From: Aequorivita viscosa
GTDB taxonomy: Bacteria; Bacteroidota; Bacteroidia; Flavobacteriales; Flavobacteriaceae
DNA length: 64,000 bases
NCBI RefSeq assembly: GCF_900106795.1
Contig: NZ_FNNS01000008.1
Span: 1 to 64,000 of the forward strand
Direction of reading: 5' to 3'
Position 1 is the first letter of the stretch. The number at the start of each line of letters is the position of its first letter. The translations under genes and the position numbers were made by a program. Shown here piece by piece: positions 1 to 64,000 of the stretch. The notes under the pieces are model-generated. The model worked only from the letters and a program-made list of their open reading frames with translations, searched no databases and was not told the origin of the DNA.

Positions 1-182
1 AGTTTAGTTTCTTTGTTGACCAACTTCCTTTCGAAAGTTAATCTACGCTGTCAATCTCAATATCTCAATGAACTTTTCCCTATATGTTAGAGAAGTACTT
101 TTTGTCGGTGGCACGGAGTTGAACCGTTACTATCACTGCCCCTCACCGTGTTTTTACGAACGCGCCTATCGCTAAGCGGGTG
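1..182 (-). other. Transcribed leader of an rRNA operon (16S lies beyond the left edge)
   Basis: Read on the minus strand, this stretch lies directly downstream of four tandem promoters and contains no ORF. It includes GTTCATTGAGATATTG followed by ATTGACAGCG (roughly 50-80), a pattern I recall in front of 16S rRNA genes in Flavobacteriaceae. A hairpin with arms CACGG/CCGTG lies at about 111-150, and a short AACTT...AAGTT hairpin near 26-45. Inference: this is the 5' leader of a leftward rRNA operon, and the mature 16S begins past position 1. The 16S itself is not visible, so the call rests on the promoter array and the leader motifs. Confidence 0.72.
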
Positions 183-212
183 CAAATATACAACTCTTTT
201 TTAATCCTGCAA
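183..212 (-). promoter_or_regulatory. rRNA promoter P1 (innermost)
   Basis: On the minus strand: TTG (212-210), a 19-base spacer, then TATATTTG (190-183) followed by CACCCGCTTAG. This matches the Bacteroidota housekeeping promoter (-33 TTG, -7 TAnnTTTG). It is the copy nearest the leader. Confidence 0.8.
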
Positions 213-294
213 TGCTTTTTGTAAAAACATTTGAAAAAAAATTAAGAACTTGTTTTTGCTTTTTAAACACTTTTGCTGTTTCCCTAAGCGGCTG

Positions 295-325
295 CAAACA
301 TAAAACTCTTTTTGCAACCCCACAA
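295..325 (-). promoter_or_regulatory. rRNA promoter P2
   Basis: Minus strand TTG (325-323), 20-base spacer, TATGTTTG (302-295), followed by CAGCCGCTTAGG. It lies 112 bp upstream of P1 and shares its A/T-rich spacer ending AAAAAGAGTTT and the GCTTAG start region. Confidence 0.78.
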
Positions 326-409
326 GGCTTTTTGAAAAGTATTTCTAAAAAAAAGAACGTGTTACTAACTAATTTAAACAACCATTATTCTGCTGTCGTT
401 AGCGGGGTG

Positions 410-440
410 CAAATGTAAAACCCTTTTTCGTAACTCGCAA
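410..440 (-). promoter_or_regulatory. rRNA promoter P3
   Basis: Minus strand TTG (440-438), 20-base spacer, TACATTTG (417-410), followed by CACCCCGCTAACG. It is 115 bp upstream of P2 and has the same spacer ending (AAAAAGGGTTT). Confidence 0.78.
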
Positions 441-525
441 CACTTTTTTAAAGTATTTCCTAATTTATTTTAAAGAACTGCTTCCTAACTTGTAAGGGAA
501 CCTAAGCTCCCGTCCTAAGCGGCTG

Positions 526-557
526 CAAATGTAGAACCCTTTTCTAAAACACACAAA
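526..557 (-). promoter_or_regulatory. rRNA promoter P4 (outermost)
   Basis: Minus strand TTTG (557-554), 20-base spacer, TACATTTG (533-526), followed by CAGCCGCTTAGG. It is 116 bp upstream of P3. No fifth copy is seen further upstream: 558-797 is A/T-rich and holds no gene or clear motif. Confidence 0.76.
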
Positions 558-797
558 CTAATTCAACCTTTTTTTAAAACTTTTTAATCCAAATATCACC
601 AACCAACTATAACAAAAATACTTACACCTAAAATTAATTTTATTTAATGTATACCTTAATATATAGACTATAATTTCACTCCGATGCCTCGCATCCCTAT
701 AATCAATTTAACAAACCAACTAAGCACAACTAACAGCCTTAATAAGGAACTCCCTACCGCTTTCATTTAATTCGCCAACAATAACCAAAATCAATTA

Positions 798-828
798 TTG
801 CAAACTGCCGAAACTAACACTATCTTTG
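798..828 (+). promoter_or_regulatory. Promoter of the thrS operon
   Basis: TTG (798-800), 20-base spacer, TATCTTTG (821-828). Transcription should start about 5-7 bases later, giving a leader of only about 15 nt before the thrS ATG at 850. The TTG inside the -7 box (826) is in frame with thrS but lies within the promoter, so it cannot be the translation start. Confidence 0.85.
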
Positions 829-849
829 CACCCTAAAATTTTTCAGCAT

Positions 850-2796
850 ATGATAGCCATTACCTTACCCGACGGAAGTGTAAAGCAATTTGAAGCAGGT
901 GTTACTCCAATGGATGTAGCTAAAAGCATAAGTGAAGGATTTGCTCGGAATGTAATTTCGGCAGCCTTCAATAAAGTAACTGTAGAAACATCCACCCCAT
1001 TAACCCAAGATGGAAACCTAGTATTATATACATGGAAGGACGATCAAGGTAAAAAAGCTTTTTGGCATTCGTCTGCTCATATTCTAGCGCAAGCATTAGA
1101 ACAACTTTATCCAAATATTAAACTAACCATAGGACCCGCGATAGAAAACGGTTTCTATTACGACGTTGATTTTGGCGACACAACTCTTTCTGATAAAGAC
1201 CTTAAAGAGATTGAAACTAAAATGTTAGAAATTGCCAGAGGAAAGCACGAATTTTCTATTCGAGAAACTTCCAAGGCAGAAGCCTTAGATTATTACAAGA
1301 AGCAAGGTAATGAATATAAAGTAGAGTTAATTGAAAATTTAGAAGACGGAACCATTACTTTTTGCGATCACGACGACTTTACAGATCTTTGTCGCGGCGG
1401 GCACATTCCTAACACAGGCATTGTTAAAGCCATTAAATTAATGAGTATTGCAGGCGCCTATTGGAGAGGTGATGAAAACAATAAACAATTAACGCGCGTT
1501 TATGGTATCAGCTTTCCTAAGCAGAAAGAATTAACCGAATATCTTGAGTTATTAGAGGAAGCTAAAAAGCGCGACCACAGAAAGCTTGGTAAAGAACTTG
1601 AACTTTTCACCTTTTCACAAAAAGTAGGGCAAGGTCTACCGCTTTGGTTACCAAAAGGCGCTGCACTTCGCGAAAGACTTGAAAACTTCCTAAAGAAAGC
1701 TCAAAAAAAGGCTGGTTACGAAATGGTAGTAACGCCTCATATTGGTCATAAAGAATTATATCTAACTTCTGGACATTACCAAAAATACGGTGCAGATAGC
1801 TTCCAGCCCATACTAACTCCACATGAAGGCGAGGAGTTTTTACTTAAACCAATGAATTGCCCTCATCACTGTGAAATTTTTAAAACTAAGCCTTGGTCAT
1901 ATAAAGATTTACCCAAACGATTTGCCGAATTTGGAACAGTGTACCGATACGAACAAAGTGGCGAACTTCACGGTTTGACTCGCGTACGTGGATTTACGCA
2001 AGATGACGCTCATATATTTTGTACTCCGGATCAATTAGATACCGAATTCAAAAAGGTAATTGACTTAGTACTCTATGTATTTGGTTCATTAGGCTTTGAT
2101 AACTTTACAACACAAGTTTCGTTAAGGGATCCCGATAAACCTGAAAAATATATAGGCAACCCGGAATTATGGGAAAAGGCGGAAGCAGCCATCATCAGTG
2201 CTGTAAAAGACAAGGAACTTGACTATGTAATAGAGGAAGGAGAAGCCGCATTTTACGGGCCAAAACTCGACTTTATGGTAAAAGATGCATTGGGTAGAAG
2301 CTGGCAACTAGGAACAATTCAAGTAGATTATACATTGCCTGAACGATTTGAATTAGAGTATAAAGGCAGTGATAATGAAATGCACCGACCAGTAATGATT
2401 CACCGTGCTCCTTTTGGTAGTATGGAACGATTTATAGCTATTTTATTGGAGCACACTGGAGGAAATTTCCCCTTATGGTTAATGCCAGAACAGGTAGCCA
2501 TCTTGTCACTCAGCGAAAAATATGAAAAATACTCCCAAAAAGTTTTAAATTTGCTTGAAAATGACGAAATTCGCGCCCTTACAGACAATCGAAACGAAAC
2601 CATTGGTAAGAAAATTAGGGAAGCTGAAATGAATAAAATCCCTTATATGCTTATCGTAGGAGAGCAAGAAGAACAAGATGGTACGGTTTCTGTACGTAAG
2701 CACGGAGAAGGCGACATAGGCACAATGCCTCTGGAAACCTTTTCAGAATTGATTCAAGATGCAATTAAAGCCGAATCGAAAGAATTTAATGTTTAA
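850..2796 (+). CDS. thrS: Threonine-tRNA ligase
   Basis: Charges tRNA-Thr with threonine in the cytoplasm. The 648-residue product has the full class II ThrRS order. A TGS domain (about 1-62) is followed by the editing domain with HSSAH (His73, His77) and a second metal-binding stretch ending DLCRGGH. The catalytic core has MNCPHHC (zinc cysteine), the motif 2 region [11 protein letters not shown], and motif 3 [11 protein letters not shown]. The C-terminal anticodon-binding domain closes the protein. The ATG at 850 is chosen because the upstream in-frame TTG at 826 is part of the promoter -7 box. It is first in an operon with infC, rpmI and rplT, a common bacterial arrangement. Length and motifs are normal for the family. 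Confidence 0.97.
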
Positions 2797-2813
2797 CTAA
2801 AATAATATTAGCC

Positions 2814-3368
2814 ATAGCAATACGAAGAAAAAGAAGTAGAGGCCCTGCAAGGGTGATTAAAGAAGATCAGCACAGAATTAATGGAAAGATTCGTGCCGAA
2901 GAAGTACGCCTTGTAGGAGAGAATGTTGAAGTAGGAGTTTATCCTTTAAGAAAAGCGCGTGAGATTGCCGAAGAACAAGAACTAGACCTTGTCGAAATCT
3001 CACCAAATGCAAATCCACCTGTATGCAAAGTCATAGACTATAAAAAGTTTGTGTACGAGCAAAAAAAGCGTGAAAAAGCACTAAAGGCTAAAGCAACCAA
3101 AGTAACCATTAAGGAAATCAGGTTTGGCCCGAACACCGATGATCACGATTACGAATTTAAGAAAAAACATGCTGAAAAGTTTTTGCAGGAAGGTTCTAAA
3201 CTTAAAGCATATGTGTTCTTTAAAGGTCGTTCTATAATCTTTAAAGACCAAGGTGAGATTTTGCTTTTACGTCTTGCCAGGGATTTGGAAGAGTTTGGAA
3301 AAGTAGAACAAATGCCGAAACTTGAAGGGAAGCGTATGATTATGTTCATTGCCCCTAAAAAGAAGTAA
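2814..3368 (+). CDS. infC: Translation initiation factor IF-3, probable AUA start
   Basis: IF-3 binds the 30S subunit, prevents premature 50S joining and proofreads the start codon. A conventional start could be GTG at 2853, but the frame stays open upstream. From ATA at 2814 it encodes (M)[13 protein letters not shown], matching the conserved basic N-terminus I recall for Bacteroidota IF-3. That gives 184 residues with the linker and C-terminal domain intact ([16 protein letters not shown]-like FKGRS). No ATG, GTG or TTG lies between 2796 and 2853 in this frame. In E. coli, infC uses AUU and IF-3 represses its own synthesis by rejecting it. A rare AUA start here would allow the same feedback. 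The gene is certain; the start codon is inferred. Confidence 0.93.
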
Positions 3369-3541
3369 AAACAGTTTTCAAGCTGTTTGCTTAGATTTTA
3401 TTAAAAAATATTAAATCCAATAAAAGGATTAATAATCTTTCTTTGTTTATACGCAAAGGAAGTATAGAAAGGAACCCCTCCTATCATACAATGGCTGGAG
3501 GGTTAAAAAGCGAAATAATAACTAAATTAAAGTAGGAAAAC
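3369..3541 (+). promoter_or_regulatory. Structured spacer before rpmI-rplT (candidate ribosomal-protein leader)
   Basis: This 173-nt gap in an otherwise compact operon contains two possible hairpins: CTTTG (3441-3445) with CAAAG (3454-3458), and AACCCCTCC (3473-3481) with GGAGGGTT (3497-3504), the latter with one bulged C. L20 represses rpmI-rplT through an RNA leader in several bacteria, so an autoregulatory role is plausible. No known leader consensus is recognised with certainty. The rpmI-rplT gap (3740-3878) also holds a perfect 14-bp palindrome, TTTAACCGGTTAAA (3745-3758). Confidence 0.4.
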
Positions 3542-3739
3542 ATGCCGAAACAAAAAACAAAATCCAGTGCTAAGAAGCGCTTTAAGCTTACAGGTACAGG
3601 TAAAATTAAAAGAAAGCATGCGTTTAAAAGCCACATCTTAACAAAGAAAAGCAAAAAACGTAAGCTTGCGTTAACTCACGATGCATTAGTTCATGAGGCT
3701 GACGAAAGTAATGTTAAGCAAATGCTTCGTTTGAAGTAA
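3542..3739 (+). CDS. rpmI: 50S ribosomal protein L35
   Basis: A small, very basic protein of 65 residues with the L35 signature: [15 protein letters not shown] at the N-terminus, then [12 protein letters not shown] and the KKSKKRKL stretch. It binds 23S rRNA in the large subunit. It sits between infC and rplT, the standard order. The length is normal for L35. Expression is probably set together with rplT by the upstream spacer RNA. Confidence 0.97.
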
Positions 3740-3878
3740 TACTGTTTAACCGGTTAAAACTATTATTTACACCCTGGAGTAGCGCCAACACAATTTTAAA
3801 TTAGCCATTGTTGATTTAAGAAGTTTGAAACAAGTGTCATTAAAATAAAGACCGCCTACTACAAAAACAATTAAAATT

Positions 3879-4223
3879 ATGCCTAGATCAGTAAATTCAG
3901 TTGCGAAGAGAGCCCGCCGTAAAAAGGTTCTTAAACAAGCCAAAGGTTACTTTGGAAGACGTAAAAACGTTTGGACGGTAGCAAAAAACGCTGTGGACAA
4001 AGCTATGCTTTATTCATACCGTGACCGTCGTGTAAAAAAGAGAAATTTCAGATCCTTATGGATTACTCGTATTAATGCGGGTGCAAGACAGCATGGAATG
4101 TCTTATTCACAGTTTATGGGAAGTATGAAAAATAGCGGAATAGAACTTAACCGTAAGGTTTTGGCAGATTTAGCTATGAATCATCCAGAAGCTTTTGCAG
4201 CAATCGTAAAAAAAGTAAAATAA
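3879..4223 (+). CDS. rplT: 50S ribosomal protein L20
   Basis: L20 binds 23S rRNA early in large-subunit assembly and in several bacteria also represses its own operon. The 114-residue product starts [20 protein letters not shown] and contains the family stretches [27 protein letters not shown] and [15 protein letters not shown]. It is the last gene of the thrS operon and is followed by an intrinsic terminator 25 bp downstream. Confidence 0.98.
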
Positions 4224-4248
4224 GACATTAACTATATTATTTCGCTCT

Positions 4249-4279
4249 AAAACCGCTTCAGTAATGAGGCGGTTTTTTT
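4249..4279 (+). terminator. Terminator of the thrS-rplT operon
   Basis: Stem AAAACCGC (4249-4256) pairs with GCGGTTTT (4269-4276) across a 12-base loop and runs into seven T residues. An in-frame ATG for the next ORF (4264) falls inside this hairpin and is therefore an unlikely start. Confidence 0.88.
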
Positions 4280-4332
4280 ATGTATTTAGACGAAATAAGG
4301 AAGATTTCTTATCTTCGTTAAAAACCTTTCTA

Positions 4333-5280
4333 ATGCAACGAACAAAACTCCTGATTCTTCTATTTCTATTGCTTTCAGGAAGTATTCTATTTGCTCAAAA
4401 AATTACTGGAAAATATTACAGAATAGATCGATACGATAAGGTATATCTTCCAATGGGGGAAATATCTTTTGCAGATAGATTGGTTACATACCAAGTGGGA
4501 CATCCCGCTCCAAATAAAAAATATCGAGATAGCACCCAAGTCCTTCACGAACCTAACTATTCTAATTACCACACTCCAAATTTTGCATCCTTAGGATGTG
4601 GAGGCGTTTTGGTTGTTGAATTTACCGACAATGGTTTTATGAACTTACCTGGCGATGACATTTATATTTTTGAAGTTGGCCCCTCGCGTGAAGCAGCAAA
4701 GGTTGAAATTTCTGAAGACGGCGAAGATTGGCTATATGCAGGATTAATTACTGGAGGAAAATCACCCATAGATTTAAGTGATGTAGGAATTGATGAAGAT
4801 ACCGTTTTCTATTTTTTACGTATTACAGACCTAAAAAGCCTATGCAGAAGTATAAGTGCTGGTGCTGATATTGATGCCATCGGAGCTATTAATAGTGTTA
4901 TAAAACTAACCATTGAAGCCGATGTCCTTTTTGACGTAGCAAAGTTCGATTTAAAAGAAACAGCCAAACACAGCATTGATTCGCTAGCTAAATCTATACA
5001 AATTGTAGATAAAGCTACCATAGTAATTCAAGGGCATACCGATAGTGATGGAAATGAAGAAATGAATATGGAACTTTCAAAAAATAGATGTGTCGCAGTT
5101 AAAGAACGACTATCTGAAATTTTAGGCGAATCTGTTGGCTACGACTATGAAGTGCTAGCTTTTGGGGAAAGCAAGCCTAAAGTTCCAAATGACACAGACG
5201 AAAACAAACAAATAAACCGAAGGGTAGAAATTATGATATTACCACCTAAGGAATACTATGAAAGTATACAGAAAAATTAA
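4333..5280 (+). CDS. Secreted OmpA-family protein
   Basis: 315 residues from ATG 4333, which gives a clean signal peptide (MQRTKLLILLFLLLSGSILFAQ). The upstream in-frame ATG at 4264 lies in the rplT terminator and is rejected. The N-terminal half (about 25-200) contains a short glycine-rich stretch (SLGCGGVLVVEF) and acidic beta-strand-like sequence that I do not assign to a family. The C-terminal third is an OmpA domain, with VLFDVAKFDLK, IQGHTDSDGNEE and the NRRVEI end, which normally binds peptidoglycan from the periplasm. A weak promoter (TATCTTCG, 4310-4317) precedes it. Likely role: outer-membrane or cell-wall anchoring. The stop codon overlaps that of the convergent neighbour through a shared TTAA. 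Confidence 0.88.
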   Translation: MQRTKLLILLFLLLSGSILFAQKITGKYYRIDRYDKVYLPMGEISFADRLVTYQVGHPAPNKKYRDSTQVLHEPNYSNYHTPNFASLGCGGVLVVEFTDNGFMNLPGDDIYIFEVGPSREAAKVEISEDGEDWLYAGLITGGKSPIDLSDVGIDEDTVFYFLRITDLKSLCRSISAGADIDAIGAINSVIKLTIEADVLFDVAKFDLKETAKHSIDSLAKSIQIVDKATIVIQGHTDSDGNEEMNMELSKNRCVAVKERLSEILGESVGYDYEVLAFGESKPKVPNDTDENKQINRRVEIMILPPKEYYESIQKN

Positions 5281-6536
5281 GTTTTTTGCTTCTTCTTCTT
5301 AGCTGCTGGAAACAACACATTGTTTAGAATAAGCCTATAGCCTGGTGAGTTAGGATGTAGGGCCAACTCGGTAGGTGCATCCCCTACTCTATGCTGATAA
5401 TCTTCGGGATCGTGACCTCCGTAAAAAGTAAAAAAGCCTTTCCCATTTATTCCATGGATGTATCTTGCCTCGCCATTTGATTTGTTTTCTCCCATCACCA
5501 ATACATTAGCCTTTACGTGGTCGCGCTCAAATGCCGTAGTTTGCCCCATAAATCCTTTTACTAGAGCGGTATGATTTTGACAAAGCATGGTAGGAATAGG
5601 ATCCCATTTTGCAGAATAATCCATAAGCGTAAAGTAGTCAGATTCCTTTGGAACTTTTCGTTTGTTGGTCGTATCAATGCTTGAAAACTCATAAACCATC
5701 GGATTTCTTTCTAACGTAAAATCAGTAAATGCAAAGGTTTTATTGAAATCAATCTTACTTTGATAGTTTGGCTCGCTAGGATCACCATCAAACATGGGTT
5801 CACAAATATCCACCCCTTCAGCAGAAAGAGCAATATCGAAGCTATCAGTTGCACTACACATAGCAAACATAAATCCACCTCCAATTACATAATCTCGAAT
5901 ATTTTTAGCAACAGCCAGCTTTTCTTCAGAAACTTTTGAATACCCTAATTTGGCAGCAAGCGCTTCTGCTCGTTTCTTTTCTTCAATATACCAAGGAGTC
6001 GAACGGTAGGCCCTGTAAAACTTTCCATATTGACCCGTAAAATCTTCGTGATGTAAGTGCAACCAATCGTATAAAATTAACTGGTCGCTTAGAACCTCTT
6101 CGTCATAAATTACGGTATACGGAATTTCAGCATAAGTCAAAACCATAGTAACTGCATCATCCCACGGCAAATTACTTTTAGGCGAATAGACTGCTATTTT
6201 AGGCGCTTTCTCCAAAACCACAGCGTCCATATTTTTTGAAGGACTACTAATCTCGGTTAAAATTTGTTCCGTTCTACTATTGGAAAGCACTTCAAAAGAA
6301 ACACCGCGAATTTGACATTCTCTTTGAATTTCGGGAGTATCGGGCATCAAAAATGAACCACCTCGATAGTTCAATAACCATTTTACAGTTAGCTGCTTTT
6401 CCAAAACCCAATAGGTTATTCCGTAAGCTTTCAAATGTTCCTTTTGAAATTTTGCATCCATTGGAATAAGAATGTATGAAGCAAATGAATTAATTGAAAA
6501 TAAAAGTAAAAACAGTAAAGAGATTTTCTTGATCAT
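5277..6536 (-). CDS. Secreted glutamine-amidotransferase-like protein (often labelled asparagine synthetase B in flavobacteria)
   Basis: 419 residues from ATG 6536, chosen because it gives a signal peptide (MIKKISLLFLLLFSINSFAS). The longer frame to 6581 adds an unlikely hydrophilic tail. The central region has GGGFMFAMCSATDSFD, an arrangement of glycines and a cysteine like the nucleophile elbow of class I glutamine-amidotransferase folds, and several conserved-looking His/Tyr stretches (HGINGKGFFTFYGGHDPED). I recall flavobacterial relatives being named asparagine synthetase B. However, there is no N-terminal Cys nucleophile or ATP-pyrophosphatase domain, and the protein is exported, so that name looks wrong. 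Substrate unknown. It ends in a lysine-rich tail and is convergent with the OmpA-like gene. Confidence 0.75.
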   Translation of the reverse strand: MIKKISLLFLLLFSINSFASYILIPMDAKFQKEHLKAYGITYWVLEKQLTVKWLLNYRGGSFLMPDTPEIQRECQIRGVSFEVLSNSRTEQILTEISSPSKNMDAVVLEKAPKIAVYSPKSNLPWDDAVTMVLTYAEIPYTVIYDEEVLSDQLILYDWLHLHHEDFTGQYGKFYRAYRSTPWYIEEKKRAEALAAKLGYSKVSEEKLAVAKNIRDYVIGGGFMFAMCSATDSFDIALSAEGVDICEPMFDGDPSEPNYQSKIDFNKTFAFTDFTLERNPMVYEFSSIDTTNKRKVPKESDYFTLMDYSAKWDPIPTMLCQNHTALVKGFMGQTTAFERDHVKANVLVMGENKSNGEARYIHGINGKGFFTFYGGHDPEDYQHRVGDAPTELALHPNSPGYRLILNNVLFPAAKKKKQKT

Positions 6537-6752
6537 AGTGTAAATATAGCAACAAATTTTAAGCCAAGTCTTTGGCCACATAATTATTCAGAATACAGTG
6601 AAAAATAGTCATCTTTCAAATTATATTTCGATTCGTGAGCAAGAAAAGGTTAAAAAAATAAAAGATAAGTTAAATTCAAAGGATAAGTATTGATAGTAAA
6701 CAAATTAAGAAAAAAAGCTTAAAATCTAAAAGCTAAAGTTATTCTAAAGCCT

Positions 6753-6782
6753 TTGACAGCGCATTATCCTCTCCTAATTTTG
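6753..6782 (+). promoter_or_regulatory. Promoter of the outer-membrane barrel gene
   Basis: TTG (6753-6755), 19-base spacer, TAATTTTG (6775-6782), about 30 bp upstream of the ATG at 6812. It fits the Bacteroidota consensus well. Confidence 0.8.
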
Positions 6783-6811
6783 TCTGTAAATTACAATAAA
6801 AAACTATAGAT

Positions 6812-7411
6812 ATGAAAAAGACATTTTTAATTCTAACAACATTTTTAGGTATTGCTGTAGCATCAGCACAATCGGATAAATCGGGTTTTGACTTTGGTGT
6901 TCGCGGAGGTGTAAACTTTGCAAATATTACAACAAACGACGATTTAGGTTCTCCAGAGAGCCGAACAAACTTCTACGCAGGTTTGGTAGCAGAACTTCCT
7001 TTACAGGAACGCTTTTCATTGCAAGGAGAGGTTTTTTACTCTGGGCAAGGCTTTGAGCGAAACATTCCTTTAGTAGCTAACGAAAAAATAGCGTACACGA
7101 ATAAGGCAGACTATATTCAAGTACCTCTATTAGCTAAATTTTATATAGTAGAAGGGCTAAGCATCGCTGCTGGTCCACAATTTGGGTTTAAAGTAAGTGA
7201 AAAAGTTGCGTATGATTCTTCCGCAGTTGTTGGTTCTATTGAAACTGACAAAATTCAAACATTCGATTTTCAAGGAACTGGTGGTTTAGAATATAAGTTT
7301 GATAACGGATTGTTTATACAAGGACGATATACGTATGGGTTTTCTGACTTGGTTAAAAACAATGATATCCATACATCAGTATTTTCAGCTGGTCTAGGAT
7401 ATATGTTTTAA
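6812..7411 (+). CDS. Outer-membrane beta-barrel protein (PorT-like family)
   Basis: 199 residues with a signal peptide (MKKTFLILTTFLGIAVASAQ). The mature protein alternates aromatic and glycine-rich strands typical of a small eight-stranded barrel: FDFGVRGGVNFANIT near the start, YIQVPLLAKFYIVEGLSIAAGPQFG in the middle, and a final strand ending in aromatic Phe (GLGYMF), which is the usual barrel-assembly signal. It stands alone between its own promoter and a strong bidirectional terminator. Function within the family is undefined. Adhesion or a structural envelope role is possible, but nothing in the sequence decides. Confidence 0.88.
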   Translation: MKKTFLILTTFLGIAVASAQSDKSGFDFGVRGGVNFANITTNDDLGSPESRTNFYAGLVAELPLQERFSLQGEVFYSGQGFERNIPLVANEKIAYTNKADYIQVPLLAKFYIVEGLSIAAGPQFGFKVSEKVAYDSSAVVGSIETDKIQTFDFQGTGGLEYKFDNGLFIQGRYTYGFSDLVKNNDIHTSVFSAGLGYMF

Positions 7412-7432
7412 AATAAAACGTAGGTAATAAAT

Positions 7433-7460
7433 AAGGGTCGAGAAATTTCTCGACCCTTTT
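7433..7460. terminator. Bidirectional terminator between the barrel gene and dnaB
   Basis: A near-perfect inverted repeat, AAGGGTCGAGAAA with TTTCTCGACCCTT, flanked by A/T on both sides and TTTT to the right. It can serve the rightward barrel gene and the leftward dnaB. Confidence 0.85.
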
Positions 7461-7498
7461 CTATTTATTCTGTCCTGTAATTGTTGAGATATTCTCCT

Positions 7499-9052
7499 TT
7501 AGAAAGGAACATCGTTTTCATGCCCTCCACCAAAATCATCATTCATTGAGCTACCAAACGCTTCATTAGCTGATGGCAAATTCTTAGTTTTAAAAGAATC
7601 GTCATTTGCAGCATCATTCATTCTTGAATAAATTTCTGTTGGTGTATCAAAAGTATCGAGGTTTTCGAACTTACCAAGATGCCCAACGAACTTAAGTCTA
7701 ATTTCATCTAAGCCACCATTTCTGTGTTTCGCGACAATAAATTCAGCTTGGCCAGCGGTTGGTGAATGTTCTTCATCATCCCATTCATCAATTTTGTAGT
7801 ATTCTGGACGATAAATAAATGATACAATATCGGCATCCTGTTCAATTGCACCAGACTCACGAAGGTCGGAAAGCAGCGGGCGTTTACTCCCTCCACGGGT
7901 TTCTACTGCTCTAGAAAGCTGCGAAAGTGCAATTACTGGAATGCTTAATTCTTTAGCTAGTGCTTTTAAGTTTCGAGAAATAGTAGAAATTTCCTGCTCA
8001 CGATTTCCTCCTTTCTGGCTTCCGCCTGCTGTCATTAATTGAAGGTAATCAATTACAATTAGTTTAATATCGTGTTGAGATGAGAGTCTTCTAGCTTTTG
8101 CACGAAGGTCGAAAATAGAAAGCGAAGGGGTATCATCTATAAATAATGGTGCTTTCTCCAAATTTTTCACCTTCACATTTAATTGTTCCCATTCGTGCTT
8201 CTCAAGATTTCCAGTACGTAGTTTCTCTGAACTTAGATGAGTTTCTGACGAAATTAAACGCGTGATAAGCTGAACTGAGGACATCTCTAATGAGAAAAAT
8301 GCCACAGGAATATTGTGTTCTACAGCCATATTTCGCGCCATAGATAGCGTTAAAGCCGTTTTACCCATACCTGGACGAGCGGCAATAATAATCAAATCAC
8401 TTGGTTGCCATCCCGAAGTTAGTTCATCAAGTTTAGAAAAACCTGAAGGAACTCCAGAAAGTCCTTCTTTATTGGCTATTTCTTCAATTCTTTTCTTCGC
8501 TTGAATAACTAAGTCTTGCGCCGTTTCAGAAGATTTTTTAATATTTCCTTGAGTTACCTCATAGAGTTTTGCTTCTGCGCTATCTAACAAATCGAAAACA
8601 TCGGTTCCTTCGTCGTATGAAGCCTCTATTATTTCATTCGAAATTTTAATTAAGCTACGCTGAATATATTTTTGAAGAATAATACGTGCGTGGAATTCAA
8701 TATGTGCCGAAGAAGACACTTTTTGAGTGAGTTGAATCAAGTAAAACTCACCTCCTGCCAAGTCTAATTTTCCAGCTTTTTTAAGTTGTGACGAAACGGT
8801 TAATAAGTCAATTGGTTGACTATCTTCAAACAATGCATAAATCGCTTCAAAAATGTATTGATGCGCTGGTCTATAAAAAACATCGGCGTTTAAAATGTCA
8901 ATAACCTCATCGACTCCTTTTTTATCAATCATCAATGCGCCGAGAACAACCTCTTCTAAATCAATTGCTTGCGGAGGAACCTTCCCTTTTTCAAGCGAGA
9001 TAACCTGCGAACTGCGGGGTGAAAAACTAGTGTGGGGTTTAATTTTTTCCAT
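7499..9052 (-). CDS. dnaB: Replicative DNA helicase DnaB
   Basis: The hexameric 5'-3' helicase that unwinds DNA at the replication fork. 517 residues from ATG 9052 (MEKIKPHTSF). The frame extends 12 codons further to 9088, but that sequence is unlike the family. The N-terminal DnaB domain (about 30-135) with PPQAIDLEEVVLGALMID is followed by the RecA-like domain with Walker A ARPGMGKTALTLS, Walker B LIVIDYLQLM and the DLRESGAIEQDAD motif. There is no intein. The C-terminus is acidic and polar (ending HENDVPF), as often seen in this phylum. A TACATTCG box at 9064-9057 (minus) could be its -7 element, which would leave almost no leader. Confidence 0.97.
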   Translation of the reverse strand: MEKIKPHTSFSPRSSQVISLEKGKVPPQAIDLEEVVLGALMIDKKGVDEVIDILNADVFYRPAHQYIFEAIYALFEDSQPIDLLTVSSQLKKAGKLDLAGGEFYLIQLTQKVSSSAHIEFHARIILQKYIQRSLIKISNEIIEASYDEGTDVFDLLDSAEAKLYEVTQGNIKKSSETAQDLVIQAKKRIEEIANKEGLSGVPSGFSKLDELTSGWQPSDLIIIAARPGMGKTALTLSMARNMAVEHNIPVAFFSLEMSSVQLITRLISSETHLSSEKLRTGNLEKHEWEQLNVKVKNLEKAPLFIDDTPSLSIFDLRAKARRLSSQHDIKLIVIDYLQLMTAGGSQKGGNREQEISTISRNLKALAKELSIPVIALSQLSRAVETRGGSKRPLLSDLRESGAIEQDADIVSFIYRPEYYKIDEWDDEEHSPTAGQAEFIVAKHRNGGLDEIRLKFVGHLGKFENLDTFDTPTEIYSRMNDAANDDSFKTKNLPSANEAFGSSMNDDFGGGHENDVPF

Positions 9053-9163
9053 TGAGCGAATGTAAAGAAAATGATGAGATGAATCCATTATTTTTTAGGA
9101 TTCTCTATTAACATGTCGTCAACAATCTAACTGTTAACAACTTCAAATTTATGTTTATAACCA

Positions 9164-9195
9164 CAAAAAAAATCCGAAGCACGAACCTCGGATTT
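9164..9195 (-). terminator. Terminator of accA
   Basis: On the minus strand AAATCCGA pairs with TCGGATTT (9188-9195 and 9170-9177 on the plus strand), followed by a run of eight or more T residues (plus-strand A run 9165-9172). It lies 26 bp past the accA stop. Confidence 0.85.
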
Positions 9196-9220
9196 GCGGT
9201 ATTGTATACTATAGTTACTT

Positions 9221-10174
9221 CTACCCTTTAAAGGCTCCCATGTCCAGATATTTGTCCATCCGTTTTTTAACCAAATCTGTTGGGGATAACATTTTTAATT
9301 CTTTGTAAGTCTTTTCAATAACCTCAGCAACGGTCAAAAATGTTTTTTCGCGATTGCTATGAGCGCCACCTAAAGGTTCTTTTACTATCTCATCGATAAG
9401 TTTGAGTTTTTTCATATCGGTAGCTGTAAGTTTTAAGGCTTCAGCTGCTTGTTCTTTATACTCCCAGCTTCGCCATAAAATAGATGAACAGCTTTCTGGA
9501 GAAATAACCGAATACCAAGTATTTTCAAGCATAAGGACTCTATCGCCTACACCAATACCTAAAGCGCCGCCACTGGCACCTTCACCTATTATTATTACAA
9601 TTATAGGCACTTTTAATCGAGTCATTTCCAAAATATTTCGAGCAATCGCCTCTCCTTGTCCTCTTTCTTCAGCTTCAAGTCCTGGAAAAGCACCTGGAGT
9701 ATCAACAAGAGTAACAACTGGAAGCCCGAACTTTTCGGCAGATTTCATTAAGCGCAACGCCTTTCTGTAGCCTTCTGGATTTGCCATACCAAAATTTCGG
9801 TATTGGCGGGTTTTAGTATTGTATCCTTTTTGCTGGCCAATGAACATATAGCTCTGATTTCCAATTTTACCTAAACCGCCGACCATTGCCTTATCATCCT
9901 TAAAGTTTCTATCGCCGTGAAGTTCTAAAAAAGAATCCCCACACATGGCGTTAATATAATCCATAGTATAAGGACGGTCTGGATGACGTGAAAGCTGCAC
10001 TCGCTGCCAAGGCGTAAGATTTTTATATATTTCTGCTTTCTTTTCCTTGAGCTTTTTTTCAATTTGCTTACAGGTATTGCTAACATCTACATCGCTCTCC
10101 TCTCCTATAAGACAAGCTTTTTCGTATTGTTCCTGTAGTTCCTTAATAGGCAATTCAAAATCGAGATATTCCAT
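9221..10174 (-). CDS. accA: Acetyl-CoA carboxylase carboxyltransferase subunit alpha
   Basis: Transfers the carboxyl group from biotin to acetyl-CoA to give malonyl-CoA, the first step of fatty-acid synthesis, together with AccD. 317 residues. The N-terminal helical region ([14 protein letters not shown]) is followed by the crotonase-like core, with [24 protein letters not shown], and the oxyanion-hole glycines in [16 protein letters not shown], then [17 protein letters not shown]. Length and motifs match AccA; accD is not nearby. It has its own -7 box and its own terminator, so it appears monocistronic. Confidence 0.97.
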
Positions 10175-10207
10175 ATTAACTACCTTTCTTTAAAATTTAT
10201 TAATTCA

Positions 10208-10215
10208 CAAAGATA
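10208..10215 (-). promoter_or_regulatory. -7 element of accA
   Basis: Minus strand TATCTTTG (10215-10208), a perfect TAnnTTTG, 34 bp upstream of the accA ATG. A good -33 TTG is not evident at the usual spacing. Confidence 0.6.
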
Positions 10216-10226
10216 AAATTTTGTGC

Positions 10227-11129
10227 TTAGGTTTTTGATAATCTTTTTCGTTTTCTTTCCTGAGTAATCTTAATAATTCCGTTAGCTATGACTGTCAACA
10301 AGATAATGATAGCTCCGTAGTAAAACTGAGACCCCATTTTTTCAGCATCTCCCAAAACCAACAAAGCTAATATTATTCCGTAAACCGGCTCCATATTAAT
10401 AGTTAACATTACGGTATAGGGACTTATCCATTTCATAACGTGAATAGAAGCTATAAAAGCATACGCAGTACAACCCGAAGCTAAAATGGCTAGATACATC
10501 CAATCGTGAGTAGAAACACTAAAAAATTCGGTGGTAAAACTGCCAGAGATAGCGAGATATATGGAGATTCCGATGACACCAAATAGCAATTCATAAAACG
10601 ATATAGCCGAAGCCTTATGTTTCAAAACGAATTTCCCATTAATTACAGAAAACAATGCGCTTAAAAATGCAGATATTAAGGCTAAAACAATTCCTAATGT
10701 ATAGGAAGCCTCTACATCAAAAATGATATAAAGTCCGACCATTACTAGCAGTCCAAAAAACACCTCATACCAAATAATTTTTCTTCCATAAAGTAATGGC
10801 TCTAGTAGCGATGTAAAAAATGCTCCTGTAGAAATAACAGCAAGCGTTACCGAAACATTTGATGCTTTTATTGCACCAAAAAAAGTGAGCCAATGTAAAG
10901 CAATGATGATTCCAGCCAAGGCAAAACCGCCTAGCGTCTTCATTGAGAACCTAAGGTTCTCCTTTTTAATTTTTAAGTACAAAAACACAAATCCGGTAGC
11001 CAGTAACATTCTATACCAAACTAGTGGAATTGCTTCAAGAGTTATCAATGCTCCTAAAACCGCAGTGAATCCCCAAATAAAAACTATAAAATGGAGATGA
11101 AGGTAGTTGAGGAGCTTATCGTTTTGCAT
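10227..11129 (-). CDS. EamA/DMT-family transporter
   Basis: 300 residues with about ten hydrophobic segments arranged as two EamA repeats: the first from about 8-135 (FIVFIWGFTAVLGALITLEAIP), the second from about 150-285 (LALISAFLSALFSVINGKFV), the order of inner-membrane drug/metabolite exporters. A Lys/Arg-rich tail (TQERKRKRLSKT) closes the protein and should be cytoplasmic. The start overlaps the end of the upstream LptF/G gene by 14 bp, so the two are translated together as the end of the tgt operon. Substrate cannot be read from the sequence; amino acids or other metabolites are typical. Confidence 0.9.
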   Translation of the reverse strand: MQNDKLLNYLHLHFIVFIWGFTAVLGALITLEAIPLVWYRMLLATGFVFLYLKIKKENLRFSMKTLGGFALAGIIIALHWLTFFGAIKASNVSVTLAVISTGAFFTSLLEPLLYGRKIIWYEVFFGLLVMVGLYIIFDVEASYTLGIVLALISAFLSALFSVINGKFVLKHKASAISFYELLFGVIGISIYLAISGSFTTEFFSVSTHDWMYLAILASGCTAYAFIASIHVMKWISPYTVMLTINMEPVYGIILALLVLGDAEKMGSQFYYGAIIILLTVIANGIIKITQERKRKRLSKT

Positions 11130-12195
11130 TTCTTAAAAGATAAATTGCCAGGATTGCGAACACAATATTCGGAAACCAAGTGGCAATAAAAGGTGAGAAT
11201 GAACTCTGCTCGGCCATTGTTCCGAAGACTTTATCAAAAAAGATAAAAATCATTCCAATACCGATTCCTATGGCGAGGTTTACGCCCATCCCTCCTCTTC
11301 TTTTTACAGAAGATACAGCTACTGCGATAATGGTAAGTATATATGCAGAAACAGGTAAACTCCAGCGTTTGTAGCGAACAACTTCATACCTTCCAATATT
11401 CGATGATCCCCGTGCCTTTTCTTTTTTAATAAAATCGTTTAATTCTGTAAAACTAAGTGTTTCAGCTATGTAGGTTACTGGGGTTAAATCTTCCAAATCA
11501 AAAGAAAACACAGTATCTAATCGTTGACTTCGCTCTAAAATATCAGAAGTTTTTCCAATTTCTCTTTTTGTATAGTTGAAAAGTGTATACGTACTGTCCT
11601 CAGGGTTGTATTTAATTTGTGTAGCCGCAATTTTATACTTCATTTCGTTGCCCTCGAAATGCTCCAAAGTAAAATTACTTCCAATATTCTCATTTACATT
11701 GAAATAGCTCACGTAGATATAATCGTTATCATTAATTTGGGTATAGACGTTGTTCTGATCTCGATCTTGCTTCCCTTTTTTTAAATAATTATATGAAAAC
11801 TCATTAAAGCCTTTACTCGCCTTGGGCGCTAAATACATACTGAATATCAAGGCTGAAATACATACAATAGTAGCTCCAATTATATAAGGTCGTAAAAATC
11901 GATAATAGGAAACACCGCTACTCAAAAATGCAATAACTTCGGTGTTGTTAGCGAGTTTTGAAGTAAACCAGATTACTGATAAGAAGAGGAATAAAGGAAA
12001 AAGGAGGTTGGCAAAATAGATGGTAAAGTCGTACAAATACTTTATCACCTCTATTATTGGCACTTCGTTATCGAGAATTTTATCAATCTTTTCAGCAAGG
12101 TGAACTGTTATACCTATAGGAATAAAAAGCAGCAACAAAAGGGCGAAGGTGCCCAAGTATTTTCGCAATATGTATCTATCCAGTATGCTGAGCAT
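11116..12195 (-). CDS. LptF/LptG-family permease
   Basis: Inner-membrane permease of the lipopolysaccharide exporter (LptB2FG), which extracts LPS and drives it to the outer membrane. 359 residues. The N-terminal transmembrane block (LDRYILRKYLGTFALLLLLF) and three further helices carry a periplasmic beta-jellyroll insert of about 190 residues (from about 115 to 270), followed by a C-terminal membrane block with GGMGVNLAIGIGIGMIFIFFD, as in YjgP/YjgQ. In Bacteroidota such genes often follow tgt, as here (1-nt gap). Whether it acts as LptF or LptG cannot be decided from one sequence. Confidence 0.92.
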   Translation of the reverse strand: MLSILDRYILRKYLGTFALLLLLFIPIGITVHLAEKIDKILDNEVPIIEVIKYLYDFTIYFANLLFPLFLFLSVIWFTSKLANNTEVIAFLSSGVSYYRFLRPYIIGATIVCISALIFSMYLAPKASKGFNEFSYNYLKKGKQDRDQNNVYTQINDNDYIYVSYFNVNENIGSNFTLEHFEGNEMKYKIAATQIKYNPEDSTYTLFNYTKREIGKTSDILERSQRLDTVFSFDLEDLTPVTYIAETLSFTELNDFIKKEKARGSSNIGRYEVVRYKRWSLPVSAYILTIIAVAVSSVKRRGGMGVNLAIGIGIGMIFIFFDKVFGTMAEQSSFSPFIATWFPNIVFAILAIYLLRNAKR

Positions 12196-12196
12196 A

Positions 12197-13327
12197 TTAC
12201 AGTCGTTGATCTAGTTTCTTGACCATGCTTTCCTTCCACGAAGCAAAATCTCCCGCTAATATATGTTTTCTGGCTTCGCGAACCAACCAAAGGTAAAATC
12301 CAAGGTTATGAATACTACCAATCTGTCTTCCTAACATTTCGTTTACGGTAAATAAATGTCGTAAATAGGCTTTACTATATTCGGTATCTACCCAAGTAAT
12401 TCCCATGGGGTCTATAGGAGAGAAATCATCTTCCCATTTTTTATTTTTGATATTTATAATTCCTTCAGAAGTAAAAAGCATTCCATTACGTCCGTTTCGC
12501 GTAGGCATTACACAGTCGAACATATCTATTCCCAAAGCAATATTTTCCAAAATATTGACCGGAGTTCCTACTCCCATCAAGTATCGAGGCTTATCTTTTG
12601 GAAGAATCTCTGTAACCACAGCTGTCATTTCGTACATTTCTTCTGCCGGTTCTCCAACAGAAAGTCCGCCAATGGCGTTTCCTTCTGCACCTACTGAAGC
12701 AATATATTCTGCCGATTGTTTTCGCAAATCTTTATAGGTACTCCCTTGAACAATCGGGAAAAAAGACTGATCGAAACCGTATTTTACAGGTGATTTCCCT
12801 AAATGATTAATACATCGATCTAGCCATCGATGCGTCATATGCATAGATCGTTTTGCGTAATTATAATTACACGGATAAGGCGCACATTCATCAAAGGCCA
12901 TAATAATGTCCGCACCAATTGTGCGCTGGATTTCCATTACATTTTCTGGAGTAAACAGGTGATAACTGCCATCTATATGGCTTTTAAACTTCACCCCTTC
13001 TTCTTTGATTTTTCTATTTGCCGAAAGCGAATACACCTGATACCCACCGCTATCGGTAAGAATATTTCGGTCCCAATTCATGAATTTATGAAGTCCTCCT
13101 GCCTTTTCAAGAATTGGCATCTGCGGACGTAGGTATAAATGATAGGTATTACCAAGAATTATATCTGGATTTATATCCTCTCTAAGTTCGCGTTGATGAA
13201 CTCCTTTTACCGAGCCCACTGTTCCCACAGGCATAAATATTGGAGTTTCAATTACTCCGTGATCGGTTGTTATTGTTGCCGCACGAGCGTCGCTATTTAT
13301 ATCTGTAGCTTCTAATTTAAATTGCAT
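12197..13327 (-). CDS. tgt: Queuine tRNA-ribosyltransferase lacking the zinc cysteines
   Basis: Swaps guanine 34 of GUN-anticodon tRNAs for a queuosine precursor. 376 residues in a TIM-barrel: FMPVGTVGSVKGV, LGNTYHLYLRP, the catalytic stretch SGGYQVYSL, FDECAPYP, GGLSVGEPAEEMYEM and MPTRNGRNGMLFT are all present. The usual C-terminal zinc site, C-x-C-x2-C, is absent: the segment reads PIDPMGITWVDTEYSKAYLR, although the later His in SIHNLGFY is kept. As I recall, Bacteroidota Tgt proteins commonly show this substitution. The gene opens a tgt-LptF/G-EamA operon and has a TATCTTTG box 22 bp upstream. Confidence 0.95.
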   Translation of the reverse strand: MQFKLEATDINSDARAATITTDHGVIETPIFMPVGTVGSVKGVHQRELREDINPDIILGNTYHLYLRPQMPILEKAGGLHKFMNWDRNILTDSGGYQVYSLSANRKIKEEGVKFKSHIDGSYHLFTPENVMEIQRTIGADIIMAFDECAPYPCNYNYAKRSMHMTHRWLDRCINHLGKSPVKYGFDQSFFPIVQGSTYKDLRKQSAEYIASVGAEGNAIGGLSVGEPAEEMYEMTAVVTEILPKDKPRYLMGVGTPVNILENIALGIDMFDCVMPTRNGRNGMLFTSEGIINIKNKKWEDDFSPIDPMGITWVDTEYSKAYLRHLFTVNEMLGRQIGSIHNLGFYLWLVREARKHILAGDFASWKESMVKKLDQRL

Positions 13328-13348
13328 TCAGCTAATTTTAGTAAGTCG

Positions 13349-13356
13349 CAAAGATA
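13349..13356 (-). promoter_or_regulatory. -7 element of the tgt operon
   Basis: Minus strand TATCTTTG (13356-13349), followed by CGAC, ending 21 bp before the tgt ATG. No TTG is seen at the usual -33 distance; the upstream sequence consists of AATCTAAAATC-type repeats. Confidence 0.62.
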
Positions 13357-13630
13357 GCATTATGGATTTTAGATTTTAGATTTTGGAATGACGATTTTGG
13401 ATAGTCGAATTTAGATTGATGGTTTTTCATTTAAGACATTACCCGATACTTCCTAAAGAGTCTCTATTAGTAAAGAATGAAAATTTAATAAAAACGGTCA
13501 ACGCTAATTAGGGAAGTTCTGCACCTGTCATCTAGCATCTAATGGCTAATATCTGTCATACAACACCCAGCATCTAGCACCCATCTGTTAACAAAACTCC
13601 AAAATCGTTAATAAACCCTTCTTCTCCTTT
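13357..13630. other. Gene-free spacer with short degenerate repeats
   Basis: No ORF or RNA gene is seen. The left part repeats TTTTAGATTTTGGA-like units (about 13366-13405). The part around 13525-13585 repeats ATCTAGCATCT/CATCTAGCACC and ATCTGTCATAC-like units. Such degenerate short repeats are common between flavobacterial operons. The spacer separates divergent tgt and transketolase. Confidence 0.5.
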
Positions 13631-13661
13631 TTGACCACCAAACTTAAAAGCATTACTTTTA
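13631..13661 (+). promoter_or_regulatory. Promoter of the transketolase genes
   Basis: TTG (13631-13633), 20-base spacer, TACTTTTA (13654-13661), one base off TAnnTTTG, 21 bp before the ATG at 13683. Confidence 0.65.
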
Positions 13662-13682
13662 CAGTGTAAATAAAAACTCATT

Positions 13683-14528
13683 ATGGCAGATTATAAAGCT
13701 CTTGAAGATTTGGTTATTCAAGTTCGAAGAGACATTTTAAGACAGGTACACAAAGTTAACTCAGGGCATCCTGGAGGATCGTTAGGTTGTGCCGAATTTT
13801 TTGTAGCCCTTTACAACGAAATCATGGAGCGCAAGGATTCCTTCGCGATGGACGGCAAAGATGAAGACATCTTCTTTCTTTCCAACGGACATATTTCCCC
13901 TGTGTTCTACAGTGTTTTGGCACGATCTGGATACTTTCCAGTTGAAGAACTAAACACCTTTAGATTGTTAAACTCTAGACTTCAAGGTCATCCAACCACA
14001 CACGAAGGCTTACCAGGGGTTAGAATTGCTTCAGGTTCACTGGGGCAAGGAATCTCAGCCGCTATTGGTGCTGCATTGGCTAAAAAACTAAACAACGACA
14101 ACCACATAGTTTATGCTCTTTGTGGCGATGGTGAATTACAAGAAGGACAAAATTGGGAAGCAATTATGTATGCCGCCGGAAACAGCGTGGACAATTTAAT
14201 TGTTACCGTAGATCTAAACGGGCAACAAATTGACGGATCAACAGACAATGTACTTCCTTTAGGAAATGTAAGAGCTAAGTTTGAAGCTTTTGGCTGGGAT
14301 GTTTTAGATATAAAAGAAGGAAACGACTTGAAAGCAATTATTCCAGGAATGCAAAAAGCAAAGGAAAGAACTGGCAACGGTAAGCCTGTTTGTGTTTTGT
14401 TACATACTGTTATGGGTAATGGTGTTGATTTTATGATGCACACACACGACTGGCACGGAAAAGCACCTAACGACGAACAACTAGAAAATGCACTATCGCA
14501 GAATCCAGTTACTTTAGGGGATTATTGA
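13683..14528 (+). CDS. Transketolase, N-terminal (TPP-binding) subunit
   Basis: 281 residues covering the thiamine-diphosphate binding half of transketolase, which moves two-carbon ketol units in the non-oxidative pentose phosphate pathway. Visible are HKVNSGHPGGSLG, FFLSNGHISPVFYSVL, LQGHPTTHEGLPGVRIASGS and the TPP motif GDGELQEGQNWEA ending in VDLNGQQIDG. The second half of the enzyme is a separate gene 126 bp downstream, and the pair together equals one full-length transketolase. Split transketolases are found in many bacteria and archaea. The final residues (VTLGDY) make a normal chain end. Confidence 0.94.
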   Translation: MADYKALEDLVIQVRRDILRQVHKVNSGHPGGSLGCAEFFVALYNEIMERKDSFAMDGKDEDIFFLSNGHISPVFYSVLARSGYFPVEELNTFRLLNSRLQGHPTTHEGLPGVRIASGSLGQGISAAIGAALAKKLNNDNHIVYALCGDGELQEGQNWEAIMYAAGNSVDNLIVTVDLNGQQIDGSTDNVLPLGNVRAKFEAFGWDVLDIKEGNDLKAIIPGMQKAKERTGNGKPVCVLLHTVMGNGVDFMMHTHDWHGKAPNDEQLENALSQNPVTLGDY

Positions 14529-14654
14529 TCCCCCTACCCCTTAAGGGGAACTCAAACTCAATGAAAACATTAATTGTAAAAACGACCTAAGAAAACCCCT
14601 CCTTTGGAGAGGTTGGAGAGGACTAAAAGATACCCGCCTGCGCGGGCAATAAAT
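14529..14654. repeat. Three small palindromic elements between the transketolase genes
   Basis: The gap holds a perfect 12-bp palindrome CCCCTTAAGGGG (14537-14548), an imperfect hairpin AACCCCTCC/GGAGAGGTT around 14594-14614, and CCCGCCTGCGCGGG (14633-14646). The last matches, with one change in its 12-bp core, the repeat found in and beside the RNase P RNA gene. The elements lie within a probable two-gene transcript and could affect the relative expression of the subunits. Confidence 0.6.
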
Positions 14655-15608
14655 ATGAAAAAATATACAGATTCAGGCAAAAAAGACACTCGCTCTGGTT
14701 TTGGTGATGGATTAACCGAACTTGGGAAGAAGAATAAGGATGTAGTAGCGCTTTGTGCAGACCTAACAGGTTCGCTAAAAATGGACGACTTTAAAAAGAA
14801 TCATCCAGAACGATTCTTTCAAGTGGGGATTGCCGAGGCTAATATGATTGGAATGGCGGCAGGAATGACCATCGGCGGTAAAATTCCGTTTACAGGTACA
14901 TTCGCGAACTTCTCTACAGGAAGGGTATACGACCAAATTCGCCAGAGTGTAGCTTATAGTGGGAAAAACGTGAAAATATGCGCTTCACACGCAGGATTAA
15001 CCTTAGGTGAAGACGGTGCAACACACCAAATTCTAGAAGATATCGGATTAATGAAAATGCTTCCAGGAATGACTGTAATTAACACTTGCGATTACAATCA
15101 AACCAAAGCTGCCACTATCGCTATAGCCGATTATGAAGGCCCAGTATATCTTCGTTTTGGACGACCAAAAGTGGCTAACTTCACTCCTGAAGACCAAAAC
15201 TTCCAAATAGGAAAAGCAGTTCAACTGCAAGAAGGAACTGATGTTACAATAATTGCTACCGGACATTTAGTTTGGGAAGCTTTACAGGCAGCAGAAACGC
15301 TTAATGAGAAAGGTATCAAAGCAGACGTAATCAACATCCATACAATAAAACCTTTGGATGATGATGCAATTCTAAAAAGCGTTAAAAAAACTGGTTGTGT
15401 AGTAACCGCAGAGGAACACAATTTCCTTGGTGGTTTAGGCGAAAGTGTAGCTAGATTACTTTCAACACAGCATCCAGCACCACAGGAATTTATAGCAACA
15501 CAAGACACCTTTGGCGAATCGGGTACTCCAGAACAATTAATGGAAAAATACGGCTTAAACGCTTCAGCAATTGTAAACGCTGTTAATAGAGTTATTGCTC
15601 GAAAATAA
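14655..15608 (+). CDS. Transketolase, C-terminal (pyrimidine-binding) subunit
   Basis: 317 residues from ATG 14655 (MKKYTDSGKKDTRSGFGDGL). The frame is open to a TTG at 14604, but that stretch is the repeat-derived spacer. It forms the second half of transketolase and contacts TPP from the partner subunit. It has the pyrimidine domain (VALCADLTGSLKM, FFQVGIAEANMIGMAAGM, GRVYDQIRQSVAYSG, SHAGLTLGEDGATHQ) and the C-terminal transketolase domain (GTDVTIIATGHLVWEAL, VVTAEEHNFLGGLGESVA). Length is normal. It is followed by a bidirectional terminator. Confidence 0.94.
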   Translation: MKKYTDSGKKDTRSGFGDGLTELGKKNKDVVALCADLTGSLKMDDFKKNHPERFFQVGIAEANMIGMAAGMTIGGKIPFTGTFANFSTGRVYDQIRQSVAYSGKNVKICASHAGLTLGEDGATHQILEDIGLMKMLPGMTVINTCDYNQTKAATIAIADYEGPVYLRFGRPKVANFTPEDQNFQIGKAVQLQEGTDVTIIATGHLVWEALQAAETLNEKGIKADVINIHTIKPLDDDAILKSVKKTGCVVTAEEHNFLGGLGESVARLLSTQHPAPQEFIATQDTFGESGTPEQLMEKYGLNASAIVNAVNRVIARK

Positions 15609-15691
15609 CGCGTTGTTCTTTATTGGATTGATGGTATTACTATTATAGTTTACTAAATTGATATTCGATAATTTTATAATTTCTTAAAAAT

Positions 15692-15724
15692 AAAATGCCC
15701 CTCTCGTTATGAAAGGGGCATTTT
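15692..15724. terminator. Bidirectional terminator
   Basis: AAAATGCCCCT (15692-15702) pairs with AGGGGCATTTT (15714-15724), an 11-bp stem with a loop of 11 bases and flanking A and T tracts. It serves the transketolase operon and the convergent lipoprotein gene. Confidence 0.88.
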
Positions 15725-15744
15725 ATTTATTTTCTTTTTTTATT

Positions 15745-16680
15745 CTAGATCGTTGGATCTAAGTAATCTTCGATACCATTTCCATTTTTATCTGGAAATT
15801 CTAGCGTTCCATCTTCATGAATAATTATTTCATCACGAGTTAAGCGGCGATCTCCATCATCATCGTTATCTAAATAATTTGGAATTCCGTCTCCGTCGGT
15901 ATCATCATCCATCAAGTACTGATTGTTATTTAAATCTTCCATATACGAAGGAATTCCGTCATTGTCGTGATCTGCAATTTCTCTTGAGAACAATTCGAAT
16001 GAGAAAATTAGCTGGTCATACGGAAGAATATTAGCTGTTGTTGGAGGATATTGATAGTACCCCAAGCCAGATGGCACAAAAACAGCTCCAATTCCGAAGT
16101 TCTCAAAAGTCAGAGTTCCGTCTGGATTGGTAGTTACGTTTGAAGCTCCTCTAAACTCAATTAAAGCTTGTTGTAACCCTCTAATTATACCTGCGCTAAG
16201 CCCTTGATCGTTTTGTTCATCAACTAAGTTAAAGCGAATTGGAGTTACCGCATTGTCAAACATTTCTAGGGTTAATGTTCTGCCCTCGTAAGTATTTGTT
16301 GTATTGTCAGAAAAGTGAGGTCTATCACCTTCACCTTCGCGAACTTTCAAATAATATAATTTATATTCAACGCTAGAATCAATCACATCAGTAACTACCT
16401 TAGAAGAAACTTGATCAATTAAAGGCGTTTTAGATGCATTTTCACCTGCAATTGTATCAAAAACAATTTTAAAGTTATCCGGATCCGTTAAAAAGTCTTC
16501 ATAGTTATAGAAGTGCGTTTCTAAGAACTCTTCAATTTCGGCTTGAGCACGTGCTGCTTCTGGCCCACGTTCTCTTGGCGGAGGTGGTGGCTCGGGCGAG
16601 TCATCATCCTTTTTACAAGAAACAGTAAAGGCGAACAAAGCTACCAATAAAACAAATATGTATTTAAATCTAATCATCAT
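15745..16680 (-). CDS. FKBP-type peptidyl-prolyl isomerase-like lipoprotein with acidic Ca-binding-type repeats
   Basis: 311 residues. A lipoprotein signal (MMIRFKYIFVLLVALFAFTVSCKK) ends in the lipobox Cys, followed by a Pro-rich linker (PEPPPPPRERG). The central part (about 95-245) resembles an FKBP fold: YEGRTLTLEMFDNAVTPIRF, GIIRGLQQALIEF and GIGAVFVPSGLGYYQYPP correspond to the typical blocks. The C-terminal 65 residues are Asp/Asn-rich loops (DNDGIPSYMED, DTDGDGIPNYLDND, DKNGNGIEDYLD) like thrombospondin type 3/EF-hand calcium loops. It is likely outer-membrane anchored and aids folding of exported proteins. Flavobacteria have several such lipoproteins; GldI is one, but this protein is larger. 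Two in-frame ATGs (16680, 16677) are equally possible starts. Confidence 0.85.
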   Translation of the reverse strand: MMIRFKYIFVLLVALFAFTVSCKKDDDSPEPPPPPRERGPEAARAQAEIEEFLETHFYNYEDFLTDPDNFKIVFDTIAGENASKTPLIDQVSSKVVTDVIDSSVEYKLYYLKVREGEGDRPHFSDNTTNTYEGRTLTLEMFDNAVTPIRFNLVDEQNDQGLSAGIIRGLQQALIEFRGASNVTTNPDGTLTFENFGIGAVFVPSGLGYYQYPPTTANILPYDQLIFSFELFSREIADHDNDGIPSYMEDLNNNQYLMDDDTDGDGIPNYLDNDDDGDRRLTRDEIIIHEDGTLEFPDKNGNGIEDYLDPTI

Positions 16681-16758
16681 CGCTAATTTGAGGGCGCAAG
16701 ATACAATTTTCGGTTATTTTTGTACACGCTATTAACGTTGTTTTTAGGTTTATAATTT

Positions 16759-17148
16759 ATGAGAGTAGATAAATATTTGTGGTGTATACGATATCACAAA
16801 ACGCGAAATATTGCTACCCAAGCTTGTAAAAAAGGAGCTGTTAGGGTTAATGGTAGCGTTGTAAAACCATCGCGAGAGGTTTATCCAGGCGATATTATTA
16901 CGCTTCGGAAAAACCAAATTAATTACCAAATAGAGGTTTTGGATATTCCCGAAAGTCGTGTGGGAGCAAAACTTGTTGATATTTACAGAATAGATAAAAC
17001 TCCTAAGGAAGCCTTTGAAACAAACGAGTTGTTACAATATGCTAAAAGTTATTATCGCAAAAAAGGTGTAGGAAGACCTACCAAAAAAGACCGTAGAGAT
17101 TTAGACGATTTTACCGATCCTGAAAATCCCGAAAGCGAACCACTTTAA
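16759..17148 (+). CDS. S4-domain RNA-binding protein (Hsp15/HslR-like)
   Basis: 129 residues. The S4 domain occupies about residues 1-60 (MRVDKYLWCIRYHKTRNIAT, then KKGAVRVNGSVVKPSREVYPGD). A basic tail follows (YYRKKGVGRPTKKDRRDLDD). This is the layout of HslR, which in E. coli binds stalled 50S subunits carrying nascent chains after heat shock. A TATTTTTG box (16715-16722) upstream is the likely -7 element. The phosphoribosyltransferase gene begins 27 bp after its stop on the same strand. Confidence 0.9.
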   Translation: MRVDKYLWCIRYHKTRNIATQACKKGAVRVNGSVVKPSREVYPGDIITLRKNQINYQIEVLDIPESRVGAKLVDIYRIDKTPKEAFETNELLQYAKSYYRKKGVGRPTKKDRRDLDDFTDPENPESEPL

Positions 17149-17175
17149 TTATCTTTGAAAAAACTGCAAGCCACT

Positions 17176-17679
17176 ATGCAAAAGCTAAACTCACTTATTC
17201 TGAACAAAAAGCAAATAGCCCATAAAATTAAACGTATGGCCTATCAAGTATATGAAACCAATGTGGACGAAACAGAGGTTGTTATTGCTGGAATTAAAGA
17301 AAACGGTTACATTCTTGCGCAGAAAATTAAAACAGAAGTTGAGCGTATTTCACCTATAAAGGTTACGTTGTGTGAAGTTATAATTGATAAGAAAGATCCC
17401 ACAAACCCAATCACTACTTCCCTATCGGCAAATGAATATACAAACAAATCACTTTTGCTCGTAGATGACGTTTTGCACTCGGGCACTACTTTAATTTATG
17501 GTGTAAAACATTTTTTAGAAGTCCCCTTAAAACAATTTAAAACTGCTGTACTCGTAGATAGAAATCACAAGAAGTACCCCATAAAAGCAGATTTTAAAGG
17601 TATTTCCCTGTCCACTTCATTTAATGAAAACATAAATGTGATATTCGAAGACGACGATGACAGAGCTATTTTAGAGTAA
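17176..17679 (+). CDS. Phosphoribosyltransferase (PyrR-like)
   Basis: 167 residues from ATG 17176 (MQKLNSLILNKKQIAHKI). The in-frame TTG at 17155 lies within TATCTTTG (17150-17157), a good -7 promoter box, so it is not used as a start. The type I PRTase fold is shown by the PRPP-binding stretch SLLLVDDVLHSGTTL and by VVIAGIKENGYILAQKI near the start, the layout of PyrR and related uracil/purine enzymes. The base used is unknown. The protein ends in acidic DDDDRAILE. It overlaps the convergent aroK by 9 bp. Confidence 0.88.
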   Translation: MQKLNSLILNKKQIAHKIKRMAYQVYETNVDETEVVIAGIKENGYILAQKIKTEVERISPIKVTLCEVIIDKKDPTNPITTSLSANEYTNKSLLLVDDVLHSGTTLIYGVKHFLEVPLKQFKTAVLVDRNHKKYPIKADFKGISLSTSFNENINVIFEDDDDRAILE

Positions 17680-18192
17680 GCGTTCTACTATTTTAGCTAC
17701 AACCTCCTTGGGAGCATCATTTGCTGTTTCTACAATCACCTCTGCTTGATTGTAAAAATGCGCGCGTTCAAAAAGATGAATCCCTACAAATTCTAACATT
17801 TCTTCCCTTGTGTTTAAATGACTCAGTAAGGGTCGCACCCCTTTTTCATTCATTAATCGATCACATAATATTGGCAACGGGGTTTTTAAATAGACTGATA
17901 CCGCATCGGCGCAATTCAACATTGCATCGAGCGAATCTGCATAACACGGCGTTCCTCCTCCAGTAGCAAGCACGAAACCTTCATTTAGTGCCAAAAGATT
18001 TTTAAGTGTTTCGTTTTCTACTCTTCGAAAGTAAATCTCTCCTTTTTTTGAAAATATTTCACTTATAGACATCCCTTCCGCTATCTGAATTTCTTGATCC
18101 AAATCTTTAAAAGGAAGATTTTGTTTTTTGGCAAGTAATTTTCCGATGGTGGACTTTCCACTTCCCATGTATCCAATAAGTACGATTTTCAT
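17671..18192 (-). CDS. aroK: Shikimate kinase
   Basis: Phosphorylates shikimate in aromatic amino-acid synthesis. 173 residues with Walker A GYMGSGKSTIGK at the start, the shikimate-binding Asp in FKDLDQEIQ, Arg in YFRRVENETL, the GGGTP loop, and the lid Arg in GVRPLL. Length and motif order are standard. It is a single gene convergent with the phosphoribosyltransferase; the upstream flank leads to the tRNA-Lys promoter. Confidence 0.96.
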   Translation of the reverse strand: MKIVLIGYMGSGKSTIGKLLAKKQNLPFKDLDQEIQIAEGMSISEIFSKKGEIYFRRVENETLKNLLALNEGFVLATGGGTPCYADSLDAMLNCADAVSVYLKTPLPILCDRLMNEKGVRPLLSHLNTREEMLEFVGIHLFERAHFYNQAEVIVETANDAPKEVVAKIVERLL

Positions 18193-18336
18193 AAATTTTG
18201 AGCTTTAAAAGGGTCTTTCATCACTGTAATTTTTACAATTTAGCTGTTGTTGGCGAAAATAAAGATAAAAATGCTATTCGGTAGCCCCTGAAATTCAGCG
18301 AATTTGAAATTTCTTGAAATTTAATTCATTTTCATT

Positions 18337-18367
18337 TTGAAATATGTATTTATTGATAGTATATTTG
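18337..18367 (+). promoter_or_regulatory. Promoter of tRNA-Lys
   Basis: TTG within TTTTGA (18337-18339), 20-base spacer, TATATTTG (18360-18367) followed by CACCC. This is a perfect match to the consensus, about 60 bp upstream of the mature tRNA. Confidence 0.87.
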
Positions 18368-18427
18368 CACCCTCATACGAACAACAGCACAGAAGTTTAT
18401 TCGTAAGAAAAGTTCAAAAAAAATAAT

Positions 18428-18500
18428 GACTTGGTAGCTCAGTTGGTAGAGCACCTCCCTTTTAAGGAGGTGGTCCTGGGTTCGAGCCCCAGCCAAGTCA
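18428..18500 (+). tRNA. tRNA-Lys(TTT)
   Basis: A 73-nt cloverleaf. The acceptor arms GACTTGG and CCAAGTC pair fully. The D arm is GCTC...GAGC, the anticodon stem is CCTCC/GGAGG with loop CTTTTAA (anticodon TTT), and the T arm is CTGGG-TTCGAGC-CCCAG. The discriminator base is A and CCA is not encoded. It is transcribed alone from its own promoter and ended by an intrinsic terminator 15 bp downstream. Confidence 0.98.
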
Positions 18501-18515
18501 CATAGAACTAAAAAG

Positions 18516-18543
18516 AATCCCGATCGAAAGTCGGGATTTTTTT
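18516..18543 (+). terminator. Terminator of tRNA-Lys
   Basis: AATCCCGA (18516-18523) pairs with TCGGGATT (18531-18538) and is followed by a run of T residues to 18543. Confidence 0.9.
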
Positions 18544-18561
18544 GTTTAAAGGATTTCTACT

Positions 18562-18625
18562 GTCACACTGAGCGCAGCCGAAATAGCGGATCAAGTCCAA
18601 AAGTTGGGATCAAGTCCAAAAGTTG
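18562..18625. repeat. Dispersed CACTGAGCGCAG-type element followed by a 19-bp tandem duplication
   Basis: CACACTGAGCGCAGCCGAAA (about 18564-18583) belongs to a sequence type seen again near 19059, 26470 and 28340. Directly after it, GGATCAAGTCCAAAAGTTG occurs twice in perfect tandem (18588-18606 and 18607-18625). No coding potential is convincing here. Confidence 0.7.
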
Positions 18626-18639
18626 TGGGATTTCAGGAT

Positions 18640-18731
18640 TATGCAAAAATTGTTGTTAGTCTAAATAGGAAAAAATGGATCAAGAACAATTGTTGTGTTT
18701 ATGCAAAAATTGTAGTTAATCTAAATAGAAA
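18640..18731 (+). repeat. 60-bp-period direct repeat
   Basis: A unit of about 32 bp beginning TATGCAAAAATTGT (18640-18671) recurs at 18700-18731 with three or so differences. The 60-aa ORF that crosses it arises from this repetition and is not accepted as a gene. Confidence 0.7.
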
Positions 18732-18917
18732 GAATTATATGTTTTTAGCTCCTCTGAACTATGCGGATTCGACTGCGCTACTCTGATATACGTAAGTTTT
18801 AAAACAGTGTGTTTTATGGCAATTTATGTTCCTGGTTTACGATAGCAAAGCGTATTCTAAAAATCTCTTTTTACGCAACATAAAAGCAAGGTTGAATATA
18901 TGATATATGAATATAAT

Positions 18918-18972
18918 ACGCTTAATATACGCTACAAACACGCTACAAACACGCTATAAATACGCTATAAAG
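18918..18972 (+). repeat. Five-copy tandem array with 11-bp period
   Basis: Units: ACGCTTAATAT, ACGCTACAAAC, ACGCTACAAAC, ACGCTATAAAT, ACGCTATAAAG. The first five bases are invariant, and the period is close to one helical turn. Confidence 0.85.
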
Positions 18973-19035
18973 ATACTGTAATCATACTTTAATTATAGAG
19001 CTGCTTGCGAAGTGCACTGTGCGCAAAAAATAGAA

Positions 19036-19096
19036 TCGTTATAACTATGGCGGGGTTCGACCTTGGTTTATCCTGAGGGTAGCCGAAGGGCTCAAT
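19036..19096. repeat. Dispersed intergenic element, copy 1
   Basis: Begins TCGTTATAACTATGG and continues GACCTTGGTTTATCCTGAGG...CCGAAGGGCTC. It is clearly related over about 60 bp to 26448-26507 and 28318-28378. The core is an imperfect palindrome (GACCTT...GAAGG). Confidence 0.7.
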
Positions 19097-19222
19097 ATGA
19101 ACTACGTCCAAGTGCATCAAACGTCCCAAACACAAAATTACCCAGCTGTTTTTTTGATGAAATTCCACAGATTGATTATCTTATCATCTAAATTTTGATT
19201 TTAAAAATTTAAAACATCAACT

Positions 19223-20140
19223 ATGGGAACTAAAAAATGGCCAGTATAATCGTTTGAAAAGGGCAAAGAAACCTACGAAACATTACATCTGTGGACGCAA
19301 ATAATCGGAAAAATTAAGTTGGAACTAAACCCTTGGGTTAATCATTCGTGGCATACCACCTTAAGAGTTAACACCAATGGCTTGACTAGCGGTCCCATTT
19401 TTGCCGAAGGAAAACAAGTTGAGATTAGCTTGAACTTTTTAGAACACCAATTAACTATAATTTCGAGTGAAAACGAAAAGAAAAGTTTTGAACTAGAAAA
19501 CCTTAAAGTTTCAAGTTGCTACAACAAGGTTTTAAACTATCTAAACGAAATAGGTATTGAAGTTAAAATAAATACGCTTCCCAACGAAATGGTAGACCCC
19601 ATCCATTTCCACGAAAATCATACCGGCACATACAATAAAGAAGCAGCTACCAATCTGCATAAAGCATTGATAAAAATCAACCAAGTTTTTTATGACTACC
19701 GCTCTCAGTTTTTAGGCAAAAGCAGTGAAGTAATGTTTTTTTGGGGCAGCTTTGATTTAGTCGTTTCCAGATTTTCAGGCAAGGAAGCACCATTGCACCC
19801 AGGAGGTTTTCCTAATCTTCCTGATTGGGTAACACAGGAGGCGTATTCACACGAAGTAATGAGTTGTGGTTTTTGGCCTGGAGATAAGAACAATCCGTCT
19901 GCCGCATTTTATAGCTACATCTACCCAGCGCCAGAAGGGTTTGAGGAAGCAACCATAAAACCCAGCAGCGCCTACTTTCACAAAAACCTTAGAGAATTCG
20001 TTTTGAACTATGAAGATGTTCAAAAGGCAGACAATCCTTCTAAGATGTTAATGGAGTTTCTTCAAAGTAGTTACAGCACCGCAGCCAATCTCGCAGGTTG
20101 GGACACAGATAAATTAAAACTAAAACTAAATAAAAAATAG
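19223..20140 (+). pseudogene. DUF5996-family gene with an in-frame stop at codon 9
   Basis: ATG 19223 opens a frame encoding MGTKKWPV, then TAA (19247-19249), then SFEKGKETYETLHLWTQI without any shift, continuing to 20140. The WP...TYxTLHLWTQ opening is the expected N-terminus of DUF5996 proteins. The body contains VNHSWHTTLRVNTNGLTSGP, DLVVSRFSGKEAP and the Pro-rich metal-site-like stretch YSHEVMSCGFWPGD. No ATG lies between the stop and residue 33, so only a TTG at 19319 or another rare codon could restart translation. Everything after the stop is intact (about 296 codons), so the damage looks recent. Enzymatic function of the family is unknown to me. Confidence 0.78.
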
Positions 20141-20295
20141 TGTTTTTGAAATAGGTCTACACCCTACCCTATTTAATAAAAACAAGTTTTTGAAGCCTTT
20201 ATTTGACTTGTAAGTGGTTAGTCCTACGTAATACAAATCATAACTTTACGCCTAGTGCAATTGAAAAGATAGTCTGAATTAAAAAAATTGAAATT

Positions 20296-20613
20296 ATGAA
20301 TACCGAATACTTTAACATCCCCTTAGTTAAAAACGTAGCTAAAAAACGCTTCGAAATTGAAATCGATGGCCATTATGCCTTTATAGATTACAAGGAACCT
20401 GGTGATAAAATTGCATTAATTCATACCGAAACCGACCCTGAGTTGGCAGGAAAGGGCGCTGCAGCTGCTGTAGTAGAAAAAACCTTGCACTACCTCGATG
20501 AAAATAATATCCAATTACTCCCTTTTTGTCCTTATGTATTCGCATATATAAAGAAGCATCCAGAATGGAAGCGTATAGTAAGCCTGAAATTTAAAGGATA
20601 CGACGACCTATAG
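20296..20613 (+). CDS. Small GNAT-like N-acetyltransferase (NATD1/YjdJ type)
   Basis: 105 residues, the usual size of this minimal acetyltransferase family. The acetyl-CoA-binding turn is seen in HTETDPELAGKGAAAAVVEKTL, followed by LPFCPYVFAYIKKHPEWK, the characteristic cysteine/proline block. Substrate unknown. It stands alone; the upstream TAACTTTA (around 20240) is a weak -7 candidate. Confidence 0.9.
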   Translation: MNTEYFNIPLVKNVAKKRFEIEIDGHYAFIDYKEPGDKIALIHTETDPELAGKGAAAAVVEKTLHYLDENNIQLLPFCPYVFAYIKKHPEWKRIVSLKFKGYDDL

Positions 20614-20712
20614 GTAAGCATTATGATAATCAAACATCTATGCTAAACAGAGGGGCATAAATTGAAATACATTCTATTTAATAAACTTCCCTATGTCACA
20701 CTGAGTATTCTA

Positions 20713-20757
20713 AGATAAAAAAATAAATCCCCTAATTCCAGTTAGGAATTGGGGGAT
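20713..20757 (-). terminator. Terminator of the T9SS exoprotein operon
   Basis: Read on the minus strand, ATCCCCC-AATTCC pairs with GGAATT-AGGGGAT around a 5-base loop, then TTTATTTTTTT follows. It lies about 50 bp past the stop of the FG-GAP protein gene. Confidence 0.75.
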
Positions 20758-20808
20758 GGGGAATACATTAAAAAAGGGAATTTAGGGATGCAATTAATCT
20801 TTTGAAAA

Positions 20809-22296
20809 TTACTTTTTAATTAATTTTTGAATGGTGCTTGAGCCGTTTTCAAATTCAATTTCTACTACATAGATTCCTTTAGAAAATCCTTGAACGTCTA
20901 GTGTTAATCTATGGTTATTTATGGCCTTCATCTCTTGAATAACGACGCCATTAATTGAATAAACAAAAATGTTGTTTATAGCTTTAATACTGCTTTCAAT
21001 AGTATATGTATTTTCTGCTGGATTTGGGAAGGCTGTTATTTCACTGATTTTTGAATTAAAGTCTTCACTTCCCAAGGTGGTGGATTTAAAAATATATGCT
21101 GAACCTGCTCTATCTACAGGGTTTTCGCCATTTTCATCTTCATCTTCCCAAGGAGCACCAACCATTATTTGGTCTTCATACATAGACACTGCCCAGCCGA
21201 AAAAATCTTCTGAAACGCTGTCTTCACCTTGGATAATTTGAGTTTCCATCCATTGACCCGAAGCATTTTCCTGAAACATAAACACTTCGCCTTGGGTAAA
21301 AGCGTAAATATGAGGTGCGCTGACTACTACGTTGTTTCCTTTTATTTCACATTGCCAGCCAAAATGGGCATCTGTAATTTGAGTAGAAGAAACTAACTTT
21401 TGTACCTCAACCCAATTGCCAGAGGTGTCCTTCTTAAAAACATAGGCAGCTCCTTTAACCGAGTTATTTCCGTAGGCACCTACTACAATCGTTTCTCCAT
21501 CGATACTTACCGAGGATCCAAAATAATCGCCAGATGCGCTATCGGATGCTGCAATCTCCTGTTCCATTACCCACAGACCATTGCTGTCTTTTACATATAC
21601 ATAGGCAGCACCTTTTAAACCATTCGATTCGTTTGCTCCAACAACCATGGTGTCCCCTGAAAGGGCCACAGAAATACCAAAAGTATCGTTGGAACCGGTT
21701 GGGTTTTCAATTTTCTGAACTTCATTCCAAATATCTTCAGAACGCTCAAAAACATAGACACTACCTACCCATCCGCCATCTGCTGGGGCGCCACTAACAA
21801 TGGTTTCGCCTTCGGCATCGATAGTAGTATTGTTCATTCCTAACTTCGCATCGCTGCTATAGTCGCTCGCAACTAATTTAGTGCTGAAGTCCCACGAACT
21901 TCCGTTATAATCATAAACATACAGGGCTCCTGCGCGAACGGTGGTGCCAATATCGGCTCTACCTGAAGCCACTACAATATAGTCTTCTGCCATCTTTACG
22001 GCCCCTCCAAATTCCGCCATCTCTTGCGCATCAACTGGTATCAGCGTTTGAAAATGATTCCATTCACCATCTCTGTTTATTTCGTAAATATAAGCGGCTC
22101 CGGCAGCGATGTTATATCGGGGTGTTCCCGAGATAGCATAATCGCCTCTAATGTCGGTAGCTGTCCCGTATTCATCACGAGATTCGCGGTCTGGACTTAC
22201 AACTTTTGCTTGTTGCGTATATTGAGCAGCAGCATTATACCCAAACAGTAGGCTGCCAATAAGAAGTAATTTTGGTAAAATAGTTTGTGTTTTCAT
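20809..22296 (-). CDS. T9SS-secreted FG-GAP/beta-propeller repeat protein
   Basis: 495 residues with a signal peptide (MKTQTILPKLLLIGSLLFGYNAAAQ cleaved near 25). About seven repeats of roughly 50 residues follow (pattern DxFGxSVAxxGDTxVVGAxxxN...GAAYVYxK), forming a propeller-like fold (about 28-405). A T9SS type A sorting domain closes the protein (about 415-495: AFPNPAENTYTIE, GVVIQEMK, GFSKGIYVVEIE, ending KLIKK). The protein is therefore exported through the type IX pore and attached to or released from the cell surface. Its start lies 19 bp after the stop of the BNR protein gene, so the two form an operon. Ligand unknown; adhesion is typical of such folds. Confidence 0.92.
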   Translation of the reverse strand: MKTQTILPKLLLIGSLLFGYNAAAQYTQQAKVVSPDRESRDEYGTATDIRGDYAISGTPRYNIAAGAAYIYEINRDGEWNHFQTLIPVDAQEMAEFGGAVKMAEDYIVVASGRADIGTTVRAGALYVYDYNGSSWDFSTKLVASDYSSDAKLGMNNTTIDAEGETIVSGAPADGGWVGSVYVFERSEDIWNEVQKIENPTGSNDTFGISVALSGDTMVVGANESNGLKGAAYVYVKDSNGLWVMEQEIAASDSASGDYFGSSVSIDGETIVVGAYGNNSVKGAAYVFKKDTSGNWVEVQKLVSSTQITDAHFGWQCEIKGNNVVVSAPHIYAFTQGEVFMFQENASGQWMETQIIQGEDSVSEDFFGWAVSMYEDQIMVGAPWEDEDENGENPVDRAGSAYIFKSTTLGSEDFNSKISEITAFPNPAENTYTIESSIKAINNIFVYSINGVVIQEMKAINNHRLTLDVQGFSKGIYVVEIEFENGSSTIQKLIKK

Positions 22297-22315
22297 TTTT
22301 GGTTGATTTAGATTA

Positions 22316-24628
22316 TTATCGCTTTAAAAGGCGCTTAAAGGTTGTACCTTTCTCTGTTTCAATCTTAATTAAATGCATTCCAGCACGCAACATAGATATA
22401 TCTATTTGCTGTGTGTTCCCTGAAACGTGAAGAATTTCCTGACCCGTAACGGTATAAATTGTTACGTTTTTTACAGCACTACTTTCGCTTGAAACATTTA
22501 TAAAATCGGTTGCTGGGTTTGGAAAAAGGGATACTTCATGGGACTGCGCCATATCTGTTGTTCCAAGAGTAACCAGTTCAATATTGTATTTAACAAGTCC
22601 GGTATCAAAAGTTCCGAAGTACACATCGGCATTATCTTCATGAAACTGAATTGCTGAGCTACCGGCGTTTAGATATTCTAAGGCTTCACCTGGAATTATC
22701 TCCCAAGTTTCACCACTATCTGTAGAATAGATAATTCTAGTTTCTGATTGAGGAAATAAAAACCCATCAGAATAATGGTTGATTGCCACTATATGACCGT
22801 CAGTTTCTGAAGAGAAGGCAATGTTCTCTACAAACTCTTCAAATACTTGAGTCCAAGTAAGACCTGCATCTTCAGATAAAAAGATACCTTTTGTTGATGT
22901 TAATACGTATTCATCAGAATCTAGCGGGTTAATCGCTATTTTTAGAATTGTATCTCTTCCTTCCTCCAAGTTTTCTAATCCTTCAGAAGCCTCATCCCAA
23001 GTTAAACCTCCGTCGGTAGTAACAAACACTTTAGAACCTTGTGCAATTACTACACGTGATTCATCAATTGGGTCAATTACGAGGCCGTGACATAGCTCCA
23101 TAATAGGAAGTGTAATATCATCAACTACTGGCGCAGCTGGGTCGGTAACGTCTATTCTTTTAATTTTGTCTCCAAAAGAAAACCAAACAATATTAGAATT
23201 GGTAGGGGCAGTAGCAAGTTCATAGATATTTAAGAACTCCATGGTAGTATACAACGCCATGTAGGTTTGACCGTGATCTGTGCTCATTTCAAGTGTCGAG
23301 TCCCATCCAAATCGGGCGCTATTGAAGATTCTGCCTGCCACTTCTTTATCAGCGTATGGAAAAGTAGTAGCGCCAAAGCTGTTGTTAAGCGAACGCATTC
23401 TTACCTCAGCTTCTTCCCCAGTGTCCATATTTCGGTGGATATATCCATTTCTTAAACCGTAGTATAAGTGAGTTTCTGTAGGGCTTGTAAAGAAATCTAT
23501 TCGTCCAGTACTGTTTACAAGTGGATTTTCAAGTTTTTCAAGTGTAACCCCTCCATCAATAGATTTTAATGGATAAAAGTCGGTTCCAATAATAACCTCA
23601 TTTGCTGTAAATGGATTAAATGTAACAGAAAGCCCGTAATGATAAGCCTCTGGATTAATTTCAGGATATACGTGATTTTCCCAAGTAACACCATTGTCGG
23701 TACTAATCGCGATTTCATTTTCTTCCAACACAATGATATTATCTGTATTGGTAGGATTGAAAGCTATTTGGTTAATATGGTCTGAAGACATAGAAGTCCA
23801 AGTAATAGGCACTATATTCCAAGTATCGCCTCCATCTAAAGATCGATAAAGATTTTCTTGGTGGCTGTCAAAGCCATAAAAGGTACCAAGCAAAATATCT
23901 TGGGGGTTGTTGGGATTAAATGTTATGGCACTGTAATTATTTCCAGCTATTTTTTCAGTCCAAGTATCGCCTCCATCTAGACTTAGGTACAAGCCTCCAA
24001 AATCTCTACCCGTGGCAACTCCGCGCATAATGAATAGCTTATTAGCATCATCTGGAGCAATTGCCACATTGTTGACTGAAATTCCACCATTATGAGGTGC
24101 ATAATAAATGCTCTCCCAGGAAATACCTCCATCGGTGGTGAAAAACACTTCACTTGTGAAATTAAAATCTACTGAAAAGGTAGTGTGTAGTATTGCTATA
24201 TCGTTATCTGCTTCGTAAACGTCATAGCTGGCGATTAGGATATCTGATTGATGAGAATTGGGGGCACTAAAAGTTCGCTCTACACTCCCATCTTCTGGAT
24301 TAATTATAACCACCTTGTTATAATCAGTACCTTCTGCTTTTACAATAAAACTTAAGTTATCGCCGTCGTTCATAAGTCGCAATGCACTCAGCGTGCAGTA
24401 TTGATCCATTGGTTCACTATATAAGATTTCCCAAGTTTGTCCGCTGTCTTCAGATTTAACAATATGGTTTCCCACTGTTCGCGCATACAGGGTATTTTCT
24501 TGATCGTTATCATAAACGATGTCAAAGATTTGCCCATACTCTGGATTAGCAGAAAATTCCATTTGTGCATTGGCAGTAAATACAAAGCCCATTAATAGGC
24601 ATGTAAAAAGTGTAATAGTTCGTAGCAT
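22316..24628 (-). CDS. T9SS-secreted BNR/Asp-box (sortilin/sialidase-like) propeller protein
   Basis: 770 residues with a signal peptide (MLRTITLFTCLLMGFVFTANA). The body carries at least eight Asp-box motifs of the form S/T-x-D-x-G-x-T-W (SEDSGQTW, TDGGISWE, LDGGDTWTE, LDGGDTWNI, TDNGVTWEN, TDGGLTWDE, SEDAGLTWTQ, TDSGETWEI), which fold into one or two beta-propellers. Sialidase catalytic residues (FRIP motif, Arg triad) are not evident, so an enzyme activity is not claimed. The C-terminus (about 690-770) is a T9SS type A sorting domain (SLFPNPATDFINVSS, GMHLIKIETEKG, KRLLKR). It is first of the two-gene exoprotein operon, with phased GTGACA repeats and a promoter upstream. Confidence 0.92.
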   Translation of the reverse strand: MLRTITLFTCLLMGFVFTANAQMEFSANPEYGQIFDIVYDNDQENTLYARTVGNHIVKSEDSGQTWEILYSEPMDQYCTLSALRLMNDGDNLSFIVKAEGTDYNKVVIINPEDGSVERTFSAPNSHQSDILIASYDVYEADNDIAILHTTFSVDFNFTSEVFFTTDGGISWESIYYAPHNGGISVNNVAIAPDDANKLFIMRGVATGRDFGGLYLSLDGGDTWTEKIAGNNYSAITFNPNNPQDILLGTFYGFDSHQENLYRSLDGGDTWNIVPITWTSMSSDHINQIAFNPTNTDNIIVLEENEIAISTDNGVTWENHVYPEINPEAYHYGLSVTFNPFTANEVIIGTDFYPLKSIDGGVTLEKLENPLVNSTGRIDFFTSPTETHLYYGLRNGYIHRNMDTGEEAEVRMRSLNNSFGATTFPYADKEVAGRIFNSARFGWDSTLEMSTDHGQTYMALYTTMEFLNIYELATAPTNSNIVWFSFGDKIKRIDVTDPAAPVVDDITLPIMELCHGLVIDPIDESRVVIAQGSKVFVTTDGGLTWDEASEGLENLEEGRDTILKIAINPLDSDEYVLTSTKGIFLSEDAGLTWTQVFEEFVENIAFSSETDGHIVAINHYSDGFLFPQSETRIIYSTDSGETWEIIPGEALEYLNAGSSAIQFHEDNADVYFGTFDTGLVKYNIELVTLGTTDMAQSHEVSLFPNPATDFINVSSESSAVKNVTIYTVTGQEILHVSGNTQQIDISMLRAGMHLIKIETEKGTTFKRLLKR

Positions 24629-24652
24629 GAGTTTTTTGTTTTAGTTGTAGGG

Positions 24653-24730
24653 TAAAATTAGTATCTACAAGGGATTAGGCCACAAAAAGTAGCGTGACAT
24701 TTCGTGACATGGAGGTAAGAAGGTGTGACA
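24653..24730 (-). promoter_or_regulatory. Promoter with phased GTGACA repeats upstream of the T9SS operon
   Basis: Minus strand TTTG (24686-24683), 22-base spacer, TAATTTTA (24660-24653) form a plausible promoter 25 bp before the BNR gene. Immediately upstream are three direct repeats on the plus strand: CGTGACAT (24693-24700), CGTGACAT (24703-24710) and GTGACA (24725-24730), spaced about 10 and 22 bp apart, that is, on one face of the helix. The position, just beyond -33, suits an activator. The neighbouring TPR-HTH regulator is an obvious candidate. Confidence 0.5.
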
Positions 24731-24735
24731 AGCAA

Positions 24736-26367
24736 CTATATATTGGAAATATAGGCGCTCAGGCTCATTTCTTCAGGGATGTTTAGTTTTTTGCTAATTC
24801 GTTCTTTTCGTTTTCTACACGACTGTGGAGTAATATTTAGAAGTGAAGCAATCTCATTATTACTTAAATTCATATAGAGATAGATTACAAAACGAATATC
24901 CTGTTGAGTCAATTGTGGATGTAACTGGAGAAGTCTGTTAGTGAAATCGGGATTCACTTCCTCAAAATGACTAAAGAAACTATCTAATTGTGGGTTTTTC
25001 TTTAAGTGTTTACTCAATTCCTTTATCTGAGTCAGAATTTCTGGTTGGGCCTTTATCTGAGGATTTACCGTCAAGACATCCACAACTTCTTGAATTAATT
25101 CATTTCTACTAGACAGGTATAGCGCCTTAGAAGTTAGTTTTCTGTTTTTCTTATCCAATTCATTTCTAAGACGCTCCTGCTCCAAAAGAACTTGAGTTTG
25201 TTGTTCGCGTACTTGCCTTTCTGCCAAAAGTCGCTTGTTTTTTTCCTGCTCTAATTCCAGTTCAGAAATTTTCTTGCGTTGTTTGTGGCGTGCTAGATAA
25301 CTTAGGAATATCCAAACTAACAAAATCAGTAATAACCCAACACTAATAGTAACTGCATAAAAAAAACGTCTTTCTTTTTGTAACAATTTCCGGCTCTCAC
25401 TTAATTCGTGGGCATAATTTTGAAGCTCAAATTTAATTTTGTTGTTTTCATAAAGCGTATTATTTCTGGTTTGCTGAAGAATATCTCTGGATATCAGCAC
25501 ACTGTCTTTAAAAATTAACGCAGCATCGTAATTTCCCAAATTTGCTTGGGCGCGCGAGAGCGCATTGTAAATATCTTCTCTATTCTCTAGGCGAATAGAC
25601 GTATTGCGAGCTTCTTGAGCATAGGCGAGTTCTTTACTTGCATCGCCTTCTTTTTCGGCTATTTGAGATAACAACAGTAAAATAAAAACCCTGTTATCTG
25701 TATTTGCTTCCCCTTTCATTTGTGGCAATAGATTGAGAGCAAAATTTTTTGATTCCCGGTATTTTTCTCTAATAAATAGATTTTCAGCCATAGCAAGATT
25801 CGCCATTAGAACAATATCGGGCTTGTTTTTAACCAGTGGCAAGGCTTCCTGAATGTATTCTAGAGCTGCATCTGGAATATTTAATTTGTTGGAAACCAGC
25901 GCTAGGTTAATGGCATAATAGCCGTGTTTGCTTTTGTCCTGTTGGTCAAAACTAAGCTTATAGGCCTTTTCAAAATATTCCTTTGCCTTAGGAAGCTCAC
26001 TTTCCTGAAAGTATAATATTCCAATATTATTGAGCACAGTAAGTTCATCTTTGGTTTCAAGATGGGCAATGGCTATTTCGTAGGCTTTTAAATAATAATT
26101 TAAGGCTTCTCCAAAATCGGACATTAAATAATAATTGGAGCCCGTATTCAAAATTGCCCTGAATGCAGTTTGATGCCATTGGTTTTCTTCGGCTATAGTC
26201 GACGCTTGAAGGAGCACCTCCAGAGATTGCACGTGTTGTTTTTCAAACATCAGGGCTACTCCTTCTTCTACAAGCTTATCACACTGCTCTTGGTTAATGG
26301 ATTGACCATAACCGAGGGATGCAATAATGAGAAATACGAAGAGTAGATATTTTCTTAAAAAACTCAC
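24736..26367 (-). CDS. Membrane-anchored TPR protein with LuxR-type HTH
   Basis: 543 residues from a GTG start (26367), which gives a signal-like N-terminus (MSFLRKYLLFVFLIIASLGYGQ). TPR repeats (about 30-305, for example EALNYYLKAYEIA and YFQESELPKAKEYFEKAY) lie on the periplasmic side. A transmembrane helix follows at about 335-360 (FFYAVTISVGLLLILLVWIFL), then a coiled coil rich in Glu/Lys/Gln, and a C-terminal HTH (about 480-540: NNEIASLLNITPQSCRKRKERISKKL). This architecture is common in Bacteroidota and couples extracytoplasmic sensing to transcription without a phosphorelay. It lies directly upstream of the two T9SS genes on the same strand, 107 bp away. Confidence 0.9.
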   Translation of the reverse strand: MSFLRKYLLFVFLIIASLGYGQSINQEQCDKLVEEGVALMFEKQHVQSLEVLLQASTIAEENQWHQTAFRAILNTGSNYYLMSDFGEALNYYLKAYEIAIAHLETKDELTVLNNIGILYFQESELPKAKEYFEKAYKLSFDQQDKSKHGYYAINLALVSNKLNIPDAALEYIQEALPLVKNKPDIVLMANLAMAENLFIREKYRESKNFALNLLPQMKGEANTDNRVFILLLLSQIAEKEGDASKELAYAQEARNTSIRLENREDIYNALSRAQANLGNYDAALIFKDSVLISRDILQQTRNNTLYENNKIKFELQNYAHELSESRKLLQKERRFFYAVTISVGLLLILLVWIFLSYLARHKQRKKISELELEQEKNKRLLAERQVREQQTQVLLEQERLRNELDKKNRKLTSKALYLSSRNELIQEVVDVLTVNPQIKAQPEILTQIKELSKHLKKNPQLDSFFSHFEEVNPDFTNRLLQLHPQLTQQDIRFVIYLYMNLSNNEIASLLNITPQSCRKRKERISKKLNIPEEMSLSAYISNI

Positions 26368-26447
26368 GTCAATTTTTTGAGACGAAAATATAAATATTTA
26401 TAACAAGTGCTTCATGTTTTGGAACGACAATGATGTTAAACATTATT

Positions 26448-26507
26448 TCGTTACGACTATGCAGGGTTTGACCTCGGTTTATCCAGCGCGCAGTCGAAGC
26501 ACTCAAC
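26448..26507. repeat. Dispersed intergenic element, copy 2
   Basis: TCGTTACGACTATG...GACCTCGGTTTATCC...GCGCAGTCGAAGCACTC, related over its whole length to 19036-19096. It lies in the 265-bp gap between the divergent regulator and UbiB-like kinase genes. Confidence 0.7.
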
Positions 26508-26632
26508 TTGACATCTAGAATAGCCAGTAAAAACATAATTTTTTATACCACTCCGAGCCGGAAATGCTATAATTTAATTAAAGTTAATTCTATAACACAA
26601 GATTTTTCGTAGCTTTCAGGAAAAACTACATT

Positions 26633-28297
26633 ATGAGTCTATTGCCAGATCAGTACGATAAATACCTTCGCTTTTTTCAGTTTATGATTAAATATTGGAA
26701 TAGTGATGTGTTTTCCATTCCGGAAGAACAAGTTTCAGGGTCTGATAATGATAATAAGCCTGATGAATTTGGTGACAGCCCTGAAGAACTAGCAGAAGAT
26801 TTAAAAGCAATGGGACCTACCTATGTAAAATTAGGGCAATTACTTTCTACCCGTCCAGATTTGCTTCCGCCCCACTTTATGAAAGCTTTAGCTACCCTCC
26901 AAGACGATGTAGAAGTAGTAGATTATCAAGTAATAGAACAAATTTTCAGAGAAGAAATTGGTGTACGTATTTCCAAAGCTTTTGCTTCTTTTGAAAAAGA
27001 ACCGTTAGCGAGTGCCTCCATTGGGCAAGTTCATAAAGCCGTTATGCATTCGGGGAAAGTTGTGGCAGTAAAAATACAACGACCTGGAATTCGAAAACGG
27101 TTTATAGAGGATTTAGATGCTTTAATGGCATTGTCTGAAAAGGCTGAAAAATTTAGTGAAACTGCTCGAAACTATGCTGTTCACGACGTTATTGAAGAGT
27201 TGCGTTATATTCTTTTAAAAGAATTGGATTATACCTTGGAAGCACAAAACCTCAGCACGTTAAAAAGCAATCTTCAAGATTTCCCTAATATCTTTATTCC
27301 TGCGCCTATAAACGACTATTGCTCATCGCGCGTACTCACAATGGAATTTGTGGAAGGTGGAAAAATAACCAAAATCTCTCCACTAAAACGATTGGAAGTT
27401 AATCTCGAACCGCTGGTAGACGACTTGGTTAAAGCATACCTAAGTCAAATAATTGTAGACGGATTTGCACATGCAGATCCGCATCCGGGCAATGTATATC
27501 TCACTCCAGACACAAAAATAGCTTTAATGGACTTGGGAATGGTAGCCAAGTTTAGCGATGAATTGCAGGAAACGATTTTAAAATTAATGATTGGCCTAAG
27601 CAATTACGACAGTGCACGAGTAACGAATATTTTACTCTCTATTAGCACGTATAATGAAAATGATGTGGACTTAGACCTTTTTAGAAAAATGATTGCTCGA
27701 AAAGTGCAAGAAAGTGAAAACCAAAAGGCAAAGGATTTACAAACTGGAAGAACGATTATCGAAATTAATCAAATAGCCGCAAAAGAAGGGATTCATATTC
27801 CTGTTGAACTTAATATACTTGGGAAAATATTATTAAATATGGATCAGATTGTTGCGCACCTTAGCCCTGAGTACGATATGCACAACACGGTTAAGGAGTA
27901 TGTGCATTTGTTGATGCAAAAGCGAATGAAAGACAACCTGAAACCAGCAAATTTGATGGAGTTGTTCTTAGAAATGAAAGAACTGACTGAAAACCTTCCC
28001 TTTCGACTCAATAAATTTACAGAAAACTTAGCTGAAAATAAGATTCGAGTAAAAGTTGATGCTATAGATGAGCATCGTTTTACTGAAGCCTTTCAGAAAG
28101 TAGCAAACCGAATAACGGCAGGTTTAATTATTGCTGCGCTAATTGTAGGTGCCGCAATGTTAGTGCGTGTGCCCAGCTCTTGGACTATTGGCGGCTATCC
28201 TGCCTTTGCCTTTTTTCTATTTATTATCGCTGCAATTATCGGACTTTACCTCTTGTATCAAATTCTAATCAAAGACGAAATGAAACGGAAAAAGTAA
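26633..28297 (+). CDS. AarF/ABC1/UbiB-family kinase-like protein
   Basis: 554 residues. It carries the atypical-kinase hallmarks: the KxGQ motif in GPTYVKLGQLLSTRPDLLPP, ASASIGQVHKAV (the Ala-rich loop), catalytic lysine in VVAVKIQRPG, HADPHPGNVYL, and the metal-binding stretch IALMDLGMV. Two C-terminal transmembrane helices (about 500-550: AGLIIAALIVGAAMLV and FAFFLFIIAAIIGLYLLY) anchor it in the inner membrane. UbiB proteins support isoprenoid-quinone synthesis; flavobacteria use menaquinone, so here a menaquinone or lipid role is inferred. It is a single gene between two dispersed repeats. Confidence 0.93.
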   Translation: MSLLPDQYDKYLRFFQFMIKYWNSDVFSIPEEQVSGSDNDNKPDEFGDSPEELAEDLKAMGPTYVKLGQLLSTRPDLLPPHFMKALATLQDDVEVVDYQVIEQIFREEIGVRISKAFASFEKEPLASASIGQVHKAVMHSGKVVAVKIQRPGIRKRFIEDLDALMALSEKAEKFSETARNYAVHDVIEELRYILLKELDYTLEAQNLSTLKSNLQDFPNIFIPAPINDYCSSRVLTMEFVEGGKITKISPLKRLEVNLEPLVDDLVKAYLSQIIVDGFAHADPHPGNVYLTPDTKIALMDLGMVAKFSDELQETILKLMIGLSNYDSARVTNILLSISTYNENDVDLDLFRKMIARKVQESENQKAKDLQTGRTIIEINQIAAKEGIHIPVELNILGKILLNMDQIVAHLSPEYDMHNTVKEYVHLLMQKRMKDNLKPANLMELFLEMKELTENLPFRLNKFTENLAENKIRVKVDAIDEHRFTEAFQKVANRITAGLIIAALIVGAAMLVRVPSSWTIGGYPAFAFFLFIIAAIIGLYLLYQILIKDEMKRKK

Positions 28298-28317
28298 TTT
28301 GCATTTAAAAATTGAAA

Positions 28318-28378
28318 TGGTTTTAACCATAGGGGAGTCGACCTTTGTTTACCCTGAGCGCAGCCAAAGGTCTCACCT
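28318..28378. repeat. Dispersed intergenic element, copy 3 (best palindrome)
   Basis: Contains GACCTTTG (28340-28347) and CAAAGGTC (28365-28372), a perfect 8-bp stem around TTTACCCTGAGCGCAGC. The flank GGTTTTAACCATAGGGG corresponds to the flanks of copies 1 and 2. It may also act as a transcription end signal between the convergent UbiB-like and DUF5686 genes. Confidence 0.72.
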
Positions 28379-28411
28379 TACCATTTGGAATAACACTTTA
28401 CAAGCTTCAAC

Positions 28412-30901
28412 CTATATTCCCAGAATATTTAAGAACTTTAAACCGAGTACAATTTCGCTGTCGCTCTTTCCGCTGTAAAAAGAGCGAACATAATCTACAC
28501 GAACCATTCTGAATTTTCCAATCCCGATGTTATCTAGACCCACAGAAAATTCGGAGTAAGGTTTTCGTTCCTCAATACTTAAATAATGCGCACCTACAAC
28601 TAAGTTTAGGTTAAGCGTATTGATTCCTGGGATTTTACCTAATATCCACCCACGGAAGTTATGTTCAAGGTGTCCTTCAAAATAGGCTTGTCTGGTACTG
28701 TATTCGTAACTGTGCAAAAGATTGAATATATTTATATATGTTCTGGTTGTTCCTAACCAAGTTTCATCTCCGTTAAAATGCTTGAAATCGACAAAGGAAA
28801 TTCCATCGCTATTTACAAAGCCACCACCTTTAAATAAATATGAAAAGCTTCCCTTATTTCCGAAAGTAACTGACTGCCCTAGCCTTCCTTCAAATTGTGT
28901 AAATTCATATTGTTTTTTAGATGGAAAACTTCCGTTGGTTACCACTAAATTAAATTCAGGATATTTTTCATTATCTACGCTGTATCGGTAATCTGGATTA
29001 GAGAAATATTGCTGTGCAAAGTTTATTTTAATTCGAAATTTACTTTTTAAAATATTGTGTTCTTCAATAGCCGCACTATTAAAATTATCTGGTGCCAACG
29101 GATCGTTACTGGTATAGTGCTGGTTTTTATGCTGTATAAAAACGTAATCGGAATTGTTAAACAACGGCTGTCTGTTTTCATAACTCACACGTCCATATAA
29201 ATGTAAACCATTAAAAACCTCCTGTCCGTATGCTATTTGTGCAAAATTAAGTTCATACAGCTTCATATGGTTATTCTCATAAAGAAGCGTTGAAACAGTA
29301 TTCTTAATAGGTGAAATTGGTTTAGAATCGTTAAATTGTGTAGGCTTACTTCCTCCCGAAATAGCAATTGTCTGCTTATTCACTTGGTTAAAAACACGAA
29401 TTACACTACCATTTACTCTAAATCGATCTTCCGAAAGCCCATAATTTCCAACTAGTTTGGCAGTAAGGGTATTGGTACGCTTTTTATTGTACCATTTATT
29501 AAAACTAAGCGCTACATTATCATTCCAACCTTGTACGGTGTTGAAATTAATTACTGGTAGCAAGCCTTCATAGTTAAAAAACCATTGTTCGTATAAATTT
29601 TGATATTTATAACCAAAGAAAGGGCTAAGTAAATCTGGTTTATTACCCACATCATCCAACGAATCTAAATAGGGCTTTGTTTGACGTAAATCTTGAATTT
29701 TCTCTCTTCTTATATAATCAAATGATTCTTCTGCAGACAAAGGTACTGGGCGCATTTCTTTCCAAAATTTGTTATCTCTATCGTAGGCCTGAGGAAGAAA
29801 AGAGATTACTTCATTCGTAAAAGAATTTTTATCGAATTTGGGGGTAAAATTGTAATTGCTATAAACACCGAGCGCACTACCTTCACCATCAATTCCCAAT
29901 AGGCCAAAATCAAACTCAATGGTTTGCAGCATTTTTACCCAAAAGTTATTTTCTACATCAAACTTAAAGCTCTGTTTCACTTCTAATGTATTAAAGAATG
30001 GAATCTGAAGCTCACTGCCCGTAGTGTAAAGATCTACGCCGTATAATTGCCAATCGTTTTCGACAATATAAATATAGCCTTGCCAAACTCTTTCATAGGG
30101 TCGTCGTGGAATTACTTGAATTTTATTAATCAATTTAGACCCTTCATAAAAAACGCCTTCAAGTTTGTACTTATAATAATGTAACGCAGTGCTAGCTATA
30201 GGAGACAGTAACGGTATCCTGAAAACCACATTATCTTCATAAAACGAAAAATTCAAACTTTCGGCATTGTTAATGCGAAAACCGTTGTCGTTCCCTATTT
30301 CGTTGCTTGCTATTATTTTTTCTATAAACTTATCTGGTTTTTGGAAGGATATTTCTGAAATGTTTTCAGCTAGATAAATACTTCCCGAACGAGTAGAATC
30401 TAACGAACCTTCAAAATCACTTATTTTTTGACCGAATAATTTTTCAGGCACGTTTTTCATTTTCAACATGCCTCTAGAGTAAAAATGAGCTGTGTACTCG
30501 CTTAAGTTCTTAAGATTTTCTTTCTGTTTTTCGACGGTTTTTCGAATGATGCGATAAGCCGGGTCTTCTTCTGAACTCAGCACTACTTCATCTAATGCTG
30601 TGGTTTCTTCTTCTAAAACTACATTTAGAACGTATGGAAATGACGTTGGAGCAATGTTATATGAAACTGTTTTGTAACCCAAAGCCTTGAAACTGATTTT
30701 ATATTCATTGTATTTTTGAGTTTTTGGCAGCGTTAACGAATAATCTCCGTCATCATTTGAAGAAGTTCCAGAATAGCTTTTCTGAAGATAAATGGTTACA
30801 TACGACAAAGGCTCACCTGCAGTGTTTGTAATGTTTCCGACAATTTGTGCCGAAACAGTAGTTGAAAGAAAGAAAACAAACAATATTAGGTTCCACCGCA
30901 T
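28412..30901 (-). CDS. DUF5686 outer-membrane protein with carboxypeptidase-like regulatory domain
   Basis: 829 residues with a signal peptide (MRWNLILFVFFLSTTVSAQ). An N-terminal CarboxypepD_reg-like beta-sandwich (about 20-100: IVGNITNTAGEPLSYVTIYL, then GTSSNDDGDYSLTLP) precedes the long DUF5686 region (about 120-829), whose many amphipathic strands suggest a TonB-receptor-like barrel without a visible plug. It ends LGLKFLNILGI, without the usual terminal aromatic. Such proteins are abundant in Bacteroidota; the transported or bound substrate is unknown. A TATTTTTG box (30937-30930, minus) lies 29 bp upstream. It appears monocistronic. Confidence 0.9.
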   Translation of the reverse strand: MRWNLILFVFFLSTTVSAQIVGNITNTAGEPLSYVTIYLQKSYSGTSSNDDGDYSLTLPKTQKYNEYKISFKALGYKTVSYNIAPTSFPYVLNVVLEEETTALDEVVLSSEEDPAYRIIRKTVEKQKENLKNLSEYTAHFYSRGMLKMKNVPEKLFGQKISDFEGSLDSTRSGSIYLAENISEISFQKPDKFIEKIIASNEIGNDNGFRINNAESLNFSFYEDNVVFRIPLLSPIASTALHYYKYKLEGVFYEGSKLINKIQVIPRRPYERVWQGYIYIVENDWQLYGVDLYTTGSELQIPFFNTLEVKQSFKFDVENNFWVKMLQTIEFDFGLLGIDGEGSALGVYSNYNFTPKFDKNSFTNEVISFLPQAYDRDNKFWKEMRPVPLSAEESFDYIRREKIQDLRQTKPYLDSLDDVGNKPDLLSPFFGYKYQNLYEQWFFNYEGLLPVINFNTVQGWNDNVALSFNKWYNKKRTNTLTAKLVGNYGLSEDRFRVNGSVIRVFNQVNKQTIAISGGSKPTQFNDSKPISPIKNTVSTLLYENNHMKLYELNFAQIAYGQEVFNGLHLYGRVSYENRQPLFNNSDYVFIQHKNQHYTSNDPLAPDNFNSAAIEEHNILKSKFRIKINFAQQYFSNPDYRYSVDNEKYPEFNLVVTNGSFPSKKQYEFTQFEGRLGQSVTFGNKGSFSYLFKGGGFVNSDGISFVDFKHFNGDETWLGTTRTYINIFNLLHSYEYSTRQAYFEGHLEHNFRGWILGKIPGINTLNLNLVVGAHYLSIEERKPYSEFSVGLDNIGIGKFRMVRVDYVRSFYSGKSDSEIVLGLKFLNILGI

Positions 30902-30929
30902 ATTAGGGCTTTAGATGCCTATAAAGATG

Positions 30930-30937
30930 CAAAAATA
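30930..30937 (-). promoter_or_regulatory. -7 element of the DUF5686 gene
   Basis: Minus strand TATTTTTG followed by CATC, 29 bp before the ATG. The -33 region (CTTCACTTCC) is a poor match. Confidence 0.55.
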
Positions 30938-31022
30938 AATTTAAGAAGTTGGAAGTGAAGTTTTTTATTGAGTAAATGATTTATAAGTTATAAGTTATGA
31001 AAAATAAATTTTACTTTCCTTT

Positions 31023-31058
31023 CTCAAAACTGAAAACCAAATACATATCACCAATTTA
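31023..31058. repeat. Dispersed CTCAAAACTGAAAACC repeat, copy 1
   Basis: A 36-bp segment nearly identical (two differences) to 62314-62349. Both copies are followed by degenerate ACTGACTACTG-like stretches. It lies in the gap upstream of the DUF5686 gene and downstream of xth. Confidence 0.75.
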
Positions 31059-31108
31059 TACTGATGACTGCGGCTACGACTGAAAACTGACTACTCCAAA
31101 CTGACTCA

Positions 31109-31873
31109 CTAAAAACTCGTTTCCAACTGTACAGGGCAATGGTCAGAGCCGTAATACTGAGATAGAATTTCCACGTTCTTTATCTTTTCTATTAAGGATT
31201 TGCTTACAAGGAAATAGTCTATCCGCCAGCCAGTGTTGCGCTCACGAGATTTAAATCGATAACTCCAATAGGTATAGGCCACCTCCTCTGGATGAAAATG
31301 CCGAAACGTATCTACAAAACCAGCGTTAATTAGATTATCCATACCATCAATTTCTATTTGGGTGTACCCTGCAGTTTTATTGTAATTAGATTTATCGTTT
31401 TTAAGGTCTATTGCTCTGTGCGCCACATTTAAATCCCCACAAAGAATAACGGGTTTTGATTTTTCAAGATTTTTTAGGTAATTACGGAAGTCTTTATCCC
31501 ACTTTTTTCTATAATCTAACCGCTCCAATTTTTGACCTGAATTAGGCACATAAACATTGACCAAATAAAAATCTTCAAATTCGGCACATTGCACCCTTCC
31601 TTCTGTATCGTGTTCTGCCACTCCCATGTCGTTTGTAACTGAGAGTGGTTTAGTCTTACTCAAAATTGCTGTTCCCGAATATCCCTTTTGCTCTGCCGAG
31701 TTAAAAAACTGATGATATTGGGTTAGATCTGCCAACGCTTTTTCAACCTCAGCATCTTGCGCCTTTGTTTCTTGAAGACATATAATATCAGGTTCTATTT
31801 TTGAAATATCTTCAAAGAAGTCTTTTTTTATTATTGCCCTAATACCATTTATATTCCAAGAAACTATTTTCAT
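31109..31873 (-). CDS. xth: Exodeoxyribonuclease III
   Basis: AP endonuclease and 3'-5' exonuclease of base-excision repair. 254 residues of the EEP fold with all catalytic blocks: MKIVSWNINGIRA, CLQETKAQD (metal Glu), YVPNSGQKLERLDYR, GDLNVAHRAIDL, RIDYFLVSKSL and the final GSDHCPV with the catalytic His. Length is normal. It ends close to a dispersed repeat; the 5' flank (31874-31952) separates it from the chelatase-like gene on the same strand. Confidence 0.96.
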   Translation of the reverse strand: MKIVSWNINGIRAIIKKDFFEDISKIEPDIICLQETKAQDAEVEKALADLTQYHQFFNSAEQKGYSGTAILSKTKPLSVTNDMGVAEHDTEGRVQCAEFEDFYLVNVYVPNSGQKLERLDYRKKWDKDFRNYLKNLEKSKPVILCGDLNVAHRAIDLKNDKSNYNKTAGYTQIEIDGMDNLINAGFVDTFRHFHPEEVAYTYWSYRFKSRERNTGWRIDYFLVSKSLIEKIKNVEILSQYYGSDHCPVQLETSF

Positions 31874-31952
31874 AATGCAGATGGATTTGCTTTTTAACCA
31901 ATTAACAATTTGTGATTAACTATTTTTCTCTTCTAAATTTTATTATAAGCTA

Positions 31953-33416
31953 TTACAGCCCGCTAATAAAACTACCATACAAATCTCTAAAATGTAGCCC
32001 ATTTCCCAAACTCATTCTACTTAACTTTTTATTTTCGGCTAAAGCCCAAAGAATTACTTCTTTAAGGAAATAACTATCCTCTTTTGTGGTCTCGGGTTGA
32101 TATTTGTCTATTAGTTGCTGCAATGGAATTATTCTATCCAATTCATTTTTGTATTCAGAATCTGAATATGCGTCGAGCAATTCGAAATCATTTTCTTCAA
32201 AGAACCACGCAACAATTTCGGCATACGGATCTTGATCATCCTGCTTGCTGAGTTTTTCAATTTTAGGAAACTTTTGTAAGAATATTGTGTTTACCGCATC
32301 CACAATTAATTGCTGGGCAACTTGCGAAACCCCTTCTTGTTCTCCTTCATAAACCAATTCTACCTTTCCTGTAATTGCAGGCACTACGCCTACAAAATCG
32401 CCTAATCTCACTGTAGTTTTTTCGTCGCCGTTTTGTAGTCCTCTTCTTTCGGCAGTACTTATTAGGTTTTCGAAGGCAGTAATACTCATACGTGCACTAA
32501 CCCCACTTTTGGCATCTATAAAATCATTTTCGCGTGCTTCAAAACTTATCTGTTCTAAAATATCCCGAGCTAAATCTGGAACATAAATATTCGATTTTTC
32601 CTCCATAGCTTCTGCTGTTTCTTGTTCGGTAATCGCTCTGGCAGTTGTTATATCGTCGGGGTAGTGCGTTAATATTTGTGAGCCAATCCTATCTTTTAGC
32701 GGCGTTACGATGCTACCTCTGTTTGTGTAGTCTTCGGGGTTTGCTGTAAATACAAATTGAATATCTAATGGCAATCGCAATGCAAATCCGCGAATCTGTA
32801 CATCACCTTCCTGAAGAATATTAAAAAGTGCCACCTGAATTCTGGGTTGCAAATCTGGTAATTCATTTATAACAAAAATACAACGGTTACTTCGAGGAAT
32901 CATCCCGAAATGAATTACACGATCATCGGCATAATTCAATTTTAGGTTTGCTGCCTTTATAGGATCAACATCGCCAATAATATCGGCCACTGTTACATCG
33001 GGTGTGGCTAATTTTTCTGAAAAACGACTATTACGGTGCAACCAGTCTATTGGTGTGTCATCTCCTTTTTCTTCCATTAGGTTTTTCGCATAACGGGAAA
33101 TTGGTGCAAAGGGATCGTCATTCACTTCACTCCCTTCTACAATTGGAATGTATTCGTCTAACAAGCCCACCATCTGGCGCGCCAATCGCGTTTTTGCCTG
33201 CCCGCGAAGTCCGAGCAAATTAATATTGTGTTTTGAAAGAATCGCACGTTCCAATTCTGGAATGACTGTCAGTTCATAACCATGGATACCCACAAACGAA
33301 GGCTCCTTCTTCAATATTTTCTGAAGTAAATTTCTACGTAATTCTTCCTTGATTGATTTTGGCTGGTAACCCGCTCTTTTGAGTTCACCGAATGTTTTTA
33401 TGTTTTCTATTTTCAT
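31953..33416 (-). CDS. AAA+ ATPase of the MoxR/magnesium-chelatase I type
   Basis: 487 residues from ATG 33416 (MKIENIKTFGELKRAGYQ). The longer frame to 33461 runs into the intergenic repeat and is rejected. The ATPase core shows a Walker A-like loop GLRGQAKTRLARQMVG, Walker B CIFVINELPDLQPRIQ, sensor stretch FVFTANPEDYTNRGS and PLKDRIGSQIL. The linked VWA gene directly upstream makes this a chelatase-like ATPase/VWA pair, which in other systems inserts metals or remodels protein complexes. No chlorophyll or cobalamin genes are nearby, so Mg chelation is unlikely; a chaperone-like role is inferred. Confidence 0.9.
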   Translation of the reverse strand: MKIENIKTFGELKRAGYQPKSIKEELRRNLLQKILKKEPSFVGIHGYELTVIPELERAILSKHNINLLGLRGQAKTRLARQMVGLLDEYIPIVEGSEVNDDPFAPISRYAKNLMEEKGDDTPIDWLHRNSRFSEKLATPDVTVADIIGDVDPIKAANLKLNYADDRVIHFGMIPRSNRCIFVINELPDLQPRIQVALFNILQEGDVQIRGFALRLPLDIQFVFTANPEDYTNRGSIVTPLKDRIGSQILTHYPDDITTARAITEQETAEAMEEKSNIYVPDLARDILEQISFEARENDFIDAKSGVSARMSITAFENLISTAERRGLQNGDEKTTVRLGDFVGVVPAITGKVELVYEGEQEGVSQVAQQLIVDAVNTIFLQKFPKIEKLSKQDDQDPYAEIVAWFFEENDFELLDAYSDSEYKNELDRIIPLQQLIDKYQPETTKEDSYFLKEVILWALAENKKLSRMSLGNGLHFRDLYGSFISGL

Positions 33417-33433
33417 GCTATTTTTTTTTAATG

Positions 33434-33500
33434 GTACTCTACGCGAGTACAGACAGGTCACGACCTGTCTCTATGCGACCTGTCTGTACGCGACCTGTCT
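33434..33500. repeat. Compact hairpin and 15-bp repeat block between the ATPase and VWA genes
   Basis: GTACTC-TACGC-GAGTAC (33434-33450) is a perfect hairpin. AGACAGGTC-AC-GACCTGTCT (33451-33470) is another. GACCTGTCT then recurs at 33477-33485 and 33492-33500, a 15-bp period. The block fills the gap and stops at the base next to the VWA stop codon. Confidence 0.85.
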
Positions 33501-34622
33501 CTATCTAATTCGTTTTGTTCTATTCGTTTCATAATCACTAAAAATCATTTCACCCAGTCCTCTTAATCCTGTATAAAATGCTTTGCCTTTGTTGGCAGCC
33601 GTAAAATGCTCAACAAACTGCATTAAATACGGATCTTCGGCAATCATAAATGTAGTAATTGGAATGTGAAGCTTCCTTGCTTGAGCAGCCATAGAATAGC
33701 ATTTTTCAACAATATAAGGATCTAAACCCATACTATTTTTATAATAACGACCATCTGGCAACTGAATACAACTAGGCTTACCATCTGTTATCATAAAAAT
33801 CTGTTTGTTTGTATTTTTTTTCCGACGCAACATATCCATTGCTAATTGAAGCCCAGCCACTGTATTGGTATGATAAGGTCCCACTTTTAAATAAGGTAAA
33901 TCCTTTAATTTAATAGGCCAAGCATCATTTCCAAATACTAAAATATCTAATGAATCTTTGGGGTAACGTGTAGCAATAAATTCGGAGAGTGCCATAGCCA
34001 CTTTTTTGGCGGGTGTAATTCTGTCTTCACCATACAAAATCATACTATGGCTAATATCAATCATTAATACAGTGCTCATTTGAGTTTTGTACATCGTTTC
34101 CTCGACAACTAAATCGTTTTCAGAAAGTGTAAACTCGCCAATTCCGTGATTTATTTGAGCATTTTTTAGACTTTCGGTCATTGAAATTTGTTCTAAAGAG
34201 TCACCAAACCGATAATTTCTAAATTCTCCTGCTTGCTCATCCCCCCTGCCCGTAAATTTCGTTTTATGGTTTCCGGCACCGCTTTTTCGAAGTTTTCCGA
34301 AGATTTGCTCTAAGGCTTTTTTTCGTAATGCGCGTTCGGTTTTTTCTGTAATTGCCAGTCCGTTTTTTCCATCGGGTTTAACCTCTTCACGCAAATACCC
34401 TTTCTTTTTTAAATCCTCAACAAAGTCTTCCAAGGTATAATCTTCGGTTGTTAACTTGTATTCTTCATCCAATTGTTGCAACCAATCCATGGCTTCATCA
34501 AAATCGCCCGCAGTATGGGTAATTAATTCTTGAAAAACATCAAATAATTTTTCGAATGGTGATTGATCTTGAGGAATGTGTTTGGTGAAAACAAATCCGC
34601 TCTTATTTGCTTTGTAGTTCAT
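33501..34622 (-). CDS. VWA-domain protein partner of the MoxR-like ATPase
   Basis: 373 residues. The N-terminal helical region (about 1-175) is followed by a von Willebrand A domain (about 180-350) with the MIDAS-type motif DISHSMILYGE (D-x-S-x-S pattern), the downstream Thr/Asp in TNTVAGLQLA, and FMITDGKP. There is no signal peptide, so it is cytoplasmic. It lies upstream of the ATPase gene on the same strand, and the pair is probably co-transcribed and forms a complex. The C-terminus (ETNRTKRIR) abuts the intergenic repeat block. Confidence 0.9.
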   Translation of the reverse strand: MNYKANKSGFVFTKHIPQDQSPFEKLFDVFQELITHTAGDFDEAMDWLQQLDEEYKLTTEDYTLEDFVEDLKKKGYLREEVKPDGKNGLAITEKTERALRKKALEQIFGKLRKSGAGNHKTKFTGRGDEQAGEFRNYRFGDSLEQISMTESLKNAQINHGIGEFTLSENDLVVEETMYKTQMSTVLMIDISHSMILYGEDRITPAKKVAMALSEFIATRYPKDSLDILVFGNDAWPIKLKDLPYLKVGPYHTNTVAGLQLAMDMLRRKKNTNKQIFMITDGKPSCIQLPDGRYYKNSMGLDPYIVEKCYSMAAQARKLHIPITTFMIAEDPYLMQFVEHFTAANKGKAFYTGLRGLGEMIFSDYETNRTKRIR

Positions 34623-34715
34623 TTTTTAAAAATAGTGTAATCTTTGTTTAAAATAAAAGCTGAAACGTTAAACTAATATCAAAACTCAAGAAGTAAAATT
34701 TTAGCCTATTGGCGT

Positions 34716-35684
34716 TTAGGCAATGCCCATTTTTTTTGAGTGCGCAATTGCTTCGCTACTATCTTTAAAATAGCAAATTGCCACATCCATAGATTTAATG
34801 TTTTCTAAAACCTTTTCAACCTTTCTCTTTTTTTTATGTGTGGTTTGACGAATGTAAATGGCTTTAATATTAAGTGGGAAATTTTTCACAACGCGCTCAT
34901 ACAAATAAGGATCTTTTTGAGAATCGTCTCCCAATAAAACATATTGTAAAGTAGGATAAAATCCGATAATGTCTTTAATTTTTTCAAACTTATGATCGTG
35001 ACTTCCTCTTCCTGTAAATAGAAAATCAGAAATTCCTTTTTTAATTTTCTTCAATTTCATAACTCCTTTTGGAAGTTCATGAATTCTAATAAATGAATCG
35101 ATAAATTCATATAAATTATATTCGCTGCTGGAAACGTAAAAAAATGAATTGGACGCTTGGGCACTCTCCTGTCCTGCCTTACTTAAAAATTGATAATGAG
35201 GTACTACGTCCTCAAAAACTTTTCGTTTGTTTATATTTTTAAGAAGCAGTACGTATAGCTTCTTAAAAAAATTACCACTGTGCGATACTAAAAACGTATC
35301 ATCAATGTCAGAAATTACTCCTAGTTTGCTTTCAAAAGGCTTTAAAAGTTCTGCGCATTCAACAATTCCAAAGTCATATATTTTACAAACCACTTGATAT
35401 GGATGCCACCCAGGCTCTAGCTCCTTATTATAAGGAATTGTGAAACGAAAATAACCGTCATCCATAGTTTTTGTGGTTACTTCCAAACCTCTAAACTTTA
35501 AGGTAACAGGCACATTATTCAGAGGTTTTATCCGGAACATATGAATAATTGAAACGGCGTGCTTAATTCCTTTTCGATCCAAACTGTAATGATCTGGCGA
35601 CCACGACTGAAATACGTGCCCAAATACAATTAATTCTTCTTTATTTACATATCCGCGATATAATTTTAAGTCGAGTTTTACCAA
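34716..35684 (-). CDS. App1-family phosphatidate phosphatase (DUF2183)
   Basis: 322 residues. The HAD-like catalytic motif D-x-D-x-T is clear in GVISDIDDTFLVSH (about residue 125). It is followed by SSEYNLYEFIDSF, LFTGRGSHDHKFEKI and LLGDDSQKDPYLYE, the typical App1 blocks. The N-terminal part contains a beta-sandwich-like region (VTLKFRGLEVTTKTMDDGYF). Yeast App1 dephosphorylates phosphatidate to diacylglycerol. The divergent neighbour is a lipid kinase with the reverse type of chemistry. The frame has no ATG near its start; TTG 35684 (MVKLDLKLYRGY) fits best. Confidence 0.88.
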   Translation of the reverse strand: MVKLDLKLYRGYVNKEELIVFGHVFQSWSPDHYSLDRKGIKHAVSIIHMFRIKPLNNVPVTLKFRGLEVTTKTMDDGYFRFTIPYNKELEPGWHPYQVVCKIYDFGIVECAELLKPFESKLGVISDIDDTFLVSHSGNFFKKLYVLLLKNINKRKVFEDVVPHYQFLSKAGQESAQASNSFFYVSSSEYNLYEFIDSFIRIHELPKGVMKLKKIKKGISDFLFTGRGSHDHKFEKIKDIIGFYPTLQYVLLGDDSQKDPYLYERVVKNFPLNIKAIYIRQTTHKKKRKVEKVLENIKSMDVAICYFKDSSEAIAHSKKMGIA

Positions 35685-35746
35685 TTGAGAATTTGTTAAC
35701 GATTTATCGTTTCCAAATTACTTAATTTTAAAATCAATATATCCCA

Positions 35747-36661
35747 ATGAAATCTGAAAATTCAATACTACTAGTTGTAAACCCTATTGCGGGCGATTCG
35801 GACAAAACACCAATAATCAATTTGGTAACCTCTGAAGTTAAGGCGAAAAATCTAGATTTAGAAGTTTTTAAAACCACTGGTCAAGGCGACAAAGAAGCTA
35901 TAGTTGAGTTCATAGCAAATCACAATCCTTCGCGGATACTAGTGGCTGGTGGCGATGGTACTATCTCGCTAGTAGCAAGTTGTATTTACGGAACAGAAAT
36001 TTGTTTGGGTATAATTCCTGCTGGTTCTGCAAATGGAATGGCAGTGAATATAGGGCTTCCAACAGCTCTCAAAGAACAGATTAACATTGCGCTTTCTGGT
36101 GAAATATTGAAAACTGACGTGATTTTTGTAAATGATATAATGTGCCTTCATATTGCAGATTTGGGAATAAACGCAGAACTCATTAAAAATTATGAAAATT
36201 CGGGTATTCGAGGAAAATTAGGATATTTTATTCAATCCTTTCCAACACTTTTTAATTCTGATTTCCCTTTTGAATTTACTATTGAAGCCGATAATGAAGT
36301 TTTTAAAGAAACTGGTATTTTACTGGCAATTGCAAATGCTAACAAGTTTGGAACGGGAGCCAATATAAACCCCAATGGAATATTGAATGACGGAAAATTT
36401 GAAGTTCTGGTGTTTAAGAATCTCGATGTATTCGAAATATTGAAAACGACGCAGGAGAATCCAGAAATGTCATCAGATTTTGTCAAAGTTATTTCAATGC
36501 ACAAAGCGAAAATCATCAGCAAATCAAAAGTTCCTTTTCAGGTAGATGGAGAATATATTAACGAGATTGAAACCGTAAATGCTTATATTAAGCACGAAAT
36601 TTTATCTATTGCAGTTCCACAATCTTTTTTACAATCACATAATCTTAATAAGAAACCATGA
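35747..36661 (+). CDS. YegS/BmrU-type lipid kinase (diacylglycerol kinase family)
   Basis: 304 residues. The diacylglycerol-kinase catalytic signature is present: LLVVNPIAGDSDK at the start, VAGGDGTISLVASCIYG and GIIPAGSANGMAVNIGLP. The C-terminal half (about 130-295) is the usual beta-sandwich with NPNGILNDGKFEVLVFKN and PFQVDGEYI. It phosphorylates a lipid alcohol such as diacylglycerol. It lies head-to-head with the App1 phosphatase, and its last 4 bp overlap the hydrolase-OsmC gene, so the latter two are co-translated. Confidence 0.92.
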   Translation: MKSENSILLVVNPIAGDSDKTPIINLVTSEVKAKNLDLEVFKTTGQGDKEAIVEFIANHNPSRILVAGGDGTISLVASCIYGTEICLGIIPAGSANGMAVNIGLPTALKEQINIALSGEILKTDVIFVNDIMCLHIADLGINAELIKNYENSGIRGKLGYFIQSFPTLFNSDFPFEFTIEADNEVFKETGILLAIANANKFGTGANINPNGILNDGKFEVLVFKNLDVFEILKTTQENPEMSSDFVKVISMHKAKIISKSKVPFQVDGEYINEIETVNAYIKHEILSIAVPQSFLQSHNLNKKP

Positions 36662-37872
36662 GTATTCACAAAGTAAGTTTTAAAAATAAAAACAAGGAAG
36701 AACTCGCTGGTCGGCTAGAGCTACCAATAGATCAAAAACCGCACAACTTCGCAATATTAGCGCACTGTTTTACTTGCACAAAAAACCTAACTGCCATAAA
36801 AAATGTTGGGCGCGCATTAATTCAAGAAGGGTTTGGAGTTCTAAGATTCGATTTTACCGGCCTTGGTGAAAGTGAAGGAGATTTTGAAAACACCAATTTT
36901 TCTGGAAATGTAGAAGACCTTGTAGAAGCTGCCCAGTTTTTAGAACAAGAATACATAGCTCCTACTTTAATTATTGGTCACTCATTAGGCGGAGCCGCCG
37001 CTATTTTTGCTGCAGATCGAATTTCGTCGATAAAAGCTGTAGCTGTAATTAATTCTCCTAGCCACCCTTCACATGTTACCAACCTTTTAAAAAGTAGCAC
37101 GGCCGAAATAGCTCAAAACGGAAAGGCAAAAGTGAATTTAGGAGGCATAGATTTCACTATTAAAAAACAATTTTTAGACGATCTTAAAAATAAACCCCTC
37201 CAGGAAGTGGTTAAAACCTTTAAAAAAGCACTTTTAATTCTACACTCTCCTATCGACAAAGTTGTTGGGATTGATAACGCTGAAGAAATTTATAAATCGG
37301 CACATCATCCAAAGAGCTTTGTGTCATTAGATGATGCTAACCACATGCTTTCCAATAAAGAAGATTCTGAATATGTAGGAAAGGTGATTGCTGGGTGGGC
37401 TTCAAGATACATAGAGCTTCCTGAAAAAAAACAAATACGTAGTAAAAGTCAAGTGACTGCTAGCTTGGATGGCGAACAAATATTTACAACTAATTTAAAA
37501 GTTGGAAGCCACAATTTAATTGCCGATGAACCTACAAAGTTTGGAGGTAACGACTTTGGACCTTCTCCCTATGAGTATGTATCTGGAGGATTGGCAGCGT
37601 GTACAGCTATGACTATTCAAATGTACGCAAGACGTAAAAAATGGGCAGTAGACAATGTTACTGTAAATGTAGACTATTCCAGAGACCACGCAGTAGATTG
37701 TAAAAATTGTGAAGATTCATCGGCTAAAATCGATACGTTTTCATTAGAAATAAAATTAGAAGGCAACCTTACCGAAGAACAGAAAGCAAGACTGATAGAA
37801 ATTGGTGGAAGATGCCCGGTTCATAAAACATTAACCAGTGCAACTCAAGTTTTAACCAAACGAATTGATTAG
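36658..37872 (+). CDS. Alpha/beta hydrolase fused to OsmC-like peroxidase domain
   Basis: 404 residues, a known two-domain arrangement. Residues about 1-255 form an alpha/beta hydrolase with HCFTCTKNLTAI, the nucleophile elbow GHSLGGAAA and LLILHSPIDKVVG with the later His in DDANHML. Residues about 265-404 are OsmC/Ohr-like, with two cysteines (GLAACTAMTIQMY and GRCPVHKTL), the pair used for organic hydroperoxide reduction. It may release and detoxify oxidised acyl groups. It overlaps the lipid kinase gene by 4 bp (ATGA), indicating a joint role in lipid turnover. Confidence 0.92.
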   Translation: MSIHKVSFKNKNKEELAGRLELPIDQKPHNFAILAHCFTCTKNLTAIKNVGRALIQEGFGVLRFDFTGLGESEGDFENTNFSGNVEDLVEAAQFLEQEYIAPTLIIGHSLGGAAAIFAADRISSIKAVAVINSPSHPSHVTNLLKSSTAEIAQNGKAKVNLGGIDFTIKKQFLDDLKNKPLQEVVKTFKKALLILHSPIDKVVGIDNAEEIYKSAHHPKSFVSLDDANHMLSNKEDSEYVGKVIAGWASRYIELPEKKQIRSKSQVTASLDGEQIFTTNLKVGSHNLIADEPTKFGGNDFGPSPYEYVSGGLAACTAMTIQMYARRKKWAVDNVTVNVDYSRDHAVDCKNCEDSSAKIDTFSLEIKLEGNLTEEQKARLIEIGGRCPVHKTLTSATQVLTKRID

Positions 37873-38001
37873 TTAGATTTTGAATATTACTAGTATTACA
37901 GGTGTTATCTTTCGTATAGGGTTTTCGTTCCAATAAAAACACAGCTCAATAAAAGGCTTTCGTTAAATAACAGGATGTAATGCTAAGGTTTTAATAAAAT
38001 T

Positions 38002-38032
38002 TTGTTTGAGCAAAATCGATATAGTACCTTTA
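38002..38032 (+). promoter_or_regulatory. Promoter of the superoxide dismutase gene
   Basis: TTG (38002-38004) in ATTTTG, 20-base spacer, TACCTTTA (38025-38032), one base off the TAnnTTTG consensus, 39 bp before the ATG. Confidence 0.65.
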
Positions 38033-38071
38033 ATACCGAAAAATCAACAATAACTACAAAATTTTTTACCA

Positions 38072-38671
38072 ATGAAAAAACTAGGAATTTTATTTACAGC
38101 CTCGCTAATATTTGCTTTTGTGGGTTGTAACAACAGTAACAAGGATGCTAATAGCACCGATAAATTGAATGAATCTGTAGAAATAGAAACTACTATAGAA
38201 CAAGATGAGAAAGAAGCTCCCAAAACAATAAGTGTATTAATGGAGTCTAAAAGTAATAGTACTGCGCAAGGTGAAGTGTACTTTTCAGAAAGTAACGGCG
38301 TTGTAAAGCTAGAAGCAAAATTTAAAGGATTGAAGCCAGGCGTACACGCAATTCACATACACGAAAAAGCTGATTGCAGTGCTCCAGATGGAAGTTCGGC
38401 TGGTGGACACTGGAATCCAACTCACGAAAAACATGGAAAATGGGGTGATGCCGAAGGTTATCACAAAGGAGATATTGGCAATTTAGAAGCAGATAATGAC
38501 GGAAACGCTAGTATTACTATGGAAACAGACCAATGGTGTATTGGTTGTGGAGACGATAATAAAGACATTCTTGGAAAATCAGTAATTGTTCACGAAGGAG
38601 CAGATGATTTTGTATCGCAACCAACTGGCGATGCAGGAGGAAGAGTAGCCTGCGGTGGCGTTATTAAATAA
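38072..38671 (+). CDS. sodC: Cu/Zn superoxide dismutase-family lipoprotein
   Basis: 199 residues. A lipoprotein signal (MKKLGILFTASLIFAFVGCNN) is followed by a polar linker and the SodC domain (about 50-199). Metal ligands are seen in HAIHIHEKADC (Cu histidines), GGHWNPTHEKHG (bridging and Zn histidines), HKGDIGNLEAD (Zn Asp region) and VIVHEGADD (last Cu His). The disulfide cysteines and the active-site Arg lie in DAGGRVACGGVI. An extra Cys pair (QWCIGCGDDN) is unusual and may form a second disulfide. It acts in the periplasm against superoxide. It has its own promoter and terminator. Confidence 0.93.
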   Translation: MKKLGILFTASLIFAFVGCNNSNKDANSTDKLNESVEIETTIEQDEKEAPKTISVLMESKSNSTAQGEVYFSESNGVVKLEAKFKGLKPGVHAIHIHEKADCSAPDGSSAGGHWNPTHEKHGKWGDAEGYHKGDIGNLEADNDGNASITMETDQWCIGCGDDNKDILGKSVIVHEGADDFVSQPTGDAGGRVACGGVIK

Positions 38672-38695
38672 TATTTTGAGACTTTGTCTATACTC

Positions 38696-38726
38696 AAAAA
38701 ACCATTCCGAGTCGGAATGGTTTTTT
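38696..38726. terminator. Terminator downstream of sodC
   Basis: A run of A, then ACCATTCCGA (38701-38710) pairing with TCGGAATGGT (38712-38721), then T residues. The symmetrical A/T tracts allow termination of the convergent gene as well. Confidence 0.87.
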
Positions 38727-38767
38727 GGTTTTTCACTGTAATCTAATCTATATAAACAGAGTAGAAA

Positions 38768-39217
38768 TTATTTTAGGAAGCCACCTAGCAAGCCTTTTGC
38801 CATTCCTCCTATTCCACCGCTACCGGCATTTCCAAGTAAATCGCCCAAGAAAGAGGAGTCATCGTTAGAGTCACCATCTTTCTTTTTTGCAATCATATTA
38901 AGCAAAGCTGGTAAGGCAATTGCAACTATTTTATTTGATTGTTCTGGAGAAATTCCTAGTTTGCCCATTAATTCACCAACAATCCCAGAACTCATCTGTG
39001 ACTGTATTTTGTTAGCTCCAGCATCATTTGGTTTGTCTGAAAAAAGGTTAATTAAACTTGAGATGTTTCCGCCCAACATCTCCTTTGTTGCTTCAGACTT
39101 TACTACATCGCCTACAATTGAAAATACACTGTCTAGATTTCCAGATGAAAGTTCTGTTTGACTCGTTAGTTGCCCTCCTATTTCAGATTTTAATTTTCCT
39201 ATTATTTGTTCTATCAT
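38768..39217 (-). CDS. DUF937-like (YidB-type) protein
   Basis: 149 residues, glycine- and leucine-rich, without a signal peptide or membrane helix. The first half (IIGKLKSEIGGQLTSQTELS, then ALPALLNMIAKKK) shows the helical pattern of DUF937/YidB proteins. The C-terminus is a glycine-zipper-like tail (FLGDLLGNAGSGGIGGMAKG, then LLGGFLK). Function unknown. A TATATTTG box lies upstream (39260-39253, minus). Identification to family level is tentative; the gene itself is well supported by frame, start and terminator. Confidence 0.78.
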   Translation of the reverse strand: MIEQIIGKLKSEIGGQLTSQTELSSGNLDSVFSIVGDVVKSEATKEMLGGNISSLINLFSDKPNDAGANKIQSQMSSGIVGELMGKLGISPEQSNKIVAIALPALLNMIAKKKDGDSNDDSSFLGDLLGNAGSGGIGGMAKGLLGGFLK

Positions 39218-39252
39218 TGTTCGTTATTTAGGTTACAAATTTCAATATTCAT

Positions 39253-39260
39253 CAAATATA
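39253..39260 (-). promoter_or_regulatory. -7 element of the DUF937-like gene
   Basis: Minus strand TATATTTG, 35 bp before the ATG. No matching TTG at the usual distance. Confidence 0.5.
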
Positions 39261-39384
39261 CTATAATTATAATTTTTAAGCTGTAGGCAAAACTTCCAGG
39301 CTTTATTAACTTTAGAGTGATAGATGTATTTCCGAAGGAAATTATATGAATAGAAATATTTATTACCCTTACTTCAAAATAGTT

Positions 39385-39921
39385 TTAACAAAATTCCTTT
39401 TTCTTACCAACCACACCTTTGAAGAACGATCGGAATATTTTAGTATCCGCTTCAATATCACCCGTTGGATAATACGCTTTATCTATAATAACCGCTTTTG
39501 TTCCGTAATCAAAAGCCACACAAATAATAGGCACTTTTGCTGCAAGGGCGATGTAATAATATCCTGTTTTCCATTCTGTAACCTTCTTGCGCGTGCCTTC
39601 GGGAGAAAGTGATAATCTAAACTCATCGCGCTCTTCAAAAATATTTGCAATAGCTTCAACCTTGTTCTGTCCAGGGGTACGATCCAAAGGAACTCCGCCC
39701 ATCCAACGAAAATAAGCTCCAAACGGCCAACGGAAAAGTTCGTATTTGGCAATAAAGTTAATATTAATCTTTAGGATTTTTCGAATAAAGACACCGATAT
39801 AAAAATCATGCCAACTGGTATGCGGAACTACAATAATAACTGATTTCTTAATGGCTGGATCGAAGTTTCCTTTGATTTTCCAACCCATTATTTTATAAAA
39901 TAAAAATTTAGCAACACCCAT
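39385..39921 (-). CDS. Lysophospholipid acyltransferase (PlsC-like)
   Basis: 178 residues. The acyltransferase motif H-x4-D is seen in VVPHTSWHDFYIG (about residue 34-39), followed by the second block FRWMGGVPLDRTPGQNK and the SPEGTRKKV block, which together form the active site for acyl transfer to a lysophospholipid or similar acceptor. It is short for the family and begins MGVAKFLFYKIMGWKI, a membrane-associating helix. It lies 21 bp downstream of the KdsB-fusion gene on the same strand, consistent with a shared envelope-lipid role. Confidence 0.88.
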   Translation of the reverse strand: MGVAKFLFYKIMGWKIKGNFDPAIKKSVIIVVPHTSWHDFYIGVFIRKILKININFIAKYELFRWPFGAYFRWMGGVPLDRTPGQNKVEAIANIFEERDEFRLSLSPEGTRKKVTEWKTGYYYIALAAKVPIICVAFDYGTKAVIIDKAYYPTGDIEADTKIFRSFFKGVVGKKKEFC

Positions 39922-39942
39922 TAGTTGGAGCTTAGATTTATA

Positions 39943-41772
39943 TTACATTTTTTGATACAATGCTTTAAGTTTATCACGAGTTATTACTTTTTCCCAATCA
40001 GCACCTAAGGCATTTTCCCAAAGAGGAATCATGCTCATGGCAACTTCAATCATTAGGTCCATTTGTTCATCGGTGAGGTTTTTACACACTCCTTGCGGAA
40101 TCTCAATATTGTGTTTTTTCACCATTTCTTTAAATAAAGCTACATCTTTTGGGTAGAACTCTTCTAAAAACTGAAACGTAATACAGTTTCCTACACCGTG
40201 TTTGATTCCTAAAACATATCCTAATCCATAGCTCAACGCGTGTGCAACCCCTACTTGTGAATAAGCAATACTCATTCCTCCATGCCACGAAGCCATCATT
40301 AATTTCGCTCTTGATTCACTTTCAGCAAGGTTATCTTCTAAGAAAATTTCCTTACAAAGGTCATAAGCTTTTTCACCATAACTCTGACTGAAGGCATTTA
40401 GAAAAGTTCCGTTCAACGATTCCACACAATGTATAAAGCAATCCATTCCTGTAAAAAACCATTGATTTTTAGAAACTCCTTGAGTCAATTCTGGATCAAG
40501 AATTACTTGATCAAAGGGCGTATAGTCGCTATTTATACCCAATTTTCTTACTGGGCCTGTAAGAACGGTAGTGCGTGAAACTTCTGCTCCAGTTCCTGAT
40601 ATTGTTGGAATTCCAACATGGTATACGGCTTTTTCTACGACCAAATCCCATCCTTGGTAATCTGCAGCACTCCCTGGATTTGTAAGCATAATAGAAACGG
40701 CTTTTGCTAGATCCATAACCGTTCCACCTCCGATTCCAATAATTCCTGAAGGATTTTTAGTGAATTCAGCTTTAATATCTTGAACAAGGCTATCTACCTG
40801 AGCAGTTCTAGGCTCTTCTTCGGTAGGGATAAAAAGTAATTTATCATTGAATCGAAGTGTAATGCGATCTAAAAAGGCTTTATTATCCTTAAAAACGTCA
40901 TCAATCAAAAATATAAACGGTGCTTTTTCTTGTCTTTGAGTTGCTAGAATAGATGGCAGCTGATCGAAGCTTCCCTCACCAAAAACAACCTTTGGAACCA
41001 TAGGAAAATTTCGAAATTTATTATTGATGCCGTTTGGTTTGCTTTCCTTGAGCAGTTTATTGGCACGTGCCAAATCTTCGGGAGTATCTATTTCAACCCC
41101 AACCGTATTAGACACAGCCATCTTAATATTCTTGCCATATTCAAGATAACGAATACACTCTATTTTTTCTACCGCTTCTAACGAACGCATTGGCAAGCGA
41201 TAGAAATCCATAATTGCTTCTTTCCTAAAAGCATAAATACCTTTATGCTTATAGTATTGGATGTCAACATTCTTATCACGCGGATAAGGAATGGGAGAAC
41301 GGGAGAAATAAAGCGCAAAATTGTCTTTATCTACGATAACCTTTACAGTATTTGGATCGTTAATTTCCTTCCAATCGTGGATTTCAGTCATCAAGGAAGC
41401 TAAGTCGATTTTATCAGCATCTGGCTCATTGAAAACAGCCAGAACTTTCTCTAAGCCCTCACGGCTAGTAAAAGGTTCATCACCTTGAACATTGACCACA
41501 ATATCAATATCCATGTTTTCTACCGCTTCAGCAATTCGATCGCTACCACAATCGTGCTCTTTCTTACTCATAATTGCTTTACCTCCGCTTCCGATTATTT
41601 CATCAAAAATAACCTCACTATCGGTCACGACATAAACCTCATCAAATAAGCCTGTAGCTTTAGTTACTTCATATGTTCTAACTATTACTGGCTTTCCTCC
41701 TAAATCTTGCATTAGTTTACCTGGAAACCTTGAAGCTCCATAGCGAGCAGGGATCATTGCTATAATTTTCAA
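39943..41772 (-). CDS. kdsB: CMP-Kdo synthetase (KdsB) fused to a KdnB-like iron alcohol dehydrogenase
   Basis: 609 residues in one uninterrupted frame. Residues 1-247 are KdsB, which activates Kdo or an analogue with CTP for lipopolysaccharide: [64 protein letters not shown] and [10 protein letters not shown]. Residues about 250-609 are an iron-dependent alcohol dehydrogenase with the NAD loop [26 protein letters not shown] and metal ligands Asp444 and His448 in [11 protein letters not shown] plus later histidines ([19 protein letters not shown]). In Shewanella KdnB, an enzyme of this family, oxidises C8 of Kdo so that KdnA can aminate it. The start is TTG 41772; no ATG occurs before residue 6. 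Confidence 0.93.
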
Positions 41773-41949
41773 AATAAATATTTTTTTTAAAATCTCCCCA
41801 AAAATAAGAAGATTAAGTTCTTGGCGACGCTTTTTCCAGAAGGTTTTTATAAAACGAATTTTAACCTATAACGCTCTAAAACCATTGTGGTTGTTTAGAC
41901 CCCACGGACCTTATTAAAACCTAACTGAATACCAGCCTACTACATAATT

Positions 41950-43374
41950 TCACGTTTCAAAAAACTCATCTTTAAACCCTATTAAATATAATTTATCCTG
42001 AGCTCGAGTGATGGCTGTATATAACCAACGTAAGTACTCTTTGTCTATTCCGTTAGGCAGATAAGGTTGTTCGACAAACACAGTATTCCACTGTCCACCC
42101 TGAGATTTATGACAGGTTATTGCGTAACTAAACTTCACCTGTAACGCATTAAAATACTTGTTCTTTTTTACGGCCATGAATTTCTTGTACTTTGACTTTT
42201 CTGAAGCATAATCTTTCATAACTTCCTGATAAAGGCTATTTGATTCTTCATACGTAAGCGATGGTGTTTCTGATGATAACGTATCTAAAAGTAAAACGGT
42301 TTCTAAAGGTTGCATGTTAGGGTAATCGACCATGCGCACTTTTACTTCAGCAAATCGAAAACCATATAATTCTTTAAACGCAAATATTTCCAATACTTCC
42401 ACGATGTCGCCATTGGCAATAAAGCCCGCCTCACTGGCATTGTCCACCCAAAAATAATTGTTCTTCACTACCATTAAGTAATCTCCAGAGGAAAGTTCAG
42501 ACTCTTGAAACAAAATTCGTTCACGGATACTTTGGTTATAAAGATTCGCTCTTTTATTAGAACGAACGATAATCACCGTACCTTCATTTCCTAATTCGGA
42601 ATAACTATCGCTAATAGCATCCATTATTTCCTGACCATCAATAGGGCGTATTACATCGGGGAATTGTATCCCAGAGAATTTAAAAGTGTCATAAAAGCCA
42701 TCTTCTATATGTTCTCTAATTTTGGTGGCATTTTCTAGAATCCCGCTGTCTTTTTGCTGCCTAACTACTTCATCTAGCTCAATATGAATAACTTCCCGAC
42801 TGTATTGCGATTCTAATATTTGGCTGTCGAGTGCTGGGCTAACAGAAAGATGAACTGGCGGCAATTGTGCCGTATCACCAATTAATAAAAGCTTACAATT
42901 GTGGCCGCTGTAAACATATTGCATTAAATCGTCCAATAACGAACCATTTTCAAACAATCTGGAATCTTGGTTTATGTCAGGAATCATCGAAGCTTCATCA
43001 ACTATAAATATAGTATCTCGGTGTTTGTTGTTTTGAAGCGTAAACGAAACTGAACCTTTTTCACTCTTTGGAAAATAAATCTTTTTATGTATGGTAAAGG
43101 CTTGCTTTTTTGAATAGTAGCTAATAACCTTCGCCGCTCTGCCAGTTGGCGCTAAAAGTACAGACCTCATTTTGGCTTTTGGAAGGTTTTTAACAAGTGT
43201 ACCGACTATTGTGGTTTTTCCTGTTCCGGCATACCCTTTCAATAAAAAGGTTTCATTTTTGTTAGTACCCAACACAAATTTCGCCAATAATTGGAGCGCA
43301 ATTTCCTGTTTGGGAGTGGTGTTATGGGGGAATTCATTCTTTAAAAAACTATAAAATTCTGATACATTCATCAT
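41950..43374 (-). CDS. RecD-like ATP-dependent helicase
   Basis: 474 residues from ATG 43374 (MMNVSEFYSFLKNEF; a second ATG follows at once). Superfamily 1B helicase: Walker A LKGYAGTGKTTIVGTLV, LAPTGRAAKVIS, Walker B IFIVDEASMIPD, GDTAQLPPVHLS, and the C-terminal UvrD-like blocks YAITCHKSQGGQW and LYTAITRAQDKLYLIG. It resembles a short RecD2 without the N-terminal HhH region and is common in flavobacteria. RecB/RecC partners are not nearby. Likely role: DNA repair or replication-fork processing. Confidence 0.9.
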   Translation of the reverse strand: MMNVSEFYSFLKNEFPHNTTPKQEIALQLLAKFVLGTNKNETFLLKGYAGTGKTTIVGTLVKNLPKAKMRSVLLAPTGRAAKVISYYSKKQAFTIHKKIYFPKSEKGSVSFTLQNNKHRDTIFIVDEASMIPDINQDSRLFENGSLLDDLMQYVYSGHNCKLLLIGDTAQLPPVHLSVSPALDSQILESQYSREVIHIELDEVVRQQKDSGILENATKIREHIEDGFYDTFKFSGIQFPDVIRPIDGQEIMDAISDSYSELGNEGTVIIVRSNKRANLYNQSIRERILFQESELSSGDYLMVVKNNYFWVDNASEAGFIANGDIVEVLEIFAFKELYGFRFAEVKVRMVDYPNMQPLETVLLLDTLSSETPSLTYEESNSLYQEVMKDYASEKSKYKKFMAVKKNKYFNALQVKFSYAITCHKSQGGQWNTVFVEQPYLPNGIDKEYLRWLYTAITRAQDKLYLIGFKDEFFET

Positions 43375-43428
43375 TTTCAACTGTCAATGGGGGTTTAAAG
43401 ATAGCTATCATTTTTTCGGAATAAACTT

Positions 43429-43456
43429 TTGCGAACAAAAAAAAATTGTAGATTTG
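43429..43456 (+). promoter_or_regulatory. Promoter of the 43499-45499 operon
   Basis: TTTTG (TTG 43429-43431) and TAGATTTG (43449-43456) are separated by 17 bases, shorter than the usual 19-20 but with a perfect -7 box, 42 bp before the ATG. Confidence 0.55.
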
Positions 43457-43498
43457 CGATAGACCTTTTAGTAAATCAACACTTAAACAAAATATACA

Positions 43499-44158
43499 AT
43501 GAAATTAGTAATTCAGATTGTTCTTTGGATTGTTATCGTCTTTTTGGGTTGGAAGCTTTGGTCCTCTATTATGGGGCCAGTAGAGTTCAACAAAGTAAAA
43601 GAAATCCGTTATACCAAAGTAATTAAAAGTTTGAAGGATATCCAAGCAGCTGAATTGGCTCACAAAGAAATTACAGGGAGCTTCACAGGAGATTGGGACA
43701 GCCTGATAAACTTTGTAGATACTGCCAAATTTGCAAGAACACAACGAAGAGACACTAGCTATGCCGATGTCGAAAAGAACAAGGCTTTTGGAATCACTGA
43801 AGGTTACTACATTGAAAGATCACTAATAGACACGTTAGGATTTACACCTGTAAAAGATTCATTATTTCGCGGTTCTGATAGATATAAAACAATGATGAAT
43901 GTTCCTATTGAAGGTGTTAATGCTAAATTTGAACTTGAAGCAGGAACAATTACAAGAAACGATGCTGATTATTCAGTTTTTGAAGCTAGAGTTTCAAAAG
44001 ATGTTGTTTTACACGATCTTGACAAAGATTTATTAATTCAAGAGAAGCAAGTTCAATCTGTAGATGGTGTAAACGGGCCCTATATAAAAGTAGGCTCTAT
44101 GGACGAAGTAAACACTACCGGAAACTGGCCTAAAATTTATGACACTGTCATCAAATAA
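43499..44158 (+). CDS. Membrane-anchored protein of unknown function
   Basis: 219 residues. One N-terminal transmembrane helix (MKLVIQIVLWIVIVFLGWKLW), then a soluble region with Thr/Asp-rich segments (ITGSFTGDWDSLINFVDTAK and EVNTTGNWPKIYDTVIK) and no recognised domain. The segment IKSLKDIQAAELAHKEITG after the helix resembles the start of pilin-like or type II secretion pseudopilin-type proteins only superficially. It is first in a tight operon with DUF3822 (20-bp overlap) and rsmD. Families of this kind recur before DUF3822-rsmD in flavobacteria as far as I recall. Function not assigned. Confidence 0.82.
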   Translation: MKLVIQIVLWIVIVFLGWKLWSSIMGPVEFNKVKEIRYTKVIKSLKDIQAAELAHKEITGSFTGDWDSLINFVDTAKFARTQRRDTSYADVEKNKAFGITEGYYIERSLIDTLGFTPVKDSLFRGSDRYKTMMNVPIEGVNAKFELEAGTITRNDADYSVFEARVSKDVVLHDLDKDLLIQEKQVQSVDGVNGPYIKVGSMDEVNTTGNWPKIYDTVIK

Positions 44159-44960
44159 AAATATTGAAAATTTATATTCAAGTAGACTGTCCGTTCAGGT
44201 TTCCCTGAACGGGCTTTCTTTTTTGATTGTAGATTCTAATGATGGTAAAACACAGTTTTTTAAGGAGAAAAAGCTAATCCATAGTACTACACCAGAAGAA
44301 CTTCTGATGGAATTAGAAGAACTTATTGCAAACAATGAAATTCTACAAAACAACTTTATTGAAGTTACAGTAATCTACTCAACATCAATTTATAGCCTCA
44401 TTCCCACATCTCTTTTTGACGAAACAAAAGCAAGTGAATACCTCAAATTTAATTCTAAAATATTAGCGAATGATTATATTGCGCACGATGTTTTAGACCG
44501 TCAAGAAATTGTTGTGGTTTATGTTCCATTTATGAACATAAATAATTATTTATTTGAAAAATACGGCTCCTTTAATTATTATCATTCTGTAAGTATATTA
44601 TTGAAAACCATTCTTGAAAAGGAAAAGTACGCTTTGCCAAAAATGTATTTACATTTCCAACCAAACAGTTTTGATTGTATTGTTTTAAAACACGGAAAAC
44701 TCCAACTCTGTAATACTTACAACTATAAAACTGCGGAAGATTTTATCTATTATACATTATTTTGTATGGAGCAATTAAATCTCGACCCAGAAACGCTTCC
44801 CGTGATGCTTTGTGGGGATATAGGAAAGAATGATAATACGTATAAAATAGCCTACACTTACATTCGAAATATTGAATTTGTAAAATCGGAAATGACTGCT
44901 TTGACAATTGATGAAGCCGAAGATGAGCACCGTCATTTCACACTAAAAAACTCAAATTAA
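44139..44960 (+). CDS. DUF3822-family protein
   Basis: 273 residues starting inside the previous gene. The family has an ASKHA-like layout: an N-terminal half (about 18-120) and a C-terminal half (about 130-260: KMYLHFQPNSFDCIVLKHG, then LCNTYNYKTAEDFIYYTLFC). Such proteins accompany rsmD in Bacteroidota. No enzymatic role is known to me. Its stop overlaps the rsmD ATG (TAATG). The first codons contain a hairpin with a T-run, described separately. Confidence 0.88.
   Translation: MTLSSNKNIENLYSSRLSVQVSLNGLSFLIVDSNDGKTQFFKEKKLIHSTTPEELLMELEELIANNEILQNNFIEVTVIYSTSIYSLIPTSLFDETKASEYLKFNSKILANDYIAHDVLDRQEIVVVYVPFMNINNYLFEKYGSFNYYHSVSILLKTILEKEKYALPKMYLHFQPNSFDCIVLKHGKLQLCNTYNYKTAEDFIYYTLFCMEQLNLDPETLPVMLCGDIGKNDNTYKIAYTYIRNIEFVKSEMTALTIDEAEDEHRHFTLKNSN
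44191..44224 (+). terminator. Hairpin with T-run inside the DUF3822 coding start (possible attenuator)
   Basis: CCGTTCAGG (44191-44199) pairs with CCTGAACGG (44204-44212) and is followed by GCTTTCTTTTTT. It has all features of an intrinsic terminator yet lies at codons 18-28 of DUF3822, just after the stop of the first gene. It could partly end transcription after the first gene. Confidence 0.6.
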
Positions 44961-45499
44961 TGCGAATAATATCAGGAACTCACAAAGGAAGACGACTCAC
45001 AGCCCCAAAAAACCTTCCCGTTAGACCAACAACCGATTTTGCAAAAGAAGCCCTGTTCAATATACTTCGCACACGCCTATATTTTGATGAAATTTCGGTT
45101 TTAGAATTATTTGCAGGAACTGGAAACATCAGTTTTGAATTTGCCTCTCGAGGAGTGCCTACCATTACCGCTGTAGATTCAAACTATGGATGTATTCAAT
45201 ATATTAATAAAGTTTCGGAAGAATTTTCCTTTCCCATAACAGCTATTAAATCTGAAGCCGACAATTATTTAGAACGTGTTTCTGGAAAATTCGACATTAT
45301 CTTCGCCGATCCACCTTACGATTTTGACATTTCAAAGTTTGAAAAAATCGTAAATTTAGTATTTGAAAAAGAATTACTTGACGAAGAAGGAACACTAATT
45401 ATCGAACATTCAAAAGAAAACAACCTTTCCGAAATGCCAAATTTCTCAGAAGCTAGAAAATACGGGGGCAGTGTGTTTAGTTTTTTTAGTCTGACATAG
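44960..45499 (+). CDS. rsmD: 16S rRNA (guanine966-N2)-methyltransferase
   Basis: Methylates G966 of 16S rRNA. 179 residues: opening MRIISGTHKGRRLTAPK, PTTDFAKEALFNIL, SAM motif VLELFAGTGNISFEFASRG and the catalytic DPPY in IIFADPPYDFD. Length and motifs are standard. ATG 44960 shares its A with the DUF3822 stop, indicating translational coupling. About 240 bp of gene-free sequence follow before the RNase P RNA gene. Confidence 0.95.
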   Translation: MRIISGTHKGRRLTAPKNLPVRPTTDFAKEALFNILRTRLYFDEISVLELFAGTGNISFEFASRGVPTITAVDSNYGCIQYINKVSEEFSFPITAIKSEADNYLERVSGKFDIIFADPPYDFDISKFEKIVNLVFEKELLDEEGTLIIEHSKENNLSEMPNFSEARKYGGSVFSFFSLT

Positions 45500-45740
45500 A
45501 GAAACCACGAATGCGCGAATCCTAAGTTACTGAAAACCCTATCGCTACTTGGTCTATGATTTTTAGAACCAATTTTTAAGAGTTTTTATGAGTTTCGAAC
45601 CCACTAATTATTCTTGAATTTATTTTGGCACCACCACCACGATGGAAATTATATTTTGGTAAGTTTTCCCTGAATCCTTATTAATTAAAGAATTTTCAAT
45701 CTTCAGAAAAGAGATTCCCGCCTTCGCGAGAATAAAAAAA
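45500..45740. other. Spacer between rsmD and rnpB with one palindromic repeat
   Basis: No gene is seen. GAGATTCCCGCCTTCGCGAG (45711-45730) is a copy of the palindrome found twice in the RNase P RNA. The T-run that ends rnpB (plus-strand A run 45734-45740) touches it. Confidence 0.6.
45711..45733. repeat. CCCGCCTTCGCG palindromic element, copy beside rnpB
   Basis: Reverse complement matches the in-gene copy at 46025-46053 over about 22 bp with one difference. It lies immediately past the rnpB terminator. Confidence 0.85.
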
Positions 45741-45950
45741 AGCAGGCCTATAAGCCGGGTTCTGTTACCGAAGCTAGTTCGGTACCTTATCATTTATCTA
45801 GACGTTCCGTTACCGAAACGCTCAATCTGCCTACCCTCCTGCATCGGGCGGGAACCCTCAAGCACAGGTTTACGTGGCATTTCACCGCATAGAGTTTACC
45901 TGATTTCACTACAGCATTACCTGTACATCCTTTCTGCTGCACTTGTCCTG

Positions 45951-45979
45951 AAATCTCCGCTAAGGCGGGGATCCCGACG
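45951..45979. repeat. Palindromic element within rnpB, copy A
   Basis: On the plus strand AAATCTCCGC-TAAGGCGGGG-ATCCCGACG. It matches the copy at 46025-46053 in 24 of 29 positions by eye. Confidence 0.8.
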
Positions 45980-46024
45980 GCTGTTAGCCGTTATGCTTCC
46001 CTATGGTGTCCGGACTTTCCTCCC

Positions 46025-46053
46025 AAATCCTCGCGAAGGCGGGAATCTCGACG
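46025..46053. repeat. Palindromic element within rnpB, copy B
   Basis: On the plus strand AAATCCTCGC-GAAGGCGGGA-ATCTCGACG. Nearly identical to the extragenic copy at 45711-45733 read on the other strand. Confidence 0.82.
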
Positions 46054-46071
46054 ATAAGGCGGCCTGCTGTG

Positions 46072-46105
46072 CAAAAGTAGTCTAATGTTAATAAATAAGG
46101 TAAAA
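46072..46105 (-). promoter_or_regulatory. Promoter of rnpB
   Basis: Minus strand TACTTTTG (46079-46072), followed by CACAGCAGG, so transcription starts a few bases later at the RNA 5' end. A TTTTA at 46105-46101 is the likely -33 element, 21 bases away. Confidence 0.75.
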
Positions 46106-46143
46106 TACGAACCCCTATTTTTTTAAAACCCAAAGTTCATCTT

Positions 46144-46151
46144 TATATTTG
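46144..46151 (+). promoter_or_regulatory. -7 element of the 46215 gene
   Basis: TATATTTG followed by CTGCTAAG, 63 bp before the ATG. Only a T-rich stretch (46118-46124) stands at the -33 position. Confidence 0.55.
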
Positions 46152-46214
46152 CTGCTAAGTCACTTCTTAAGTATTTAAAGGTAACTGGTGTGTAGTATGA
46201 CAAAACGGGACTAG

Positions 46215-46607
46215 ATGTTAAATAAGATTCGATTAACTTTAGTGTTATTCTTTTTATTCACTCATTCCTTTTTATATTCCCAAACAGAAAATAAAACGGA
46301 TTGTTCCATTTTGAAAAACATCAAAATGCGCAGGATTTCTGCTCCAAATGATGGATTCGTTATAATCAAAGATTCCATACATACTGAGTATGTAGAAGAT
46401 GAAAAGTATTACATTAATTCAAAATTGGAATGGATTAATGACTGTGAATATAATGCTACAGTAACAGAATTTACTTGGCCAAAATTTAAATTTCCAATCG
46501 GTGAAGTGCTAAACGTTAAGTTAATAAAATTACAAAATGATACCTTGAATCTTGAGCTAAAAGTTCGGGATTTTGAAGTGAAAACGAAGTATATACGAAT
46601 TAAATAA
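46215..46607 (+). CDS. Small secreted protein, function unknown
   Basis: 130 residues. A signal peptide (MLNKIRLTLVLFFLFTHSFLYSQ) is followed by a soluble domain with two cysteines (DCSILKN and INDCEYNAT) that may form a disulfide and with beta-rich hydrophilic sequence (EYVEDEKYYINSKLEW, KVRDFEVKTKYIRIK). I do not recognise the family. Length and signal are clear, and a -7 box precedes it. It stands alone between rnpB (divergent) and dnaX. Confidence 0.8.
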   Translation: MLNKIRLTLVLFFLFTHSFLYSQTENKTDCSILKNIKMRRISAPNDGFVIIKDSIHTEYVEDEKYYINSKLEWINDCEYNATVTEFTWPKFKFPIGEVLNVKLIKLQNDTLNLELKVRDFEVKTKYIRIK

Positions 46608-46742
46608 ATACTGCAAACAACAGTACATAAAAAATTGCTAGTTTTGGCTTACTAAATGTAAGCTGTTTTGTTTGCTTGTTTCTGATTTTCCTTTTCAGTA
46701 GTACAATACACAAGCAAGCAATAAGCTACCGACACAAACACT

Positions 46743-48617
46743 ATGGAACAATTCATTGTATCTGCCCGAAAATATCGCCCTGCCGTTTTTAAGGATGTTG
46801 TAGGACAACAGGCTATTACCAATACTTTGGAGAATGCCATAAAAAACAATCACCTAGCGCAAGCCCTACTTTTTACTGGACCGCGAGGGGTTGGAAAAAC
46901 TACCTGCGCTAGAATTCTTGCAAAAGAAATAAATCAAGACGGAACTCAAAAAGAAGACGAAGATTTCGCTTTTAATATTTTTGAACTCGATGCTGCTTCA
47001 AATAATTCTGTAGACGACATACGAAACTTAATAGATCAAGTTCGTATTCCGCCACAAGTAGGAAATTACAAAGTATATATTATTGATGAGGTCCATATGC
47101 TTTCTTCTGCGGCTTTCAACGCGTTTTTAAAAACTCTTGAAGAGCCTCCAAAACACGCCATTTTTATTTTGGCAACTACTGAAAAGCATAAAATAATCCC
47201 TACCATACTTTCTCGATGCCAAATTTTCGATTTCAGAAGAATTGGTGTTCGTGATATTAAAGACCATTTAGCCGAAGTTGCCATGGCCGAAGGAATTGAA
47301 GCCGAAGACGATGCGCTTCATATAATTGCTCAAAAAGCAGATGGCGCTTTGCGAGATGCACTATCTATTTTTGATCGCGTTGTTAGTTTCGCTGGCACAA
47401 ATTTAACGCGTGAAGCTGTAACTGAAAACCTCAACGTTCTCGACTACACTTGGTATTTCCATATAACAGATTTACTCTTAAAAAACAATATTCCACAGGT
47501 TTTGGTAGCTTACAACGAAATTTTATCAAAAGGATTTGACGGTCACCATTTTGTAATGGGACTTGCTTCACATTTCCGTGATCTTTTGGTCTGCCAACAT
47601 CAAGAAACAATTGAACTTTTAGAAGTTGGGGAACAGGTTAAAACAATGTATTTTGAACAATCCCAAAAAACAAGTCAGCAGTTTTTAATAGACGCGATTA
47701 ACATAGCCAACACCTGCGATTTAAAGTATAAAACTAGTCAGAATCAACGACTATTAGTCGAACTATGCCTGATGCAATTAGCTTCCTTGACTTTTCAGGG
47801 CGAAAAAAAAAACTCCAATAACCAAACTTTAACTCAGCTCAATATAAACCCTGAGCGTTTCGTAATTCCTCCCTCCCACTTTAAGGCTCAAAAACCTGGC
47901 GCTATTCTTTCAGGTGCAAAAGAAAAGCAGATAACCTCGGCTGGAAGTAGTGCTTCAAAATCCATTAAAACGAATGAATTGGGAGCAACGAACAGCAACG
48001 TAAATGAACCCCCTCAAAAACTTTCTTCCGAAGACAATTCAACTATAAAAACGGCTTCAAACGCCCAAACTTCCGTAGATAATAACCAAGAAAAAGCAAT
48101 TGAGGATAACACCGACAAAATAGTTCAACGCTCTAAAAATTTGATGGAACGAAATGCGCGAAAAGTTTCAGCACTTTCGCTAAAAAGCATTCAAAAACAG
48201 CAGGAACTAAAAGAAGAGATTGAAGCAAACACACCCAAACAGAGAATTCTGCCGAAAGAAGAGTTTTCTGAAGAACAAATGATAGCCGTGTGGAATTCGT
48301 ATTCAAAAATTGTTGAGCAAGAAGGAAAATATAATCTACTTTCTCATTTGAGTATGAACGTACCAAAATTGAATGGCCACATAATACATCTTGAATTTCC
48401 GAACTATACTATAAAAACAGAATTAGAACGCGCTAAGTTTGAACTGCTTCAGTTTTTAAGAGAGAATTTAAACAATCACAACATCGACCTTGATATTACC
48501 GTTAACGAGAAGGTTGAAAAAAAGTATGCTTATTCCCCTAGAGAGAAATTTGATAAGTTGAAAGAGAAAAATCCAGCAATAGAAAAGCTTCGTCAAGAAT
48601 TTGATTTGGACATTTAA
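46743..48617 (+). CDS. dnaX: DNA polymerase III subunit gamma/tau, without zinc module
   Basis: Clamp-loader ATPase of the replicative polymerase. 624 residues: opening RKYRPAVFKDVVGQQAI, Walker A GPRGVGKTTCARILA, Walker B-like VYIIDEVHMLSSAAFNAFLK, sensor ATTEKHKIIPTILSRCQ. Between Walker A and the ELDAASNNSVDD block, most bacteria have a four-cysteine zinc module; here a short acidic loop (INQDGTQKEDEDFAFNIF) replaces it, as I recall from other flavobacteria. A long polar linker (about 360-480) precedes the tau-like C-terminus. No obvious slippery A-run for a gamma frameshift product was noted besides AAAAAAAAC near 47803-47812, which lies after the ATPase region. Confidence 0.95.
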   Translation: MEQFIVSARKYRPAVFKDVVGQQAITNTLENAIKNNHLAQALLFTGPRGVGKTTCARILAKEINQDGTQKEDEDFAFNIFELDAASNNSVDDIRNLIDQVRIPPQVGNYKVYIIDEVHMLSSAAFNAFLKTLEEPPKHAIFILATTEKHKIIPTILSRCQIFDFRRIGVRDIKDHLAEVAMAEGIEAEDDALHIIAQKADGALRDALSIFDRVVSFAGTNLTREAVTENLNVLDYTWYFHITDLLLKNNIPQVLVAYNEILSKGFDGHHFVMGLASHFRDLLVCQHQETIELLEVGEQVKTMYFEQSQKTSQQFLIDAINIANTCDLKYKTSQNQRLLVELCLMQLASLTFQGEKKNSNNQTLTQLNINPERFVIPPSHFKAQKPGAILSGAKEKQITSAGSSASKSIKTNELGATNSNVNEPPQKLSSEDNSTIKTASNAQTSVDNNQEKAIEDNTDKIVQRSKNLMERNARKVSALSLKSIQKQQELKEEIEANTPKQRILPKEEFSEEQMIAVWNSYSKIVEQEGKYNLLSHLSMNVPKLNGHIIHLEFPNYTIKTELERAKFELLQFLRENLNNHNIDLDITVNEKVEKKYAYSPREKFDKLKEKNPAIEKLRQEFDLDI

Positions 48618-48689
48618 ACCTTTATTCCAAAAAGGCGAAATCAAAATCTTATAGTTATAAAATTAATAAATCATTAAACGTAAATCAAA

Positions 48690-49271
48690 ATGTTAGGTTT
48701 AAAACTTCCCACAGACCCGCGTTGGGTAAATATTGTTGAAAAGAACATTGAGGATATTCTCACAGATCATGCTTGGTGTGAACAAAAAGCAGCCTCAACC
48801 GCCGTTTCTTTGATTGTAAGTTTTCCGGAATACCCTGATCTTATTCAGGAAATGATAGCGTTGGTGAAGGAAGAAATAAGCCATTTTAAAATGGTTCACG
48901 ACAAAATTTTGGAGCGTGGCTGGATATTAGGTCGCGATCGAAAAGACGAATACGTTTTACAAATAGTTCAGTTTTTCCCCAAAGGTGGCAGTAGAACAAC
49001 CCAATTAGTGCATAGATTGTTATATGCAGCACTAATCGAAGCAAGAAGTTGTGAGCGTTTTCGATTGTTAAGCGAAGAATTGGAAGATAAGGAACTCGCC
49101 GAATTCTACAGAAAGTTAATGGTTAGTGAAGCAAACCACTACACCATGTTTCTAGGCTTTGCTCGGCAATATGGCAATCGTGATGAGGTTGATAAAAAGT
49201 GGAATGAATTGTTATCCTTTGAAGCAGAAGTAATGAAAGATTTAGGAAAACACCAATCTATTCACGGGTAG
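48690..49271 (+). CDS. miaE: tRNA-(ms2io6A) hydroxylase MiaE
   Basis: Hydroxylates the isopentenyl group of ms2i6A37 in tRNAs reading UNN codons. 193 residues with the ferritin-like di-iron ligands of the family: DHAWCEQKAAS, KEEISHFKMVHD, ARSCERFRLL and SEANHYTMF. The oxygen-dependent activity suits an aerobic organism. It follows dnaX by 72 bp on the same strand and may be co-transcribed. Length is normal. Confidence 0.95.
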   Translation: MLGLKLPTDPRWVNIVEKNIEDILTDHAWCEQKAASTAVSLIVSFPEYPDLIQEMIALVKEEISHFKMVHDKILERGWILGRDRKDEYVLQIVQFFPKGGSRTTQLVHRLLYAALIEARSCERFRLLSEELEDKELAEFYRKLMVSEANHYTMFLGFARQYGNRDEVDKKWNELLSFEAEVMKDLGKHQSIHG

Positions 49272-49416
49272 GTACTTGGTTATTTATTATCAACAAGATA
49301 ACTAATAATGCTAAAAGTTTTAATGATAACCGTTTCGCTATTGCCCCAATTATCTGAAAATTTACGAACAATGGTTAAAACCCTAACTGAGCAATAAGTT
49401 AAAGAAAATTCAACTA

Positions 49417-50724
49417 ATGAAAATCGGGCGCAGAAGAAAATTGGTTTCCTACACAAACCTTTTGGATCATCCAATCCGTTTTAATCCTTTCGTTTTTAGT
49501 CGAATGTTTATTCTATGGGCTATTCTTGGGCTCATTGGTGGAATTATTTCTGGATCTTATTGGGTTGTTTTAATGCTGTTGACGGATTTCTTAGGAACGT
49601 GGCAAGGCTGGTTAGTCATTCCTGTTATGGCAATTAGTGGCTTACTCGCAGGTCTTGTTATTTACTTTATTGGCGATCCTGGCGAAATGGAATTAATTGT
49701 GAACAACATTCGTTTTAACAAAGGCAAATTAGATCCGAAAAACAATCCATCAATGGTGCTCTCATCGCTACTTTGCGCTGCCTCAGGTGGAATCTTAGGA
49801 CCTGAAGCGCCATTAGTTCAAGTTACAGGGTCTACAGGCACTTTACTTGGAAAGTTATTGGGAATTAAAGGAGAAGAATTGCGCTCCTTAAGTATTGCCG
49901 GTATGGCTTCTGGATTTACAGCCTTGTTTGGCGCTCCTTTGGGCGGTAGTCTTTTCTCTTTAGAAATTTTACACCACAAACACTCTGTACAATATTATAA
50001 GGCTATTATTCCCGCATTAGTTGCTAGCGGTTTTAGCTACGTAATTTTCGCCATAATTGTTCAATTAGGATTAGGCCCTATGTGGAATTTACCATCCTAC
50101 GAAATGGAAACATTTTTCGACTTTGGTTAGGCTGTGTTTTTTCGAGTACTAGCTACACTGGTAGGTTGAGGATTCATATTCTGTACTAAGTTCTTCAAAA
50201 ACCTATTCGGAAAATTAACGACTCCTATTTATATTAAAACACTCATCGGTGGAATCCTTTTAGGAGCAATTGCCTTTTATATTCCTCTTACACGATATTT
50301 CAGCCACTTTGAGATTAATGAACTATTAGAAGCAGAGGGATCTATCCAGTTTTTGGCAGCCGTATTAATTTTTAAGATTATTGCTATTGCAATTACCATT
50401 ACCTCAGGATGGCGGGGAGGGTTTATCATTCCTTTGTTTTTCTGTGGCACTGCATTAGGAATGCTTATTCACACTATATTTCCTTCTATTAATTTATCCT
50501 TAACCATTGTAAGTTGTATGGCAGCCATCAATGTCTGTGTAACCAGAACACCTATGAGCACCACAATTTTGTTGGCTACCTTAACTGGGTTTACCTACTT
50601 TATCCCAATACTCTTTGCAAGTTTAACAGGCTACTTTCTTGCCCCGCGAATTCCATTTATTAAATCTCAAATGGAAGAAAAAGAACGACGTTTATTACAA
50701 CGAAAAAAAACCTCAAAGCAGTAA
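49417..50724 (+). pseudogene. ClC-family chloride channel/antiporter gene with two in-frame stops
   Basis: One frame of 436 codons is interrupted only by TAG (50128-50130) and TGA (50167-50169), 12 sense codons apart. Before the stops: transmembrane helices (LWAILGLIGGIISGSYWVVL), the selectivity block SGGILGPEAPLVQVTG (GxEGP-like) and FGAPLGGSLFSLEIL. After: GGILLGAIAFYIPLT, TSGWRGGFIIPLFFCGTALG (the GxFxP-like motif) and ending near LLQRKKTSKQ. No frameshift separates the parts, so simple nonsense changes are most likely (TGA probably from TGG Trp, TAG perhaps from a Tyr or Gln codon). If read through, a normal ClC of about 433 residues results. Each fragment alone lacks half of the fold. 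Confidence 0.85.
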
Positions 50725-50831
50725 TTCACAGCTTCTAAAAGTTATTCTACTCTATTTCGTCAGATATAATTTGTATTCTTGTAATTTGAACTTTACATGA
50801 GACTTAGAACACATAACTAAATTGGCATATA

Positions 50832-51089
50832 ATGTCGCAACAGCAAAATTCTGAAAATTCTGAAATTGATGGTTCTGATATAAAAAACCAAAACCCGGGA
50901 TCGCTTTCTGTTAACGACCCTATAAAAACAGAACTTAAAGCTGAAGAAAAAGATTCGTTTATTGATAAGTGGAAAACTAGCCGATTTTGGTTAATTAGAG
51001 GTAGTTTTTATGTGTTGCGTTCCATTTGGATGACAGTTATGGTTATAGGTGGATTTATTTTATGGCTAATTTCCTTCCTATTTATTTAA
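50832..51089 (+). CDS. Small single-pass membrane protein
   Basis: 85 residues. The first 55 are polar and acidic (many Ser/Asn/Glu), then a hydrophobic C-terminal segment (SFYVLRSIWMTVMVIGGFIL, then WLISFLFI) that forms one or one and a half helices, preceded by KTSRFWLIRG. This is a tail-anchored layout. Its stop overlaps the next gene's start (TAATG), so the two are coupled. No family recognised. Confidence 0.7.
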   Translation: MSQQQNSENSEIDGSDIKNQNPGSLSVNDPIKTELKAEEKDSFIDKWKTSRFWLIRGSFYVLRSIWMTVMVIGGFILWLISFLFI

Positions 51090-51469
51090 TGCGCAGGCTT
51101 CCGCTGAAGGTTTTGCATTGTTATGTATTCCTTTCCTTAGCTCTGTTTGTTTGCGTGCAGGCTTGGAAATATTTTTGTGGCATTCGCTCTAATTGGGTTT
51201 TCCATTATTTAAATGACTTTTTAACGATTCCGATGGTTGCCACCATTTGCCTACACGGTGTATGGTTTCTTAAAAAAGACAGTTCCATTCGTCTAAATAT
51301 TTTCACTATTTTAAGTTTGGTAATAATGTATTCCATTGCTTTTGAATATTATCTCCCAAAGCAATCGTTCAGGTACACTGGGGATATTTGGGACGTGGTT
51401 TGTTATTCTTTAGGTGGAATAGTATTTTACCTTTTACAAAAAATTGAGTCAAACACTTCAACAAAATAA
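51089..51469 (+). CDS. VanZ-like/'magnesium citrate secondary transporter'-type small membrane protein
   Basis: 126 residues from ATG 51089, chosen because TAATG couples it to the previous gene; another in-frame ATG (51062) is less likely. Four hydrophobic segments; conserved-looking blocks YLNDFLTIPMVATICLHG and EYYLPKQSFRYTGDIWDVVC correspond to a small family in Bacteroidota that databases often name magnesium citrate secondary transporter. That name is not supported by anything visible here. The fold resembles VanZ-like proteins. Function unknown. Confidence 0.75.
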   Translation: MRRLPLKVLHCYVFLSLALFVCVQAWKYFCGIRSNWVFHYLNDFLTIPMVATICLHGVWFLKKDSSIRLNIFTILSLVIMYSIAFEYYLPKQSFRYTGDIWDVVCYSLGGIVFYLLQKIESNTSTK

Positions 51470-51590
51470 CGGCATATAACATTGCCGTTTCACCTTAATC
51501 TGTTTCAATTAGTGCTTCATGAACCTTGGTTTAATACTATATTTGTAATTCTGAAGGTATATTCCTTATTTCAGCTTTCTATAATATTGC

Positions 51591-52355
51591 ATGTCTAAAC
51601 TACCCAAAGAACATAAGTTTATAGACCTTTCAGATTATGGAAGACCGATAGCTAGGGTCATCGCGAATTCATTAAAGAACACTTCTTTCACTCCTATTCA
51701 CGTTACCATTTGTTTTATTATTGCTGGATTAATAGGAATTTACTGCATAATTAAAGGCTATTACTGGTTTGCTGCATTGTTTTTAATTCTTAAGTCTATC
51801 TTAGACGCTGCCGACGGCGAACTAGCTCGCGTAACACAAAAGCCATCATATACAGGTCGATATTTAGATTCTGTAGCAGATATTATATTAAATGCTCTAA
51901 TATTTTTATCGGTTTGGTTTATAAGTAATAGTTCACTTTGGATTTGCCTTCTAGCCTTTTTAGGGCTTCAATTGCAAGGCACACTTTACAATTACTATTA
52001 TGTAATTCTACGAAATAAATATGACGGTAACACTACTAGTCGTGTGTTTGAAACCTCATCACCCAAAGCTCTTAAAGGAGAAAAACAAGCGCACGTAAAT
52101 TTTCTTTTCGGACTGTATAAGCTGCTATACGGCCCTTTTGACAAATCAATTTATGCCCTAGATAGAAACGCACATAAAGGAAAAGCATTTCCAAAATGGT
52201 TTATGACAAGTGTTTCTACATTCGGATTGGGTTTCCAATTATTGTTAATAGCCATTATGCTCGTTTTGAATTTAGAAAACATTATTCTTCCGTTCTTTTT
52301 AGGATATACTGTGATGGTATTGGTTTTTATCGGAATTCGAAAGACTTTTTTCTGA
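51591..52355 (+). CDS. CDP-alcohol phosphatidyltransferase
   Basis: 254 residues. The signature D-x2-D-G-x2-A-R-x8-G-x3-D-x3-D is complete in LDAADGELARVTQ, then GRYLDSVAD, with six or so transmembrane helices around it (FTPIHVTICFIIAGLIGIY, AALFLILKSIL, GFQLLLIAIMLVLNL). It joins a CDP-activated lipid or alcohol with an alcohol acceptor in the inner membrane. The precise product cannot be read; PgsA and PssA normally are shorter or have different flanks. It stands alone on the plus strand. Confidence 0.9.
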   Translation: MSKLPKEHKFIDLSDYGRPIARVIANSLKNTSFTPIHVTICFIIAGLIGIYCIIKGYYWFAALFLILKSILDAADGELARVTQKPSYTGRYLDSVADIILNALIFLSVWFISNSSLWICLLAFLGLQLQGTLYNYYYVILRNKYDGNTTSRVFETSSPKALKGEKQAHVNFLFGLYKLLYGPFDKSIYALDRNAHKGKAFPKWFMTSVSTFGLGFQLLLIAIMLVLNLENIILPFFLGYTVMVLVFIGIRKTFF

Positions 52356-52486
52356 TAAAATCTAATGAAGCACTTGCTGAAATAATTGACTATTTACAAT
52401 ACTGAAACAATAACCAAAACGAATTTTAATATATTTGATATGATTCAATTAGAACCCTCACCAACCTTATAGCATTAAAACATACC

Positions 52487-52951
52487 ATGAACCTACTCGA
52501 ACTCCACAAAAAAGAAAATTTAACTGAAAACATCAAGTTATGCAAAGTTTATATTCAGCTAGAAGAACTTTTAAAGGAGTTAAATAAGAAGAAGCTTTCG
52601 CCACAAGTTGTTGAGCATATAAATCTTGAAATTAAGGAATTGAATACTTCATCCCTTACTGATTCTAGATTGTTAAAGTTCGCCAAGGAGAAGCGAACCA
52701 AGATCATTAGGCTATTAGAAAAAGAACATAAAATTGTACCTAAAAACTATTACCGTAATCTATGGTTAGTTTTAGGAATGTCGGCTTTTGGGTTACCACT
52801 CGGTGTCGTCTTCGGGTTAATGACTAGTAATATGGGGTTATTAGCCATAGGCTTACCTATTGGAATGGCTATAGGAATTGCTGTAGGGACTAAAATGGAC
52901 AATAAAGCACAGGAAGAAGGTAGGCAACTACAAATTGAGATTTCGTATTAA
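52487..52951 (+). CDS. Membrane protein with C-terminal glycine zipper
   Basis: 154 residues. The first 90 are charged and helical (EELLKELNKKKLSPQVVEHI). The C-terminal part has two hydrophobic stretches rich in spaced glycines (LGMSAFGLPLGVVFGLMTS, then GLPIGMAIGIAVGTKMDN), the glycine-zipper pattern of membrane oligomers. No signal peptide. Family not recognised. It is followed within 40 bp by the GDSL-like exoprotein gene on the same strand. Confidence 0.72.
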   Translation: MNLLELHKKENLTENIKLCKVYIQLEELLKELNKKKLSPQVVEHINLEIKELNTSSLTDSRLLKFAKEKRTKIIRLLEKEHKIVPKNYYRNLWLVLGMSAFGLPLGVVFGLMTSNMGLLAIGLPIGMAIGIAVGTKMDNKAQEEGRQLQIEISY

Positions 52952-52988
52952 TTTTTATCACAGTGAGACTTCAAAAAGAAACCCTGCA

Positions 52989-54245
52989 ATGAAAAAACTG
53001 CTTTTCTTAATTTCCTTCGCCATAGTCAGCTTCTCGATTCACGGCCAAAGCACTAAAAAAGTCTTGTTCATTGGCAATAGCTACACCGCTGCCAATAACC
53101 TACCGTTACTCGTAAAAAACATGGCTAACAGTACTGGCGATGCATTGATATACGACTCGTACACACCGGGAGGCTACCGATTTATGAATCACGCTTCTGA
53201 CCAAACCACGCTTTCAAAAATCAACTCAGATAATTGGGATTATGTTGCGCTTCAAGGGCAAAGTCAGGAAACATCATTTAGTGAAGCGCAAATGCAAGCA
53301 GAAGTGTACCCTCCTGCCGAAACATTAAGCAATGCTATTAGAACAAACAACGAATGTTCGCAACCGTTATTTTATATGACATGGGGACGCGAAAATGGCG
53401 ATGCAACTAATTGTTCTTTCATTCCTTGGGTTTGCACCTATGAAGGAATGGACGATGCTATTAGGGCAAGCTATATTTTTATGTCTGAAAGTAACGCAGC
53501 CGAACTCGCACCAGCAGGAGCTGTTTGGCGTTTTCTCAGGGAAAATTATCCGAATATTAATTTGTATTCAGGTGACGGCTCGCATCCTTCATTGGCAGGA
53601 TCGTATGCCGTGGCGTGTGCCTTTTACACTATGATTTACAAAAAAGACCCTACTTTTATTTCCTGGAATTCAACTTTAAATGAAACCGAAGCCAATCTTA
53701 TAAAAATGGCTGCTAAAACAATCGTTTTTAACGAAATATCCGATTGGGATTTTACACTATCGCCAATTGCAGATTTTTCTGAAGAAATTAATAACGGTGA
53801 GGCCTCATTCACACATACTGGAAGTGACTTCGAATCAATTCTTTGGGATTTTGGCGATGGAAATACTTCTACAGAAACTAACCCAATTCATACATTTATA
53901 GAAAATGGAATTTATGAAGTTTCACAAACCATTACAAAATGCGAAAAATCTGATACTAAAACAAAAACAATTGAAATTATAACCTTACATACAGAGGGTT
54001 TTAACAAACAGCAGTTTGCCGTTTATCCCAACCCCACTGCGGGCAAATTAACCGTAAATTTGGTAAAACATTACAAACAAGTAAACATTTCAATTTCAAG
54101 TCTTTCTGGAAAGACCTTGCTAAAAACGACTATCAAAAATTCAACTAACTTTGAATTCAACATTTCTACTTTAAGTAAAGGATTATACATTTTAAAAGTT
54201 CTTGCAGACGACAACGTTTACGTTCAAAAAATAGTAAAAGAATAA
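52989..54245 (+). CDS. T9SS-secreted SGNH/GDSL-like hydrolase with PKD domain
   Basis: 418 residues from ATG 52989, which gives a signal peptide (MKKLLFLISFAIVSFSIHGQ); the frame is open from 52935 but that part overlaps the previous gene. Residues about 22-265 form an SGNH-type domain: the nucleophile block VLFIGNSYTAANNLP, GQSQETSF and the catalytic DGSHPSLAG (Asp/His). A PKD domain (about 268-340: ILWDFGDGNTSTETNPIHTF) follows, and a T9SS sorting domain ends the protein (about 350-418: FAVYPNPTAGKLTV, KGLYILKVLADDN, KIVKE). It is likely an esterase or deacetylase acting on an outside substrate. Confidence 0.9.
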   Translation: MKKLLFLISFAIVSFSIHGQSTKKVLFIGNSYTAANNLPLLVKNMANSTGDALIYDSYTPGGYRFMNHASDQTTLSKINSDNWDYVALQGQSQETSFSEAQMQAEVYPPAETLSNAIRTNNECSQPLFYMTWGRENGDATNCSFIPWVCTYEGMDDAIRASYIFMSESNAAELAPAGAVWRFLRENYPNINLYSGDGSHPSLAGSYAVACAFYTMIYKKDPTFISWNSTLNETEANLIKMAAKTIVFNEISDWDFTLSPIADFSEEINNGEASFTHTGSDFESILWDFGDGNTSTETNPIHTFIENGIYEVSQTITKCEKSDTKTKTIEIITLHTEGFNKQQFAVYPNPTAGKLTVNLVKHYKQVNISISSLSGKTLLKTTIKNSTNFEFNISTLSKGLYILKVLADDNVYVQKIVKE

Positions 54246-54406
54246 AAATTAGAATTCAATGTCGGGCTATTGATCTATAAAGTTTAAATATTTTAATCAA
54301 AAACAAATTTTAATTATCAATAACTTTTACATACCCATAAAAAACTTTACTTTTCTCAATTAAATATTGATTTGCTTAAAAATCTACATTAATCTGGAAG
54401 AACGAT

Positions 54407-55504
54407 ATGAAAATAATATACCCTTTAGCTGTTTTATTCTTAATTACTTCACTTGCTCCAAATACAATTTTTGCACAATGTGAAGATGTAACAATTGAAA
54501 GCTTAACAAACCCAGGTCCGTATGAAGTTGCTACACTTACAGAAGATGACGGTATTCGAAACGGTCCAGATTATTTAGACGCAACAGTATATTATCCAAC
54601 CAATGCTACACCACCGTATGCAAGTATCGCTATTGTTCCTGGCTTTACTGCACAACCTTCGAGTGTGGAAGAATGGGGGCCGTTTTACGCTTCGCACGGC
54701 ATTGTAACTATCATAATAGGCACTAACTCACCATTTGAGTTCCCCGATCTGAGAGCCACTGCACTGTTAGATGCATTAGAGACATTACGACAAGAAAATG
54801 AACGCCAAAATTCGCCATTAGAAAACCAACTTGATGTAGACAAATTTGCCGTAAGCGGGTGGTCGATGGGCGGTGGTGGCGCACAATTGGCTGCACAAAT
54901 GGATAGCTCGATTAAAGCAGTTCTAGCATTATGCCCGTGGTATCCACAAGCAACTTTTAACCACAACAGCCCTGTATTAATTTTTAGCGGCCAGGATGAC
55001 ACGGTTGCTCCTCCAGGAATACACGCCGATGTTCACTACAATGTGACTCCAGACACTACTAACAAACTACTTTTTGAAGTTGCAAACGGAAGTCACTCTG
55101 TTGCTAATACACCAACCGGTGGAGATGGTGTAGTGGGAAAAATCGCACTTTCGTGGCTTAAATTATATTTGGATGATAATGATTGCTATTGTCCTTTACT
55201 AACCGATTCACTTTTAGTCGATCCTCCTGCGGCGTCTAAAGTTGAAGCTAGTTTTGAGTGTGAGCCAATTATTGGTATTGCTGAAAACAATATCGACATC
55301 AGTATTTTCCCCAATCCAACCGATAACTTTATAACCGTTAGTATTCCTACTATTGCCAGCTATAAAGTGTATTCTGCTTTAGGGCAACTTTTACTTTCTG
55401 GTGAAATCGACCAAAGCAACAAACAAATCGACTTTTCACAATTCGCAAAAGGAATGTATTATGTACGTGTAGAAAATGAAACAATACGGATTATTAGAAA
55501 ATAA
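54407..55504 (+). CDS. T9SS-secreted PETase/cutinase-like esterase
   Basis: 365 residues. Signal peptide (MKIIYPLAVLFLITSLAPNT, cleaved near 24), alpha/beta hydrolase (about 25-285), T9SS sorting domain (about 292-365: SIFPNPTDNFITVS, KGMYYVRVE, RIIRK). Family features: IVPGFTAQPSSVEEWGP (oxyanion loop, Phe80), GWSMGGGGAQ (Trp152, Ser153, Met154), CPWYPQ (Trp178), SGQDDTVAP (Asp198), NGSHSVAN (His230). This matches polyester hydrolases of the cutinase/PETase type nearly block for block, with Phe where Ideonella PETase has Tyr87. Cysteines 25, 260, 262 and 285 may form disulfides. Aequorivita and Kaistella esterases with such a T9SS tail have been reported to act on PET. Natural substrate more likely cutin- or lipid-like polyesters. 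Confidence 0.93.
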   Translation: MKIIYPLAVLFLITSLAPNTIFAQCEDVTIESLTNPGPYEVATLTEDDGIRNGPDYLDATVYYPTNATPPYASIAIVPGFTAQPSSVEEWGPFYASHGIVTIIIGTNSPFEFPDLRATALLDALETLRQENERQNSPLENQLDVDKFAVSGWSMGGGGAQLAAQMDSSIKAVLALCPWYPQATFNHNSPVLIFSGQDDTVAPPGIHADVHYNVTPDTTNKLLFEVANGSHSVANTPTGGDGVVGKIALSWLKLYLDDNDCYCPLLTDSLLVDPPAASKVEASFECEPIIGIAENNIDISIFPNPTDNFITVSIPTIASYKVYSALGQLLLSGEIDQSNKQIDFSQFAKGMYYVRVENETIRIIRK

Positions 55505-55674
55505 AACGCTGTAACAATAAAAGGAAACAAAAATTAAAAGTAGCTGAATTTAATAAAAAGCAAGATCTTTTAGATTACGTAAACACCAACGCCGACAGAT
55601 TCGACATAGTAACGATAAGTTCAACCCAAGTAGGGATTTCTTACAAACATTTTTTATGGTATTACAACAAATAA
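55498..55674 (+). other. Possible small ORF remnant without a canonical start
   Basis: A frame with protein-like composition, ending VTISSTQVGISYKHFLWYYNK and TAA (55672-55674), runs from a TAG at 55495. It contains no ATG, GTG or TTG before the coherent part begins (KVAEFNKKQDLLDYVNT). It may be a small gene that lost its start or uses a rare codon. It fills the gap between the esterase and the GNAT gene. Confidence 0.35.
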
Positions 55675-55704
55675 ACTTCTGTATTTCTTTAAAAATTCTT
55701 GCAA

Positions 55705-56268
55705 ATGATAACAACCAGATTAGGAAATAAGACAGATTTTGAAGGTGTATTAGCACTTCAATCAAGATATCTTTACCGTAACTTAAGTGATGAAGAGCGG
55801 AAAAAAGGATTTGTAACCACGCCATTTACCGTAAGTCAGCTTGAAGAAATTCTTTTACAAAATGGATTGTTTATTGCTGAAACTGAAGACGGAACAATCG
55901 TTTCGTATGTTTTTGCTGGAAGTTGGAAATATTTTGAACAATGGGAAATCTTCAATTTTATGGTTTCCCGATTTCCAAAATTATCGTTTCAGGGAAAGGA
56001 AATTACAACTTTAAACAGTTTTCAATACGGCCCCATTTGTATTGATGAAAAACACAGGGGAACGGGGTTATTAAATAAGATATTTGAAGAAATGCGACTT
56101 GAGTTTTTCAAAAAATATCCTATCTCAATTACATTCATAAACAAAGTCAATGCTATTTCTACAAACGCACATACCAAAAAACTGGGTTGGGAGATAATTG
56201 ATGAGTTCCAATTTAATAATAACACCTACATCGGTTTAGCGCTCGATATGTCGAAGTCTGTGCTGTAA
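55705..56268 (+). CDS. GNAT-family N-acetyltransferase
   Basis: 187 residues from ATG 55705 (MITTRLGNKTDFEGV). The GNAT acetyl-CoA block is recognisable in YGPICIDEKHRGTGLLNKIFEEM (motif A, R-G-T-G), followed by FINKVNAISTNAHTKKLGWE (motif B with the Asn and Leu-Gly-Trp). No membrane segment. Substrate unknown. It stands alone, convergent with the polyphosphate operon. Confidence 0.88.
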   Translation: MITTRLGNKTDFEGVLALQSRYLYRNLSDEERKKGFVTTPFTVSQLEEILLQNGLFIAETEDGTIVSYVFAGSWKYFEQWEIFNFMVSRFPKLSFQGKEITTLNSFQYGPICIDEKHRGTGLLNKIFEEMRLEFFKKYPISITFINKVNAISTNAHTKKLGWEIIDEFQFNNNTYIGLALDMSKSVL

Positions 56269-56359
56269 ACAAATGAATTGCTGTTTTCAATGTTTTTGTA
56301 GTTTAATGCCCACTTTGAATAATTAAATGAAGTTTTGAATTGATTCAGTTTACTCAAAA

Positions 56360-57274
56360 CTATTCATTATTAGTTATCTCGGCTGCCACTTTTTCATTAT
56401 AAAGGCTTTTAATAATTCCATCACTAAGTCCGATTTTTGGAACAAAAACATTTTTCGCCTTACTCCATTTCATAGCAGAAAGGTATATTTTAGTAGCTGG
56501 AACTACAACATCGGCACGGTCTGGGTTCATATCGAGTTCGGTAATTCGTTCTTCGTACGAAAGATATTCCAGTTTTTTGTAATATGAAGACAGGTAAATA
56601 TAACTAAGTGGCTTTCCCAGTTTCTTTCCACTTTTTTTGAATATTGTATTGATGTTTCCTCCGCTTCCAATCATTGATAATTTCTTGAAATCTTTGGTTT
56701 CACTTTTTATCCACGTCTTCATTTCATTCCAAACAGATTCGTCTACCAACCCTTCTAAAAGTCGAACAGTTCCAATTTTGAAGCTTTTAGAGCAAACATT
56801 TTTACCATTTGCGAAAACCGTTAGCTCTGTACTCCCACCGCCAACATCGACATAGAGGAACACTTTATCATCTTGAATTAGTGTTTTTAAATCTGTTGAA
56901 GCAATAATTTTGGCTTCATCTTTTCCGTCTATAATATTTATTACGATACCGCTTTCTTTTTTGATAACATCGGCAATGTGAGTTCCGTTAGAAGCTTCCC
57001 GCATTGCAGAAGTAGCACACGCTCTATATCGTTTTATTCCGTGTGTATTCATCAATAACCGGAAAGCAGACATGGCATCGATCATTCGTGCTGCGTTTCC
57101 ATCCGAAATTTTTCCGTCTAGAAAGACTTCTGCCCCTAAACGGATAGGAACTCGAACCAAGGAAGTTTTTTTAAAGATTGGATCTTTTCCTTCCTGTTCA
57201 ATTACAGTTACAACTAGCAATCTTATGGCATTACTACCTATATCTACGGCACCGTATTTTTCAATGTTCAGCAA
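56360..57274 (-). CDS. ppx: Exopolyphosphatase (Ppx/GppA family)
   Basis: 304 residues of the ASKHA fold: KYGAVDIGSNAIRLLV, RACATSAMREASNG, VDVGGGSTELTVF (catalytic region), GTVRLLEG and IGSGGNINTIFK. It hydrolyses terminal phosphates of polyphosphate or (p)ppGpp. It is the short, single-module form lacking the C-terminal HD domain of E. coli Ppx. The start is a TTG at 57274 (MLNIEKYG), one base after the ppk1 TGA; no ATG fits. Third gene of the operon sixA-ppk1-ppx. Confidence 0.92.
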   Translation of the reverse strand: MLNIEKYGAVDIGSNAIRLLVVTVIEQEGKDPIFKKTSLVRVPIRLGAEVFLDGKISDGNAARMIDAMSAFRLLMNTHGIKRYRACATSAMREASNGTHIADVIKKESGIVINIIDGKDEAKIIASTDLKTLIQDDKVFLYVDVGGGSTELTVFANGKNVCSKSFKIGTVRLLEGLVDESVWNEMKTWIKSETKDFKKLSMIGSGGNINTIFKKSGKKLGKPLSYIYLSSYYKKLEYLSYEERITELDMNPDRADVVVPATKIYLSAMKWSKAKNVFVPKIGLSDGIIKSLYNEKVAAEITNNE

Positions 57275-57275
57275 A

Positions 57276-59375
57276 TCAGTTTACTTCAAGTTTATTTAAA
57301 TAATAATCGTACATTTTAAATTGTGAGCGTATTGGTGGCTTGTTATTTTTTAGGTAAGCATTGTCGTTTTTAATACTTATAACACGGGCTTTCACGTTAT
57401 CGCTCCATCCAATTTCAAAGTTTTCTAGTATTTCTTTTTTAATATCTTCATCATAGATTGGGCATGACACCTCAACACGATTGTCTAGGTTTCTTCCCAT
57501 AAAATCTGCAGAAGAGATATAAATTTTCGGTCTTCCAGCATTTTCAAAAATAAACACGCGCGGATGCTCCAAATGTTTACCAACAATACTAATAGCCTTA
57601 ATATTTTCGCTCATTCCTTTTACTCCAGGAATAAGACAGCAGATACCTCGAATTATCAATTTTATTTGTACCCCGGCCCTACTGGCTTCGTAAAGTTTAT
57701 CAATCATTCTATAATCCGACAGACTATTCATTTTCAACTTAATACCGCTAGGCAAACCAGCTTTTTTGTTCTTTATTTCATTATCTATTAAGTGAGTTAT
57801 AGCATTTCGGGTATAATGAGGTGAAACAATGAGATGGCGATATTTCTTGACTTGATAATTAACTTCAAAAAAGTCGAATACCTTGTTCATCTCTTTACAA
57901 ATTCGTTCATCGGCTGTAAAGAGCGTGTAGTCTGTATAAACTCGAGCCGTAGATTCGTTAAAGTTTCCTGTGCTTATCACACCGTATCGGATTAATTTTT
58001 TATTCTCAAGTCGTTCTACTAAAATCATTTTACAGTGAACTTTGAGTCCTTTAACGCCAAAAATGAGACGTATATCCTCACTTTGAAGCAATTCTGCATA
58101 TTTTATATTCGCTTCTTCATCAAAACGTGCCTGAAGTTCAATTTGAACCGTTACATCTTTACCGTTCTTCTTTGCGTTGATAAGCGAACTGGCAATATGC
58201 GAAACCTCCGCCAAACGGTAAATAGTGATTTTTATAGATTTAACTTTGGGGTCTAAAGCTGCTTCTCTCAAAAACTTTATAACATACATAAAGGTTTGGT
58301 AGGGCGTGTGAAGCAAATAGTCTTTTTCCAATATTTTATCAAACAACCTTCCGTCCATACTCAAACCAGGAATGGGCAGTGGCTCTTTGGGTTCATATTG
58401 TAAATCGGGTCTTCCCAATCTTGGAAAGTTCATATAATCACGTCTATTGTGATATCTTCCCCCAGGAATAATGCTATCGGTTTTATCAATCCCCATTTTT
58501 TCTAATAAAAATTGCAGTGTTTCTGTGTCTATGTTTTTGTCATAAACAAACCGAACGGGATCTCCAATACTTCGCTTTTTGACACTTTTAGAGATTTTCT
58601 CAATAAAGCTTCTACTTAAGTCACTGTCTATATCGAGTTCTGCATCTCGGGTAATTTTAATCATGTGGGCCGAAATGGTTTCATAATTAAAAATGCTGAA
58701 AATACTGCTCATACAGTAGCGAATCAGGTCGTCTAGAATAATTACGTATTGCTTTTCGCCTTCTTTGGGAAGCACTACAAAACGATCTATCGTTCTCGGA
58801 ATTTCAATTAGGGCGTAGTTGTATTTGGTTTCGAAAGTGTCGTCTTCTTTGCTCATTACCATCCGAATCGCCAAATAAGCGGCATTATCCCGCAAATTTG
58901 GAAATTCATCAACCTCTCCAATCATAATGGTCATCATGGCGGGGCTAACGTGACGCACAAAATAATCTGAAATAAATTTACTCTGTTTTCGGGTAACTTG
59001 GGTTTCGTTGATAATGAAGATGTTCTCCTTTCTCAATTCACGTTGAATATCACTAAGAATTTTCAAACTTTGCGCCTGTTGCTCAATGGCTATTTGAGTG
59101 ATTTCTGCTAATAATTCCTTTGCCGAAAAACCTCCCAAAAAACTACGCCCCGTTTTTCCTGCTTCTTCAATTCGTCTAATAGTAGCATAACGGACTTTAA
59201 AAAATTCGTCTAGGTTATTTGAGAATATTCCCAAAAAACGCAATCGTTCAAGTAGCGGAATTTTTTTATCGTAGGCTTCCTGCAAAACCCGAGCATTAAA
59301 CTGCAACCAGCTTAATTCCCTATTAACATATTGATTTTCAACCTTAGTAGGATGTGTTACTACTTTATCTGCCAT
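57276..59375 (-). CDS. ppk1: Polyphosphate kinase 1
   Basis: Reversibly polymerises the ATP gamma-phosphate into polyphosphate. 699 residues: N-terminal YVNRELSWLQFNARVLQEA, FSNNLDEFFKVR, the head-domain TIRRIEEAG and the catalytic half with the phospho-acceptor histidine in VKGLKVHCKMILV, STGNFNESTARVYTDYT, RGICCLIPGVKG and SIVGKHLEHPRVFIFEN with the second His. Motifs and length are typical. Its ATG (59375-59373) overlaps the sixA stop (TAATG on the minus strand) and ppx follows after one base, so synthesis and breakdown enzymes are made from one message. Confidence 0.96.
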   Translation of the reverse strand: MADKVVTHPTKVENQYVNRELSWLQFNARVLQEAYDKKIPLLERLRFLGIFSNNLDEFFKVRYATIRRIEEAGKTGRSFLGGFSAKELLAEITQIAIEQQAQSLKILSDIQRELRKENIFIINETQVTRKQSKFISDYFVRHVSPAMMTIMIGEVDEFPNLRDNAAYLAIRMVMSKEDDTFETKYNYALIEIPRTIDRFVVLPKEGEKQYVIILDDLIRYCMSSIFSIFNYETISAHMIKITRDAELDIDSDLSRSFIEKISKSVKKRSIGDPVRFVYDKNIDTETLQFLLEKMGIDKTDSIIPGGRYHNRRDYMNFPRLGRPDLQYEPKEPLPIPGLSMDGRLFDKILEKDYLLHTPYQTFMYVIKFLREAALDPKVKSIKITIYRLAEVSHIASSLINAKKNGKDVTVQIELQARFDEEANIKYAELLQSEDIRLIFGVKGLKVHCKMILVERLENKKLIRYGVISTGNFNESTARVYTDYTLFTADERICKEMNKVFDFFEVNYQVKKYRHLIVSPHYTRNAITHLIDNEIKNKKAGLPSGIKLKMNSLSDYRMIDKLYEASRAGVQIKLIIRGICCLIPGVKGMSENIKAISIVGKHLEHPRVFIFENAGRPKIYISSADFMGRNLDNRVEVSCPIYDEDIKKEILENFEIGWSDNVKARVISIKNDNAYLKNNKPPIRSQFKMYDYYLNKLEVN

Positions 59376-59860
59376 TATTTTAAGTCCCGTGGGAAAATTG
59401 TTTTAACAGTTCTGCCAGTAGTAATATCGCTCCAATGATTTTCATCAAACTCTAATTTTACAAAACCACACGTCGGAATGTTTTCAATATATTTGTTACC
59501 ATACATGTTAACAATTGAAGTAAATGCGTGGTTATGACCAACAATCATAACGCGGTCTAAGTTATCGTCTAATTCCTTAATAACCCTTACTACATTTTGA
59601 CCACTAAAATCGTATAAGTCGTGATTTGTTTCAAACTGTGCTTCATCTATATTCCAAGCATCTTTAAAGTAATGTGCCGTAGCTAATGCCCGTGTAGCGT
59701 CGCTACTAATTATTTTTTGAGGAGCTTCTGTTTCGGTGCTCGCTTTTTTAGAAACTAACATTCCATCTCCTTTTCCCCTTTCTTTTAAGGGACGCTTGTG
59801 ATCGTCTACATCGTGCTTCCAAGAGGATTTAGCGTGTCTTACAAGGTAAAGTGTTTTCAT
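59375..59860 (-). CDS. SixA-type histidine phosphatase
   Basis: 161 residues. The RHG-like catalytic motif is LVRHAKSSWKH (here R-H-A) at the N-terminus, with the second Arg in RPLKERGKGDG and the later His in RVMIVGHNHAFTS. This is the phosphohistidine phosphatase SixA family. It is first in the polyphosphate operon and coupled by TAATG to ppk1. PPK1 itself works through a phosphohistidine, so an action on PPK or on polyphosphate-related phosphohistidine is conceivable but unproven. Confidence 0.92.
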   Translation of the reverse strand: MKTLYLVRHAKSSWKHDVDDHKRPLKERGKGDGMLVSKKASTETEAPQKIISSDATRALATAHYFKDAWNIDEAQFETNHDLYDFSGQNVVRVIKELDDNLDRVMIVGHNHAFTSIVNMYGNKYIENIPTCGFVKLEFDENHWSDITTGRTVKTIFPRDLK

Positions 59861-60305
59861 TTGTTTAAATTATTTGCTTTCTATAAGTAGGCTAGATTTG
59901 CTATTAAAATATAAAGTTGACTTTAAAAGATTTTCACTAAAAATTGAAATTATTCTATGAAGAGGTTACGCTTCAAATGGGGTTTCAGTCTTAAATAATA
60001 TCGGGGTTTTAAGTGTGAAAAAAATTAATTCCAAATAATCTTCGTTTGAAACTTTACAATCTATCAAATTTATTAAATAATCCTATGATGCAAATGCTTT
60101 TAAGTTAAGTTTTAGAAAATATCACCTACTAGAGTCTACGAACTGTTTGTTTTTATTGAAATTAGTTGTTCTTACTTAAGAATAAAGCTATATGACATCC
60201 TCTTCTTTATTAAATTTTTCCTTACTTTGTAGGTATTCATTATACTAAAAGAAATAAGTTTTTCATAGTTGATGACTATCAGAACAATACAAAACATAGA
60301 CATAT
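59861..60305. other. 445-bp A/T-rich spacer between divergent operons
   Basis: No ORF or RNA gene is seen. A TTACTTTG (60232-60239), one base off a -7 box, and an inverted repeat TTCTTA-CT-TAAGAA (60169-60182) lie on the SDR side and may mark its control region. Confidence 0.45.
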
Positions 60306-61091
60306 ATGAATTTAGATTTAACCAATAAAAATGCTCTTGTATGTGGAAGCACTGCTGGCATAGGTAAGGCTACGGCAATACTTCTTGCCAGATTAGGTGC
60401 AACGATAACTTTGTTTGCCCGTGATGAATCGAAGTTAAAAGAAACTTTAATAGAACTGCCTCACGAAAAAGGTCAAAAACACAATTATTACGTTGCCGAT
60501 TTCACAAACCCACAGCAGGTAAAAGAAAAAGTTAATGTTGCAGCTTCCAACAAAACAATCCATATTTTAATCAATAACACCGGAGGGCCAAAGGGAGGAC
60601 CTATTTTTTCTGCAGCTACCGAAGAATTTGAAAAAGCATTTTCGATGCACGTTATTTGTAATCAAATCTTGGTGCAAGCAGTGGTTCCTGGTATGAAAAA
60701 TGCAGATTACGGACGAATTATTAATATTATTTCTACCTCCGTAAAACAACCTATAGATAACCTTGGAGTGAGTAATACTATACGTGGCGCGGTTGCAAGT
60801 TGGAGTAAAACCTTAGCAAATGAATTGGGACAGTACGGAATCACCGTTAATAACGTTTTACCTGGTTTTACAGCAACAGATAGACTTGAAGACATTGTTG
60901 GCAATGCAGCTAAAAGAACAAACAAAACTGAACAAGAAGCTAGCGAATTTATGAAGAACCTTGTTCCTGCAAAACGTTTTGCACAACCAGGCGAAATTGC
61001 CAGTGCCGTAGCATTTCTTGCAAGTGAAGCCGCGAGTTACATTAATGGCGTGAATCTTCCTGTAGACGGCGGACGTACTAAGAGTTTATAA
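60306..61091 (+). CDS. SDR-family oxidoreductase
   Basis: 261 residues of a classical short-chain dehydrogenase. NAD(P) loop ALVCGSTAGIGKATAILLA (TGxxxGIG-like, here with CGSTAGIG), NNTGGPKGGP, IINIISTSVK (Ser), with the final proline-rich LPVDGGRTKSL. The usual Y-x3-K catalytic pair is not evident: in the expected window the sequence reads NLGVSNTIRGAVASWSKTLA, where the Tyr position appears replaced (SNTIRGA). This is characteristic of a subgroup of SDRs adjoining ACMSD-like genes as I recall. It is first of the cluster with the amidohydrolase. Confidence 0.88.
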   Translation: MNLDLTNKNALVCGSTAGIGKATAILLARLGATITLFARDESKLKETLIELPHEKGQKHNYYVADFTNPQQVKEKVNVAASNKTIHILINNTGGPKGGPIFSAATEEFEKAFSMHVICNQILVQAVVPGMKNADYGRIINIISTSVKQPIDNLGVSNTIRGAVASWSKTLANELGQYGITVNNVLPGFTATDRLEDIVGNAAKRTNKTEQEASEFMKNLVPAKRFAQPGEIASAVAFLASEAASYINGVNLPVDGGRTKSL

Positions 61092-61187
61092 TGTCCTCAT
61101 ACCGGGAGCGATTTAAGCCTTATTACCGTTCAAAACTTTTGTAACTTTAAAAAATTAAATCAGCCACAACAATCCTAGCTTTACAAC

Positions 61188-62279
61188 ATGAATACGAAAC
61201 GAAAACTACGCATTAACGGTCACTCTCACCTTCTACCCTATCCTGAAGAAATTCCTCAGTTTATGCAGGATAAAGAAATTTTTTGGGTAGACCCAGAGCG
61301 TAAGTATATGCTTCAGAAAGATTGGAGCCGTCCCGTTACCGATTCTAGTTTCTTTTTAAATGAAAAACTTGAATGGATGGAGCGCTACAAAATAGATCAC
61401 GCTGTAGTACTAAATCTTTCACAACTCTATGGAAATGGCCTCCGTGTTGAAGAAATGAAAAAAGCACTCCGTTTTCAAAATGATTTTAACGCTAAGGTTC
61501 AACACAACCATCCTTCAAAATTCACTTGTGGTTTTGTAGTTCATCCTGGTTTTGTTCGTGGTGCATTATGGGAAATTGAACGCTGTGTAGAAGAACTTGG
61601 TCTTCAACTTTTATGTTTGCCAACGCATTATATGGACTCTATAGGCACGTGGCGCTGTATTTTTGACGAAGAAAACGAACCCATTTTTGAAATGGCTTCC
61701 AAATACAACCTCGCAGTAGAAATACATCCTTACGATGGTGAAAAATTCATCAAATTGGAAAATACCGCTTGGCGTTTTCACTTAATTTGGATGTTAGCCC
61801 AATGCGCAGATGCTTATCACTTTTTAACGTTAAATGGTTATGCCGATAAATACCCTAATATGCGAACTTGTTTCGCACACGGAGGGCAATTGGCGCAAAT
61901 AAATTTAGGAAGAAGAATACAAGGGTTTGACGGTCGCCCTGACTTATTTAAAGGTAAAACACATCCTCGAAAATCGGTTGGTCACAAAAATATTTTCTTT
62001 GACACTCTAGTTCACGATACAGGTTCGTTAGATTTGGTAATTAGAAATCAAGGCTCTAAACAAGTTCTTGTTGGTTTAGACGATCCATATCCATTAGGCG
62101 AAATGGAAAGCGCCCCGCAATCCTCTTATCCTGGAAAAATTCTCGATTTAGCGTTAGAACGCAATGTAATTAATCAAGATGAAGCTGATAAAATGTGGGA
62201 AGATAACGTTATTCAATGGCTCTGCGGAGATGATGACGAAGCTAAAAAGAAATTAAGAGCTAGGATTACAGGGGAATGA
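61188..62279 (+). CDS. ACMSD-like amidohydrolase
   Basis: 363 residues of the amidohydrolase superfamily. Metal ligands fit: HxH near the start (INGHSHLLPYP), VEIHPYDG, TCFAHGGQLAQ and the late Asp in VGLDDPYPLGEME. The blocks FAHGG, GFDGRPDL, DTLVHDTGSLDL and GLDDPYPLGE closely resemble 2-amino-3-carboxymuconate-6-semialdehyde decarboxylase, an enzyme of tryptophan/kynurenine breakdown. Other kynurenine genes (3-HAO, aldehyde dehydrogenase) are not in the window, so the substrate stays uncertain. Probably co-transcribed with the SDR gene (96-bp gap). Confidence 0.88.
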   Translation: MNTKRKLRINGHSHLLPYPEEIPQFMQDKEIFWVDPERKYMLQKDWSRPVTDSSFFLNEKLEWMERYKIDHAVVLNLSQLYGNGLRVEEMKKALRFQNDFNAKVQHNHPSKFTCGFVVHPGFVRGALWEIERCVEELGLQLLCLPTHYMDSIGTWRCIFDEENEPIFEMASKYNLAVEIHPYDGEKFIKLENTAWRFHLIWMLAQCADAYHFLTLNGYADKYPNMRTCFAHGGQLAQINLGRRIQGFDGRPDLFKGKTHPRKSVGHKNIFFDTLVHDTGSLDLVIRNQGSKQVLVGLDDPYPLGEMESAPQSSYPGKILDLALERNVINQDEADKMWEDNVIQWLCGDDDEAKKKLRARITGE

Positions 62280-62313
62280 GTTTATGAGTTTCTGAAAAAA
62301 AATATATTCCACT

Positions 62314-62349
62314 CTCAAAACTGAAAACCAAATACTTATCAACAATTTA
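62314..62349. repeat. Dispersed CTCAAAACTGAAAACC repeat, copy 2
   Basis: Nearly identical to 31023-31058. Followed by GAGTACTGCGTACTGACTAC and TGAATTACTG, a degenerate ACTG-rich tract reaching almost to the methyltransferase start. Confidence 0.75.
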
Positions 62350-62403
62350 CTCTAATTTCTGAGTACTGCGTACTGACTACTGAATTACTGAAATACTAAA
62401 AAA

Positions 62404-63048
62404 ATGGACATTCTACCCGATAAAATAAACGAATACGTTGAAAAACACTCTCAAGTTGAACCTGAGTTGCTTCAGAAGCTTAATCGTGAAACTTGGCAGA
62501 AAATGATTGCGCCGAGAATGCTAAGCGGACATTTTCAAGGGCGCGTACTAAGTATACTTTCCAAGTTAATTAAACCAAAAAACATTCTGGAAATTGGTAC
62601 CTATACGGGTTATTCAGCGCTTTGTTTGGCTGAAGGAATGCAGGAAAACGGTGAACTTCATACTATTGACATCAATGAAGAATTAGTAGATTTTCAACGT
62701 AAATATTTTGATGCTTCCATTTATGGAAAACAAATTTTTCAACATTTAGGAAATGCCTTGGAGATTATTCCCTCTCTCGATAAAACTTTCGATTTTGTGT
62801 TTATTGACGCCGACAAAAGCAATTACCCAAACTACTTCGATTTAATTCTTCCAAAATTGAATAAAGGTGCCGTAATTTTAAGCGACAATGTACTTTGGAG
62901 CGGAAAAGTAGTGGAAAAAGTTAAAGACGATGATATAGACACCAAGGCGCTGCTTCAGTATAACAAGCTCTTAAATGAACAGCCAATGTTAGAAACTGTA
63001 ATCCTCCCTATTCGCGATGGACTCAGTATTTCAAGGGTTATTGGTTAG
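62404..63048 (+). CDS. SAM-dependent O-methyltransferase (COMT type)
   Basis: 214 residues. Rossmann SAM motif ILEIGTYTGYSALCLAEGM (about 60-78), LHTIDINEELVDFQRKYF, FDFVFIDADKSNYPNYFDL (metal-ligand Asp residues) and GAVILSDNVLWSGKVV (Asp-Asn metal pair), as in catechol/caffeoyl-CoA O-methyltransferases. Such enzymes methylate catechol-type hydroxyls with a divalent metal. The physiological acceptor is unknown. Its last 18 bp overlap the convergent PAP2 gene. Confidence 0.92.
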   Translation: MDILPDKINEYVEKHSQVEPELLQKLNRETWQKMIAPRMLSGHFQGRVLSILSKLIKPKNILEIGTYTGYSALCLAEGMQENGELHTIDINEELVDFQRKYFDASIYGKQIFQHLGNALEIIPSLDKTFDFVFIDADKSNYPNYFDLILPKLNKGAVILSDNVLWSGKVVEKVKDDDIDTKALLQYNKLLNEQPMLETVILPIRDGLSISRVIG

Positions 63049-63603
63049 AAGTTCACCTTGTAAGGTCTTCTGACATATATAGTGAAATAAAAACGCAAAA
63101 CCAGTTCCCACCAAAGCGCCAACAAGAATATCGCTCGGATAGTGTACTCCCACAAAAATCCTACTTAAAACGAAAATAAGTGGCCATAGATACGAAAGGT
63201 ATATCCATTTGGTATATTTCTGTAGGGATAACACCATGAAAGTCGTTATCGAAAAACTAGACGAAGCATGACCTGAGAAGAAGCTATAACTTGTAGGTTT
63301 TTGAAGAATACGAATAAGCTCGCCTAAGGCTTCTACATTATTGGGTCGTAAACGTGCTATATAACCCTTTACTCCACTAGTGAAGAGCATTGTTACCCCT
63401 ACAGCAACCAATAAAAAGAAAATCACAATCAATCCTTTTCTGCCTCGATAGTAATAGACAATCAGGAACGCAAATAAAATAAAAAGCGGAATCCAAGTAT
63501 TAATTTGAGTTACGAAGATCCAAAACTCATCATATTTTTCTACGCCTAAACTATTCAGAAAAATAAAAATCTCTCTGTCCCAATTTTTTAAAGTTTCTAA
63601 CAT
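63031..63603 (-). CDS. PAP2-family membrane phosphatase
   Basis: 190 residues with about six transmembrane helices. The three PAP2 motifs are complete: K-x6-R-P in KGYIARLRPN, SGH in SFFSGHASSSF and S-R-x5-H-x3-D in LSRIFVGVHYPSDI. It removes phosphate from a lipid such as phosphatidylglycerophosphate, undecaprenyl diphosphate or lipid A. It starts directly after the tatA stop with no gap, so the two are co-transcribed. Confidence 0.94.
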   Translation of the reverse strand: MLETLKNWDREIFIFLNSLGVEKYDEFWIFVTQINTWIPLFILFAFLIVYYYRGRKGLIVIFFLLVAVGVTMLFTSGVKGYIARLRPNNVEALGELIRILQKPTSYSFFSGHASSSFSITTFMVLSLQKYTKWIYLSYLWPLIFVLSRIFVGVHYPSDILVGALVGTGFAFLFHYICQKTLQGELLTNNP

Positions 63604-63891
63604 TTAAAACTTCCTTTTTATGGGTCCAGTAATTTCTTCTACATCTTCTTTTACCTTGTCTATTTCTTTACGGACATCTTTAGAAATATCAATATTTTCG
63701 CCTTCCCTATCGATACCTTTCGTGATTTCTGACTTTATATCATTGGTTGCATCTTTTACTTGTCGAATAGCCTTGCCCAAACCTCGAGCAATATCTGGAA
63801 CTTTATCTGCTCCAAAAACCAAAAGAACGACAAACAGGATAAACCCTATTTCGACACCACTTATAAAAAGAAAAATTGCCTGTGAAATCAT
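63604..63891 (-). CDS. tatA: Twin-arginine translocase subunit TatA/TatE
   Basis: 95 residues. One N-terminal transmembrane helix (SGVEIGFILFVVLLVFGADKVPD) with the FG hinge, then the amphipathic helix IARGLGKAIRQVKDATND and a charged tail (KDVRKEIDKVKEDVEEI). TatA forms the pore that exports folded proteins with twin-arginine signals. Here the usual FGxxKLP appears as FGADKVPD, and an acidic residue (Glu14) sits in the membrane helix where many TatA proteins have a polar residue. It is first of a two-gene unit with PAP2. Confidence 0.93.
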   Translation of the reverse strand: MISQAIFLFISGVEIGFILFVVLLVFGADKVPDIARGLGKAIRQVKDATNDIKSEITKGIDREGENIDISKDVRKEIDKVKEDVEEITGPIKRKF

Positions 63892-63895
63892 TGTG

Positions 63896-63923
63896 CAAAT
63901 ATACTTAGCTGATACGAGTTAAA
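63896..63923 (-). promoter_or_regulatory. Promoter of tatA, giving an almost leaderless mRNA
   Basis: Minus strand TATATTTG (63903-63896) is followed by CACA and then the ATG (63891). Transcription would start at or within a base or two of the start codon. A TTT (63923-63921) stands 17 bases upstream of the box. The remaining sequence to 64000 shows nothing further. Confidence 0.65.
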
Positions 63924-64000
63924 GGTAGTGAGTTGCGAAAAAAATATTGTAGCGAACACAAGATAGGTTAGATAATTTTATTGCCATAAAAAGACAAATC

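Follow-up and report, generated by a model that had tools for sequence, protein, structure and literature searches.

A new yet ordinary member of the PET27/PET30 family of T9SS-exported esterases in Aequorivita viscosa

A 64,000-nt stretch of DNA from the marine bacterium Aequorivita viscosa (the window) carries the gene for a PETase-like esterase beside a gene for a second T9SS-tailed hydrolase. The locus raises the question of whether the esterase is a PET hydrolase and whether the two genes form a small unit for the breakdown of natural polyesters, as the initial annotation had suggested. The esterase gene (the window esterase) is an ORF at 54407-55504 on the plus strand, starts with ATG and encodes 365 amino acids. 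It is a new yet ordinary member of the published PET27/PET30 family of T9SS-exported esterases, as evidenced along the whole gene by the domains PF12740 and PF18962, the match to PDB entry 7PZJ and the core identity to PET27.

PF12740 (PETase) was matched in Pfam over residues 30-265 with an E-value of 5.6e-56 and a score of 190 bits against a cut-off of 28. No other PF12740 gene is present in the genome. The top PDB match was PET30 (7PZJ) with an E-value of 8.5e-147. With this E-value and the PF12740 score the family match is far beyond chance. Three regions were distinguished, all on the plus strand. A putative signal peptide region (residues 1-24, 54407-54478) has a hydrophobic N-terminus and ends in FAQ followed by C25; signal cleavage of PET27-PET30 has been published at 23-24. 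The alpha/beta hydrolase (PETase) domain is located at 54494-55201. A T9SS type A C-terminal sorting domain covers residues 300-365 (55304-55501) and was matched by PF18962 in Pfam (E 1.9e-11) and TIGR04183 in NCBIfam (E 7.4e-12), confirming the export domain that had been proposed.

The core identity of the window esterase in the alignment was 80.4% to PET27, 82.1% to PET29 and 71.7% to PET30, compared to 35-40% to IsPETase, LCC, Ple628, Ple629, 7CWQ and the PBS(A) depolymerase 8C65. The family placement and the likeness to enzymes of Aequorivita and Kaistella noted earlier were right and are now quantified. A structure model predicted with 20 relatives had a mean pLDDT of 76.9. Its first match in Foldseek was 7PZJ (E 8.3e-34), and VIA-align gave a Z of 34.6 and an rmsd of 2.0 over 256 residues for 7PZJ, with other PETases next at Z about 30. 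PET30 is the best solved relative, with 68% identity across the aligned fold. The core of the model was usable, but the pLDDT of loop 78-82 was below 50 and the cleft could not be judged from the model due to this low confidence. Grouping with dienelactone hydrolases or lipases was checked and did not occur, the best Pfam family being PETase. Identity as a dienelactone hydrolase (PF01738, EC 3.1.1.45) was rejected. The window esterase has Ser153 where these enzymes have a Cys nucleophile and gave no match to their profile at E 0.01, while 10 of 21 relatives matched it, weakly only. Core identity to the dienelactone hydrolase 1DIN was 27%, below the range for IsPETase, LCC and similar enzymes. 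A type III PETase was also ruled out, as the GHSQG motif described in the literature at the nucleophile of these enzymes is absent.

Alignment to IsPETase and PET30 placed the catalytic triad at S153-D198-H230. The GWSMGGGG motif (residues 151-158) and the D-x3-P block (D198-TVA-P202) were found as claimed, and the Trp-rich site corresponds to W152 and W178, which line the active site. F80, M154 and W178 form the binding triple (F-M-W), which is the same in PET27, PET28 and PET29. W152, M154, W178 and S231 align to W159, M161, W185 and S238 of IsPETase, so that four of the five residues in the set Y87/W159/M161/W185/S238 are kept. The fifth, Tyr87 of the Ideonella enzyme, is replaced by Phe80, and this correspondence was exact in the alignment. 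The GSHS block is present at 228-231 but is not the block of the subfamily; it is an exception, since close Bacteroidota members carry GNHS or GDHS. The DS1 disulfide, which lies beside the active site in IsPETase (C203-C239), is absent as it is in PET30, with G195 and V232 in its place. C262 and C285, the cysteines of a putative C262-C285 bridge, are retained. H206 and H210 stand where IsPETase has S214 and I218.

Comparison with 23 close Bacteroidota relatives identified a number of states found only in the window esterase, including R161L, V164Q, L165M, V173L, L179Y, N181Q, L184F and N229S. In a wider sequence set Ser229 was also present in two distant members (L073 copy 0 and L075). The states absent from close relatives cluster at residues 161-184. 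The divergent positions are close in sequence to the binding Trp and N229S adjoins the catalytic His (H230), so the substrate range could differ, as these positions are otherwise conserved. Six unique departures from the strong consensus were counted, a number which is high yet not extreme since other members reach 5 to 8. Judged by sequence the window esterase is divergent, but a special function is not proven.

A phylogenetic tree of 46 sequences was constructed under LG+G4. The window esterase fell inside a flavobacterial clade with PET27, PET29 and PET30 (99/95), apart from the type I/II enzymes. Within it, the supported PET27 clade of Aequorivita (98/96) does not include the window esterase, whose exact inner branch was not fixed by the tree. 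Ten of the 28 Aequorivita genomes carry the esterase. Across the family it is sparse: 14 of 397 sampled genomes, excluding the window's own, carried a copy of at least 51% identity. No close copy was found in the plasmids searched, where the best match was 36% identical. In most relatives the esterase is a stand-alone gene among housekeeping genes. In A. antarctica, A. lipolytica, A. vladivostokensis, CIP111184 and two MAGs it lies beside one conserved gene set, which we take from the first residues to be priA, nadC and rlmH. In Patiriisocius, Ulvibacter, Marinirhabdus and relatives it is often downstream of what is presumably a polA-like gene, named by recognition. A patchy gene which changes its chromosomal place alone argues against a dedicated polyester operon.

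The position outside the PET27 clade, the different chromosomal place and the cluster of states at residues 161-184 would be consistent with a xenolog acquired from outside the genus in place of a vertical ortholog of PET27. However, a clade of the window esterase with all Aequorivita copies was not rejected (p-AU 0.15), no donor lineage was found and the nearest sequence by identity was PET29 (82%). In genome G001, moreover, a copy inside the PET27 clade stands beside the same ClC-type gene that is upstream in the window, and rearrangement can thus explain the location of the window esterase. An origin outside the genus is therefore considered unlikely. At the G001 locus (L042, about 8945-11544) the ClC-side genes of the window meet the right-hand flank of the PET27 locus, which suggests that the chromosome was rearranged with the break at the esterase. 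The genes of the PET27 clade (L009, L010, L011, L013, L014 and L042) share a common upstream stretch with a promoter-like TTG-N19-TAnTTTTC that ends about 31 nt before the ATG. This element is visible in the alignment and is not clearly retained in the window. Its presence at another locus in G001 suggests that it moves with the gene. Scans for promoters and terminators around the esterase and the neighbouring hydrolase gene gave nothing beyond shuffles.

The neighbour had been noted as a second T9SS hydrolase of the SGNH type and was found to be one. It is encoded on the plus strand at 52989-54245, in an ORF open from TTG 52935, with ATG 52989 the probable start as judged by orthologs. It is an SGNH-superfamily DUF4886 protein with a PKD domain and a T9SS tail, as evidenced by Pfam matches to PF16227 (E 1e-9, 38.2 bits against a cut-off of 26.7), PKD_4 and Por_Secre_tail. 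It matched 4S1P across the catalytic domain (E 2.1e-7), and its GNSYT and SHPS blocks are conserved in five orthologs. A single-sequence structure prediction reached a pLDDT of 34.5, too low to be of use. The two genes are on one strand with 161 bp between them, both products are T9SS cargo, and genome G002 has the identical pair in the same order and spacing in a largely different neighbourhood. This would fit a two-gene unit for the utilisation of polyesters or ester polymers, with both hydrolases co-expressed and acting together. However, 81 T9SS tails scored above the cut-off in this genome (3.5 Mb), so adjacent T9SS cargo genes are not rare. The pair is adjacent in only two of the ten esterase-bearing Aequorivita genomes (the window and G002) and an intact DUF4886 gene is absent from seven of them. 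G013 has both genes apart, while G014 and G023 have the DUF4886 gene between ClC and ppx without an esterase. DUF4886 was not found near the esterase at the other loci examined, in Aequorivita and beyond. DUF4886 also has no known activity or function according to a 2022 review, and among the SGNH families that have been characterised the acyl groups of carbohydrates are the main targets (PMC9487903). A joint unit is thus improbable, and the SGNH neighbour is not established as part of one with the esterase. The earlier suggestion of a small unit was only weakly borne out: the pair recurs in one other Aequorivita genome, but most esterase-bearing relatives are without the SGNH gene, and a pair found in two genomes is not a general unit.

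Intact DUF4886 genes were present in 5 of 28 Aequorivita genomes, and G025 has a DUF4886 fragment near ppx. The usual place of the gene in Aequorivita is between the ClC gene and ppx. A 154-aa gene at 52487-52951 was considered as a companion of the esterase and dropped, as it occurs in 91 of 397 Flavobacteriaceae genomes and lies 307 kb away in G332; in Polaribacter DS7-9 a homolog adjoins the esterase. The 154-aa protein has no Pfam match and occurs in 3 of 28 Aequorivita genomes, where the other two copies are weak (29-31% identity). A 189-aa protein at 55699-56268 had no match in Pfam or NCBIfam and is acetyltransferase-like by eye; copies of 70-74% identity are located elsewhere in the genomes of G001, G002 and G013. 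In another Flavobacteriaceae genome (L108, G187:C35:20000-38000) three consecutive T9SS-tailed alpha/beta hydrolases are encoded on one strand at 6459-10236; one is carboxylesterase-like (PF02230) and the other two are tandem paralogs of the PETase family. For a polyester-degrading cluster these three genes are a stronger candidate than the window.

PET27, from Aequorivita sp. CIP111184, and PET30 are the two Bacteroidota enzymes published as PET-active, both of them weakly so, and PET27 released TPA from PET foil (PMC8767016). PET28 and PET29 were active on PCL, BHET and Impranil with no measurable PET hydrolysis, and PET27 and PET30 were termed promiscuous esterases by their authors, who do not count them as PET esterases strictly speaking (PMC8767016). 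The window esterase retains the F-M-W triple together with W152 and S231, and its core is 80% identical to that of PET27, all of which would fit a genuine PET hydrolase that depolymerises amorphous PET film measurably. However, PET28 and PET29 have the identical triple, and the sequence cannot for this reason settle the PET activity of the window esterase. The cores of PET27 and PET29 share 96% identity and differ at nine positions, and at these the window esterase agrees with PET29 at five (118, 121, 225, 255 and 257), with PET27 at one (30) and with neither at three (57, 115 and 135). The histidines at 206 and 210 also stand against measurable PET hydrolysis like that of PET27, which is regarded as somewhat doubtful. 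The window esterase may attack PET weakly. If PET is attacked at all, the attack is likely to be incidental as well as weak. PCL or BHET is likely to be hydrolysed, and in nature the enzyme probably acts on aliphatic esters or natural polyesters rather than on PET. A scan of the genome for MHETase/tannase gave no match; control genomes gave none either, so this negative carries no information.

The window esterase is thus very probably a stand-alone, T9SS-exported promiscuous carboxyl-ester hydrolase of the Bacteroidota PET27/PET30 subfamily (polyesterase-lipase-cutinase), secreted or at the cell surface. From its domains and from family knowledge, the signal peptide would take the protein across the inner membrane (Sec), and the C-terminal tail would direct it through the type IX system across the outer membrane. 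The genome contains sprA, the T9SS translocon gene. Alignment to solved relatives suggests that Phe80, Trp152, Met154 and Trp178 line an open groove that would hold short to medium acyl esters or polyesters. Ser153, activated by His230 and Asp198, would attack the ester bond via an acyl-enzyme as in the family, and the enzyme would work extracellularly, on aliphatic as well as short aromatic esters. It would act alone, with no obligate pairing with the SGNH neighbour. A far more ambitious proposal is a distinct T9SS PETase-like branch in which the L161/Y179/F184/S229 region sets its substrate range apart from that of PET27 or makes it the more active of the two on polyesters, with joint action of the DUF4886 SGNH hydrolase in part of Aequorivita. 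This is very improbable; if true it would give the first function for a DUF4886 SGNH hydrolase.

As a moderately divergent new family member the window esterase is of low interest unless it has unusual activity. T9SS-exported polyesterases, which include cold-active enzymes, form a small set, and the window esterase extends it by a divergent natural variant. PET27 and PET29 differ in PET activity despite their near-identical cores, and comparison with a third enzyme that has diverged further yet retains the triple could help to show which residues outside the triple matter.

The SGNH neighbour has the GNS block and the D-x-x-HPS block in common with DUF4886 SGNH hydrolases such as PDB 4S1P, and differs from them in its extra PKD and T9SS domains. 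Among the polyesterases, type I/II cutinases such as LCC share the fold, the triad and the M161 and W185 equivalents with the window esterase, while IsPETase, a type IIb PETase, shares the fold, the triad and the W159, S238, M161 and W185 equivalents. Compared to both, the window esterase is 35-40% identical, has F80 for Y87, is without the DS1 cysteines and has an added T9SS tail. PET30 from Kaistella jeonii (7PZJ) shares the architecture, the fold, the absence of DS1 and both C262 and C285, but has Tyr178 where the window esterase has Trp178. The closest systems are PET27 (WP_111881932, Aequorivita sp. CIP111184; L010) and PET29 (A. vladivostokensis; L011), described in PMC8767016, which have the same genus, architecture, triad, F-M-W triple and T9SS tail. 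Compared to these two, the window esterase is at a different chromosomal locus, outside their supported clade, and is changed at 161-184 and by N229S.
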